Source of the DNA: Lepas anatifera | Lineage: Eukaryota; Arthropoda; Thecostraca; Lepadidae | Assembly: GCA_034440635.1 (NCBI GenBank) | Contig: JAOTON010000895.1 | Span: 310,001 to 374,000 of the forward strand | Direction of reading: 5' to 3' | DNA length: 64,000 bases | Shown: one piece after another, positions 1 through 64,000 of the stretch | How the letters are laid out: each line of letters opens with the position of its first letter | Numbering within the stretch: the stretch's first letter is position 1 | The notes under the pieces: model-generated | What the model saw: only the letters and a program-made list of their open reading frames with translations | The model's database searches: none | Told to the model about the DNA's origin: nothing | Made by a program: the position numbers and the translations under genes

Positions 1-2860
1 ATCCCCCAGCCGGAAGCGCTTTTGCAGCATTTGACGTCGCGAAGGAAGGCCGCTCTCGGTTATCTCCTTCGAACTCTGTCCAATTAGCCAGTGATTGGTG
101 TCACTTCGGGCTTATATTGTACGCTTCAAAGTCATATTGGACACAAAACCCTTACCACTCTCCAAACCGGGCGCAGTAAAGTACTCCACCATAAAGCAAG
201 GCCTTGTACCGGATACAAGAAAAGGTATTGTGGGACTGGTAATGAGTCCAATTATCTTTTTTTGAAGGAGTGCAGCAACACGTATGTAAGGCACTCTTAG
301 AGAGAAATAATGCACTTTGCTACTTAGTACGCCTTAACTTATGAAATCACACCTAGTGCGCTATTTATGCTGCGTGTATACTTATGACGTCGTCTTGGGA
401 ATTTTATTGTGTCCCCGTTATCTATTGTGTGTAAAGAATTTTCACCAGACAAGCTTCCGATGAATTTCCTCAATATACGGCTCAAAATCAGATTTGGAAT
501 GTTCTATTGGTTGTCCTCCGAAAGCACAGCTACCAGCCGTTGCAAGCCCTAAACAAGTCCAGTGCAACGAATGCTTCAATCAGTGGCGTTTTATTCGTCT
601 TAAACCTTTGGGTAAGGTAAATGCCCTTACATGCCAGCTTTCTTTTGGTTGTCAATCATTATTTTGCAATGCCACATAGGAAGCCCTCGATGCCATACAC
701 AGTAAAAAAGCTCTTTGAAATCAACTGTAGGCCCTCAGTGAGTGACATGAAATAAGGTGAGTTGGGGTTTTGAGCTCTAGGCTGCTGATTCAACGTGCAA
801 TTTTTACTGTTTTGCACAACATGGGTTTTTGACATAGAAACCTGTGTTTTTTAAATATCCGTTTCATACCGATAGTAATGAGAATATATCAGGCAATGCG
901 GGATGATTTTTTTTAATTTCAAAAGGTCTGTTGTGAACTCAGACTCGTGGGGGCAGCGTCTACGCTGTCCACCAGCCGTCAGTCCTCGGGCGGGTGTCAC
1001 GTGACCTGGCTCGGCTCGGGTCACTGGGCGAGCAGTCATGGCCCGGAACCAATCGGGTGAGGGGCCGGGAGACAGTGTGGGAAAGTGTGGTCAGGTGAGT
1101 ATTTTTTCCTTACGACGTAGGCTTGTAAGTAACGTACGAATGAGATGTCAAAAGCTACCGTGAGAGATTGATGGTCACGTTCTCTGTGCATGTTGATGTG
1201 GTTAACGCTAGCATCGCCCCGGGAACGAATCCACGCCGGAATGCCACCAGCAATTGATGCCAGCGGGACATATATTTTCGCGTGAATTGAAATGACTCTG
1301 ACACCTATTGCGCCGACAAATGCTCTCTCAGGGGAGCTAGAGAGTGTTGTGACGGCCGCTCACCGACCTCCGCGCCGCACGTACGCATCCATAAACATGT
1401 TTACGATTTATGATAATGCGCCAGACCGTCAACCTCATAAGCTGTGTACGGAAGCAGTTGATGTCAGGGAGCCAGTGTTGCGTCAGAGAAAATTTGAATC
1501 TGGTTGGTCAGTCGGAGCTTAAAAATATTGATAGTTTAACCGTATGAACGTACAGGGTGCTCGTGTAAGCATGCTGGGTAGATGGGGCTGATATGAGGTT
1601 ACGTCAGAGCAACGAGTTATATCATCGGTCGTGAACCCATGCATAGCGATTTTACTGCTATAAAACGTGTTTAGTCAGACCGAGGTACACATCGTCCTCC
1701 AGAAGATATAGATTCTATTTCTACGTATGGTTGAAAAGCTTATAAGAAGGTAAGTCCTCGAACCAGCGGTGTAATGTAAAGGCCAGCTCAAACTAAGGCC
1801 ACCATAGATCTCCGAAGTTCCGACTTCTCGAATGCATTGTTGCTGCAACTGGCGGACTGAAAGGGCTCAAAAGAATCGCGATGCCATAATGACATTCGAA
1901 TAATACGCAACATGGCCTTAATATTTCATTACTTGTCCTTGACCTAGATTCAATGCCATACTGGATTTAACAAAACCATATTTCATGTCATTTGATTCTT
2001 AGAATAAAGTAAATCACATTCATAATAATCTTTGGGGTTTGACGACGCACTATTGTCCTGTCGGGAGGGTTTTGGGGTGTAGTATCAGTTTATCCAGAGG
2101 CTATCTCCTAATCCACCCATTCCCCAAGTAAGGAATAAAGTAATATAAAGTTGTCAACATAAAGTAAAGGAATCTTGCCCATTCCCCAAGTAAAGCAAAT
2201 TGATAGCCTTGGCTTGGCTATAAGTTTCAATAATTACTGGTTCTCGAGTCCAAGAAGCATGCTCAAAATCAGCCCAAAAGTAAGTGTTTTGACCTCCATG
2301 ACTTCACAGGTCAAAAGTACGACACTAGACCACGGTAGCAGATTCTAATGCTACTCCTTATTACTTATCACGATTGGTTTTTGATAGAATGAGCGTGGTT
2401 TCGATCCGACCAGGCGCTGGTGGGTGTGGAAGCAGCCCAGACGGGACATTGCATTGTCGGCAATACCACCCGGTCGGCCCAGCCTCGTCAGCCCAGTCAG
2501 AGCACGAGCTCGCCGTTGGTTCGACCATTCTGGCGCCAGTGAAGTGCAAATGTGACAGTGGCGGCGCGGGGAGTCTATCACCTGGTCTCGAGGGAGCGAC
2601 AACGGCGCACCAGCGGCTGTCGCGCTGCAGGCCCGCGCAAGAACGGCGGCATTATTAATGAGCAGCGGCGCGATAAGACAGACGGGAGTTGAGATAGAGT
2701 TTAACGATGTTTGTGGAAGTTAATCGGTCTGCGCACTTTTATACTCGAAGAATGAGAAAATAGCCGAAAATATTGTACCCTCAGCTCACAAAAAACTGTT
2801 TATATTTACAGACTTTCCAAGCAATATTTTTAGGACGTCTGCTTCTCTCCGATGTTTTAA
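1..2860. other. Unassigned sequence, no confident gene
   Basis: The open frames here are short, overlap on both strands and show no domain I recognise. 930-1095 is CpG-rich and holds one possible short first exon, listed separately. Near 2030-2060 a stretch like the 3' end of the tRNA-derived SINEs occurs (TTTGGGGTTTGACGACGCAC). The 16-mer CCCATTCCCCAAGTAA occurs twice, near 2117 and 2178. The rest looks like intergenic or intronic DNA. Confidence 0.5.
1038..1094 (+). CDS. Possible short first coding exon (speculative)
   Basis: An ATG at 1038 in a CpG-rich stretch opens a 19-codon frame (MARNQSGEGPGDSVGKCGQ). The frame ends exactly at a consensus donor (CAG then GTGAGT, 1092-1100). I recognise no protein family, and such a short frame with a donor can arise by chance. 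No matching acceptor exon was found downstream. The combination of CpG-rich context, start codon and donor is the only support. Confidence 0.15.
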
Positions 2861-4049
2861 CCCGGCACTGCCTGGTTCTTTTTCTAACCACCGCTACCTG
2901 GTGGGGAGGGGAAAGGTCCGATCGGACCTCCCTGCCATCTATGGAACCAGAGGTGAAACGGAAAAATTGAAACGGTGCTGAAAGTGTCCTATCGTATTCT
3001 TCTCTAGAACCAAGTTTGAGCCATATCTGTTAAGCTGTGTTGGTACAGAGGGTCAGAAGGGGTGAAATTTAGATTGATGTAGGAAATATCTCGTAACTCA
3101 GGAACCATTAGTATTGGAAAATCAAAGGCACCAATTTATTTCTCTTAGCCCAAAACTTTAAGTGTGGTGATTCGTCATTCAAAGAGCTTCAAACGAAGTT
3201 TTAGAAACGAGAACTAGCTTATTTAGGGTCAAATTATACCCTGGTTTGGTCTGTCTCATTTTACAGGAGGAAAATCATCTTACATGGTTTAAGAAATGAC
3301 GTCATAAGCCGTTGACCTAGCCTGACCTAGCGTCAATGTTCAGCTATAAGTTGTCAAATTGATGACCTGACAGATTTAAGCAGCGATACGTTTTTTATTC
3401 AATCAGTTGGGAATACATTGGTGAAAAACCAAAGGGAGGCCCGAGTAAGCATCTCCCCAGCATTAAAGGTTTAAGCTACTGTAGAAGAGTTGTTGATGAT
3501 CAGTTTTTGACCCTTCAATCAGCCATGCCTCCGGAGTTTCGCTGGTGTAAGGATGGGGCGGCATTATATCATCACGCAGCCAAGTTTGCCAAGAACCAGC
3601 AGGCAGTTCAAACTTGGCACGCGCGTGGCAAGCTCTCCACGATGGGCCGAAGTTTCAACCTCACCGAGTTTACATCGGCACCCTATCATACCTAGTCGAG
3701 AAGTTGATACTTTCTCTTGAGGTAGTGCTATAAACTACGGACTGCTTTTACCAGGGAATATAAAGGACGTGTTCTACTTTTATTGAAAGCTATTTTTTCT
3801 ATAAATAGTCCTTTTAACAATTTCGACAAACTGGTCCATTCCTTTTAAACCGGCTATGATCTCGGGAACCGAAAGTGATACGGCAGAATGTTAAGGCACT
3901 GGAAGACCTAGAACAAAAAAAAACATAAATGCGTTAATCTTGCCACAATGATTCAAATGACATTGACCTCAGTTCAAGGTCAAATAATGAGCTTTCCAGG
4001 CCATTTTGCCTATCATTTGAATTCTTGGGTCGTGCTCATTACTATGAAT
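2861..4049. repeat. AGGTCA-rich dispersed repeat, left part of an interrupted copy
   Basis: It begins after TTAA (2857-2860) with CCCGGCACTGCC, like the end at 63363. It contains GACGTCATAAGCC and repeated GACCT/AGGTCA motifs. The segment 3940-4049 continues at 10671 after removal of the 4050-10670 insertion. The joined sequence parallels the uninterrupted copy at 60590-61280. 3250-3370 is a second piece homologous to 10890-10970 and 61065-61180, so more than one copy may be fused here. No coding potential was recognised. Confidence 0.6.
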
Positions 4050-4189
4050 CATAGGCGTAGGAACCGGGGGGGGCCAGGGGGCCACTGGCCCCCCACTTTT
4101 CTGGGATGGGCCCCCGTAACGGAGATAAGAATATCAACAACTGTAATATCAAGCAAGAAACTCAAACTGGCCCGATAGCTTACCCCGGA

Positions 4190-4791
4190 ACCCTGTTAAA
4201 CTTACCTGTGTCCCTAAACTAAGTTGAGGTCCTATGAGTTGATTTTAAGGTCCCCTAAGCTTCTCGGGGCCCCTGAACTGGCCTCTGATGCCATACGAGC
4301 TAATCTGGGCCCTTTGAGCTGAACTGAGCGCCCCTGAGATGGTTTGGGCAGCATGAAATTGCCTAAACTGAGCTAGGAGCCGTAACCTTAAACAGGGCCC
4401 CGTGAGTTGGCCAGAACCTATATCCACCGACCTGGGGGGCCCCTGAGCTGAGCTGGGACCGTAAAGTTAGTATTGTCCCTTGAGCTAATCTGGATCCCCT
4501 GTGATGCACAGAAGACCCTAAACTTATCTGAGGCCCCTGCACAGGAATAGGGCCCCTGCTCTGAAATCGGGTTATAAGCTTTAATTTACACCCCGAACTG
4601 TTCTGAAGCCCCAAATATGCCGACAAGGGGCCCCTGGATGATCCGGGCCCTTGAATTTATCTGATCATCAGAGCTAATATGGGCCTCTGTGTTGAACTGA
4701 GGGCCCCTGAGATGGTCTGGGACCCCTATAAGGCTTTACAGCCACTGACCGGGCGGCCGAGAGCTTGAATGGGCCCCTTGAGATGTTCTGG
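4190..4791 (+). repeat. Type-1 GC minisatellite, left half (GGGCCCCTGAGCTGATCTGG-like)
   Basis: Degenerate units of roughly 20-30 bp read GGGCCCCTGAGCT followed by a variable GATCTGG-like part, all in one orientation. The array is cut at 4791 by the nested element and resumes at 9069 with the same unit type. Frames that stay open across it are repeat artefacts. Confidence 0.8.
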
Positions 4792-4859
4792 CAGTCGTAT
4801 AGCCAGGGGAGGGGGGTCTCAGGGGTCCGCGGACCCCCTTGGGCTGACCTTATGCACTA

Positions 4860-7800
4860 AAAACACAAAAATTGATTTTGGGGGCCCCTGAGCTTGGTCT
4901 CGGGGGGCCTCCCGAGCCTGGTCTCAGGAGGCCCCCGAAAATCGGTATCGAGGGCTCCAGAGTACCGAATATTGATCTTGGGGGACACCTGTGCTCAGTC
5001 CCAGGGGGTCCCGAGCTTGGCCTCAGGGCCCCCCGAGCTTGGTCTCAGGGCCCCTCCCCCGAGCTCAGTCTCACGGGCCTTTCGATCTTGGTCTCACGGG
5101 CCTTTCGATTTTGGTCTCAGGGGCCCCCTGAGCTTTGTCTCAGGGGCCCCGAGCTTGGTGTCTGGGGGCCCTCTGAGCTTGGTCTCAGGGAGCTCCCGAG
5201 CTTAGTCTCAGGGGCCCTTTGAGTTTGGAATCAGGGCCCCTGAGCTTAGTCTCAGGAGCCCCTGAGCTTGGTGTCAGGGAACCCTCCGAGCTTGGTCTCA
5301 GATAACCCCGAGCTTGGTCTCAGGGCCCCCGAGCTTGGTCTCAGGGGACCCCGAGCTTGGTCTCAGGGAGCTCCCGAGCTTGGTCTCAGGTGGCCCTTCG
5401 AGTTTGGTCTCAGGGCCTCCGAGCTTGGTCTCAGGGGCCCCTGAGCTTGGTGTCAGGGAGCCCTCCGAGCTTGGTCTCAGATATCCCCGAGCTTGGTCTC
5501 AGGGCCCCCGAGCTTGGTCTCAGGGGACCCCCGAGCTTGGTCTCAGGCCCCCTCTCCCTGAGCTTAGTGTCAGGGGCCCTCGAGCTTGGTCTCAGGGGGG
5601 CATCCGAGGGCATCTGATGCATAAGGCTGACCGTATGCACTGGAAAACACGAGCATTGGTCTCGGGGGCCCTGATCTTGGTCTCAGGGGGCCACCGAGCT
5701 TGGTCTCAGCGCCCCCGAGCTTTGTCTCAGGGGCCCCGAGCTCGGTGTCAGGGGCCCTCCGAGCTTGGTCTCAGGGAGCGCCCGAGCTTGGTCTCAGGGG
5801 ACCCCCGAGCTTGGTCTCAGGGGCCCCTGATCATCGGTATGGAGGGTTCCAGAGTACCGAACATTGATCTCGGGGGCCCCCTGAGTTCGGACTCACGGAC
5901 CTTTCGATTTTGGTATCAGGGTGCCCCAGAGCTTGGTCTCAGGGTCCCACGAGCGTGGTCTCAGGCGACCCCTGAACTTGGACTCAGGGGCCCCGAGCTT
6001 GGTCTCACGGGCCTTCCGAGCTTGGTCTCAGGGGACCCGATCATTGGTATCGAGGGCTCTGGAATACCGAATATTGATCTCGGGGGCCCGTGAGCTTGGT
6101 CTCAGGGGCCCCGAGCTTGGTCTCAGGGGACAAACGAGCTTGGTCATAGGGGGCAAGCTTGGTCTCATGGGCCTTTCGATGTTTGGTCTCATGGGCCTTT
6201 CGATCTTGGTCTCACGGGGTCTCGAGCTTGGTCTCAGGGAACCCCCGAGCTTGGTGTCAGGGGCCCTCGAGCTTGGTCTCAGGGAGCATCCGAGCTTGGT
6301 CTCAGGGTCCCCTCGAGCTTGGTCTCAGGTGCCCCCGAGCTTGGTCTCAGGGGTTCAGGGCCCCCCTCGGGGTGCCCCCCGACTATTGATATCGAGGGAC
6401 TCATGAGTGAGGCACGAGCATTGGCCTCATGAGACCCAGAGTTTGATCCCAGGGGCCTCCAGGCCTGGGTTCAGGACCCCCGAGCATCGGCATCGAGGGG
6501 CTCCAGAGCACCGAGCATTAGTCTCGGGGGGGGGCTCGAAATATTGATCTTGAGGGCCCCGGAACATCGGTGTCGAGTTACCCCTGAGAAAAGCGCAAGC
6601 ATGGGTCTAAGGGTGCCCCTGAGCCTGATCTAAGTGGGACCCCGAGCTTAGTCTTAGGACCCCCGGGCATCAGCATCAAGGGGCTCCGGAGTATTGGTCT
6701 AGGGGGAGCAATTATTTTAGGGGCCTCCAAATGGTGATTTCAGAGGGCCCCCGAAAGTGTGGATGCAGTGGTGTAGCCAAGGGGGCCCTAGGCGTCCGCA
6801 GACCCCCACCCCTTGGGCCAATCTGAACCACTGCAAATGATTATCTGATCACGGGGCCCCCAGAGTCAGTCTCAGGGGCCCCTGAAGATTCGTTCTCAGG
6901 GTGTCCCGAGTCGGCCTCACGGCCCCCGCCCTGAGAGTCGGTCTCAAGGCCCCCCGAAAGTAGATTTTAGGGGCCCCAGAGGGTTGGTCTCAGGGGCCCC
7001 AAAATTCGGTATCAGGGGCCCCGGGAGTCTGTCTCAGGGGAGGGGGCCGAGCAAGTCTCAGGGGCCCCCAGAGAGTGGTTCTCAGGGCCCTGCAACATAG
7101 TCTATTTCAGGGGAGCCCCTGAGAGTCAGTCTCAGAGAACCCCAAGAGTCGGTCAAGGGGACCCCAAGAGTCTGTCTTAGGGGACCCCGAGATTCGGTCT
7201 CGGGGTCCCCTGAGCGTCTGTCTCAGAGAACCCCAAGAGTCAGTCTCAGAGCACCCCAAGAGTCGGTCTCAGGGGGGCCATCATAGTCTCACGGGCTTCT
7301 CTCTCAGGAGTCAATATTTAGTTTCAGGTGGCCCCGAGAGTTTATCCGGGGGTCCAAGAGTTAGTCTAATTTGATCCGTAGAGTGCTGGTTTCAGGGGGC
7401 CCCAGAGGGGTAATATTGGGAGCCCTCGAGATTTAGCCTCAGGCTGTGCCCCCTCCCCGAGTTTTGGTATAAGCGGCCCCGAGAGTCAATCTCAGGGAGC
7501 ACCCAAAAGTTAGTCTCAGAAGGCTCCTGGTTGTAAGTCTCAGAGACATCCGAGAGTTAATCTCGGGGTTTTGAGAGTAATTTCCAGAGGTGCTCCCGAG
7601 TTTTGGTCTCACGGGCCCGGAGTTAGCCTTAGGCCCGCGAGAGCTAATCTGGAGCCTCCGAGTCAGTCTCAGGAACGCCAAAGACTTAGTCTCAGAGGTG
7701 ATTCCACCCCCCAGGGTGTTTGTCTCAGGGGCGCCCTAGAGTAAGTCTCAGAGGGCTGTCGGAAGTCATTCCTAGCCCCCCGCCCCAAAGACAGCCTCAG

Positions 7801-8060
7801 GAGACCCCAATAGCTAATCTGGATGGCCACGATAGTCAGTCTCAGCCCCCCCTCCATAGCAAATCTGGGGGGCCCAATAATTAGTCTCAGAGGTGCTGCC
7901 GATAACTACTCTCAGGAGCCCCGAGAGATTCTCAGGGGCCCCCAGTTTTGATCAAGAGGCGCCGTGAATCGGTCTCCGAGAGCCCCTGAGATCTAATCGG
8001 GAGAGCGGCCGAAAATTAGCTTTGTGAGCACCGCCAAGTATTGGTCTTAGGTGGCCCCAG
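4860..8060 (+). repeat. Type-2 GC minisatellite (GAGCTTGGTCTCAGGGGCCCC)
   Basis: About 3.2 kb of units of about 21-26 bp, all in one orientation. The first part (4860-6400) is fairly homogeneous around GAGCTTGGTCTCAGGGGCCCC. From about 6840 the unit becomes GAGAGTCGGTCTCAGGGGCCCC. Beyond about 7300 it decays further. Interspersed segments repeat the subterminal region of the host element, for example 5596-5660. Long frames here, including one of 259 codons from 5314, consist only of repeated WSQG/LVSG-type units and are not genes. Confidence 0.9.
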
Positions 8061-8983
8061 AGCTCAAATAAAAAATTTCAAAAACATATGCCTCGGAAAA
8101 AATGTACCTACCCCTATTGCGTACTAAAAAGGACAAATTGAAACATGACGATCAGGCACCATTATCGAAGGAAAGGCAAAAATTAATGTAATTTTACCAT
8201 AAGAGCAAATCGAACAGGGAATTTGGCACTTGAGTCAATTTTTAATATATTAGCTTAACACCAATAACTACATTCCTAAATATTTTGAAATAAACAACTT
8301 TCCAATATTTTCGTGGGAAACCAGACAAACAAGGGTAATGACAGAAATTGATGAGCATAATCCCAAAACGAAAAATAGGTATGAAGGTTGAAAATAACAA
8401 TAACAGAGTGAGCCAAGGCGATAGATATCTTGGGCGCCTTTCGTCTTGGTAATTTGCTCGTTTACAAGATAGCAAGGGTAAGAAAGTAACTGGATCTCAA
8501 CAGGATCTGTCGACGGAATAGAGGATATGTAACGTTCGGGACACACTACCATATCCCTTGTATCTTTATTCGTTTTTTTTTCGTTTCTTTGGAAATTTTC
8601 TGATTAAAGAGTTCATGGATTCGACACCGGGATATAATTGCTAATCATTTCCCGTAGAAGATCATTTCTTCGTACTCAAAACGACTGACCTCCAATAACT
8701 TCATGTCTGAATACCCGAGTGAATTGAGGTAGACTCAGGTTTAACATCATGCGCGCATCAACATTGAACTTCCCGTAATATGGCTCAAAGCTGTTATTAT
8801 AGCCACGCTACCATATAAGGTATGGGTCATCCTTAATATTTGGTGACCTTAGTTTACCAACACTTGGTCGGATCGAAAAAACCATGCTATAAACAAAATA
8901 AGAATGAATGGTTAAAAAGGCACAACAACATTTTCCTCGTGTGAATGTTATAATGTTAAAATGCTATACAAAAAATATAAGAG
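8061..8983. other. Unique AT-rich core of the nested element
   Basis: Non-repetitive, AT-rich sequence between the type-2 array and the right terminus. A 94-codon minus-strand frame (8268-8552) resembles nothing I know. There are no transposase motifs. This may be remnant internal sequence of the hAT-like element or filler captured by it. Confidence 0.4.
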
Positions 8984-9068
8984 ATGGGCCCGGTTACTAA
9001 GGGGACCCCCGGCCTGGGGCCCCCGACGGTAGTCGGACCCCCTTGGCCGAATCCTGGCTACGCCACTG

Positions 9069-9480
9069 TGTTCTGAGACTCTATATCAGCCACCCTGGGA
9101 CCCCCTAAGCCTAGCTGGGCCCTGAGCTAATCTGGGTACCACTGTGCTTAACTGGGGCCTCTGATCTGGTATGGTGGTCCTGAACTGTTCTAGCATCATT
9201 GAGCTAAGCTGAGATCCGTGAGCTTGAACAAGTCCCTTGAGCTGTTTTGAGACCCTACATAAGTCGACCTGGGGACCTCCGAGCTGAACCGGGCCCCTAA
9301 GCTAATCTGGCACCCTGTGGGAATCTGGAACTCCCCTGTGATGAGCTTCTAGGGGTCCTGTGCTTATGTAGGATCCCTTGATAAGCTGGTCCCGAGGCTA
9401 ATGCACTGGTCTAGGCCCTTGAGCTGACTGATCTGGGTTCCTGAGCCATGGTTTGGACCTTGGGGCCCTTCGAGATAATT
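9069..9480 (+). repeat. Type-1 GC minisatellite, right half
   Basis: Units such as GGGCCCTGAGCTAATCTGG continue the array interrupted at 4791. They confirm that 4792-9068 is an insertion into it. The array ends just before a second copy of the outer element's left end at 9498 (CATAGGCATAGGAACCGGGG). Confidence 0.75.
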
Positions 9481-9845
9481 TAGCGGTCCCTGGGCGGCAT
9501 AGGCATAGGAACCGGGGGTCAGGGAGATACTGCTCCCCCTTGAGGTGGGGCCCCGCAACGAATATACAACTACCAGTAACTGTAATATAGAACAAGAAAC
9601 CCAAACGGGCCCGATAGCTTGTCAGGGAACGTTCAAGTTCGGTAGTACGCTGCCTGCAAGCCCCTGGAGGAGGAGCGCTTCGTAAAAAAGTCAAGGCACC
9701 TACTACCCGAGTGTTTCCAAATGAGTCCCAAGTTTTGGGCCCAATCAAACTCCATCCCAATCCCAACACAAAATATGAATCGGACACGGACCCCGCACCA
9801 AATGCCGAGCAACAGTCGTCCCTGAGCCATCGAAAGGCGCGACGT

Positions 9846-10010
9846 CTTTCGATGCCAGGGTTATATGGCGTCGCCAACTCTTTCCCTGTTGGAGGGATTT
9901 CTTGGGAGTCAAATTGCTCCTTGCACAAGGAATCTGCTGTGCCTTAAACCCGAGTTGGTCGCGTGGAAAGCAAGGCTGCTAACCACTATAACACCATGTC
10001 CACACCTCCT
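9846..10010 (-). mobile_element. tRNA-derived SINE copy, degenerate
   Basis: Read on the minus strand it has a diverged tRNA-like head (near 10010), then a body with the conserved AACAGGGAAAGAGTTGGCGA region, ending near GGCATC at 9846. It aligns by eye with the copies at 12707, 23634 and 32537. It lies inside the outer TIR element, so it inserted after that element or moved with it. The frame at 9865-10086 is a SINE translation, not a gene. Confidence 0.7.
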
Positions 10011-10670
10011 CGGCATCACAAAGCTGGCCATCAAGTACCTACATTGCACTTGCAGTTATGCTGGAACTCTGCATTTTAGGCATTGAAATATAGCTAGGCG
10101 TATTTATTGTGATCAGGCTTCACCTAAATCAATCTGTAATGATGACAAGAAGAGATCTGTAATAACCTAAATAAATGTTCCCATTTTCGTCATTGAATAA
10201 GCAAATACAAGTTGATTAGGCATAGCGAAGTGAGGCTATTTGGTACCCAAGCATTGTCTGTAGTTTTCTTAACAGTTCTTAATTTTGTAAATGTGATGAA
10301 AAGGGCCTAAAAATCTGTAAATATAAAAAACGCGCTCGTAGTATAAAATGATTGAAATCCTCCAAAAAAAAGCTTAAAAATGTATTTCGTATTTGAAATG
10401 GGCCTTAGTAAAAAAAAACAAAAAATGTTTTTGGCGTTTTACTATGATTTATTAGATCATAATAGGTACAGCTCGAAATCATAGGGCAAAATTTAATTTC
10501 TCAATTTTCCATATATTGACATCGTTGTGTGCATGCCTGCCTTATTTACACCAAACGAGCTAACTAATTTTTTATTTATAATTATGGGCCCCCGTGGACT
10601 GGGGCCCCCTTGAGGTGGGCCCCCATCTAAGGTTGGCCCCCCCACTTTTCAAACCGTTTCTACGCCCCTG

Positions 10671-11060
10671 ACTATGATACCCAATTTATGACTGTTTTTT
10701 GCGTCGTATTAAAGATATAGACACCAACAATTCTGAAAACCATGACCTTTGATGTCCTCTGGAGATCTTGGTTTCCAATAGTCGTCGACCTCAAAATGGA
10801 CGACAACATGCATATTTTTCGTTTCAAGAACTTTCAAATAGTATTTAAAAACCTGATCTAGCTCTTCGAGAAGTCTAGTTACATCCTGGTGCTGTCAGTC
10901 TCATTTTAGAAGAGCAGAAGCGCCTTACATGGGCTTAGAAATGACGTCCTAATGTTTGGTTATAAGTTGTTAAATCGATTACACTACGGGTCGGCAAAGC
11001 GACGCGCGTCTCACTTAAATCAGCTCGGAATCATTCTTAAAAAATCGATCGGGTCCGAGC

Positions 11061-11065
<5 letters not shown>
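10671..11065. repeat. AGGTCA-rich dispersed repeat, right part of the interrupted copy
   Basis: It continues the repeat broken at 4049 and parallels 60849-61260. Shared marks in order are ACTATGATA, AATTTA-GACTG, GACACCAACAATT, CTCATTTTAGAAGA, GCCTTACATGGG, ATAAGTTGTT and GCAAAGCGACGCG. It ends at the (GA)n tract. Confidence 0.7.
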
Positions 11066-11127
<62 letters not shown>

Positions 11128-11180
11128 TGAGAGTGAGCGTGAGAGTGAGAGTGAGAGTGAGAGAGAGAGAGAGAGAGGAG
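11064..11180 (+). repeat. (GA)n microsatellite with GTGA interruptions
   Basis: Roughly 115 bp of GA dinucleotides with a run of GTGAGA variants near 11127-11160. A 194-codon frame runs through it (10952-11536) but gives mostly E/R repeats in the tract and nothing recognisable on either side. Confidence 0.95.
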
Positions 11181-12706
11181 TTAGGGCGTCGCCAGCAGGA
11201 ATCAAAAGGTTATCGTGCAATCTCCATTGTCTGACTCGCCGCTACTGCGAACTTTGCAGCAACAACATTCTGATGGATGAGTCTATTTTCTCAACTGGCG
11301 TTTCAATCTGTAAAATATTCAGCTGTCCGTTATCGAGAAGAAAGAGACAAATTCAGACAAAACAAATGCATGACTGCAATGGTATGGTTCTGAGAAAATA
11401 CCAACATCAAAGGCGAAATAAACAGAAGCTCTCCTGCTCAGCAAATTTTGACGACCTGATATTTCCGCTGGTTTTAGATCTTGGGTTCTTTTCCTCAGGA
11501 CGGGGCAGCAACCTCTTCTCTTCATTAATACGCTGATGTGTTCGTGGATGTAGCGCTTTCACAAATTTACCTGTTACAAAATACAAAAAGGTATGTGTGA
11601 TTTTTTGGTTTTGAATTTCGAGAGACAAATTAGGATTTATATGGGATATCAATTGAATCCGTGGGTCTATATTATGCCTACGACTAAGGTTTCAGACGCT
11701 GACAACGTTTTGTATTGACGACACCATAAATTGTAAGAAAAAGGCTACAATGTTATTTTCAGTGATTTATGATGGAAACAAAATGTATTTTCCAGATTTT
11801 GGCTCTAATGTTGTCTACCAACGGTGCCGTATAGAGTTTCGACAAAATGGAGCATTTCCTTTCAGCTTTAGCTAATGCGCCTACAGCCCAGCCCGTACAA
11901 ATGCTTTGAGCTTCTGCGCCGGGGAGGTAGACTGTGCGCGGTTTGTCTATTATGAGGTGAGGCTGGAAACCCTCTAATTGCAATCTCTTCGGAGGAAAGT
12001 GATCCCGTACAGCGCAATAAGACGGCGTTTAATCAGAGCCGGCGCTTGAATGCTTACCAGATATGTTTGTGGGATGATGCGCTCTCAAGCAGGCTCGGAA
12101 ATATTAAGAGCCGTTCAAAGTTATGGGTCTCACAGACGGCGTGATTTCTAATTAAGGCATCTCGTGACCTCACATCTTGTAACACAGGGCCAAATATTGC
12201 ATTAGAGTGGGCACATTAGCATTAGACGACATTATATATACGTGATATTGAAACAAGAGAAAACCCACACCATCCGTGGAATATTAGAAGTAACAGCACC
12301 CTGCTTTGTCTGTGGGAACAATAAACGCCATCATAAATGAGCGTAATCAGCCTGAGCACGCCCTGTGGCCGTCCAGTCTAATGCAGGTTACAAAGTTATG
12401 CCAGAAGTTATGTGCTGAGCCAGTGTAGCATGGTATGTAGTTGGGCTGTGGGCTGCCAGGCGGACACACATCCTGTCCCACACGGGGCATGCTCCCGCGG
12501 CGTCCACCTCTTCCCTAGTGTTACTACCCTGCAAGACAGAAACAGATTTGGAACAGTGAAGCACTTCTAAAACACATACAGCTTGATTGCGTAGCATTGC
12601 ATGCAATTAAAATTCATGCCGGTAATCTGAGCCGTGATAAACATAAGGCTTTCAATGAAGATGTAAAAATATTTTAGGGCAGTAGCTCCGTTGACATCGA
12701 GAACTC
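11181..12706. other. Unassigned sequence
   Basis: Overlapping short frames on both strands between 11319 and 11652 match no family I know. There is no clear repeat, exon or RNA gene. Confidence 0.4.
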
Positions 12707-12872
12707 GGGGGTACCGTGGTGTAGTTGGTAGCAGATATGCTCTCCACGCGGCCAACCCGGGTTCAAACCCGGGTAATTGTCTGAGAAAGGAGCTATCCAA
12801 TTCCCAGGAAACCCTTCCAAAAGGGAGAGTTGACGTCACCCTGCCAGTTGGTGCATCGATAGCCTAAAACAC
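12707..12872 (+). mobile_element. tRNA-derived SINE, near full length
   Basis: The head GGTGTAGTTGGTAGCAG resembles an RNA polymerase III A box and GGGTTCAAACCC a B box. The body is shared with the other copies (AAACCCTTCCAAAAGGGAG) and the 3' part contains CCAGTTGGTGCATCGATAGCC. It is not a tRNA gene, because it extends about 90 bp past the tRNA-like part into a conserved SINE body. Confidence 0.8.
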
Positions 12873-13029
12873 ACTCTGAGATATAGAGCATATTTTAGTC
12901 TCAAGGGACCTGATATTCGAAGGTCCCCAAAACACCTCGAAAAGGTATTTACCGTTTTATAGTAATCCTTGAAACATATTTAGGCAAATTCATGAAAAGT
13001 TTTGCATTTGTCATGTCACATGTCACAGA

Positions 13030-13290
13030 ACAGTCTTATACCTCGCCCCAGTGCGGGGTGTCCGACGCCACTCTCGGGATTTCCTGTCAACCTGTCATCT
13101 TCTTTGACCTGTCGTGACCTCAATTTTTATATTAGCAGAAAGGTAACCCATATGGTTTGATTATCATTTTTCAAAGGCTATCCACTAACGCTGTTGCTTT
13201 GTTTTTGCTATACCGCACAGGAGCCGAGATCGAGTGGGGTGTTTAAACACCCACGTAAGGCTGGGATGGCTCGTTATTTTCCACTGCTAT
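13030..13290. repeat. AGGTCA-type dispersed repeat fragment with hairpin end
   Basis: It contains GACCTGTCGTGACCTCAAT, then GCACAGGAGCCGAGATCGAG and a self-complementary GGTGTTTAAACACCC. The same order occurs at 38500-38650 and, inverted, at 54270-54450. It is a partial copy of the TTAA-bounded family. Confidence 0.65.
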
Positions 13291-13643
13291 GGCTTTGTTG
13301 CCAAGTCAAGCAAATACTCAATTTTAATAGTAGAGCTTAATCCCTAGATACAAAGAGCTGAAATAATGTTCCCGAGAATTGCATGTAAACGATTCGGTCC
13401 TGGGACGTTTTCGGAATAGTGCTTTTCAGGAATTTTGCTTTTGGACTTTGGGGAATAGTGCTTGATTTGGCAACATTGGTCTTATTTCCGTGACATGTAT
13501 AAATTTGACTGAATGGCCTTAATTCTCCTTAAAGTTTTTATGCTCATCCGGCAAATGTTCCTATGAATCATCCACATATTCATAATGGTATTAATCCCAT
13601 CTTTGCGATGTTGGAGCTATGAATTAATGGAGAAATTTCTGGA

Positions 13644-13645
<2 letters not shown>

Positions 13646-13674
<29 letters not shown>

Positions 13675-13675
13675 T
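13646..13675. repeat. (TA)n microsatellite
   Basis: A simple TA run of about 29 bp. The surrounding 13300-14360 shows no gene I can support. Confidence 0.9.
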
Positions 13676-14367
13676 AACTTCTGCAATAATTCGGACTTTG
13701 GCACATTATCAAGAGGTCGAACAGTAAATGCCCGTTTTTTCATCTACACCCTATGATTATGCGCCATACATAGGGTATTGTCGGTAAATCGAGCTACTGG
13801 TATATCCGCCAAACTCACTCCTGCTCGGCAGGGCTGCCGCCCCGAGACGGTGGTGGTCAGTTAAGGCCGCGGGATTACATGATTGGTCCCGACCGACACA
13901 TAAGAGCTCCAGTCCAGTGTGGGATGTGGTCAGTTAATTTCTTGTGCCGGTTCTGATTTGGCGATCGGCGGTGGTTATTTGTTTATTATGGTTTGATGAG
14001 CAGCAGGTGTACGTACCCAATGACAGCTCAAGACATTCTAGATAAAACCAAGAGATAAAATAGTGTCGGAACAAGATACTTGATTATATACACAATGAGT
14101 TCATACAATGCAAAATAAAGTACAGGAAAACACTAGAACTATAAAAATGTGTGCAAAAAGGCACATTTAAAAACTGCAGTCGTTGCTCAGTGCAGGGGCA
14201 GCTGCATAATTGATTGTGGAGTGTGACTGGAGCCTCTCTCATTCCATACTGACCGCACTGAATTACGATTGTTGCTACCCACTCAAGAACAATATATCAA
14301 CTCGCATGTCTATAATTTATCTGCATTTATCTACCATATACCGGCCAGAACCATTTAGATTATTACG

Positions 14368-14885
14368 TCAATGCGGGCTTCTGTAGTTCATCATCACGCC
14401 AATACTTCCTGTCACTTGGCAAGTGTGTGTGTTGGGAGTGGCCCTAATGAAATAAAATACAAATATATATGAATCAAAACTGAACATATTTTGCACAACA
14501 CACACAGTAAGTTGATTAGCAAACATTATGGTCACGAAAGAACTAATTGGTGCAGCTTGAATGGTTTCTTCCGAGAGAGTGCTCCCCTCCTTTATTATTT
14601 TCGGAAGAAATGAATCCAAATGGAATTCTGCCCTGCTGCGAGGTACCAAGAACTGTTGGCTGTGCACAAGACGTGGAGGTTCTGGGAGTAGCTTCAGTTC
14701 ACTTTTTAACTCTCCTAAAGCTACTATCCCGTGATAATTTTTGTAGAACAATGTTAGCCGTGTCACGCGTCTTTTCTCGAGAAATGACCACCTAAGGCTT
14801 TTCATCGTAGCTGAAACGCTGTCAGTTTCACGGTAGTGCCTTGTAACGAAGTGCGTGGCTCTTCGTTGAATTTGTTGTCATAAAT
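14368..14885 (-). pseudogene. 5'-truncated LINE, C-terminal end of ORF2 (CR1/L2-like)
   Basis: On the minus strand an open frame reads QQIQRRATHFVTRHYRETDS, then MKSLRWSFLEKRR and LFYKNYHGIVALGELK, then RAEFHLDSFLPKIIKEG. This order (QRRA-FVT-DYR, W-LE-RR, FYK-HG, SFLP-TI) is characteristic of the region after the reverse transcriptase domain in CR1/L2-type non-LTR retrotransposons. The catalytic RT core is absent, so the copy is 5'-truncated. The frame runs on into a 3' region with no obvious tail. It lies about 110 bp upstream of the neuroligin exon and antisense to it, so it is probably intronic. The clade assignment is an inference from memory of the motif order. Confidence 0.8.
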
Positions 14886-14994
14886 CAGCGCAAGTCTATC
14901 AGGTAGTGCAGAGAAGCTACTTAGCTAGCTCTCCCTGGCGAGTTGAATCGACAGGGCTCTGGCCAGCCCGTCTGACGTCACTCCTGCTCCTCAG

Positions 14995-15138
14995 GCAGGG
15001 AGGAGCCGTACCCGGTGATGGTGTACATACACGGCAGCTCCTTCCTCTGGGCGGCAGGCAGCGTGGAGCAGGGAGGCGTGCTGGCCAGCTACGGCGAGGT
15101 CGTCGTCGTCACCGTCAGCTACCGACTCGGCCTGCTGG
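14995..15138 (+). CDS. Neuroligin/carboxylesterase-family exon
   Basis: This internal exon lies between an acceptor (CTCCTGCTCCTCAG, ending 14994) and a strong donor (GTAAGT from 15139). Both introns are phase 1, and the exon is 144 bp. The translation contains [14 protein letters not shown], then [22 protein letters not shown]-(G/S)-SF is the oxyanion-hole region of the alpha/beta-hydrolase carboxylesterase family. VLASYG followed by a V-rich strand and YRLG-LG is typical of neuroligins, the synaptic adhesion proteins that bind neurexins and lack esterase activity. HGSS instead of HGGS is a variation in the loop. I find no neighbouring exon of the gene (signal peptide, rest of the cholinesterase-like domain, membrane segment), so the introns must be long. 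An esterase is the alternative. The reading frame is intact. Confidence 0.85.
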
Positions 15139-16430
15139 GTAAGTGCGATTCAATGTCGTGGATCGACACAGAGCTGCTGGTTCTGGAATCTGTATCGATT
15201 ATTATTCTTCAATCCTTGACATGTTTCTGATTATTTGCTTCGCCAAAGTACCACAGCACTGGTGCTGCCGTAGTTATATCAGCCAAGTATTTTTTACCAG
15301 GATACCACAATTAAATTTTGAATCTAAATGTAAGCTAGTAGGAATTGATAAGCAATGGAAACTTTTTTTATAACGTAGAATGAAGTGCCAGCGCTTCAGG
15401 CTCCATCACAAAACAGTGAAAAGCAACGTTTTAACGTGTCTGTTCTGTTGGTGACTGCTGAAGAACGTATACATTCTGTCAGATCGGTCACCTACGGGGC
15501 ATGCGCTCCCCGTCGTCGGGCACTATCGTCACGTCTCTTTTTCTTGCCTATACAGGCTAGTGGTGCGGGGTGGGGGATGGAGATGCTGGGAGCTTGTTAT
15601 GTGTATGTGTTCACTCTTGCCTATACCAGAGAAATACAAACAGTAAAGCGGAAATATTTTCCTATTTATTCGTAAAAAGACATGTTTTTCTCGCTGCTAT
15701 ATGGAAACCTTCCCCGAACGGATTACAGTTTCTTTAGAATGTCCTCCAGTAATTTGCATGGTGCTACCAGGCTTTTTTGAAAACAAAATTTGCAGATTGA
15801 AAATCAAGCACACACAGGGAAACGATGAACACAACACACGGGAAGAAGTTTTTACAGTGTGTTCCCAGAAGATGGGAGTCGCCAGGTATTAAAACATGGA
15901 TCAAATTGGTAGTTGAGTGGTGTAAAAATGTTAGAAGAAGTTGTTGAACCTCGGGAAAATGACTGCATACTCTATAATCGCCTGCTTAAGGCCGGGCCAA
16001 AAACTCAGCGCCTCTCTTTCCCCGGTCCTTGCCTATTTTTCTCTTGTAATGCAGTGCAATTCGATTCACCGTTGCTGCACTCTAACACGCGGGGAAAGAC
16101 AGCAGGCATTTCCTATATCGGCAGCCTCTCTATTTGACAGGGAAAGTAAACAAGCACTGACGTTTTCTAGTGCAGTCGTGTCTGGCCGTTCAAAAAGTGC
16201 TCTTTGTTCGGCTACTGTCCGAGATTAGCCAGTTGTGCCAAACCTAACAATCTACCTTCGATGCAGTTCGGATTGCAAGTTGCGGCCAAAGCACAACACA
16301 TAATTATGATTTGTAGCAGAACGGGTATCGTTGACAACATCGTTAGGAGCTCAGTCAGTTTGAGTGTGCTTTATAACTACCGTAACACCTGCAAGAGAAC
16401 CCTGCCCGAAGATAGAGTGGTAAAACTTTG
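15139..16430. other. Probable intron of the neuroligin-like gene
   Basis: It follows the donor at 15139. Several 60-95 codon frames occur with no recognisable domain. No next exon was identified. Confidence 0.5.
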
Positions 16431-16432
16431 CA

Positions 16433-16582
16433 GTTGTAGAGCAGCTGTCTACTGAATAACAGGTCTCGGGTTCAAGGCTCGGCTGGTTCTCTTAATATAT
16501 ACATACAGCCTGATACCGAAAACCTCTCCAACTGGGTGGAGTTGGCGACTCCGTATAACCTTGACAGTTAGTGCGGTGTAAC
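16433..16582 (+). mobile_element. tRNA-derived SINE, diverged copy
   Basis: It has a head-like TAGAGCAGCTGTCTAC, a B-box-like GGGTTCAAGGC, and a body CTCCAACTGGGTGGAGTTGG plus GACAGTTAGTGCGGTG. These align with the SINE at 12707, at lower identity. Confidence 0.6.
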
Positions 16583-17284
16583 CTCCGGGCATTGTTTCCA
16601 AAATCCTGCAGGGGTGAGCCTAGACTCTAGAAGGCTTGGCCAAGCGGCTAAAACGTGAACACACTAAAATGGGAAGAAAACTTGGCAAGGGTTTCTTTGA
16701 ACCACCAGTGGTATCTCATACTCTAATACTCTAAAAACGTCTATGATAATGTTGTGAAGATGTCAGAATTTTCATTTTCCTTGAAGTATTATTTGATATT
16801 CTATAATGAAAAAAGATTCCCTGTACCACTCATACGGCTCAAAGAGAGTAGCAACTTTAGAAATATGCTTACTTGAATAACATGCGTAAAAAACAGCAGC
16901 GTATTTCTTATTTGCTTTGTTTCCAGCTGGCTAGCTGAGGCAAAAACTAGAGTTTGCGATATGCAAAAGTTTTTCAAACTTCCAGAGCTTTCTTGCATGA
17001 CCAAGCTCTTGGCTTCAGCCTCAGTCAAAGTTCTGGCAACATATGCTGAAATACATAGCTCTGTTTATTCCGCCGAGGCTTTTCTGAGAATAGACCAGAA
17101 CAAGTTATTGTTACCGGAATCAGAGAGACCAATCTCATTTCCTCACTATGTTGCAAAGTCAATGTAAAACATTCAGGAGGCCACCTCTTTTGGTTTTTTT
17201 TACCATGGTACAGTGTTCACTTAGATTCCAAGTTTGTGATGAGTGAAATCCTTGTTCGGAGCATATAGTGTAGTTTACACGGCA
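16583..17284. other. Unassigned sequence
   Basis: Overlapping sense and antisense frames (16801-17167) show no domain match. No repeat was recognised. Confidence 0.4.
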
Positions 17285-17410
17285 AGTTAAAAAAACTGCC
17301 AAATATGCCTGTGATGCCACGAAGGAATTGTTGGAGGCTTAAGTGGTAAGAGAGGCCTATAACACGGAAAATGTAACTTCTTTCTGACAATAGATTGTGT
17401 TCTTTAAAAG
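17285..17410 (-). repeat. Inverted, diverged copy of the 123-bp unit
   Basis: Read on the minus strand it gives TTTAAAGAACACAATC, TTGTCAGAAAGAAGTTAC, CTCTTACCACTT and GTGGCATCACAGGCA, colinear with the unit at 17548. It faces the direct duplication across about 140 bp. Confidence 0.65.
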
Positions 17411-17547
17411 CATCATATCCAGTGTTGTCTTTATACTCCACTGGATTATTTTCTGAGCGCGCGCTTGGGCTGGTTTGGTTTGGTGCGTCTAAGCCAGGCA
17501 TGTGTCCAGCGAAGAATCCAGCGGGGTATTGAGACAATACTGAATTT

Positions 17548-17795
17548 GCTGGTTTTAAAGAACGCAGGATGTCAGAAAAAATTACTGTTTTTCGCGTTGT
17601 AGCCCTGTCTTACCACTTTCTCCACCAAACTCATCCCTGGCATCGCTGGCACAGCAAGGCACATGAATTTTCTGTTTTTAAAGAACGCAGGATGTCAGAA
17701 AAAATTACTGTTTTTCGCGCTGTAGCCCTGTCTTACCACTTTCTCCACCAAACTCATCCCTGGCATCGCTGGCACAGCAGGGCACAGACCGGCTG
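17548..17795 (+). repeat. Tandem duplication of a 123-bp unit
   Basis: Two near-identical copies start with TTTTAAAGAACGCAGGATG, offset by 123 bp (AACGCAGGAT at 17561 and 17684). They end in CTCATCCCTGGCATCGCTGG. 123 is divisible by three, so one frame stays open and repeats the peptide MSEKITVFR-VALSYHFLHQ. The inverted third copy at 17285-17410 suggests a foldback element rather than a gene. Confidence 0.85.
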
Positions 17796-17799
17796 TGAC

Positions 17800-20079
17800 T
17801 GGCTGTGCTGTGCCTATTAAATTGCCGCGTAAACTGCTGCTACGTTTGTAATATAAAGTTGTCTTGCTAAAAATAAGTCGGTCGCAACTAGCTCCCGCAA
17901 CTAAAAAGGAATGAATTTTATCTTTCCAACGAAGAATTTCTGAAGAACGTGCTGCGGCTATTCATTTCTCTCTATTTGTATTGTACCAATAAATTGTTTG
18001 TGAATTGTATACGATCGCTTGACCCTGGAGGCGTATAGCTCGATCTCTGATCACCTTGTTTTGCTCCTACAACGGCAGTGTTTTCTGCGGGAAGGCAATA
18101 ACGAAATACCTTGTTATTAAAGTATATATTTCGGAAATAGTCAGATTAGCTTGCTGTATTGACTTTGTAGCAAACAAAACATAGCCGTTTTTCAACAACA
18201 TTGAACAAATTTGCAACGATGAAGAACAAATGTATACCTGTTTACATAAGACGGCCGCTGGGGCTGTGCTCGCGGGGCGTAGTGAGCTCTTATCTCTCTC
18301 TAATTTAGCGGTTCAGCATGGTATGCCTTTGAAGGCACTACCCGCCACATGAAAAGCTGACAAGAAGCAGGGGCGATAAATGAGGTTTCCTTCCATACAG
18401 AGTGCTCTATAGAGGAGAAGTCTGAGCATATCCATTCACTCGTATGCTCAAACGTAGTTCACGATTCCACTGAGCTATTATAGTTATTTGAATATTTTTT
18501 ACGGAGGATTTTACTCCTCGGGTGCATCTCGATTTCTTCTGTTTGCTTTCGCTGTCGAACTAAGGCAGCCCTCAATGAAAAACTAGTTTCACGAAGTCTA
18601 TTAAACGCTTCGAAATACACGCAGTATTTCGTCTCGCAAATACAACATGCATAGAATAGATATCGCTAAGCCAAGCATCAGTCAATGACCATAGTGTTCT
18701 GCTCACTCCATCTAGCCGTGCTGTACATACATTATTTGCTAACCTCAAGAGCCAATAACCCGCTCAGTGACCAAAAAGATGGATCCTTTTAGCCACATTG
18801 TTCTCAATGTGAGCCATATAGTGATTCGCGGTCAGTTTCGGACGCGTTTTTGTTGCGTGCTGGCTCTTCCACCCGGCTACCGAACACCATCATCTGACCA
18901 CCGTTCTGGGGCAGCAGCCAATCCCGCAGGGATCAGAGGAAATCCGGGCTTTGTTAACAATCTCATTAGGAGACCTACCTCAGCTGCCCCGGCGCGCTAC
19001 CGCCAGCCTGCCCACAAGCTATTGGCATTAACCCCATGCGTTTTTCTGGACTATCGGCCACAGTGCTGCTGGCTCGATGCCATGCTGGCCATTCTGGTGG
19101 CTCAGCAGAATTCGATGAGCGGGGTAACCCTATGGCCCAGTGCCTTAGGTATGCACGTGCAATGCACACATATGTAGATACATACATACATATATCTATA
19201 TATGGATAGGTAGGTTTGAAAATAGTTTTTTGGCGAAAAGTGCTATAAAATTGCAATAAACAGAATCCATTGTGTTAAAATTCCCAGAGAGTGAGATAAA
19301 AGGAAGAAGCAAATGGGATATAGGGGGATAGATATGTAGAATGTATAGGCGAGTGGATTTATAGTTGCGTGGGTACGTATTCCAGTGCATTATTCAGGTT
19401 CTGGGGTCTTTGAAAAAAATATGATATTCAATGGAAGATGATATTTTATGAAATTCGGGAAAGTGACCATCCTCTTTTCTGCAATCGGACTGGTAAGATA
19501 GGGTAGAAACTATTTGTCATACTTTTCAGGTCCCAGTTATTTTCCCAGGTAGTGGCTCAAAACTTTTTAAGCCCAAGGACAGTTGGCAGACAGCCGCCGC
19601 TGATCCGCTTTCCACCGCGTTTTATCCGCCGCGTGCAATAACAGAGTATAGCCTTTTGAGAGCAATGTGTGTCTGGTCGTGCTTCGCTGGACCAACAGCA
19701 AAGGTCATATGACGTCACCGATTCTGATCCTGATGAAAGGGATAGGGAGGATTTAGCAAGTAAGCCATACTAAAGTCGATTTCCCCGAGAACTGGACTCT
19801 GCTGAAATGTGTGGGGAATATGGGGATACGTCGGATAAGAATCGGAGGAAAAGGTACCGACGGGGAAACCTGAAACATTGAAATTTCGAATGTCTCGGAG
19901 CACTGTGTCATGGGGTGGCCATTAGCTGCCATATGAAAGTATTTTTATGATGAATCTTTTTCAAACTAATTACCAGTCTGAGCAGTCACTTGGCACGCCG
20001 CAGTCTTCTCCAGCACCACCAGCCGCCAAATGCGGGCCTTAGCTCCCGCCTGCTCAGCTGTTCTTTCATGTCGCGAACG
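17800..20079. other. Unassigned sequence
   Basis: A 136-codon frame (18767-19177) and overlapping antisense frames match nothing I recognise. 19170-19210 is a CATA/TATC-rich simple-sequence patch. No exon with matching splice sites was found. Confidence 0.4.
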
Positions 20080-20960
20080 AGGGCACTGACTTGTATGTCC
20101 ACAATTCAGATTTGATCAACGTTCCAGAAGCAAAGTTGAAACGGGGAGACATCTTCATAATCCCGGGGCTACAATACCGTGGTGCAGCGAGACCGCAAAA
20201 TAGGTCGCCGTGCTGACTTCAACGCCGGTGGGTGCGTGGCGACCCTCTGGTGAGGAGATACTATGGTTCGTTGCCCGGAGCCTCCCCTTGTCGCCCCCCT
20301 GACACGACCAAAGAAGCCGTAGTAGCGGATCTCCTGTCTGACTCATGCCGAAACATTGCGAACGCCTAAGTCCAGCCTATACTCCCGCAAGAGGACTGGC
20401 TGGATATTATCACTTCTGGGGTTTTAACTCCAAATTCTGACCTCATAGGGACAAAGCTTTTATCCCCGTCCACCTAAACGGCTACAGCCCCCTCTGGGAC
20501 CAATAATAACTCATGGCGGAAGATGATATCGAACGAAGCATATGCGACTGGTGTGTCACTCAAATCTTCCTGGCGGCCCACTCTGGAGAGCCTACGCGCT
20601 AAAGCGAGGCATTCCTTACCCCCGATTGTGGACCTATCCCCTGGCCACCAACTGATAGCTACCACGGTGCGAAATGGAAGGACAACCACCGAAAACCACC
20701 CCAAAGTGGACTGGAGGCGCTACGCAGCGATAGTCGCCGAGGGACTTGCCAAACGCCCCCCCCCGGAGCGCGGCGTAAACACTGTCGGCGTCAGGAAGGC
20801 GGCACGATGCTTCACCCAGATTGTGACGAACTGGAAAACACGGCGCTCCCCCACGGCGACTGCAAAGCCCTTAAAACCTGGTGGACTACTGAGGTGGAGG
20901 AAAGGGCAAAATGCTGCGTGCGATCGTCAGGGCGGACCCCAGCTAGGGACCGGCGTGGAC
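20080..20960 (+). pseudogene. LINE relic: AP-endonuclease domain (Ingi/Jockey-like)
   Basis: Several frames must be followed, so the copy is frameshifted. In order they give EAKLKRGDIFIIPG-YRG-ARP (20130-20200), EAVVADLL-NIANA (about 20315-20370), NGYSPLWDQ (about 20475), AEDDIERSICDW, HSGEPTR, LTPD, LSPGHQLI, VDWRRYA (near 20705) and KTWWTTEVEERAKC (near 20880). This is the known order of an exonuclease-endonuclease-phosphatase domain of a non-LTR retrotransposon (QETKL, YRG-DRP, GDFNAHSPLW, GEPTR, SDHLPI equivalents), followed by the WW-EE linker that leads to reverse transcriptase. The RT itself is missing. The D and H of the two catalytic motifs appear altered (NGYSPLW, LSPGHQLI), so the copy is inactive. 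Confidence 0.75.
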
Positions 20961-22140
20961 CCTCACTGCCAGCGGGGGCCCAGGCCCTCAAAAGGCGCGA
21001 GCGTCAGTGCCAGGTACTTCGCGTCACTGTTTTTTTATATCCAGGGACACATAAGGACCTACGTCACTACGATTTGACGCCAGGCTCCCTCCACTATGCG
21101 TGTTAACAGAGGTAGATTCTCCCAGGTAGAAAATGGAATTTTGCACTTTTGTTTTTCCTATTTCTCCAAGACCATGGGTCGGTGTATGTACACACATAAT
21201 TCACCAGAGAGTGCAGCGTCGAATTAAACGCTCTTAATTTTTGTCGTTTTGAAGAACGTTTTGGGCTCCTTTGTGCCTACACAAATATACAGACACCAGG
21301 GAAAACGTTTTATAGTAAACCATGGTGTGCATTTCTGAAACTATTGATGCGAGATTATAGGTGTCAGTGAGTAAAATCTGCAGCCATGTGCCTTCTATGA
21401 AACGAAAATAAAAGCAACGCTCTGTAAAGTATGCGCCAGTCCTGAACGAGATGAAAGAAAAACAATCGACATCTCAAAATTATCGGATGACTTTCTTGAG
21501 CTTATACCAAGTCACCACGAACAATAGCTTAAGCGCGAAGTCTGGATGAAGAGTAGGGGGAGGAGAACCTCTGTGCTCACCCTCACTGGCGAAGGAACTG
21601 GGGGAGGGGCGCTGGATCACGGTGCACCCCTTAAATCAGAAATTTTAACACTAACTCTATGGCGTTGACTGGAAAGAAATGGATTGAAAAGCCCATGGTG
21701 CCCACCTTAAATTCGGACGTTGCGCCGTCGCTGCCCACCTTTATTCCAAAGCGTATGCGGAACAGAGGTGTAAATCTGAGAAAATCCTCGCCAGTGGTGG
21801 TCATTATGCTAAATGCTCCCGTGCTGCAAACTTGGTGGCAACGTTGCACTTGACTCGGACACATGACTGCTTTAGGAGGCGAATTAAGTGCCAACTAGCT
21901 CTAACTAGCTGGCAATGGCCTTTGACAGCTAATTCAAGTCAGAACTTACTTAAGCAGAGCTGCCAATTATGTTGTTAACAATGTTTGACCGAATCTAGTT
22001 TCCAGAAACTTTTCTTCACTAAATGAATGTTCGAATAGCGGGGAATTTCGTCCTGTTTTGAAGTAAATTCACCAAGGGTTAGTATGCACATACATACATA
22101 CATTGCATCCCAGAATAAGCATATGTTTTGTATTTGTAAA
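20961..22140. other. Unassigned sequence after the LINE relic
   Basis: No reverse transcriptase motif follows the endonuclease relic. Short frames at 21631-21894 lie on both strands and match no family I know. Confidence 0.4.
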
Positions 22141-22304
22141 GGGCTGTTCATAAATTACGTAACGCAAAAGGGAGGTAAGGGAAGTCAGCCTCATCGCTGT
22201 TTGACGTTACGCATGGGCGTCAAGAAGCGCTGCAGGAGATAGTAGGGGAGGGGGTAGAAATGAGAATATATGCGTTACGCAGCTTACAGCCGGTCCATAA
22301 GCCC
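22141..22304. mobile_element. Small MITE with GCGTTACG-type inverted ends
   Basis: The left end GGGCTGTTCATAAATTACGT, followed by AACGC, is mirrored at the right by GCGTTACGCAGC and TCCATAAGCCC. The flanks TAAA and TTAG could hold a short TA- or TTAA-type target site. The length is about 164 bp with no coding capacity. The superfamily is uncertain. Confidence 0.55.
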
Positions 22305-23366
22305 TTAGTTTAGTATCAAAATGAGGCTTCTAAGTCTGTAGTCTTTTGTAACACTGAAAACAGCTATTAATGGTATTTTGTACGATGGCTTTCAACTATC
22401 TCAATCCAAAGAAAAACCTCATAATTAAATATATTCTTCACCGCAGAAACATCAAGAACAAAAGAAGTGCAACACCATGTTTTCCAAATTAATACACTTC
22501 ACAGACTGGGATTCTGAAAGTTTCCTCGCGACAACTTGTCACCGCTAAACGTACTAGTTTTGGGCATTTACTTCGTATCTGTTCAGAAGCTGAGCGGTCA
22601 GATCGATTATTGCTAAAGGGAGTGTGCCAATTTTATAATGAGTTTTGAACTGATATAGCAGCTTAGAAGATCGTGTTGAGAAACCACTATTGGCATATTT
22701 AATTTCACTCAAAGCTCTCGGTATACAATTTCCGCCAGCTGTAGAATATAAAGTAAAGGGGCTATTGCATTATTTCAAACCCTGGTGGTTCCATATGGTT
22801 GTACTAATCTGATTGGTCGTAAGCCCTAATCCTCGCCCACTGGCTGAAAATATCATGATAGCGAGCGAACCAGCAAGCAAAACGCCTGTCGACTGAAAAC
22901 TTCGGGCGAGTAGTTGTTCATTACAGAGCGCCACTGGGCCGATGTGCGCGAAATGACCGTAACACACATCATATTCTCCCTGCCTCGTACTTGCCAAACA
23001 AATATCAACTGCTTTTCAAGATCGAACTCTGAAATTATTTCTTTACATCAGGCATGTACATACATCGTCTTTCCACCACTGAAAAAAACACGGCCGCCGT
23101 AACGCCATCTGTCGTTCAGTTTTTGCTGCACTAGTGCTGAAGAAGACCGAGAATGGACGGGCGAACCAAGAGCACGATAGCCGTGGCAATTGAACAAATA
23201 TAATACGGATGATGAGAGTGGACGTTCTCAGCGGAAAGTCAGTTGCAGGCCCTGAAATTATTTCACCATGTATTGAATAGCCCATGCATGCGAATTTCGC
23301 CATGCAGTAACGCCGTGAATAGGCCTTTTTAGCGAGTCTATGATCAAGGTTTTGGGATTAGACTGA
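22305..23366. other. Unassigned sequence
   Basis: Short frames on both strands (22770-23303) show no domain. No repeat was recognised. Confidence 0.4.
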
Positions 23367-23633
23367 TTACCTTCGCCCGGGTGGGGGTCTTTTTAGACCC
23401 CTCTCGGGTTTTTCCAAAGTGACCAAAACAACGGCGGCGGGCAGCGCCGCCAAAATTAGTCTGGCTGTTCCTTTATCATTTTTACATCTTTCGTAAAAAT
23501 TTTGGCTAAATGTCATATCAGGTCAGGTCACCAGGCCAGGTGAAGTGGCCTCATCTCAAAAAATGCTTAGGACTTTATAACTAAAAGGAGAGTTAATCGA
23601 TCAAGTTTAAACTCATACCACATATTGGCCCCA

Positions 23634-23817
23634 AAATATAATTTTTGGGGCTTATCGACGCACCAACTGCCAGGCTCATATGGCGTCGCCAACTCTTTCC
23701 CTGTTGGAAGGGTTTCTCGGGAGCCAGCTTGCTCCTTGTTCAGGGAAGCCGCCGGGCCTTGAACCCGGGTCGGCTGCGTGGTAGACAGCTACGCTGACCA
23801 CTCCACTACCGCGCCCC
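23634..23817 (-). mobile_element. Full-length tRNA-derived SINE with 13-bp target duplication
   Basis: On the minus strand the head is GGGGGCGCGGTAGTGGAGTG, the B box region GGGTTCAAGGCCC, and the body CCCTTCCAACAGGGAAAGAG. The 3' part is GCAGTTGGTGCGTCGATAAG, then a CCCCAAAAATTATATTTTGG tail. It is flanked by CATATTGGCCCCA at 23621-23633 and 23818-23830. This is the best-preserved copy in the window and defines the element. Confidence 0.88.
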
Positions 23818-24150
23818 CATATTGGCCCCACCAGGAGCTACAACATATATTCCGAGATTTTTAATATTGGTGGCCTAAGGTCATGTGCAGAGCACCACCT
23901 CCCCATTGTAAATACATGGGGAAAATCACAAAATGAGCTTTTCTCAGTGAGTATGGATGGAATCAACTTCAAACATCGGTTACGACTTGCTCTTAGGCCA
24001 TTTCTGAAGTTGATATCAACAATTTTGACTTGTGACCTTTGAAAGGTCACCTTAGGTCAAATAAGCGTTTTTTGGTGTTTTACTCTATAAATTTTAGATA
24101 AACAAAGATAGAAGGTTTCTTTTGTCACCAAAGTGTTTGTATAGTCACTG

Positions 24151-24830
24151 CAAATCAAATTATATACATCATACTCATACTCATACTCATACTCATTTAT
24201 TTTCTCAAAAATCATGGATCACTACAAACAATGTCGTACACGATCAGCGCAAAAGCACAAGTGCTTAACTTCAAGCGCTGCTCGTTACAAACTTCCACAA
24301 TCTAGTTTACATCGTGCCCGCCTGAGGATCCGCCCTCCGCAGCCACAGCGATTTGTCAGGGCCACCGCGCCAGGCCGCCCGCTCACCGAGGTACTGAACG
24401 CTAGATATTGAATCTTTTTGTATGTCTTATGTATTTAAATGTACAACGTGCTACTGATCTCGACCTGCTGTCATCCATATTTTTACTGTGAAGGATTATA
24501 TTTAATTTTTCAGATGTATTACAGGTATCAATATTTTTGTTTGTAATTTGGGTCAAATCATTCATCAAAGCTTGCCTTTCTATATGGTATATTGGGCAGT
24601 GGAGTAAGTAGTGCGCAGTAGACTCACGAGTGGGTCCACAAATGCAATTTGGAGATGGCACGGCTTGTACTGAGAAGAGGTGCGAATTAAGGGTACTGAT
24701 ACCAAGCCTTAGCCTGGTCAGAATATAATTTTCTTTTTTAGAGCCTAGGGAATAATACAATGGGGGAGGACTAATACCAAATATTTTTGTGATTTCTTTT
24801 TTGAATGTTTTGTCAAGACTATACATGACT
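24151..24830 (-). pseudogene. 5'-truncated LINE 3' end with (ATGAGT)n tail
   Basis: The minus-strand frame of 141 codons (24401-24826) contains LTRLRLGISTLNSHLF, then CICGPTRESTAHYLLHCPIY. This matches the CxC-x(7-8)-H-x(4)-C zinc-knuckle-like end of many LINE ORF2 proteins. A 3' untranslated region follows, ending in tandem ATGAGT units (24175-24197 on the plus strand as ACTCAT). Short repeat tails of this kind are typical of I/Jockey-type LINEs. The 5' break at about 24830 is normal truncation during reverse transcription. TATACAT occurs near both edges and may be part of a target duplication. The frame is open but lacks RT. Confidence 0.8.
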
Positions 24831-25208
24831 TATACAAGACTGATCATGACTATACCAGGTCAAGTTGGGTCAGACCGTTGACGTGTGACAGGTCAAATTT
24901 TAAAATTTGACCTGGCATTGCAATATTATATATCATTCGATTCGTATTAACGATAGGATTGCAATGGTATATCAACTATGTTTAAGTATACCTCATATTA
25001 GTGATTTTGACCTATTTTGACCTCTAGTGACCTTGATATTGACCTGACGAGAAAATGACCGAAGCATTTTTGATAGAATTTTCGATGAGCTTTCTATTGC
25101 CGTTTTGCGCGTTTTTCTAGCTCTCTTAATTTTTTAGATCGTGGGGGTCTTTTTTAGCCCCCCACCAGGGCGAAGGTGGCTCATACCCACCACCGTGGCA
25201 AGGGTTAA

Positions 25209-27050
25209 AAGCGTTAGTTTGATGAAATCACATATTGTTAGAAAATATGAGATATTTCTGTTTTTAGCGTATGAAAGTGTGAAAAAATGTTGTTTCCTAA
25301 TTTTCAGACCTCTTTTGTTCTTACATTATCATTTTTAGAATTTCGCAAAGTGGTCCATTCCCTCAAAGTTTTACAGAAAAAAACATATAATGTGCCATTA
25401 CCATGTGCCCTCTTGAACCGTACTCATCCATGGATCAAATATATAAGAAGGTCTTAACAAAATCAGTACGTTCAATGTGAATCCAATAATATCTATGAAG
25501 CTTTAGAAAGTCCAAGATTCGTGATTTGTCAAATCGTGGTGTTTTATGCCCCTATCGAGTGTCAATTTGAGATTTCCAGCCTGCGATATCTCAGAGGCCA
25601 TTTGGAACTAATTAAGTAGGTTTTAAGGCTCCCGTTAATAGCTTCACAAATAGTGCTGATTAAGCTTTAATTTTGATATATTTTTATTAGCTATTGGCAT
25701 TTGAGACCGAGTGGTAACGTCATAACGTCATATAAGCGAGATGATATATCAAGGTAATCTCATATGAAGGTCACGCTGAAGATCAATGATTACAGGTCGA
25801 TTGCATACCAGTATTTTTAAGGTCATTGACTTAAATGTTTCAAGTCAAACGGCGATATCCAGTATGACGTGTACTATGCTATGACGTCATAGTTAAGGTA
25901 ACTTAGTATAAAGGGCAAAGTCAAGGGTCAAGGTCAGAGGTGATGAGTGAAGTTCCGACCTCATCTCCCGCCCAACGGCTGCTTTAGTGCTAGTTATAGT
26001 GCACATTATAGGAAATCTACCATATTGTAACGTCATAGGTCAATGATCCTGAATGACCGTGACCTCAAAATTTCCAAGATCATGTTTGAGACCTTTCCTT
26101 TATTACCTCTGCCCGCTTTTACTATATTTCCGACCTTTTCTGCATAATTACGGTATTTCCCAATAGGTCCCTAGCACGGTCAAAATTGGACGCTTATGAC
26201 CTCGTTTAACCCTACATATATTGACCTAAGGGAATAAAGGCTAGCTATAATTATACTACCATAGCCCACACGCACCCATTATAGGCCTGGGTAGAAAATT
26301 TACTTTTAGCTTCGTAAAAAAAAATTTCACGAGCTTTCTACCACCATTCGCGTTTTGCGCCATCTCGCATAGGAGCCGAGAACTCCCCTTCTGCTGTTTG
26401 AACTCCCCCTCCCCTCCGCTGGAGCGGAGATGCTCCGCAGACCCACTGGGAACTTCATATTCATTTCTTTCGGGGGGGCGCCCATATCAGCTAACCCTCA
26501 GCTCTCTCAAAGACGTCTTGCACTAGTGAACTGTCATAAGTTAGCTTCTGACAACCACTTTGCGCAGCTTTATTTTACATGAGTAATTCATTTGACCACG
26601 AATGTTCATTAATCATGTGGGCCTATCACTAGAAACATTCAGCCGTGTATTGTGTACTTGCCAGTCTAACGCTGTTGGGCTTAACGTGAAAAGGCAGTAA
26701 CATGAGTCACATTAGTCACGTAGGTTCCAGCCGCAGTTGATGTGTTGAATACCGAGAAAAGTTTCTATCTCAGAAGAAACAGACAGAACCTTTCTCGCAA
26801 AACAAGCCATCAACACAGTCCATGCAAAACAAACACCTCTGTCAGGGATTGACTGGATGGGTGACCTCTGAGATGTCACAGGTTCGGCGTCCAAGTTGAT
26901 CACGGGCAACCATCGAAGAGCTCATTGTGAACTTTGGATCTGAACGATATTTATTGTCAACGCAATCACCTATGTTTTCCACATAATCTTAATATCGGTT
27001 GTTAAAAGGGTTAGCGAAACGCACGATCACCAATCCGAAAGTTATAAGTG
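25209..27050. repeat. AGGTCA-rich fragments (mainly 25500-26490)
   Basis: Repeated GACCT, AGGTCA and TATGACGTCATA motifs occur throughout, for example AAGGTCAAGGTCAGAGGTGA-like text near 25917. A piece at 26370 (CGCATAGGAGCCGAGAACTC) is shared with the ends at 38608 and 54300. No intact pair of ends was found. 26500-27050 is unassigned. Confidence 0.55.
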
Positions 27051-27054
27051 AGGA

Positions 27055-27215
27055 TGGGTTTGCGCAGTGGTAGCGCGTTGACGTTCCACGGTGCTAACCC
27101 GGGTTCAAATCCCCGGTCGGAATGCTGAGTAAGGATCTCAGATCCCCAACATGTCTTTCCCACAGAGTGAAATTTGGCGGCGCCATACAACCTCTGTATC
27201 TGGTACGTTGTAAAG
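27055..27215 (+). mobile_element. Second tRNA-derived SINE family
   Basis: The tRNA-like head TTGCGCAGTGGTAGCGCG resembles an A box and GGTTCAAATCCCCGG a B box. A body without similarity to the first SINE family follows, ending near GTAAAGCCCAAAGGC. I call it a SINE rather than a tRNA gene because there is no foldable acceptor stem closing the unit and the conserved-looking body continues. Confidence 0.55.
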
Positions 27216-28200
27216 CCCAAAGGCTTGGACAGTTCTCAACTAGCTTTTTCATGAGAAGTGATAATGTTGCTTTATGATGGGAACATGCTGAAAGTCACTT
27301 GTCCAGTATTTCTTTAATCAATTTTTTGAGGTTTGAGGCCAACTTTGTCCTCCAAGTGGTTGGGTGTTTGACGATACTGTCATCAATAGCCCAGCCTTGA
27401 CGTCACAGCAGCACAGTGCCCTGCATTTTCCAAACACGTGTTCAATATGAACAATGCTTGCAGCATCAAGGCCGTCTCAAAACGTGTCCGAGACTTTCCG
27501 CGGCCTTCGGTCCATGGTGGCATGGGCAGTGTGCAGCCAGGCCGTACAGGCTCAGTGTTTAGTATTCGGTGCGGGTTTCCGTGCTCTTATTTTGATCTGC
27601 CGTCGGCGGCTCCAAGTCCAGTAGCAAGGGTCCGGGTCACGAGAAGCAAATGGCCAGCCCTGCCGCCAGGCCGGCCAGACGGCTCTGAAGCATGGCACGT
27701 CGTCTGGAGCTGTCGTAAACCGTGCCTGGGACATTCAGCGGTGCTAAGATAACTGCACCATCGAAATGTGTCCAAATGTGGCAGTTGTGAGGATGGCTGA
27801 ATCATATCACCAGCTAGGATCGCCCGCTTCTGGAATAATGTCACTTCTGAGAGCGCCCAGAGTTCTCAGGCCTGAGAGTGATCACCCAAAGCTCACATTA
27901 GCCCGTTTTGGGACAGTTTCTGGTGAGAACCTTTCAGTGGTCTAAGAGCGTTTGATCCCCGAACAATATTCGTTCGCCGTTAACGCGCACATTTGGGTGA
28001 AGGGATCCTGAAGTGAGCTCTCACCTATTATTCCGTGATAGCCAGGGAACAGCTTACAGCGGAAGAACGCTACTCAATGAAATCGGAGATAATTTAAGAG
28101 GGCGTCAATTTTTTAAATATTTTTGCCAGTCATTGGATATTTTTTTACTTAGTTGCTTTCGAAATCAGGCTTAGATCACTTTAAAATCATCTAAATCCCA
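27216..28200. other. Unassigned sequence
   Basis: Overlapping sense and antisense frames at 27438-27844 are shadows of one another in a GC-rich stretch. No family was recognised. Confidence 0.4.
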
Positions 28201-29215
28201 GTTTCCCGCCAGATCACCTACATCATAGGTCGAATGGCGGGTGAAGTCATTATGTCATATGTCGAGATGGAATGTCAAGGTCACCCCAGACCAAATCCAA
28301 AGACAAAGTTCACAGTTAGCCATACCAGCATTTTCAACACTTTAGCGCTTTCTGCCAGCTGGTGTCACCCAGCATGTCGCAAATTATGTTATGACGTCAT
28401 AGCTAAAGCTACTTGACGCTAAGATCAAGGTATCAAGGTAATATTATGGGCTATGGTCCCTCAGTTTGCACTCTAAATTCTGCAATGCTAGCTATGGTGA
28501 ATGTATGCACATTATGAGAAATATGCCATTTTGTGAAGTTGTAGATCAATGACCTTGAGTGACCTTCACCCAGAAGTCTAACGAACATCATATTGGACCT
28601 ACCCTTATGATCTAAGTCTTCTCATCCGTGTATTGGCGCCAATTTTTCCGCAAAATCAAGACACTTCCCAATGGGTCTCCCAGCAAGGCCCAGATTTGAA
28701 ATTAATGACCTTGTGTGGCCTTAAAGAATTGACTTATAATGATAAAATTGGCTATAGTGTAAATCACAACGGTTCCTACAAAACCAGAAATAGGTGCTCT
28801 AACCCTCATGGCCTTTTTTTAGATCTCAGGGGGACCTTTAGGACCCATCCACTGCGCGTTGACACCAGGCCCATTTTCACAGCGCAGGTGAGATAAATCA
28901 ACAATATGAGAGTCTGACATGACCTGCAATAACTTGGCATGCACATTAGGGTCATGGGAGGAGCTTTTGTGCCAGAACCAAGGGAAGTGTGACATTGTAT
29001 TGTCCCTGGGACATAATAAACCGCATGTTTTTTTATTTTGTAATTAGAGCTAAGTGGTGGTATATGACCCATCTGTGAGAGGACTGTCAATTTTTCTTAA
29101 AAAAGGTTAATCAAGACATCAAGGAGGCATCTGATGGCTGCAAAATTATCCTCACTGTAGTCACCACAAAACCTCAAATAGGCGTTTTCCTAATCCTCTT
29201 GTTTTTTTAGATCTC
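28201..29215. repeat. AGGTCA-rich dispersed repeat fragment
   Basis: It contains GTCAAGGTCACCCCAGACC, TATGACGTCATAGC and TGACCTTGAGTGACCTT, in an order similar to 25860-26130. Terminal TTAA ends were not identified. Confidence 0.55.
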
Positions 29216-29216
29216 A

Positions 29217-29218
<2 letters not shown>

Positions 29219-29265
<47 letters not shown>

Positions 29266-29268
29266 GTG
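29219..29268. repeat. (TA)n/(TATG)n microsatellite
   Basis: A TA run followed by TATG units. It lies at the edge of the AGGTCA-rich segment. Confidence 0.9.
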
Positions 29269-30685
29269 GTGAAATCAGTATAAAACATCAATACAATAGA
29301 CCCATATAAATAATATTTTTGAAATATTTGGTGAAAAAGCACGAGAAAAATAAAAGATCACAATCTCAAAGCTCTCCAAAGGCCTCCAGTCTTGCAAAAT
29401 CACATTTTAAGAGAAAAATAGCAAACAAATGCTCAAATGAATTCGCTTTTTGACACTTTTCAGCTTAAATATATCCTCAGATGTATGCCCAGATTAAACT
29501 AAAGACGATGAACAATTGATGATAAGTTTCAAATTCCACTGGGACAAATAAATCTACTGCTTCTCCGGGATCTGTTTCCATCGACCCGGTTTAATGCACA
29601 TGGTTGTTGACAAGTCGTCTCTGCGTAGCAATTCATATTGCTAGCAATAGATGATAGAAGCGAGACAATTATAGGCGGTTTCGAGCTCAGTTAAGAGCAC
29701 TCAAGATAGAACTCGGCTCGTTGATAAAGCATTGATCAAGACTTGTACAGGGTGCTATAAGGGCAAGCTATTGAATGTCGTATCTTTTTGTGTGAAATAG
29801 ACTGATTCGATCAGGATCTGTAATGAAAGCTATTCCAATAGAAGCCTCCGTCTTGCGGTACTTAAGGGTGCCGTTAATGAGATCAACACAGAACGAGATG
29901 GAATTCGCTCCACCTCACGGGGAGTGGCAAGAGCTACGTCAAAGTCTGCCCATTGAGGAAAGGTCGGCCGATGAGACTACTGCTCTACACATTACTCCGC
30001 TAGTTTGCTTTAAAAGATCAAAGTTTGATAAATTTCAATTGATCTCCTCGTAATAAAAACACATTTTATACCTCTACGTGCCATGGAAGTTTGCCTGCAT
30101 TTGTTGCGTTCATAGTGAGGCGATATTTTTCCTAGAACGACGCCAACAATTCATCCTCTTTCTTGGCATGAAACGTCTCCTATCATGTTGTGCCATATTG
30201 GCAACATGGCTTAATCGTTTATATTACTTTATTTATAAATAAGCTGAACAAAGAAGAAACACCTATTGCAAAAAGTGAGTATTTATTCATACACTCTCCA
30301 TTCATTAAATGGTTATTATAATACAACTTGAAACAATCTCCCTATTTCATTTCTCCAACGTATATGGAGGCTGTCATTTTGGCATGATACAGATGGGCTG
30401 CTAAAATATTAACGATGTTTTGGGTGGAAAAGAGATGAATTCAATAATGGTCAAGAAACAGTATTCAAAGAACAGACCAGGACCGCTAGCGGCAATAAGT
30501 CAAAACTAAAAGCAAGGCAGACATTGTCAACTACTCAGTCCGTTTCCTTCCAGATAGTATCGACCGGTAAATGTTCAGAAATTTACGTGCTTCGCCGGCT
30601 CTGCGGCCATGACATCTCGCCTCCCGAAATTGTCTTGGTGGAATTATCAATTACCAGTAATTTATATTACCGAACGATGCTGATA
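29269..30685. other. Unassigned sequence
   Basis: AT-rich sequence without a recognisable exon or repeat. Frames at 29823-30053 and 30524-30751 have no domain I know. Confidence 0.4.
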
Positions 30686-30776
30686 TATGAATTTTTTGGT
30701 CGAGTTTCTTGTAGAAGTTACGGCACGAGCGTAGCGAGTGCGGTAACTTGAAAACAACGAGACCAAAAAATTCATA
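30686..30776. repeat. ~91-bp imperfect palindrome upstream of the Crypton relic
   Basis: The outer arms are TATGAATTTTTTGGTC (30686-30701) and its exact reverse complement (30761-30776). The inner arms include GTTACGGCACGAGCG and CGAGTGCGGTAAC. Almost the whole 91 bp is self-complementary with a few bulges. The inner arm GAGTGCGGTAA recurs inverted as TTACCGCACTC just after the recombinase relic (about 31955-31970). It could be an element end or a cruciform-forming site. Confidence 0.8.
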
Positions 30777-30907
30777 CACAGCAGAGTTTCGGTTGAGGTA
30801 TCTTGAGTTTCGGTAATGTATTTACCATAGCCGTTTGTTGTTCACACATTAGTTCACACACGTTAATTCATTGTTGTATTGTACTGGAGTCGTAATTTGC
30901 GTAAAAA

Positions 30908-31917
30908 ATGAATCACTGCGGGAATCCTTTCTTCGATCTAAGTCTACCGGAAGATGAAGAAGATGCTACTGAAAATAAAATACAATCATTCATTGATGGT
31001 GCACGCTCCAAGGAGACAAAAAAATTGGACTTTTGGGTTAGCCGTCTGCGAGAGCATGTTCAAAAATTAGGAAAAAACAAGGACTTGTTGGAAATGGAGA
31101 AGACGGAACTCAATGAGGTAATTTGCTCATTCCTCATCGATGCAAAGAACAAAGACGGAGAAGCATATGAAACGGCAACAATTTCCAGCTTTATGAGGGT
31201 GATTAACCGTTTCCTGAAGGACTCAAGAAAGGAAATCTGGAGCAGGATCCAGAATTTCAAGGTGCCAGGGACGTCAAACGGGCTAAGATGAAGATCCTAA
31301 AAGCAGATGGAAAGGGAAATAAGCCCAATCGGTCAACACCGATCACCAGAGAAGAAGAGGAAAAACTGTATGAAACTGGCCAACTCGGACTGGGAAATCC
31401 TATGGCTCTCTTAAGAACCATGTTCATGTTGACAACTATGTTGTTTGGACATAGAGGCCGCCAAGAGAGTCGGCAAATGCTTTGGGGTGATATCTCACTA
31501 CGACGAGATGAGCAAGCAGAGTATCCCGACTTCCATGAAAGAATGACGAAAACAAGGGATGGTAGTGACGAGGGAGGGAGCCGGCGACTTCTCCCAAGAG
31601 CATTTGCTAACCCAAACTGTCCAGACTGATGCCTGGTCAATGTTTATAAAGAATATATGAAGCGAAGGCCACAACAAATGCTCCAGCCTGATACTCCGTT
31701 TTATCTCGCTGTAAACTACAAGAGATCGCTTGACGACCTAGTCTGGTTTAAATGTAGCCCTCTAGGTGTGAACTCCATCAGTAGCCTAATAAAGACTGGA
31801 TGTGAAGCAGCTGGAATAAATGGTCGAAAGTCAAACCACTCAGTCCGAAAAACAGCTGTAAACAGCTGTTGTTTTGGAAATTTGACGAATGCTTATAAGA
31901 AAATGACACAGCCGTGA
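30908..31917 (+). pseudogene. Crypton-type tyrosine recombinase relic (DUF3504-like)
   Basis: Three pieces in two frames form one protein. 30908-31240 gives the N-terminal part, with a helical SAM-like core ending INRFLKDSRKEI in that order. 31240-31626 gives QDPEFQGARDVKRAK, GKGNKPN, then GHRGRQESRQMLWGDI. After an in-frame TGA, about 31630-31917 gives YKEYMKRRP, LQPDTPFYLAVN, WFKCSPLGVNS and HSVRKT. This is the motif order of the Crypton-derived domain also found in ZMYM2/3/4 and QRICH1. The first catalytic Arg (GHRGR) and the HxxR box (HSVR) are visible. The second His and the nucleophilic Tyr are lost because similarity ends after HSVRKT. One frameshift (about 31240), one nonsense codon and 3' loss mean it is dead. 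Cut-and-paste by circular intermediates is known for the family; here it is only a relic. Confidence 0.85.
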
Positions 31918-32536
31918 GGGATTGGCCAATCGGCGCCGTGCAGTAAACGGAAATTACCGCACTCCAGCGATGATTACCGCACGCCACGTGCCAATGTATT
32001 TTCATTGCTCGGCATATGGTAAAATTCAAAGAACCCATCCTTCCAAATTATGGTCTGGCCTATTGATTCCTAACGTATGCTGAAATTTATAATCGAGATG
32101 AAATGACGACATACCTTAGGAAGAGAACTGTCCGATGGACTGTAATTTGATTTATATATACATATATGTTACAAATATGTAGCCTTGGTGCTGTCAATAT
32201 TTTTGGTGTGACAGAAATATGCTTGAGAACTGGGACGTTTAGTTCCATTGGTCATGTGGGTTTCCGCTTTATGGAATCGGGTTATGTGTCTTGAATGAAA
32301 TTATGGTATTAGGCTTACTGCATGGTGAATCGGGCTGGTTGGATCAGTTTGTTCATACTTTTATTTTCATATATAATCGGAGTTGACAAGAAATGCTACA
32401 AACTTTCACAAACTTTGCAGGATGAATAATGCCATTTCTAGCATGGTTCCAACGAGTTTTTCAATTGGTTGATGGTGGAGCTTATGGTGAACATAATTAT
32501 TAATATAATGGTAGAATACAAACCAATGTTCATGTT
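31918..32536. other. Unassigned sequence after the Crypton relic
   Basis: It starts with two TTACCGCAC repeats (about 31955-31985) that mirror part of the upstream palindrome. The rest is AT-rich with no gene seen. Confidence 0.45.
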
Positions 32537-32678
32537 TCCACGCAGCCGACCCGTGTTCAAGGCCCGGCGGCTTCCCTGAACAAGGAGCAAGCTGGCTCCC
32601 AAGAAACCCTTCCAACAGGGAAAGAGTTGGCGATGCCATATGACCCTGGCAGTTGGTGCGTCGATAAGCCCCAAACAC
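32537..32678 (+). mobile_element. tRNA-derived SINE, head degraded
   Basis: From CCACGCAGCCGACCCG through the B-box-like GTTCAAGGCC, the body CCTTCCAACAGGGAAAGAG and the end GGTGCGTCGATAAGCCCC it is very similar to the copy at 23634. The A-box part is diverged or truncated. Confidence 0.8.
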
Positions 32679-33213
32679 TATAATGTTTATGTTAGTTTAG
32701 GACATAAAAAAGTAGTTAATTTGTGTTATTTTGCGAGCTCGGCTCTTTACCAAACACGAGTCGAAAGTGAGGTTAGAGCTCAGACACATTTCACAAATTT
32801 GTAGATGGAAATGTTCAAATGTTTGGGATATAAATCACCGGGAAACATTATTATGGTGAGCAGCTAAACAATTATACATCAATTTCCAAATCATGCTAAA
32901 TCAAAGGTCACACACAACTTACAATGACAATTACTAGGGAAAATACAAGTTGAGAGCAAACAGGCTACACACCTTCTATTGAAGTACAACTTAACTATCT
33001 GAAGGCTATTATATGTCTTCATCTCCAAAATTATGGAGTGCGTCTGTGCTTTAACATCATTTTAGATTCGTGTATGATAAAGAGCGGAGCTCGAAATATA
33101 ACCGTCACAAATTAACTACTTTCTCGGCCCGAAACTGACATGAACATTAGGTTGCATCCTAGCGTTACATTCCTACGAGTTCCTTGCAATGCAAATGACA
33201 TTGTTGCCCTTTT
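32679..33213. other. Unassigned sequence
   Basis: AT-rich, with no frame, repeat or RNA gene that I can support. Confidence 0.4.
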
Positions 33214-33217
33214 TTAA

Positions 33218-34056
33218 CACGGACGTTGACGGGGGTCTGAGCCACCTTCGCTTTGACGGGAGGGGGGACGGGTACCCGCCTCCCCCTAAGATCTCGAGAA
33301 CCACGCTAGGTAGCGAAAACTGTAAACGGTGTTGGGCAGCCCATTCACTTCTTCATCGAACATATTTGGACCATCTTTTTGTCAGGTCGCATTTAAGGTC
33401 ACTAGAGCTCAAAACATATCGTAATAGGGATAAAATGTAAATGAAGGTTTTAGGTCATTACATCTGAATAAGTAAGGATAGAGCAAAACTATTTAAACTA
33501 TATGAATCCTCGCAGCAAGCCAAATCGAATGATATATAATATGGCCTTGCTAGGTCAAATTAAAGGTTTGACCTGACCTGAGGTCAGGTCAATGTCAAAT
33601 TATATAACATGCATACCATTAAAACCGAAAAGACAAGGCAAATTTGATGCGGTTAAAATAAACGCTCTATCGCCATCCGTTACTAAGTTATTCACTTAAA
33701 ACCATTTCCCCATGTATTTCCAATGGAGAGGTCATGGCTCGTACCTGACCTTAGGTCATCGTTGTCAAAAATACCGGAATATTGTTTAGAGAACTCGGTG
33801 GGTCCATTATGTGATATGAGTTTCAATCGGATAAGTTCACCCTGTTCCGACTTTGCTATCTTAAACTTTTTTTAGGTCAGGTCACTTGACATGTGCTGGT
33901 GACCTGACCTGAGATTACCTGAACTTAAAATTTTCACAAAAGCTGCAAAAATGATGAGAGAAAATGTATGCCAAGTACGGCAGCGCTACGCGCCGCCGTT
34001 TTTATGCTATTTCCGAAAAACCTTAGGGGCGGGTACCCGCCCCGTCAATGCGCGTG
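33218..34056 (+). mobile_element. TTAA-flanked AGGTCA-rich element, 839 bp
   Basis: TTAA flanks both sides (33214-33217 and 34057-34060). The ends are CACGGACGTTGACGGGG and the reverse complement of CACGCGCATTGACGGGG, a near-perfect terminal inverted repeat. Just inside are the self-complementary GGGTACCC hairpins. The interior has GACCTGACCTGAGGTCAGGTC and similar motifs. TTAA target sites are the mark of piggyBac-type insertion. No transposase is present, so it would be a non-autonomous member. Confidence 0.72.
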
Positions 34057-34060
34057 TTAA

Positions 34061-37000
34061 GAAGTAAACTGCTTGTTGGCCTCATCTAGAAACTTGAAAA
34101 GCGGATTGCCCTTTGAGCAGAGACCCGGCTGGAGCTATTTTGACAGTGCATTTAGTTGTTTTTGTCAAACTTCGCTTCAACTGTGTGAACGAGATAATGT
34201 ATTTGTGATGACTGCACTTTCACTCCGACTACTCCTGTAATTATGTCAACTGTTGGTCACCAATTAAAGAAATAGGCTAGCTTGGCAAAGTTGTATCTTT
34301 AAAACGGATAGACGCACCAGTATAAACTGGATGACAGGCTGAAGCTTATTTTGTTTGGCAGGCAGATCTACTAACAGCGCTGGCTGAATCAGCCGCCGAG
34401 CTGGAGTTGATTTATGACCGCGATTAAAAGACTCAGATGCTGCCGATTGCTGTGGGACTGAAGGATTAGTGCAGCAGTTCTGAAATTGAGGAGGCCAGTT
34501 TTTGAATATTTATAAGTTGTCGTTGCAATTCGGAGCTTATGTCTTAATTTCATCTAGCTTCTCCGGGTGCTGGATTTGTAACACGTTATAGCAGGATTGG
34601 TGCACCATAATCAGACACATCACATACAAGCTGTAAATATTTGCTCGGAACCTTTGGCGGTGCGTCGCTTTTAGGGCGTTAGCGCCGGTGGGCCGGGTGT
34701 CAGGGCCTGTTGTTGACGCTGCCGCGCCTGTACAAGACCATCATCCCACGGATATTACGTATTTCTCGCTCGCTCATCGCCAGCCTTAAAGCCGGAACCT
34801 CAGCGAGAAGGCGCGATAAAAGCCTGCGCCACAGTGAGATCTCCTCCGACTCAAGTGGGGAGCGAAGTGTGAAGCGCTGTTCTGTATGTTCCATCGAGAA
34901 AGCACTCGCTCCTAAGATATTCCCGGCGAGGAGACTTTATCAGGCGGTTCAAAAAGAAAGGATGTGGAAAAATATAAAAGAAATGCGCTAAGAGGTCGAC
35001 CTGAAATTGGAATAATAATCCAATGCAGTCCCCACGCCGCAAAATCTTGTTGTCACCTGTTCTGGCGTATAGCGTCTCAGCCCTCCCGCTGTTGTGGATC
35101 CCGTGAATTTTGATTATTTCATTATGGTTCCAGTTATCAAGGCAATACAGAGCAAAATCAGCCCTGTATCAAGCTTATAAGCGTAGGAGGGGGCCGCTTT
35201 CATAAGCTCTCATCAATTTATCCCTGCTCTCGGTAAATGCGGAAAAGCTGAGCCTTCACAAGTTTCGTACGGTTTTCACAATGTCAGAACTCGTTACCAG
35301 GTTTTTAAAGCAGTTAAGAACATTTCGTGTTTAGGTCACACTGATCTGAAAACGTTAATAGAGGACAACTCCTTAGACACTGGACGAGTGGTGCCCTCAG
35401 GCTGTGCCGCTGGACCGGCGCAGCTGGTTAGTGTAAGGGTCGATCACCGCGCTGCTCCCAATAATACGGGCCCTGGTTAACCTGCGCAAATCCTGAGTCA
35501 ATGTGGGCACTTTCCAGTGCACTACCGTCTTCTGGGCTGGAGGTGGTCTAGGAAAAGGCTACAGATGTCTGCTTTGATGCAGTGATCTCCCATTCTGAAC
35601 TGTGGCGTCTTAACCAAATGCCAGTGGTCTTAGAGTCAACCCCATAGAAACCTGGCCGAATGCATCACGAGTATGGATATCCAAACTCCAACTCCGAATC
35701 TAGATTCAAATCCGGGGGTTCAGATGATTTGCATTTGAACTGCATTTGGGTCAAAAGCTCGGGCTGTAATTGTTAAATAGATTAGGTACAAGTGGTTTTA
35801 ATGGAGTTTAGCGATGGCCTGGATATCCATCTTTCCTGGCTATGACGAACTCTACAGAGCTGGTGGCGGTGTGTTGCCAGGGAAACACTTCTTTAAAAGC
35901 CTTGTAACCGGGGATATTCATTGCCCTCACTTTGGCCACAAAACCATACTTTGTCTTCGTGCAGAAGCGGCTGCAGGGACATGTTCGGTGGGGGGGGACG
36001 TGTCTGTGTCTGAACTCGCCACCTTTGGGGTGTGTTTCATCGCCCATCGATTCATTTCCGCCAGCGTGTTAGTGACCTTTGTAAGCGGCCAGGGAGATTG
36101 GCTCTTCTGGGAGGAGATGATTTCCGCCGGACACCGGCCCAGCAACTTGATGTTGGTGTGGATCTAGCAAAGGGTCCCGGATTCAGGTCAGATTCGGGGG
36201 AATTGTGCTCACTGGAGGGTTTTTTTCCGGAATCCGGCAGTGATGGTAGGGCCCTGCCCAGCTACGGGTCCGTCTCACAGCATAGCGCCAGCCAACAAAG
36301 TGTCGGGAGCTTAGAGTTAAGTTCGAATCTCTGTTTAATGCCATTTTTCCATCAATATATACTTTCACACTACGCGATAAATGATGTATACAGACCTAAC
36401 AGAGTACAAGGCACCCAGGCTTCCCCGGTGCAGGGCCCCTATAATTACGCTGCAGTGGCCATAAACTTGCATATCATTGTGTAAGAAATCTTTATCTCAG
36501 TCATCAGACTTTGAAAACTTCCTGAGACCAAGCTTTAGTCGAGAGCTATGGAATGCCAGAGAACCCATGCAAGTTTTAATTTCACACGACTTTACCATCT
36601 CACTCAAACTGGTCACCGTTTCCGGGCTTGTACTGATGAATTCTGTGTCCGCGAACAATTATATGCCACAGACACGTAGCGCACATCCGTGACCTTGCAC
36701 CCAGTTGTTAAGTCACTTTGCGATGCCTCCAAAAGTGCAAACATTAAACAAGTCTGATTGCTCTTCTTGGCAGATGAGTGGGGCTGTGGGACCGCCCGGT
36801 CTGGAGATGTGAGACGGGGTGCTGGTCGTATCTGGCAGTGTGCCGGTGGCGGGCACCAGGTGCTGTGTCAGCCGATCCCCCCGGACGCTACAGCGGCACC
36901 GGCAGTCACAACTCACAGTGCGTCGTTCTGCGCTGATGTATCGCGTGATCTTTCACCTCTCGCTGAGCCTGCCAACAGAGGCGGCGATCAAAGAACCCGC

Positions 37001-37804
37001 CCGGAAACGTGACGCGTGCCGAAATGGTTCAATTTTGCCGAGCAGCATCGGCAGACGTTTGGAAATGACTTGATATGGCGGGGCGCGGCGGCTCCGGACG
37101 ACCGTGATTGGACGGCGCAACACCGGCCCGGTGATCAGAAATTGTCTTAGTCACCGTTTGGCCAGCGTCGATTGAGATGTCTGCTTCACGGTGCGTTTGA
37201 TCCCCTTGGTTATGAGACATTTCATTGGGCTGTGGTGCGAGCTGTTTCCGGCGACTCCTGTTAGCCGATATCCGGTTGGCGCCCACTGCTGACCTCGCCA
37301 GTCTGGGGAAGGCCAGGGGCATGGATACCGCAGCGGCCACCATAAACTCTGCTTGAAAACAAGCTGCCATTAACATTCTGCAACCCTCGTACTTCCTTAC
37401 TGATGGTGAACTCAGTGAAGCGTGCGGCTCCCTGTGGTGCCATCAGACTGCGGGGCGTTTACACTCATTAAGGTCACCCCAAGGTCAGTGTCCCTAAACT
37501 TTGGACGAACTTATTCAGCCAAGAGATTCTCGAGGCAATTCTAACCTCACCCGGACGTGAACGTGCACCTGCACCGGGTGGCTATGAGGAATCCTTGATT
37601 GAGTACATCAGCAGATGAGACAGGCCGCGATTCTGACGCCGTGGTCCGGCTGTTCCCGTCACCTCGCACGCAGATACTGACAGAAACAGACCCGAGAACA
37701 GAACTAGCGTACACAAGGTTTTCAGCCCCTTAGTCAGATGGCCGATGACCTTCGTATCACGGAGGGGCGAATGGAGAATTGTGTAATCTTGTTTTAGTGT
37801 CATA
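34061..37804. other. Unassigned 3.7 kb
   Basis: GC-rich patches (34680-34990, 35800-36480, 36750-37440) carry overlapping frames on both strands, the longest 150 codons (36032-36484). None shows a domain or splice context I trust. There is no repeat with recognisable ends. Host exons could hide here. Confidence 0.4.
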
Positions 37805-38692
37805 TGCATGAATGTGAAATATTAAGGTTAGGTCTTCTCAGGTCAGGTCACCGGTACCGGTCAAGTGACCTCACCTCCAGAAAAGTTTCGGATAGCATAA
37901 CTAAGAACAGGGTGAAATTATCCAACTGTGACTCATATCATACAATTGGCCCAGCAGTTACTACAAAATACATTCCGAGAATTTTCATATCGATGACCTA
38001 GAGTCAGGTACAGATCATAACCTCTATATTGGAAATGCATGAGAAAAACTGGAATTGACCGAAAAATGATTATATTTCTATAAAAACAGCTTAGAATACC
38101 TTCCTACTCTCCAAATCGTAGTATCCGAGGCCCCTATCCAGACTCATGCTGCAAGTTTGGACCTGTGAACTCTTGAGAGGTCATCTGAGAAAAACTGAGC
38201 AGGTTTTCAGACTTAAGTCGATAACTTGACCAGAAATGATGAGTGAGGTTCCATTTTGATACCATTACGTTTGGATTATCAGTACGGGTCGATTGATGTG
38301 CATATTGATTATATTAGGTCAGTTGGTGACCTTGACCTGACCTTAGGTCAGATATTTTTATGTTATGACCTAGTGTGATCATATTATACCCAGTCGATTT
38401 GCCGTAACAAGAGGAAGCGAATAGTACTAAAACATTGACTCCAGCCCAGCTCTGTCAGACGCTAGAGCCCAGAAACTCTTTTCTAACCTGTGACCTTCTT
38501 TGAGCTGTCATGACCTCAATATTGATCTAAGGCAGAAAGTGACTAATACAGTTTCCCTATCAATTCTTATGAGTTATCTACCAGCTTCCATGTTTTTTCG
38601 CTATCCCGCATAGGAGCCGAGATCGACGGGGGTATTGGAAACCCCTTTCCTCATAGGGGCGAAGGTGGCTCGGAGGCCCACTGGGGCAGGTG
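37805..38692 (-). mobile_element. TTAA-type AGGTCA-rich element, left end truncated
   Basis: The right end is TTAA (38693-38696), preceded by CCCACTGGGGCAGGTG. Its reverse complement matches the end at 54245 (CACC-GCCCC-TGGG). The order of internal blocks is the inverse of 54245-55226. Shared landmarks are GGTCAAGTGACCTCACCTCC, ATCGTAGTATCC, GTCATGACCTCAATATTGA and GCATAGGAGCCGAGATCGA. The terminal ~110 bp expected at the left are missing. Confidence 0.68.
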
Positions 38693-38696
38693 TTAA

Positions 38697-39530
38697 CGAA
38701 CAAAATGATTGGGAGAACGGGGAAATTTGAAATGTAGTTTTTGGGGTCCATCAGCGGCAGGAACAGGATACAAAAATTCCAGCCCTTGGTGTTGAAACCA
38801 ATCGTCAACTGTGACATAACAATTCCAATATTCTCATTACCTCAGAGTGATCATAAACTCTTGGGCTGACCGTTTTTGCCTAGATACACACATTGCCTAT
38901 ACACACTGACTAACTCAGCTTTGACTCCGTAGTTGGTCGTATCCGCCTCCTCCTTCCCGAGTCTTCACGCGCCTCCCTCCATTACTTGCCACATCGGATC
39001 ACACGGAATGTTGCGCTAACAGCCATGCTATTGCCGCAGAAGTGTTATGCGGGGGATAAGATAAAGGAGGAAATGAGGGAGACAAATGCATGTGTCAGGA
39101 TAATGTATGCCAACGGCCAGGATAGTTGTGGTGGAAGTGTCTTCGTACGTGATTTGTTATACAAGAGCAATGATTTACAGAACCCAACGCGAATCTCGCT
39201 TGGTGTTTACTCTATTTGTCTCAACAGTGACTTCTCGTCCAGTGCAACCATGGCACGTGGAATAGAAGAGGCGGCACCGACCGTTTATGAAACATTATCA
39301 GCCCTTAACGTCGCAGAACTGGTGCGCAACCTAAGCTTGGATTTTCTGACTGTCATTTGCGATTTGGATAGTATGGTGTCAAAACTTGTGGGCTCATTTG
39401 CCTTGAATTACGCGCAGAGTTCCGCTGTGTGCTGGGGCTTATGACATGACATATGCTCGGTTTGCAAGGAACGCTGCCGCCAGCAAATGTCAGGCCAGTG
39501 GTGCGCTGGGCTAGGACGTGCGGCGCCGGC
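38697..39530 (+). other. Unassigned, with a 152-codon open frame (38986-39444)
   Basis: The plus frame contains ARIMYANGQDSCGGSVFVRD-like text (VRIMYANGQDSC) and matches no family I recognise. It ends about 90 bp before the 30-bp minisatellite. It has no ATG start at its beginning and no convincing splice sites were identified, so I do not call a gene. Confidence 0.3.
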
Positions 39531-39846
39531 AAAGCCAGCACCAGACACAGCAGCTGCAACAGAGCCAGCACCAGACACAGCAGCTGCAGCAGAGCCAGCA
39601 CCAGACGCAGCAGCTGCAGCAAAGCTGACATCAGACACAGCAGCTGCAGCGGAGCCAGCACCAGACACGGCAGCTGCCGCAGAGTCAGCACCAGACGCAG
39701 CAGCTGCAGCAGTGCTAACATCAGACACAGCAGCTGCAGCAGAGCCAGCACCAGACACAGCAGTTGCAGCAGAGCCAGCACCAGGCACGGAAGCTGGGGC
39801 AGAACCAGCACCAGACACAGCAGCTGCAGCAGAGCCAGCACCAGAC
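39531..39846 (+). repeat. 30-bp minisatellite, left part
   Basis: Units of exactly 30 bp, AGCCAGCACCAGACACAGCA then GCTGCAGCAG. Variants replace GAGCCAGCACCA with TGCTAACATCA. All three forward frames and most reverse frames stay open because 30 is a multiple of three and the unit has no stops; one frame reads PAPDTAAAAE. The array is broken at 39846 by the 8.3 kb element and resumes at 48153. Confidence 0.95.
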
Positions 39847-39935
39847 CAGTGACGGATCTAGGATTTCGTTAAGGGGGGGCCCAGGCTCGGAGGGCGCCGA
39901 ACCTGGGGGGCGCCGAACCTGAGGGGCGCCAATTT

Positions 39936-40409
39936 CAGTCGCGGATCTAGCCGGTCGGTTTGGAAGGGACAAACCACAGTCGAAAAGCAAAAAAAAAAAA
40001 ACGTCACGCAGTCAAAAGCTGCGCCAGCTATATCACTTGCCGGAAGAATTTTGGGGTATTTCAGACGAAGACCCAAAAAAGGGCTCGAGATACTTCTTCC
40101 TATCCAAGGCTGGCTATACTATAACTGAGAATTATTGATATCTACTCCATGATTCTGATGAAGGGTTGTGCCCGAATATACAATCTTCAGTGTTTTTTAC
40201 ATTTCCGGATTCGAGGGGACAGGCCAGGGAACATCTTATCAAATTATGTTCTGTTTGAAGTTGAGAGTTGAAACACCAAAATCTTGCTTATAAACTAAAA
40301 AGGAGTAGGGGAAAAAGGAGGTCGATCGCTTTGGGGGCGAAAACATAGTTTTGTCCCGAGCTTTTCCGTTTGGGGAATGCCATTTTTGCCCCCCCTGGAT
40401 CCGCCACTG
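39936..40409. mobile_element. Nested hAT MITE, 474 bp
   Basis: The left end is CAGTCGCGGATCTAG and the right end the reverse complement of CAGTGGCGGATCCAG. The flanks are GCCAATTT (39928-39935) and GTCAATTT (40410-40417), 7 of 8 identical. It has no coding capacity. It sits 89 bp inside the left end of the 8.3 kb element and is younger than that insertion or carried by it. Confidence 0.78.
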
Positions 40410-40739
40410 GTCAATTTACCACCCAAAAGGCGGCCAGTGTCAATGAAAAACGCGTTTAAAAAAGGATTTGTAAATGCTTATTTTCATGAAGGCTTCTCCT
40501 TAGTGATGACATCTTCACGTTTACCATCAAGCATATTTCGGGCCAGCTAACGACTGGTACCTTGGTAGAAAATGCTGAAAGCACCCACTGACGCTAACTG
40601 AAGCACGATGAGCAAATAATACAGTTATCTTCGGTCATGGCAAAAACTGGGGCGTAGTATCCACCACCTCCACTTATCACAGTTGTCCTGGCTAACGGCT
40701 CCATACTGAAATACCCGATTGACGCTAACCTGAGCCTCA

Positions 40740-41480
40740 TAGGCCGCAGAACCTCTGCGGGCCTGGGCCCCTGAGTTTTTGGTGACTTCCCTGAGTTTAT
40801 ATCGAGTCCCCTCAGCTGATCTGGGACCGCTTTAGTTAACTAGGCTCTCACACTGAACTTGAAACCTATATCTCGCCGCTGAAGCCAATTAAGCTTTTCG
40901 GGGCCCTTTTATCGATATAGGGCCCCATCAACAGGTCCTGGGCCCTCTGAGCTAAAAACTGGAGCTCTGAGCTCTGAGCCCCGAGCTGGATTAGTGTCCC
41001 TTAAGCTGGTCATTGTCCCCTGGGTTGGTATCGTTTTCGTTTAACTGATATAGATCCCTTCAGCTTGTTTGGGGCCCGCTGTGCGTATCTGGACACTAGT
41101 TCGGCGAGCCACCCAGCTAGTCTGGCCCCATTAGTTTTATGGGCCTTCTAAGCTTCTGCAGGTTCCCCTCAGAGTGCCTGGGCCCCATGAGTTGAAAACT
41201 GAACCCCTGGGTTAGTTTTGGGTCCCTGAGCCTATTTAGAAACCGTTTAGATAGGTAGGCACCCCACGCTGGTCTTGAGAATCCTGTGTTGGCACTGAGG
41301 TCAAATGAGCTCGTCGGGCGCCCTTATCTAGGTCCCCCTAACTGGCACGGGCCCCTCAGCTGATTTTGGAGACCCAAAATCCCTCCTACCGGATTCCACC
41401 CTCGCCAGATTTCCTGACTCCCTGAGGGCCCCTGGGGGCCAATGCAGATTTTTCCAGGGATCATCGCTGGGGTCCCTCCC
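40740..41480 (+). repeat. Type-1-like GC minisatellite
   Basis: Degenerate units such as GGGCCCCTGAGTT and TCCCCTCAGCTGATCTGGGA have the same composition and order as the arrays at 4190-4791 and 9069-9480. I could not find hAT ends bounding this array. It adjoins the AGGTCA-rich element at about 41490. Confidence 0.7.
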
Positions 41481-41499
41481 CCGAGACAAAGCTTACAAC

Positions 41500-42300
41500 A
41501 TGTCTCTGTCTATATACTCTAGCATCTGCCAGAGTTGAGCTAGAATCATTTTTAGGCACACTTCGCTTCCTCTCGTTACGGCGAATCATCAAATAATGCA
41601 TAATATGACTATACTAGGTCAAAACATAAAAATGACCTGACTTATGGGTAGGTCAAGGTCACCATCTAGCCTAGCATAGTCAGTATGCATATGAATCAAG
41701 TCACAATAGCAATAAAAATGGTATCAAAATACGGGTTTTATCAATATTTCCAGCAAAGCAATTGACCCAAGTCTTAGAACCTGCTTAGGAAGCCCCAGAT
41801 GAACTCTCAGAGGTAATATGTCTAAACTTGCAACATGAACCGATAAAGAGGCCTAGGATACTATGATTTGGGGAATCCGAAGGTATTCCAAGCGGCGTCT
41901 GCAGACATAGAACAATTTTTCGGCGAATTTCCGTTTTACCCCATGCATTTTCAATGGAGAGGTCATGATTCGTACCTGTCCCTAGGTCATCGATGGGAAA
42001 AATCCCGGGATAAATCTATTAGTACTTTTTGGGCCCATTATATGGTACAAGCTTGAATTCGATAGGTTCACCCTTTTCTTACTTACGCCACCTTAAACAT
42101 TTTTGGGATGAGGTCACTTGAACTGCGCTGGTGACCTGACCTGAGATGACACAACCTTAAATTTTGAGGGAAAGTTGCGGAATTGATCAATGATAAGGGG
42201 TGACAAGTACTGTGTCGCTTCGCGCCGACGTCTTTTCGTGCCACTGGGAGACCTCGAGGGGGTGTTCAAGCACCCCCCCAACGGGCCGGAACGGGGCGTG
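41500..42300 (+). mobile_element. TTAA-type AGGTCA-rich element inside the 8.3 kb element
   Basis: Colinear with 54440-55226. Landmarks are GACTATACTAGGTCAAAACA, CATGAACCGATAAAG, CAATGGAGAGGTCATGAT and the end hairpin GGGGGTGTTCAAGCACCCCC. The right terminus reads GGGGCGTGAAT where other copies have TTAA, and the left terminus is cut by the adjoining array. 42310-42590 continues with further AGGTCA motifs of a different copy. Confidence 0.65.
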
Positions 42301-42589
42301 AATACTCTAGAACAGGACTGAGGCCAAAAAGGGAAGGCTCTAAACAATATCTGCAATTTTTGAGGTCAAGGTCCTTCAAGGTCATTGACCTATTACGGCA
42401 CAACCCAACAAATTAGGCCTAATTTACGCTATAACTAGCGCTGTGCCCAAGCTTACCAATGACCTTTGATCAAGCATTGATCATCAAGGCCAGTGACCTT
42501 TAAAATTGACCTGTAACCTGGATCTTAACACTGAATAACCTTTACTTTGATGTAATTGCATGCGTCATAATAGGTGTCGTAACATTATG

Positions 42590-43770
42590 CAACGTCATTT
42601 AGGGGCTGTCCAGGAGTACCTGTGCTCATCAGGGACACTTATGCTCTCTGGAGGGGCCTTTGCTTCGATGAGGCCCCTGTGCCACCCAGGGGCGCCTTCA
42701 CTCCCCAATGGACGCAACCTAGCTATCCAGGGGCATCTTTGCTGTTCCGGGGGTGCCTTTGATACCCAGTGGCCAAGGGGAGCTTTTTCTTATCCAGGTT
42801 CACCTTGGTATTTAGGGGCGTATTTTTATTCAAGGTAACCTATACTACCCAGTGGCGCCTACCCTATGCAAGGGGCGCTTAGGCTATCCAGGGGGCGGCA
42901 ATTCGCTATACATAGGGCGCCCTTATGCTCTCCATGGGCACCTCATTCAGAGGGTGCCTCTGATATTCAGGGGCGCTTTTCCTATCAGCAGGGTACCTGT
43001 GCCATCTTGGGGCTATTCTTATCAAGGGACGCTGCTGTTATTCAGGAATACCTACACCACTGTCGAGGGTCGCCTTTGCTACCCAGAGGCGCCTTTATTT
43101 CTCAGGAAGTTTGGCGCCCGTGCTTTAAGGAATGCTTTGGCATCGATTGATTGCTCTATTATTGGGCTTAGGTGCGCGTGAACCTTGAGCTCATGTAGCG
43201 CCCATATTGTTGCTAAGGAACGCTTATGCTATCAAAGGGCGCCTTTACTATCCAGGGGCGCTGTTTTATTCAAGGCAGTCTGCTCTATCCACGGGCATCT
43301 GATATTTCGGGGGCGGTGCCTAGGTTATTCAGGGAGGCGGTTTTTTCTCCACAGGGGCGCACTATTGCTTTCCAGGGGCGCCGTTACTGCCCGGGGGTGT
43401 CTTTCTATCCAGGGGCGCACATGCTGTCTAGATGTATTTTTCAATCACAGACATGATTGAAATACATGCCCCTACGTTATCCTGGGTGCTTTTTGTCTCC
43501 GGTGAGGCGCTATTTTTCTCTTTCGGCACCAGTTTATTAAAGGGCACCTATGCTGTCCAGAGAACCTTTGTTATCTGGGGCTTCCTTCGCTACCCAAAGG
43601 GAACATTTTACTTTAATGGAGTGCCTATTTCCATCTAAGCGGCGCATATGCTGTCTTGGAGCGCCTTTGCAAACATGGGGCGCACTTTTCTATCCAGGTG
43701 CGCCTTTGCACTTGAGGGGGCGCCTCTGCAATCCAGGAGGAGCCCAAAATAGATGGAGAATAAAAATTCT
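42590..43770 (+). repeat. Type-3 GC minisatellite (GGGGCGCC), irregular part
   Basis: Units of about 19-35 bp around GGGGCGCCTTTGCTATCCA with much length variation. 43771-44050 is a more degraded segment with GGCGCTC spacers. Frames that stay open here are repeat artefacts. Confidence 0.85.
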
Positions 43771-44050
43771 GAAATAAGGCGCTCGAACACTGAAATAAAG
43801 TGACTAGTTATCAGAAAGAGGCGCTCATCTGCTTAGCGGGGAGGACTGCTGGTTGGTGAGGGCAGCGTTCTCGGAAGTGGGGCGCACATACTGAAAAAGA
43901 CACCCGGTTGCAGCGATGGAGCACTAAGCCTTCAGTTATAGGTTAGCGAAATGTGGTTTAAGGCAGTCCATGCTCAAATTGAGCGCTCGAGCCCTGTAAC
44001 AGAGCGCACGACTGTCGGACAGGTGTGCCAAACCATAGACAATAGGGAAG

Positions 44051-47000
44051 CTGAAGATGGAAAGGGACACCTATGATATCCTGGGGGCGCCTGTACTCTC
44101 AGGTGAGGCGCTTGTTTTCTTTCTCAGGCGCCTAGTTTATCCATGACCGCCTATGCTGTCCAGATCATCTATTTCAAGAAGGGTTAACTTTGCTGTCCAG
44201 GGGCGCCTTTGCTATCCAAGGGCACATATGATATATGTAGGGCGCTTTATGCAGAGGGCGCCTAGGCTGTCCAAGGGCGCCGTCCTAACCAAAGGCCGCC
44301 TTTCACTTCCCTGAATTGCCTATTTCTATGTAAGGGGTGCATATATTATCTAGGAGTGCCCTTGATATACGGAGACGCCTTTTTGTCCAGCGGCGCCTTT
44401 GCTCTTGAGGGACGCTGCTCCAATCCAGGGTAGCTGAAGATGGATAAGGGACATCTATGTTATACAGAGGGAGCCTGTACTTTCCAATGGGGCGCTCATT
44501 TTCCTTCTCAAGCACCTAGTTTATCTAGAGAGCGCCTAGGCTATCCAAAGGCGCCTTTACTATCGAAGGGGTGCCTTCCTAGGGGCACCTTTGCTGTCCA
44601 AAGCACTTGTGTCCAGGGTTGTCTTTGCTGTCCAGTGGCGCCTCCAAAAGTGCATATGATATCCCTGGGCGCTTTATCCAGTGGGTGCCTGGACTATCAA
44701 AGGGCACTTTTTTATCCAAGGGTTGCATTTATTTTCCTGAAGTGCCTATTTCTATCTAAGGGGCTCCTATTCTGTCCAGGGCACCTATGTTTCCCAGATT
44801 TGCCTTTGCTGTCCAGGGACGCCTTTGCTATCCAAGGGCACCTTTCTTAACCAAGGGGCGCATTTTGCTTTCCTGGACCACCTATTTCTATCTAAGGGGC
44901 GCATATGTTATCTAGGAGCGCCTTTGATACCAGGAGGCGGCTTTTTGTCCAAGGGCGCCTTTGCTCTTGGGGGGCGCTGCTCCAATCCAGGGCAGCTGAA
45001 GGTGGATAAGGGGCATCTATGTTATACAGAGGGAGCCTGTATTTCCCAGTGGGGCGCTCGTTTTCCTTCTCGGGCTCCTAGTTTATCCAGGGGGCGCCTA
45101 GGCTATCCAAAGGCGGCTTTTCTATCGAAGGGGTGCCTTCCTAGGGGCGCCCTTGCTACCCAGGGGCGCCTTTGCCGTCCACAGCACTTGTGTTATCCAG
45201 GGTTGTCTTTGCTGTCCAGGGGCGCCTTTGCTATCCAAGGGTGCATATGACATCCATAGGGCGCTTTTTCCAGTGGGCGCCTAGGCTATCAAAGGGCGCC
45301 TTTTTCTGCTCAAGGTGAGCATTTTATTTTCCTAAAGCGCCTACTTCTATCTAAGGGGCGGTTATGCTGTACGGGATAGATATGTTACCAAGATTTGCCT
45401 TCGCTGCCCAGGGGCGCCTTTCCTAGCCAAGGGCGCATATGATATCCGTAGGGTGCTTTTTCCAGTGGGCGCCTAGGCTATCAAAGGGCGCCTTTTTCTG
45501 CTCAAGGTGAGCATTTTATTTTCCTAAAGCGCCTACTTCTATCTAAGGGGCGCTTGTGCTGTACGGGGTACATATGTTACCAAGATTTGACTTTGCTGCC
45601 AAGGGGCGCCTTTCCTAGTCAAGGGTGCATATAATATCCGTAGGACGCTTTTTCCAGTGGGCGCCTAGGCTTTCAAAGGGCGCCTTTTTCTGCCCAAGGT
45701 GATCATTTTATTTTCCCAAGGCGCCTACTTCTATCTAAGGGGCGCTTATTTTGTCCGGGGTACATATGTTACCAAGATTTGCCTTTGCTGCCCAGGGGCG
45801 TCTTTCCTAGCCAAGGGCGCATATGATATCCGTAGGGCGCTTCATCCAGGGGGCGCCTAGGCTATCCAAAGGCGGCTTTTCTATCGAAGGGGTGCCTTCC
45901 TAGGGGCGCCTTTGCTACCCAGGGGCGCCTTTGCTGTCCACAGCACTTGTGTTATCCAGGGTTGTCTTTGCTGTCTAGGGGCGCCTTTGCTATCCAAGGG
46001 TGCATACGACATCCGTAAGGCGTTTTTTTCCAGTGGGCGCCTAGGCTATCAAAGGGCGCCTTTTTCTACCCAAGGTGAGCATTTCATATTCCTAAAGCAC
46101 CTATTTCTATCTAAGGGGCGCTTATGCTGTCCAGAGCACCTAGGTTACCAAGATTTGCCTTTGCTGCCCAGGGGCGCCTTTCCTAGAACAGGGTGCATAT
46201 GATATCCGTAGGGCGCTTCATCCAGGGGGCGCCTAGGCTATCCAAAGGCGGATTTTCTATCGAAGGGGTGCCGTCCTAGGGGCGCCTTTGCTACCCAGGG
46301 GCGCCTTTGCTACCCAGGGGCGCCTTTGCTACCCAGGGGCGCCTTTGCTGTCCACAGCACTTGTGTTATCCAGGGTTGTCTTTGCTGTCCAGGGGCGCCT
46401 TTGCTATCCAAGGGTGCATATGACATCCGTAGGGCGCTTTTTCCAGTGGGCGCTTAGGCTATCAAAGGGCGCCTTTTTCTGCTCAAGGTGAGCATTTTAT
46501 TTTCCTAAAGCGCCTACTTCTATCTAAGGGGCGGTTATGCTGTACGGGATACATATGTTACCAAGATTTGCCTTCGCTGCCCAGGGGCGCCTTTCCTAGC
46601 CAAGGGCGCATATGATATCCGTAGGGTGTTTTTTTCCAGTGGGCGCCTAGGCTACCAAAGGGCGCCTTTTTCTGCTCAAGGTAAGCATTTTATTTTCCTA
46701 AAGCGCCTACTTCTATCTAAGGGGCGCTTGTGCTGTACGGGGTACATATGTTACCAAGATTTGACTTTGCTGCCAAGGGGCGCCTTTCCTAGTCAAGGGT
46801 GCATATAATATCCGTAGGGCGCTTTTTCCAGTGGGCGCCTAGGCTTTCAAAGGGCGCCTTTTTCTGCGCAAGGTAATCATTTTATTTTCCCAAGGCGCCT
46901 ACTTCTATCTAAGGGGCGCTTATTTTGTCCGGGGTACATATGTTACCAAGATTTGCCTTTGCTGCCCAGGGGCGCCTTTCCTAGCCAAGGGCGCATATGA

Positions 47001-47820
47001 TATCCGTAGGGCGCTTCATCCAGGGGGGCACCTAGGCTATCCAAAGGTGGCTTTTCTATCGAAGGGGTGCCTTCCTAGGGGCGCCTTTGCTACCCAGGGG
47101 CGCCTTTGCTGTCCACAGCACTTGTGTTATCCAGGGTTGTCTTTGCTGTCCAGGGGCGCCTTTGCTATCCAAGGGTGCATACGACATCCGTAAGGCGTTT
47201 TTTCCAGTGGGCGCCTAGGCTATCAAAGGGCGCTTTTTTCTACCCAAGGTGAGCATTTCATATTCCTAAAGCACCTATTTCTATCTAAGGGGCGCTTATG
47301 CTGTCCATAGCACCTCAGTTACCAAGATTTGCCTTTGCTGCCCAGGGGCGCCTTTCCTAGAACAGGGCGCATATGATATCCGTAGGGCGCTTCATCCAGG
47401 GGGCGCCTAGGCTATCCAAAGGCGGATTTTCTATCGAAGGGGTGCCGTCCTAGGGGCGCCTTTGCTACCCAGGGGCGCCTTTGCTATCCAAGGGTGCATA
47501 TGACATCCGTAACGCGCTTTTTTTCAGTGGGCGCCTAGGCTATCAAAGGGCGCCTTTTTCTACCCAAGGTGAGCATTTTATTTTCCTAAAGCGCCTACTT
47601 CTATCTAAGGGACGCTTATGCTGTCCGGGGTACATATGTTACCAAGATTTGCCTTTGCTGCCCAGGGGCGCCTTTCCTAGCCAAGGGCGCATATGATATC
47701 CGTAGGGCGCTTCATCCAGGGGGCACCTAGGCTACCTGGGGGCGCTTCATCCAGGGGGCGTCTAGGCTACCTGGGGGCGCTTCATCCAGGGGGCGCCTAG
47801 GCTACTCAGGAGTGTATTAG
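44051..47820 (+). repeat. Type-3 GC minisatellite with higher-order structure
   Basis: The basic unit is 19 bp, seen perfectly four times at about 46279-46350 (GGGGCGCCTTTGCTACCCA). Units are grouped into blocks. A 562-bp period relates 44414 to 44976. Blocks of about 190 bp start at GATATCCGTAGGG-type junctions (about 45441, 45634, 45825). Composite blocks of about 380 or 750-790 bp are marked by CTATCGAAGGGGTGCC at about 45120, 45870, 46257, 47050 and 47427. The last part (47700-47810) repeats GGGGGCGCTTCATCCAGGGG three times. It is one array in one orientation. Confidence 0.9.
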
Positions 47821-48049
47821 TTCCCCATGGCGCAATCTTGCTATCTAGTGGCGCCTTTTTCTTTGCCGGGGCGCTTTTGTTAGCTTTCTAAATTTCATCT
47901 GCAACATTTTACTGGGGCGCAAAAGACCAGTAAAGGCGTCTAATGTTTGGGCAGGGGCGCTTTGCCATGGTTTTAAGGAGTATGTGTTAATTCAAGTGGA
48001 ATAAGTGGTATCTACCACCTTGGCGCACGAGATGGGTACAGGCGCGCCA

Positions 48050-48082
48050 CTCATATCGGGCGCCTTCGGCGCCCGATATGAG
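48050..48082. repeat. Perfect subterminal hairpin (15-bp arms, 3-nt loop)
   Basis: CTCATATCGGGCGCC (48050-48064), loop TTC, then GGCGCCCGATATGAG (48068-48082). It lies about 70 bp inside the right end of the 8.3 kb element and contains the same GGCGCC core as the array. Confidence 0.9.
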
Positions 48083-48152
48083 CTAAGCTCTACTGGGGCG
48101 CTTGGGAGCTAAGGGGGCCCGGGCCCCTGGGCCCCCCTTGGATCCGTCACTG

Positions 48153-49154
48153 CACCAGACACAGCAGCTGCAACAGAGCCAGCACCAGACACAGCAGCTG
48201 TTGCAGAGTCAGTACCAGACACAGCAGCTGCAGCAGTGCTAACATCAGACACAGCAGCTGCAGCAGAGTCAGTACCAGACACAGCAGCTGCAACAGAGCC
48301 AGCACCAGACACAGCAGCTGTTGCAGAGTCAGTACCAGACACAGCAGCTGCAGCAGTGCTAACATCAGACACAGCAGCTGCAGCAGAGTCAGTACCAGAC
48401 ACAGCAGCTGCAACAGAGCCAGCACCAGACACAACAGCTGTTGCAGAGTCAGTACCAGACACAGCAGCTGCAGCAGTGCTAACATCAGACACAGCAGCTG
48501 CAGCAGAGTCAGTACCAGACACAGCAGCTGCAACAGAGCCAGCACCAGACACAACAGCTGTTGCAGAGTCAGTACCAGACACGGCAGCTGCAGCAGTGCT
48601 AACATCAGACACAGCAGCTGCAGCAGAGCCAGCACCAGACGCAGCAGCTGCAGCAGTGCTAACATCAGACACAGCAGCTGCAGCAGAGTCAGTACCAGAC
48701 ACAGCAGCTGCAGCAGAGCCAGCACCAGACACAGCAGCTGCAGCAGAGCCAGCACCAGACACAGCAGCTGCAGCGGAGTCAGCACCAGACACAGCAGCTG
48801 CAACAGAGCCAGCACCAGACACAACAGCTGTTGCAGAGTCAGTACCAGACACAGCAGCTGCAGCAGTGCTAACATCAGACACAGCAGCTGCAGCAGAGCC
48901 AGCACCAGATGCAGCAGCTGCAGCAGTGCTAACATCAGACACAGCAGCTGCAGCAGAGCCAGCACCAGACGCAGCAGCTGCAGCAGTGCTAACATCAGAC
49001 ACAGCAGCTGCAGCAGAGTCAGTACCAGACACAGCAGCTGCAGCAGAGCCAGCACCAGACACAGCAGCTGCAGCAGAGCCAGCACCAGACACAGCAGCTG
49101 CAGCGGAGTCAGCACCAGACACAGCAGCTGCAGCGGAGTCAGCACCAGACACAA
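48153..49154 (+). repeat. 30-bp minisatellite, right part, with 120-bp higher-order repeat
   Basis: The same 30-bp unit as 39531-39846. Between about 48190 and 48600 four variant units form an exact 120-bp super-repeat. Later units are shuffled. Open frames of 324 (plus), 392 and 335 (minus) codons cross it, made only of 10-residue repeats such as PAPDTAAAAE or SGAGSAAAAV. I treat them as non-coding. Confidence 0.95.
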
Positions 49155-49353
49155 TTGTGTGTGGTTTTGAAACTGTATATTTTACACAACTTATTGTTGT
49201 TAATGACTGATCCCAGGATGAATGTAGTGGGGATATGAAAATAATAAAACACTTACTATCAGCAAATTGCAATATGAAATCTTTCAAAATTAGAGATTAC
49301 TATTAATAATAATAGTAAAATAATAATAGTAATAATAATAGTAATAGATAAAT

Positions 49354-49437
<84 letters not shown>
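49354..49437 (+). repeat. (GA)n microsatellite, preceded by (AAT/AGT)n
   Basis: About 84 bp of pure GA. 49290-49352 before it is rich in AATAATAGT triplets. Confidence 0.97.
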
Positions 49438-49569
49438 ATAAAATACGATTTTCTTGTCTTGCTGATTTTGCTACATAAATTTGATCCAAGTTGTTGCAAC
49501 TTCGGTTTTTGTGATCGAAGCCTCACCGAAGTGATCAAGGGACTTGTCACGGAAACTCCAATCCTTCTA

Positions 49570-49745
49570 TCCGATAGAGGAATGCCTGCAATGACGGGTC
49601 AATTTGGAAGTCAGAGTTAAACATTTGACGAAGCACAGGGAGTGGCGCTCAGCTCAGGTGACCACCTCACCAGTCAGCTGCCAGCCGATCTATGGTAGAT
49701 AAATATTGAGCGCCGGGACGTCTCAGGGGAACCGATACCAAACTT
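49570..49745 (-). repeat. Dispersed repeat with tRNA-like box A, copy 1
   Basis: It shares GCAATGACG-GT-AATTTG-AAGTCA, AAAGCAC-like, GGTCAGCTC-like and CTGCCAGCCGA landmarks with 59815-59950. On the minus strand the paired copy reads TAGCTCGGCTGGCAGA, close to a pol III A box, so this may be another SINE family. Confidence 0.45.
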
Positions 49746-50760
49746 TCACCAGTGTTCTGCCATCGCACTGTTTTCTGAGCGGGCCGAAGATGAAACTGTG
49801 AAACTATGCTGAAAGGCCGAAACTGATATCATGTCGGCCATGTTTAGGTGTTAATACAGAAACAATGGGAGCATAAGGCCGAAATAAGGAAACTTGATAC
49901 ATTTGCTGCTGCCATTTCTAGTATTTTGCGTTGAACTTTCAGTATAAAAATTCACACGCGCTGTCAAATAAAAATGAACTTTCGTTTGTGTCACACTGTC
50001 ATGGATGTTACTTAAATTTTCATCAGGAAGTTTGATCATCTTGATTTATCTATACACGTTTTGTGGCGGCTCATATGTACAGGTGCACCAGAAGCAATTT
50101 CAGTCTTCTTAAAAACAGGAATGGCCTGATTCTCCTCACCCGGTTACGAAACCATTCTCCCGCTTTTGTACTGGTGTGCCGAATCAACTTTCCGCTCCAC
50201 TCACATGGCTCTGAACCGTCCCGTCTCGCACAAGACTAGTCAAGAGGCTCATTTCGAAGGATTCATATCTTCCGCCACTGCAAGTACCGCCACTTTGAAG
50301 TGGTCCCAGTGCTGCCACATTGCTTTTGGTGGTGGCACTGCTGCTTGCGCTGAAAGAGAAGGCCAAATTCGAAGTCACGACCTTGAGGGCATACATGCTT
50401 ACTGAAAGACCAATTTGCCAGTTGGAGCACTTTTACGATGTCAGAGCTGAGTTACTGTTCATTCAATCATTCAAGCCTGACGACGAGTTCCAGAAAAACA
50501 GATATCCGATTAAAACAAAGCAAAAACGCCACATCCTTAGTTACAGGCACTTTGATCAATGACAAAACTTATGCGAGGTCGCTGATGCAGGTAAAAACGA
50601 AGGAAATGTGCTTTCTAGACACCATTGATAAGAACACAATGCTGCATATTGTTAACTCAGAATTCTGATGGTCTTCTGCGAAGTTCATGGGGCTGTTTTC
50701 GATGAACTTCACTGAACTGTAGACAGGCAGTGTCATAAACAGTGACATAAGTGTCCTGCG
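49746..50760. other. Unassigned sequence
   Basis: Frames at 50166-50668 overlap on both strands and match nothing I know. Confidence 0.4.
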
Positions 50761-50768
50761 GTAGACAG

Positions 50769-51013
50769 CATAGGCGGATCCAGGGGGGCAAGGGGGCACG
50801 TGCCCCCCGATCGACCCTCGGCGCCCCCTGAAAGGTCAATGGCGCCCCCCTGAAATGTCGCTTCCCACCCCCCCAGGATACGAAAGTCGGCGCCCACCGA
50901 CAGGATTTGGCGCCCACCTGATAGATTTTGCCGGTCATAAGTGGCGCCCCCCTGGTCCGGATGGCGCCCCCGGGAAGGTGCCCCCCCGATCGGCACTCCT
51001 GGATCCGCCTATG
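50769..51013. mobile_element. hAT MITE, 245 bp, perfect target duplication, short GGCGCC array
   Basis: The two ends are the same 16-mer, CATAGGCGGATCCAGG, in inverted orientation. GTAGACAG flanks it on both sides (50761-50768 and 51014-51021). The interior is mainly repeats of GGCGCCCCCCTG separated by about 15-30 bp of variable sequence. It is a small version of the array-filled elements at 39847 and 4792. Confidence 0.92.
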
Positions 51014-51021
51014 GTAGACAG

Positions 51022-54000
51022 ATATTGCAATTCCTAAATTCGTAAACTGAGATGCATCTTGTATCACCCATAATTCTGATACCTCACAGAAGGAAAAATG
51101 ACAACTCGTTTGAGGGTAGGATAGAATGATCAAAAGTGGTACCCCATGGAAATTTATTTTTGACCGTAATTTGGTGCCAAGCCCCCCCCAACGTGATATA
51201 GACAAAACACCTTGAACAAGGCTTACTTGTTTGAAATGGGGTATAGTAGGACACCCCTTGCGGACGTGTACCAATTCCAACAACACCCCTCCTTGGTGTC
51301 CATTTCATTTTAAACCCTAGTAAAGGTGTTGCTACACCCTATGTTCCCAATCGTGGTATCAATAGCCCCTGTTATCATATACCTCTGTGAGGTGTATTGG
51401 GAAGAATATTTGGTAAATGGGGTGCAACCGACTGCGGTTTTTTCCTGTGTTTCCTCTGTTTGTGGAGAAGCACAAAATTGTATAGGTCATGATGACACAC
51501 TGGCCGAAAAATACCTATAGGATACGAATATGCATGTAAATGAACACCACCCATCTGCGAGCCAACTCCATCATCCATCAGCGTAGCTCCCTTTTAGGAC
51601 CACACACGGATACACTTGAAGTGGCTGCTACCAACGGCATTCCATGCGTTGTGGAGATTCCGCCCGTATTTTTTATTTAATCCATTAGGTCCTTGATCTA
51701 TGACTTGGGTGAATGCACGAATGTATTCAAACATCAACCATCCACCAGAATCATCACCCATCACCATCGTACGCTCTTAGGGCAACACACTGGATTAAAA
51801 TTAGACTGGACATATGTTTAACATAACGTCCCATTTTGGCAGCATTTCCTGATTTCCCGCCTGTGCCTTCGCCACTTATTTATGCCTTACGACGAGAAGG
51901 ACGCAAATATTATTGGGTGTGCATATGTCTATCCTGTAACTCGAGTTATAGCGCCAAGAATTTGTATGTTTCCTGCTGATGCATCAAACAATGGGGAAAC
52001 ACGAGGGGCGATAGACTTCTAAAAACTTTACAATACCTGAAAAGGTCTAAGGTATAAGTTCGTCTTGCACGTAAATGCATAGTTCTGATATGTGTAGCAT
52101 TCCATGTCGCTGAGAAAGCACTTGCCAACGGAAGAACAGATATTCGTACAACCTGTTGTGAAGGCCAAGTTCAAGTGGTGAATGGAATTGCATATCCGCA
52201 CCAGCCTTCACCAACAGCGCATTTCTCACTGACTGTGCTTCAGCAGCGTGACCTTGAAAATGACCTGTTGGCGCATGCGCACAATGTACGACGCTCGGAT
52301 GCATGTGACGATACTTTGTTGAGGTGCTTGCTGCCCCATGGCAATAGAAACTTAACACCAGGCTGGAGATGTTTTTCTTTTCTTTTCGTGTACTAACACT
52401 TTGCTTTGGTGCTCCCTTGCACCCTGAAATTCACTTATGACGACATGAGCATTTGTAGAGGTGTTCAGCGTGCTAAACCAAAGGTGTAAGGATGTTTTCT
52501 GTTGTCTGTATTCCATGACGCTGGTCCTCAGGGTGCGATGAATTTCTAAACTAGTGAGGCTGCAGACATCAGTACAGTTTGGCTCCATTGATCAACGCAA
52601 ATCTATTCATTGTACTACTCGTCGGAGAGTATTTTGTCTTAAACATCACCATGATGAGGGCCTTTTCACACACCTTGCATAAGGAATTTCCAAGATGTCA
52701 GAAACACTGTGGGGCAAAACCTGTGATAAGACTGGCGTACAGATCTGTTGGAAGTAAAACTACTGATTTGAAACAAACATTTCAGTTGTTTTAAGTTTCA
52801 GTTCAGTTAGTTCCAGTGGTTCCTTGAAGCAACACTGATGGTGGTGCCACAAATATTGACCTATGGCCTGTGAGGGGTTACTTTGGGCCCATGGGCTAGG
52901 TTTGATTTTGTTAAGAACCTTCTTTTGATAGACCTAGAACCGTTATTTTGACCTCATATATTTCGGCCTTCTCTTCCAGTAAACTTTTCCGTCCCTACTT
53001 TTCTTCCACTACCGATTATCTAAGGCTGCTGTGCTACTCTCTTGATTTTCTACCAATAGCCTACGTAATTAAGCTGTTGTCGGTCAAATGCATCAATCAC
53101 AAGCCCTGGCTCCACATATTTTTCACACATGCAATTCTGTTATAATTCAGGCATACGGCTGAGGTCGCATTTACCACAGGACGAATGTGGACCATCGTGT
53201 CGCGTTTGCTTTCATTCGATTTCACGCGTACTCTCCTGTTGGAGCAGGAGCAGCCGTATATTTGAGGAGCACTCTGGGAAGCTTTAGGAGTCTTTCAGTC
53301 GGTTATTTCAGTCACAAGTGTGCACCGAAGGAGAAGTCGTCACTGCAAAGTTGTCACCATCCGGAGAGCCTGAGCAAACTATGATGCAAGTGATATTTCC
53401 CAGGCGGGATAGTCCGGCTCGGCACGTTACTTTGAGTGGACGGCCAGGAGGGAGAGCTATGATATTCTTGCTATGCTACCGTTTCCAAGACCGTGTTCCT
53501 TTTTAGCAATGATCGTTCTTCGCAGAAGTGAATACCTACTTCATTATTTCTTCTTTTAGCTTATGTAAATTCGCGAAACCATAAAACGCTAGCCTACTGT
53601 GAATTAATTTTGCTGTGGTGGTAACAGTTGCGGCTGGTTTCAGAGACAAACTAGGCTGCTTTACTTACAGGTGACTGCAGGGCAGCAATGACGGACGCGA
53701 GACCCCCATGGGGCGAGGAGGCCCCATTTTGCAGCATTATGGTCGCGCTCTTTAACGACGGCGCTCCTTCTCTGCCACACACGAACCTCATCACTCTACA
53801 CGACATCCTCACGCTTCGCGATGCGACTATTGAAGTAGAAACCTAGGGTCAGACAAAAAATCGTCGCGGCTAGGAAACATAGAAACATTGGGGAAATGCT
53901 AGAAAATAACTTACTTTAGGAGAGGAGCCAATAACTTCAATTTCTTTTATTTGTTGTTATGTGACTTTCTAGGAACTGCTTGACGATTTTGGCTTGAAAT

Positions 54001-54240
54001 CTATAAATGGTCGCCTGGGCTCAGTTAAACTGTTTTTTGAACTGCATTCTAACTCCCTCGCAAGAAATGACAAGCAGTCTTATTTGGACGCAACTGTGTT
54101 TCTGCTTCCCAGAAGTTCATTGTTATGGGCTACGACCATCCTAGTTAACGAAGTAACTTTGGTCTGAACTGAATACCTTCGTCCTTGCCGCTTTTTATTA
54201 CGTCGAATCGTCTTGAGCTAAAAATGACCTGTATCGCATC
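51022..54240. other. Unassigned 3.2 kb
   Basis: Minus-strand frames at 52047-52358 and 52352-52588 and several plus frames have no recognisable domain. No element ends were found. 53690-53850 is GC-rich with CATGGGGCGAGGAGGCCCC but has no supported exon. Confidence 0.35.
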
Positions 54241-54244
54241 TTAA

Positions 54245-55226
54245 CACCCACCCCGATGGGCTTCCGAGTGACTTGAGGGGAAGTATTCAAACACCCCCTC
54301 GAACTCGGCTCCTATGCGGGATAGCTAAAAAAGGAACGCTGGTTGATAGCTCATAACAATTCACGAAGAAACTACATTCGTCACTTTTTTCCTCAGGTCA
54401 ATATTGAGGTCATGACAGGTCAAAGAAGGTGGCATGTTAGAGAAGAGTCTCTGGGCTCCAGCATCTGATAGAGTTGAGTTAGAACTATTTTAGGCACCAT
54501 TCGCTTTCTTGCCCTACGGCGAATCGAATGATGTATGATATGACTATACTAGCTCAAAACAAAAAATTGCCTGACCTTAGGTCAGGTCAACGTCACCATC
54601 TGACCTATCATAGTCAATATGCGTATCAACCGACTTGCAACAGCAATCTAAACGTAGTGGTATCAAAATAAAAACTTTATCATCCTTTTCTACAAAGTTA
54701 TTGACCCAAATCTGAAGACCTCCCTAAGTAGCCTAATATGACATCTCAGAAGTCACATGTCTAAACTTGCAACATGAACCCATAAAGGAGCCTAGGATAC
54801 TAAGATTTGGAGAACATGAAGATGTTCATGCTATAACCACACAAATAAAGCCATTTTTACCAATTTCCGTTTTCCTTATTAATTTTCAATGGAGGGGTCA
54901 TGATCCGTATCTGACTTTAGGTCATCGATATGATATCCCGAAATTTACTTTTTAGCACTCAGTAGGCCCATTATGTGATATGAGTTTCAGTTGGATAGAT
55001 TAACCCTGTTTTTGCTTATGCCACCTCAAAAATTTTTGGAGGTGAGGTCACTTGACCTGTACTGGTCAGCTGGCTTGAGATGACTCGACATTAAAATTTT
55101 GGGAAAAATTGCAGAATCGATTAGGAATAAGGTGTACCACGTACATACAATGGCGCTTCACGCTGCCGGTCTTTGGTGCCACCGGATAACCCGAGGGGTG
55201 TTCAACCCCCCCCACTGGGGCGAGCG
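54245..55226 (+). mobile_element. TTAA-flanked AGGTCA-rich element, 982 bp, most complete copy
   Basis: TTAA lies at 54241-54244 and 55227-55230. The left end CACCCACCCCGATGGG faces the right end, the reverse complement of CGCTCGCCCCAGTGGG. Inside each end is a G-rich hairpin (GAAGTATTCAAACACCCCC and GGGGTGTTCAACCCCCC). Interior blocks include GTCATGACAGGTCAAAG, CCTTAGGTCAGGTCAACGTC and GGTGAGGTCACTTGACC. It has no coding capacity. Confidence 0.75.
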
Positions 55227-55254
55227 TTAATTATTTCTCACCAGTTTTCTCATG

Positions 55255-55536
55255 CTATCTGCATTTTGCCGTAATTGCCCTGGGACACGCACTCTGGGGG
55301 CCATTCAGGCCCCTCCCGTGTAATGTTGTGAAGGTGGACCGAAGTTTTACTGCACTGGGGACAAGGGTACGTATTTTGTGATCTAATGTTGACTTGACTA
55401 AAATGGCCGACTCCGTACCAATTTCGTTCACTAAGAGCTTTCGAACGGCTTCACATATTTTAGCCAACCTGTCTCGGAGACTAGAACGACAGGAAGAACA
55501 TAATGTTTCCGTAGTAGAACGCGGTACGGCAGACAT
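55255..55536 (-). CDS. Possible exon or open frame abutting an acceptor site
   Basis: The minus frame of 93 codons starts ATGTCTGCC at 55536 and ends TAG. Removing the adjacent transposon (55549-58150) restores CTATTAACTTTCTCCCCC then TTTAG before the ATG, a good branch point, pyrimidine tract and acceptor. The peptide (RSSLRDRLAKICEAVRKLL in the middle) matches no family I recognise. It could be a terminal exon or a TE fragment. Confidence 0.3.
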   Translation of the reverse strand: MSAVPRSTTETLCSSCRSSLRDRLAKICEAVRKLLVNEIGTESAILVKSTLDHKIRTLVPSAVKLRSTFTTLHGRGLNGPQSACPRAITAKCR

Positions 55537-57125
55537 CTAAAGGGGGAGCAGAGCTGCAAAAAATCTCAAATCTGTCGGGCACTTTCGAAAAAAACTCCAA
55601 ATCTGTCGGGTGGTTAGGATAGGACTATTAAAATTGTCTAAAACCCATTTATTGGTAAAATGTTCCTACTCTTTTTCCACATTCTTAATAGAAAATACTA
55701 AAATTAGCATAAAAAACTTCAAGTTTGGCACCAATGGATATCATTATCCTTATTTTTGTGCTCTGATCCTTATATGTGTGATATCCTTATTTTTCGTGCT
55801 CTGAAGCCGCCTATGGAAAATCTAAGTGGAATGACACAAGTCTTTTCATTTTCAAAACTCTAGAACTGAGACTGTTCTTCGGGTTTTCAATTATCAGACA
55901 CGCTCAGGAAATTAAGGTTATCGGCAGAAACCTATAACAAATTGAATACCGAACCACCAATTCCCATTTTCTGGAGTCACCATTGGTAAAGGAAATTTAT
56001 TATTGGATGTAATTTGAGATTTGTGGACGTACAGCATACAAATAGTGTGTGTCAAAGTCAGCTCGACTGGGTCTTGAATAAGACTCAGTCTTGAATTCCG
56101 ATGATTTAGGTCACAGGTGGAAATATACAATAACATGAAAAGCAGCCCCCCTTTTTCAGTCCTCTGCAGCCGCCATTGACAAAAAAATGCTGCACTAGAA
56201 TGAGAATAAGTGATATTGTGTTATTATGTTACATAGTCTAGCCCAGAATACTTAAAAAATATAGTTTGCAATGGAAGAAAGCTGACCTGGTTCCCATACC
56301 ATGCGGTTACTTATGCCAGCTTCTGCAGATTTTCATGATTTCAGTTTTTTGGAGGTGGGAGGGGGTAATTTGGAAGGAACCCCCAAAATTTATATATGGA
56401 TTTTGCTCTGATGGCCAGACAAACAAGATTGGAGGGGTACTTTTTTGATATTCGAAAGTGTTTTTAAGGATCATGGCTACTTGTAGTTGAATACAAACAT
56501 GTAATATTAGCTTTCCATGACTTTAAATGCATGTTTACATGAAAAATCCTAAATTTTGAAGCTGTTGGCTATCTCAAAGCTTTTCATGCATTGCCGTGCT
56601 CATTTCCATGAGGGTACATGGTTTAGGATCTGAAGTTCATGAGGCTAATAAATAACCTTAAGTCAGTTAGATAGTAAATGTCAAATAAATATCATGTTTC
56701 CAAGGAAGTTAAGAGTAAAAGGAATGAGTAAAGGTTGCACTAGGCTGTGTTTTTGTTATATCTTTGTCCCCTTGACATAGATCATAGGCATATTTATGTA
56801 AGTGAATAAAATGAAATAGGAGAAATAGTTTGGTACTTAAAACTCAAATTAATGTGGAAAGGTGAAGAGTTTTGTTTCTTTGGCATAAAAAATGCACTGA
56901 TGAAGGTATGCAACTTTTGTGGTTAATTCTGGACAAACAGGCATTGGATTTAAAAGAAGATGGAAGGGAAAATCAAATGTTTTAGTCTAATTTGACCAGT
57001 CTGCTGGTAAAATTCATTTTTCCCTTATTAATATCATTTAAAATTATTGATCAACAGTGAGCATAACATACTGTGTGGAAATAAATGTAAGCTGCCGAAA
57101 TTACAACGAACACCACATCACTTAC

Positions 57126-57354
57126 TTCTTTGTTTTCTCCCCACACTGTTCTGATCTGCCCGCTGTTTGATCCATGCTTCAAAACGACCTCCTTGGCCAA
57201 AACCACTGTTCCTGAACTTGCAGGGCAGCCCAGAATGCTTGATTCGCTGATGCTCCTTAAAAAAACGTTTCTCGCCAAAATACCCACATCCCTCAAATCC
57301 ACATTTAAGCTTGACACGGGACGGTGGAAGGGGCTTCAGCTTAATCGGAGCCAT
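57126..57354 (-). CDS. Zinc-finger-like exon carried by the hAT-like element
   Basis: The minus frame starts MAPIKLKPLPPSRVKLK at 57354. It then gives CGFEGCGYFGEKRFFKEHQR followed by IKH, a C-x4-C-x11-H-x4-H arrangement that fits a C2H2-like zinc finger, then GLPCKF and a basic end. The frame runs into a consensus donor (AA then GTAAGT, 57125-57120), so it looks like a first coding exon of about 76 codons with its partner exon missing. A C2H2 or BED-like DNA-binding protein is the likely source. It may be a host exon captured by the transposon or part of a decayed autonomous element. Function is unknown. Confidence 0.45.
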
Positions 57355-57581
57355 TTATCAGCCCTTCAACTATGGACGATGAAATCCAGGCTCAACCAGT
57401 TTACTCAAGATGTATACCAACGTAATGCAAGAGAAAAATAATCAAAAACACAACCTTGCAACGCATTGCCTCCACCACACCACGGGATTCTAGGGCCTTG
57501 GCCTCCGCCATATCCACAAGGCAACACACCAAACCGCAGGGCTGCTTTTCTTCAAACCGAAGATACCTTTTACACCGGCTT

Positions 57582-57619
57582 TGCCGCAAGGGCGCTGTTC
57601 AAACAGCGCCCTTGCGGCA
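57582..57619. repeat. Perfect palindrome, 18-bp arms, 2-nt loop
   Basis: TGCCGCAAGGGCGCTGTT, then CA, then its exact reverse complement. It is GC-rich in an otherwise AT-rich element. It could form a cruciform. Confidence 0.95.
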
Positions 57620-57691
57620 GCGTTGAGCGTACTTCCAAACGAAGGAAACGAAGGAAAAAAACAGTTTTGCCTGTCGCCTTTACCTTTACGG

Positions 57692-57749
57692 CGGCCTGTC
57701 GGGCCAAGCTGTCGCGTGCTATGGAATACAAATCGGGCCCGACAGGCCG
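57692..57749. repeat. Inverted repeat, 14-bp arms, 30-nt spacer
   Basis: CGGCCTGTCGGGCC (57692-57705) and its exact reverse complement (57736-57749). Only about 70 bp from the 57582 palindrome. Confidence 0.9.
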
Positions 57750-57791
57750 GTGAAGGAATTTTTCCAGCAGAGGATTTTCTGGGTGACGTTT

Positions 57792-57911
57792 AAAAGGCCC
57801 TCTGTGCATAAGGCCCTCTATTCAAAGGTTCCTCGATTCATAAGTCCCTCGAAAAGACCCTCTGTGCATAAGGCCCTCTATTCAAAGGTCCCTCGATTCA
57901 TAAGTCCCTCG
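57792..57911 (+). repeat. 60-bp tandem duplication
   Basis: Two copies of AAAAGGCCCTCTGTGCATAA followed by 40 bp more, with exactly 60-bp period and two differences. Each copy contains repeated CCCTC-like blocks. Confidence 0.95.
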
Positions 57912-58680
57912 ATTTTCCACCGGTTCTTGCCGCACACTGGCTTGATATGGGAGAGGTGCAAATTCATGAAAAACTTGTTGAGTGAAAGAGGTGACAATTC
58001 TAATATTGAGTTTTTTTAGAACAAAAAATATTTTCTGCTTCCTTTCAAGATTTTTTTCTCACAGATTATAAGATCTGTCGCAAGACCATATCGTGCCCTA
58101 AAATCTGTCGGGCACTTTATGACCCGAGAGCCCGACTTTTTGCAGCTCTGAGGGGGAGAAAGTTAATAGAAACATCTGAGACAGCTCTTGCAAGATTTCG
58201 TGGTGAGCAGTGAGTGAAAAGCGGATCTTTGAGGTTACAAAGTATTGTACGATTCAGAGTTCGGGAAGGTATACATATCTGGTTCCAGGACAACAAAGTC
58301 TATAGTGGCTGGAGTCATATACCAGGATACATGAACAGCTTCAGTGCGTACTTTTTACGTACTGACCGCGGAAATGGACATCTCGTTTATGTTTCCGGGA
58401 TTTCGGTACGTTTTCACCACTCGGTATCCGTTGTCTTCGAGAAGTATTTTGGGATGAATTCATATCGTCTAGCCAGAAGAGAAATTATTCCATAATATTT
58501 TTGAAACATTATCTTGATAAGATGGATATTATATATTAAAAAATTCATTCATCTTATAGTAACATAAAACAAAAATAATAGGCAAAAGCTTTGTGGCTTG
58601 ACACAAGTATTTGTCTTAATAAAAGCTCTCGTAGTTTGTCAGGTTTCTACCACTGTCTGCTGTGAGCGGCCCTGTTTTTC

Positions 58681-58800
58681 GGTTTTGCGCTCAGTATAGT
58701 TCAGTGTTCGTTGTGGTGTTCGTTTTCAGATGTTAACCTCGGTTTTGTGCACAGTTTAGTCCTGCGTTAGTTGTCGTGTTCGTTTCCAGATGTTAGCCTC
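58681..58800 (+). repeat. 60-bp tandem duplication, diverged
   Basis: GGTTTTGCGCTCAGTATAGT (58681) and GGTTTTGTGCACAGTTTAGT (58741) begin two copies that stay colinear to CAGATGTTA-CCTC. No coding role was recognised. The segment 58159-58680 before it has a frame at 58214-58495 with no known domain. Confidence 0.85.
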
Positions 58801-60589
58801 CCGGTTTGATTGCTGGAAGAATTGATATACGGCAGATTATCGAAGATATAACAAGACAGAAGTAACGATTTAGGGAGGCTACACTCGGTGTATCAATATG
58901 ATTTGTCACAGCTGTGCCATTTCTCCATGGTACGATTTCTAAGTACGTTCTGAGTACTAACTTTGCGGATAGTACATGCTGTTGAAGTCCGTTCCCTGAG
59001 CAGACTTTTGATGCATTCGAGGTTATAATCGTTGGAATGGGAGACTCAGAAAACTAACCGACTTCAGCAAAATCAGAAAATGATCGGAAGGTTTTGTGGC
59101 CCGTATGAGGGAAAGGTAACAGGCAGCCCAAGCCCGACGAGTGTTTGTTCCTAGTTGTCAGCAGGAGTTTGAAGATTGACCGGTCCTCTCACTGTTCTTT
59201 TCGTTGGCTACGCTTCTGGCGGGAGGTCTTGCAGTACTTGAGGAAAACTTTCGTTCTCTGAAATATTTCTGCAGAATTATTGTTTGAAAGTATTCAACCC
59301 GTTCCAATGCAGTATCAGAATAGTGATAACATCATATTAACGGGATCTCATTTTCGCTATCAACCGATATAATCACTGAAAACTAAACAAACAAATAGAC
59401 GAGCCAGGTTTTTTCGTGACCCTTAAAACCCGATTCCCCGGTCTGTTTGAAATAAAGCTTAACTGATGATAACCAAAAGCACTCGCCATTGTCAGTCCAA
59501 ACACGGGCACAGCGTTGTTTGTTTGACGCAAGCTTAACGTTCATTGATCGTAACTCTTTTCAATTCATTGCTGGAAGGTGGACTTCAATTGTAGAACGTC
59601 CAGGCCCGGTTTAAATTCCTGGTCAATCCAACGAGTAAATATAATCTGATCTGGCTTCCTTCCGACTGAGCAGGAGTCAGTGAAGCCATGTTTGGAATCC
59701 GCACAATAAACCACTTTGTCCGTGCCATTTTCAGCTCAAATTTTCCGGCTCGGCATCTCAGTCAAGTCCCAAGAAGCTCATCTCGGAGAAATCGATGCTA
59801 CCGTCCGGGCGAAAAGGCTTGCAATGACGAGTAAATTTGAAAGTCAATGTTTAGCGCCTCACAAAGCACCCAGACAGCTACGCCGCGGTCAGCTCAACCT
59901 CTCACGGACAATCTGCCAGCCGAGCTACGCCGAGGCAATGACTGAGCGCCAGTATGCCCCTGAGAAATCATTATGAGGCCTTTTCCAAGCATTGCCATTT
60001 CATTCATCTCAGCACAGAGCTGGAGCATAATGCTCTACTAAATTGGGTACCGGGGCGACGGCTCTTTTGCGCTTGTACCAAGTTGGGACGCCAAATAGTG
60101 GTAGGTACAGTCTGTACCTGGTCAACTTCATACGCCAGGCTGCTGATGAATTAAGGGATTTGAAATTCCACGAGATCTACCATACTATACCCTCATTCTC
60201 ATTGTGTTGGCTAACAATAAACCAATTGGGTGCGGAAAGTGACCCACATCAGTCTTCCTTTATTTGGAGAGACAGCATATTCTGGACTCAGCGGAGAACC
60301 TTCAATTGAAAATAATTCAGACGAACGCTGAGCGCCAAAGGCGTGAAGTCGTAATGGAGCAAGCGATATGCGTCAATAATCCAAAACATTTGACGGAACC
60401 AAAGTGATGCGAAATAAAAGCACCGTGGGAAATACATTGCTTATACATTGTATCAGTTAAGTGCGATCCCTAACGTGTACGTGGAGCGCGCTTGTGGGTC
60501 CCTCCATAAGCTTAAGATCGGGTAACAGCGCTCAATATATCCGTCCACAAATTGTCATCGCCAGGACGTCACAACGGAATTTGTTTCAA
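58801..60589. other. Mostly unassigned, with a tRNA-like repeat (59815-59950)
   Basis: 59815-59950 is the partner of the repeat at 49570-49745 (landmarks CTGCCAGCCGAGCTACGC and GGTCAGCTC). A further related-looking patch is at 60500-60560. Frames at 59716-60309 overlap it and are not convincing genes. Confidence 0.4.
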
Positions 60590-61280
60590 GTATGAATCAT
60601 ATCTGTTGATCCATGACGTCATAGTGGGCCAAATTGTATCAATATTAAACCTGTTTAGGAAAGTCCTTATGCTTTGGTACCATTAGACCTGAAACAAAAC
60701 CAAAGGCATCGATGTATTTGTCTTGACTCAAACATCAAAGTTGTATGCAGAATGATCTTGCAAGGTTAAATCATGGCTAAGGTCAAGGTCAAATAATGAT
60801 CTTTATGACCATATGAAATATCATTCGAATCCATGGGTCATGCTCGTCACTATGATATCAAATTTAAGACTGCATCTCGTTTCGTTTCAAACTTATAGAC
60901 ACAAACAATTTCGAAAATCGTTACCTCTGGTGACCTCCAGTGACCTTGTTATTGACCTGATCTCAAAATTGATGACTGAAAACGAACTTTTCCTCTCAAG
61001 AGCTTTGAAATGATGTTGAGAAACTTGATCAAGCTCTTCTAGAAGCTGAGTTTCTCCCTGGCTTTGTCAGCCTCATTTTAGAAGAACAGAATCGCCTTAC
61101 ATGGGTTTAGAAATCACGTCATAACTAGTTGACCTGACCTGACCTGACCTGATGCCGTTTCTTTGGTCATAAGTTGTTGAAAAAATCACGCTGAAGGTAT
61201 GCAAAGCGACGCGTGTCTCATTTAAATCGGGTTGAAATCATTTCCAAAAAAAAAAAGAAAATAGAAAGCCTGATCAGACC
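60590..61280 (+). repeat. AGGTCA-rich repeat copy with the empty site of the 6.6 kb element
   Basis: Colinear with 3940-4049 plus 10671-11065. It carries GTCAAGGTCAAATAATGA, GGGTCATGCTCGTC, ACTATGAT (60849-60856) and then ATCAAATTTAAGACTG without interruption. Later it has GACCTGACCTGACCTGACCT (61130-61150). It gives the pre-insertion state of the locus at 4050. Confidence 0.8.
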
Positions 61281-62298
61281 CCCAGGCGTTGAAGGGTAGT
61301 AAGTTTTGCAAAAACTAGCAAAACTAGGGACCGTGCGCGCACAAAATGTTGCATGCACATGTGTCTATGCAAAGTTGACACATGTGCTCTTCCATTCTTG
61401 TTTTTAATTTGTTTTAAATATTTTACAAATATTATCTTAGTATACCCACCTTCATTTAACTTATGCTGTGCATGCAAACTAGTGCATACCAATCGAAGGG
61501 AAGTGATTAAGCGTAGCTAATAGCCCAAGCGCGCAATTCCCACTCTTAAGAGCCACGGGGAGCTCTATTCGGCGCGCGACCTCTTCTTATTAGCCACCTC
61601 CCATAGCTTACTGCTGATGTGCCATAATGTGCCATTGAATGGGCTCGTTTGCCCGGTTCGTTACGGCGCGTCCCTAATTCTATAAGCAGCAGATGTGTAA
61701 TAGATACGTGAGGAGTGGAAGCGAGAATATCCATCACTAGACTTACTGTCGCGTTTCCTTGCTTTTCATTCGCCTCGGTTAAACCTCCCCTCAGCAAAGG
61801 TGATATGCAATTGTTGACCGCACCAATCGGTCATATCATGATCGTGGGAATGCTCAGATTATGAGGAAAGGAATATATTGGGGATGTTTTTCCATACAGC
61901 ACACTTGGGGTAATGGTTAAGAATTTGACACGGAGGGGGAGGGGTGCATCGCTCTTTTCTTCTGACGGCTCCTGTTGCTCCTTAGGGAAAACTGGCGGTT
62001 TTTTTGGCGGGCGTAACCGTGAATAATCCACTCAGTCCCAAGCAATCACCCTGAGTTATACACTGTACCGCAGGACTCGGCTGCTTGGCGGCACAGCAGC
62101 ACCCACACTTCACTAGAGGCCTGCATGGGATGTGAATTCTGGGTCGATATGGGATGGGGTCGGATGAAGAAGTTTCCTGGGTTTCGCTCAGGGCGAGACG
62201 GAATGGGACTTTTTGTGAAATTGTGACTTGAAAAGATAAAGGGCATTAGATGGGACGGGCATAGTTCCGACACGAAATGGGACCAAACGAGACTGATG
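61281..62298. other. Unassigned sequence
   Basis: No element ends, exon or RNA gene recognised. Short minus frames (61274-62031) lack known domains. Confidence 0.4.
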
Positions 62299-62632
62299 CA
62301 TTGGCGGACGCAGGGGGGGCATTCCGGCCATGCCCCCCCAAAGCGCTGGAAGGGGGGCCAAACTATCTTTTGGCCCCCAAACGCCGGAAATTTTTCGAAC
62401 AAAGGTGTTTACACTAGGTCTGTAGAGCAAAAAAATTTTCGCTCCCACCCTCCCCCTCTCCGGAGAGCGATTATGTACTTGGAGAGGTAGCTTATACTAG
62501 GCCTGTCGAGCACTAATAAAAGGTGTTTACACTAGGTCTGTAGAGCGAAAAAATATTCGCTCCCACCCACCCCCAGGAAGAGAGGCAGACATGGGTTTGG
62601 CCCCCCAAAACTCGGGTCTGCGTCCGCCCTTG
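62299..62632. mobile_element. hAT-like MITE, 334 bp
   Basis: The ends are CATTGGCGGACGCAG and the reverse complement of CAAGGGCGGACGCAG. The flanks GACTGATG (62291-62298) and AACTGATG (62633-62640) match 7 of 8. Inside, a block beginning AAAGGTGTTTACACTAGGTC occurs twice (about 62401 and 62519). G/C runs (GGGGGGGCATTCC, TTTGGCCCCCCAAAA) lie near the ends. No coding capacity. Confidence 0.85.
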
Positions 62633-62803
62633 AACTGATGCTAGAATACTGTCTGTAAACTTAACCTCGAGCCAAGGGGATCGGCTTTGGCTGAACAGAT
62701 TCTCTCCTGCATCGCATAACCCTATCCCTGTCAGACTCCTGGCTACCCCTACTCCTGTCAGGGGACGGGGGATGGATTCGGCCCACCCAAGATCTCAAAG
62801 TCT

Positions 62804-62857
62804 GCCCGTCTGGTTAAAAATTAAGTGAACGCCCGTCTGGTTAAAAATTAAGTGAAC
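62804..62857 (+). repeat. 27-bp tandem duplication
   Basis: Two copies of GCCCGTCTGGTTAAAAATTA plus AGTGAAC, at 62804 and 62831. Confidence 0.97.
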
Positions 62858-63358
62858 TGTATGAATCTCACGCTAAACTCTTCTAAAAAATTTAAATGTT
62901 CGAAAATTGTGAGCAGATGCTTGCAAAACATACGGTTTCAGCTGCTGTCTTTACATTCTCAATAACCATTGACCCTGTTGCTTGATGTTGATAAAACTGG
63001 TACGTTTTGACAGAGAATTGATGCGCAATGCTCATATATTTCAGTTATGTGGGAATTCAAGATTTAATGGCAATTCCAGGGCCAGAACTATATGGTAAAG
63101 TATTCACCAGTTTTTTGTTCCTTGATTTGAAAACGTCAGATGGTATGCGACATCTCTGACAGCGAGACAAATGGTGTAGATACAATGTAAAACAATCATC
63201 AGAAGGGGATGTAGGGGAGCAAAATATTGGGACAAGACGCATGTTGCCAATGGCTAAAAGGTATGTACCTATGCTCCTCGTCTATTAATAACTTTTCATA
63301 TTGCCCAACCTTTATCAGCCCATGCTGGACTCAGAGGGTCTTGTATGAGCTTGTCACC
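62858..63358. other. Unassigned sequence
   Basis: AT-rich, no gene or repeat that I can support. Confidence 0.4.
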
Positions 63359-63362
63359 TTAA

Positions 63363-64000
63363 CCCGCGACCACCGGGGGGTCCGGTGCCACCTTCCCCGC
63401 ACGGGGGGGACATCGATGGCCCCCTCTAACTCCGAAAATATGAGGGCTAGCTTAGATCTATAAATGCAAATCTGTAAAATGCATTAGAAAGCTTGCGTGA
63501 ATTCAGTAAGAAATTACTTTGTATGTTTAAGCGCTCAGGTCAATGGTTTCTCTTCCAGAGGTCAAGTTAGGTCACGATAGGCTATTTTCACTCAAATGTG
63601 TAATGCTTAAGAAAACTGAGCATAACTTATGCCATTAGAGCTATTGAGGTCTGGTAAGGTACATTTGATAGGAAAAGGCCAGACCTTTTTGCAATGTAGA
63701 ATGTAATCACCCCTGCCAGTAGTTTGACCTCCAGAGGTCACCTCGTGACCTATTATAACCTGAGGTCACGAAAGGTCAGAAAGTGATCTTGCCGTATATC
63801 AAATGAAAGCCAGTGACAATACATACACGATGGTGTTTGATTCAGCGCTCTAGCTTAATTAGGTAAAAATTTATTGTCAAAATACTGTTTTTGACCCGTG
63901 GTGACCTTGGATGACCTCGGAGAGGTCAAAGGGAAAATATGGCCCCTGGGATCCGTGAAAGGGTGTCCAAGAACGCTTTTCTCAGCAAGCTGAGCATTTG
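63363..64000 (+). mobile_element. TTAA-type AGGTCA-rich element, left part, runs off the window
   Basis: TTAA at 63359-63362 is followed by CCCGCGACCACCGGGGGG and a self-complementary GGTCCGGTGCC-type patch, as at 2861. The interior has dense AGGTCA motifs (AGAGGTCAAGTTAGGTCACG, GACCTGAGGTCACG-like, GACCTCGGAGAGGTCAAAGG). The right end lies beyond the window. Confidence 0.6.

Follow-up and report, generated by a model that had tools for sequence, protein, structure and literature searches.

The genome of Lepas anatifera very probably hosts a large, recently active family of hAT-type transposons with a tandem-array body, in which the elements would be moved in trans by a DUF4371-type transposase while the array varies and rides along. 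This reading comes from the analysis of a 64,000-nucleotide stretch (hereafter the window; contig C844, positions 310001–374000) and from searches of the genome (1.044 Gb, 2,126 contigs). The ends of the family are fixed, every site checked shows an 8-bp duplication, and exact left and right ends each number about a thousand. The array is kept inside these ends, and its length differs between copies by monomers and higher-order repeats. Satellite DNA thereby appears to have been spread around the genome as transposon cargo.

The copy in the window is a complete hAT-type element of 8,306 bp (39847–48152) with an 8-bp target duplication. Its 12-bp inverted end (TIR), CAGTGACGGATC, starts at 39847 and the exact inverse ends at 48152, while the target duplication CACCAGAC is found at 39839–39846 and again at 48153–48160. 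A 30-bp tandem array lies on both flanks (39529–39846 and 48152–49153), and its register is unbroken when the element and one CACCAGAC are removed. A previous sequence-only reading of the window had described the matched inverted ends, CACCAGAC on both sides and the 30-bp array outside, all of which were confirmed; the surrounding minisatellite, however, is a property of the insertion site of this one copy and not of the element. In the window copy, CACCAGAC is also repeated within the flanking array, so the duplication alone is weak evidence here, and the question is settled by 18 further copies with their own, mutually different 8-bp duplications. The features of the window copy are the following:

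39839–39846, no strand: left target-site duplication CACCAGAC, identical to 48153–48160
39847–39935, plus strand: left terminus of 89 bp with the 12-bp TIR CAGTGACGGATC and three GGGCGCC motifs
39936–40409, plus strand: nested hAT-like MITE of 474 bp, recognized by end-like motifs and the duplication GCCAATTT/GTCAATTT
40410–42612, plus strand: left body without detected transposase, 97.9% mean pairwise identity in 17 copies
42613–45080, plus strand: degenerate older part of the GGGGCGCC array, from monomer count and consensus alignment
45081–47827, plus strand: younger part of the GGGGCGCC array, showing higher-order repeats of 192/384 bp and a duplication of 1,173 bp
48050–48082, no strand: palindrome with a perfect 15-bp stem, CTCATATCGGGCGCC TTC GGCGCCCGATATGAG, near the right end
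48083–48152, plus strand: right terminus with the 12-bp TIR; CCCCTTGGATCCGTCACTG terminates 17/17 complete copies compared
48153–48160, no strand: right target-site duplication CACCAGAC

Seven open reading frames of the element (99–169 aa, all within the array) gave no match in Pfam. The palindrome is present (with at most 5 edits) in 18 of the 19 copies examined, being absent from L029, and is fully paired in 13 of these 18.

The interior had been described in the sequence-only reading as about 5 kb of a 19-bp array with higher-order blocks, which agrees well with the measured core array of ~5.2 kb (about 42613–47827) and its 192-bp higher-order repeats. This core contains 257 monomers of the 19-bp unit GGGGCGCC, 205 of them 18–21 bp long, all in one orientation (GGGGCGC occurs 54 times on one strand and 0 times on the other). 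Its left part is degenerate and its right part ordered, with higher-order periods of 192 and 384–385 bp and the 1,173-bp duplication at 97.9%. Aligned to the 19-bp consensus, the three parts of the array scored 328, 290 and 1070; scores of 20 sequence shuffles did not exceed −130, −160 and −300, and those of 20 permuted consensuses did not exceed −14, −104 and 151. Few GGGGCGCC-like monomers are found in the 2.2 kb to the left of the core array (40410–42612).

A genome search with 144 bp of the left end yielded 1,409 candidates, of which the best 40, including the window, were all at least 99% identical. Twenty of the other 39 were fetched as 10-kb stretches; they were chosen as top-scoring matches and therefore lean towards young copies. 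The same right end was found in 16/20, at 7,132–9,626 bp from the left end, and the 8-bp duplications of these 16 complete copies are all different, 15 being perfect and one matching at 7/8 positions (L028). Among the remaining four (L023, L026, L037 and L039), L023 matches the window element only over the first 151 bp of the compared stretch, and L026 and L039 have right ends, by coordinates alone, at 10,859 and 10,126 bp. Overall, duplications were recorded for 19 copies including the window, all different, 18 perfect and one 7/8. Average identity among 17 complete copies is 97.9% for the left body and 97.6% for the right end, and this likeness, together with the intact duplications, suggests that the family was recently active. 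The same ends, differing 8-bp duplications and varying array lengths were what the sequence-only reading had proposed to look for in other copies, and all three were found. L024 has two tandem copies of the right end, at distances of 8,228 and 8,339 bp from the left end, and the target duplication fits the outer copy.

Genome-wide, 996 exact left ends (25-base pattern) and 1,023 exact right ends (19-base pattern) were counted, with 0 for the reversed controls. Among the matches listed, 70/95 left ends are paired with a same-strand right end at a distance of up to 25 kb (median 7.5 kb), compared with 2/95 on the wrong strand and 2/95 in the wrong order. The pairs make use of 68/100 right ends and are spaced by 5–11 kb in 59/70 cases, by less than 5 kb in 2/70 and by more than 11 kb in 9/70; 25/95 left ends have no exact right end within 25 kb, again among the matches listed. 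This count leaves out 5 of the 100 listed left ends, which lie on contigs past C185, beyond the listed right ends. Roughly, with ~1,000 copies of ~7.5 kb, the family would make up ~0.7% of the genome. One locus (C721:124431–135289) combines two left ends with a single right end, an arrangement that recombination or nesting might produce.

The array itself was followed with a 23-base monomer pattern, which has 3,560 exact places (control 0). Among the matches listed (100 of the 3,560), 93 are correctly oriented and sit inside an exact end at a distance of up to 12 kb (60 with both ends, 12 with the left and 21 with the right only); the other 7 are near no end, and none is placed solely in the wrong orientation. 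Grouped into clusters, 30/36 are within 12 kb of an exact end and 6/36 near none, and since each of the 36 holds at most 6 exact monomers, there is no long free array among these listed matches. One place near no end (L043) has three monomers outside element ends, near another MITE. The position of 93/100 listed monomers inside the ends argues that the satellite spreads as part of the transposon.

The picture in the window could also come from a free satellite array that two hAT ends flank by accident: hAT-like ends are common in this genome, and in this copy the 8 bp of the duplication are found again in the adjacent array. The sequence-only reading had itself pointed out that such a chance bracketing would show in ends that are never paired elsewhere or in an array lying mostly outside them; the opposite was found on both counts, with 70/95 left ends paired against 2 and 2 in the controls and with 93/100 monomers and 30/36 clusters inside the ends (among the matches listed). 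The 18 other copies with their own duplications, the same-strand pairing of the ends and the monomers inside them, with no long free array in the 36 listed clusters, refute the accident, to which we assign practically no weight. The hierarchical repeats also recall foldback-type elements, in which long inverted repeats are made of tandem repeats. Here, however, the array keeps to one strand (54 versus 0 for GGGGCGC) and the inverted ends measure only 12 bp, by which this alternative is refuted as well and its probability is negligible.

With regard to classification, hAT elements have short inverted ends beginning with CAG and a duplication consensus of nTnnnnAn. By its build the present element is a hAT transposon: the family shows 8-bp target duplications (19 copies), the 12-bp inverted ends CAGTGACGGATC, and a hAT transposase frame between the same ends with the duplication CCTCAGGC, in an element of which ~10 kb lie outside the examined sequence. 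Three other classes were considered and rejected. MITEs are short, usually under about 800 bp, and are ruled out by size (8.3 kb in the window, 7.1–9.6 kb in the 16 other complete copies). Helitrons are without target-site duplication or inverted ends, both of which are present here. Free satellite DNA does not fit clusters of which 30/36 lie within 12 kb of an exact end, with at most 6 exact monomers each (among the matches listed).

The history of the array can be approached through the 474-bp MITE nested in the left part of the element (39936–40409), which was overlooked in the sequence-only reading. It is flanked by the duplication GCCAATTT (39928–39935) and GTCAATTT (40410–40417), and GCCAATTT was found to the right of it in 16/20 fetched copies. 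All 17 complete younger copies compared contain this MITE; in L024, a 67-bp deletion covers its right end. The empty site (28-base pattern) has 28 exact places genome-wide (control 0), and one of these MITE-free places, L044, is a complete element of 8,174 bp with the duplication GTGCTTAT (8/8), large pieces of which are ~88–91% identical to the window copy. The array of L044 has 75 monomer-like hits versus 95–134 in the 17 younger copies, and the higher-order marker occurs once versus 6–12 times in each of them; in its left 89 bp, 18 bp are missing, including one of the three GGGCGCC motifs. Judging from this one older copy, the array is probably older than the nested MITE and the higher-order repeats probably spread later. 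Because the MITE-free L044 has an array with just one higher-order marker, the array seems to have grown as the family spread. It is also unlikely to be a recent pick-up, since it predates the MITE that all 17 younger copies have and L044 lacks.

Differences in array length were tallied as gaps relative to the window copy (77 array gaps of at least 10 bp in 15 copies, L027 being left out because of a large insertion), where gaps shared by descent are counted repeatedly and are not independent. Of the short gaps (10–60 bp), 27/47 deviate by at most 1 bp from 19, 38 or 57, compared with 18% expected for uniform sizes, and 11/22 of the long ones (170–420 bp) deviate by at most 3 bp from 192 or 384. 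Similarly, L034 (99.1% identical) lacks 1,175 bp of the window copy, approximately the size of the 1,173-bp duplication. Slippage, unequal exchange or repair of the excision gap could change the length of the array, and each new length would be carried onward at the next jump of the element, so that the transposon would act as a vehicle of the satellite. Distances between copies correlate weakly among left body, old array and right end (r 0.42 for left body and array, 0.18 for left body and right end, 0.27 for array and right end; reached by 128, 291 and 130 of 2000 permutations, respectively), and exchange between copies is therefore possible. Besides that, a TTAA-flanked MITE of ~1 kb is inserted in the arrays of L021, L038 and L040; in L021 and L038 it occupies the same array TTAA in opposite orientations.

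A candidate source of transposase was obtained from a genome search for the hAT dimerisation domain, in which the best 150 of 1,241 candidates were all above the cut-off, many of them in long frames. The match at C115:144331 is enclosed by ends of the family, the left one at 139828 and the right one at 163765, which are 23,938 bp apart and share the perfect duplication CCTCAGGC. The frame is unbroken over 881 codons and matches DUF4371 (6e-12) and Dimer_Tnp_hAT (1.9e-8); the nested MITE is absent from this element. Compared with the window copy, the left 89 bp are 87/89 identical and gapless, and identity is 85.9% over the 319 aligned positions that follow; the palindrome, amid otherwise diverged sequence, matches at 33/33 positions. 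The same array type adjoins the right end (~80% identical, 55 monomer-like hits in 2.1 kb). Since this 23.9-kb element combines the unbroken transposase frame with the same type of array, the array is not confined to non-autonomous copies. The sequence-only reading had proposed a non-autonomous hAT that became or picked up a satellite and moves it as a unit: the unit with its own ends is borne out by the other copies, while a recent pick-up does not agree with an array older than the MITE, nor a restriction to non-autonomous elements with the array in C115. The 23.9-kb element contains further repeats, some offset by ~713 bp beside the transposase frame and others of 144 bp close to its left end.

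Among the 120 protein matches listed, the relatives of the transposase with organism names come from animals (insects, rotifers, frog, Branchiostoma, Acropora); frequent protein names are "52 kDa repressor of the inhibitor of the protein kinase-like" and "zinc finger MYM-type protein 1-like". The highest identity among all 120 is that of the best match, 41%. No solved structure matches it at E 0.1. In the genome, one other close copy was found (best 52 of 779 candidates), on C2126, with 95% and 87% identity in two pieces; it is probably broken, since the pieces lie in different frames. The next best match is a 68% fragment, and the others are lower (best 52 of 779). The C2126 copy lies behind the same left end, with its frame 6.9 kb from the end versus 4.4 kb in C115, and two stretches between frame and left end match C115 at ~94–97%.

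The assignment of the transposase to the 23.9-kb element, ~10 kb of whose interior are outside the examined sequence, rests on this C2126 match and on the search for separate ends around the frame (an 8-bp duplication with 11-bp inverted ends starting with CA), of which none were found in 9.1 kb that extend only 1.9 kb beyond one side of the frame. The frame could also be an unrelated hAT nested in this element, with the family moved by another hAT transposase. Such transposases are abundant in the genome, as the 150 best candidates illustrate, and ~10 kb of the element lie outside the examined sequence, but both close transposase copies (best 52 of 779) sit behind the same left end, two stretches between frame and end are shared by C115 and C2126, and no separate ends were found in the examined sequence around the C115 frame. 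We consider an unrelated nested hAT to be quite improbable. The available sequences strongly indicate that the family is moved in trans by the DUF4371-type hAT transposase of a rare 23.9-kb sister element.

The left terminus contains three copies of the GGGCGCC core and the right palindrome two (inverted), while the array repeats it along its whole length, and on this account the array may multiply transposase-binding sites, a possible role by analogy with other transposons. One step further, the array would be selected cargo, with the extra binding sites aiding a copy in the competition for transposase. Several observations are in line with such selection: GGGCGC exceeds single-base shuffles with 3 occurrences in the left 89 bp (P 0.002) and 6 in the right 322 bp (0/5000), the left terminus and the right palindrome are nearly identical between the window and C115 although the bodies differ, and only 2/70 paired copies (among the matches listed) are shorter than 5 kb. 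Precedents are described for Galileo, with binding sites within repeats (PMC3688188), and for Hermes, whose BED domains attach to a quasi-palindrome in the subterminal region (PMC10368747). However, a comparison of the core with the rest of the monomer did not reveal selection on the array core (conservation of 0.74 versus 0.72 in the oldest, 0.74 versus 0.68 in the middle and 0.76 versus 0.77 in the youngest part), which disfavours selection on each site. The likeness of the whole monomer to the termini of the window element is marginal (its score is equalled by 9 and 17 of 300 shuffles), the older copy L044 is without one of the three left motifs, and in the available text on Hermes auxiliary binding inside the ends is judged unlikely to matter in cells (PMC10368747). 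Selected cargo is therefore a doubtful proposition in our view.

Related arrangements are known from other transposons. Hermes makes an 8-bp duplication and is not known to carry a large array, and the TU elements of sea urchin combine short tandem repeats, 8-bp duplications and long inverted repeats. According to the available text, Hermes shares with the present family the short inverted ends, subterminal repeats, a subterminal quasi-palindrome and a hAT transposase, of which two BED domains bind the quasi-palindrome (PMC10368747). In Galileo, a member of the P superfamily, internal tandem repeats hold transposase sites and share a motif with the ends as here, but its repeats lie within long inverted ends and their binding has been studied (PMC3688188). 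Another likeness is to Tetris of Drosophila virilis, a foldback element whose internal tandem repeats, possibly derived from its own terminal sequence, seed satellite DNA; it is described with ~220-bp repeats in long inverted repeats, three structurally complete copies and a suggested Mutator affiliation, its repeats also form long free arrays, and the available text mentions no autonomous partner found (PMC4079207). The present family differs from Tetris in that its repeats are 19 bp long and share a single orientation, its exact ends number about a thousand, there is a candidate for an autonomous partner, and the 36 clusters examined (among the matches listed) include no long free array. The same paper refers to a foldback element of sea urchin (PMC4079207), and minisatellites linked to transposable elements in rice (Inukai 2004) and soybean are cited or tabulated in PMC6947457, PMC4079207 and PMC9659126; the soybean case concerns an LTR retrotransposon, unlike the hAT-type element here. 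Our literature search covered titles and abstract openings, with most subscription journals outside its reach, and found no hAT element with a satellite or minisatellite like this one, which leaves absence unproven.

Transposon-borne satellites are thus already known; distinctive is that a large, hierarchically ordered minisatellite forms the regular body of a hAT family with about a thousand exact ends and also occurs in its candidate autonomous partner. It has long been asked how satellites come to lie at many unlinked places and what gives rise to higher-order repeats; on both points, about a thousand insertions of one array, from a poorly ordered older form (one copy) to ordered younger ones, offer a natural series of array growth, with a candidate transposase on hand for direct tests. 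The family also raises the question of whether tandem arrays are selected as parts of transposons or tolerated as debris.

The association of ends and array is not limited to this family. A second hAT-like element in the window (4792–9068) has the flanks TGTTCTGG/TGTTCTGA (7/8) and a 23-bp GGGGCCCC array (also GTCTCAGGGGCCCCCGAGCTTG). Genome-wide, exact matches number 1,523 for its 20-base right end and 1,125 for its monomer pattern (controls 0). Among the matches listed, 47/80 monomers have the right end on their own strand, no more than 10 kb downstream, compared with 0, 0 and 1 for the other arrangements, and 30/51 clusters are associated; this count covers contigs C1–C123 and leaves out 20/100 listed monomers and 2/100 listed right ends past C123. 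The second hAT-like family with its own minisatellite hence shows the same association. One might go on to propose that the genome hosts a whole class of satellite-bearing hATs, several families each with a GC-rich minisatellite built around its own end motif, where the array would be a working transposase-binding platform and transposons the main means of satellite spread; we regard this as tentative and rather unlikely.

Further candidates were seen in the window. A third one spans ~4050–10670, with the ends CATAGGCGTAGGAACC and TTTCTACGCCCCTG and the flanks ACTATGAAT/ACTATGAT; its body has, by eye, a degenerate GGGCCCCTGAGCTG array, and the second element is nested in this candidate. Part of the left body of the 8.3-kb element (40740–41380) resembles this array, likewise by eye. 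Finally, a short hAT-like MITE lies at 50769–51013, with inverted CATAGGCGGATCCAGG at both ends and the perfect duplication GTAGACAG.
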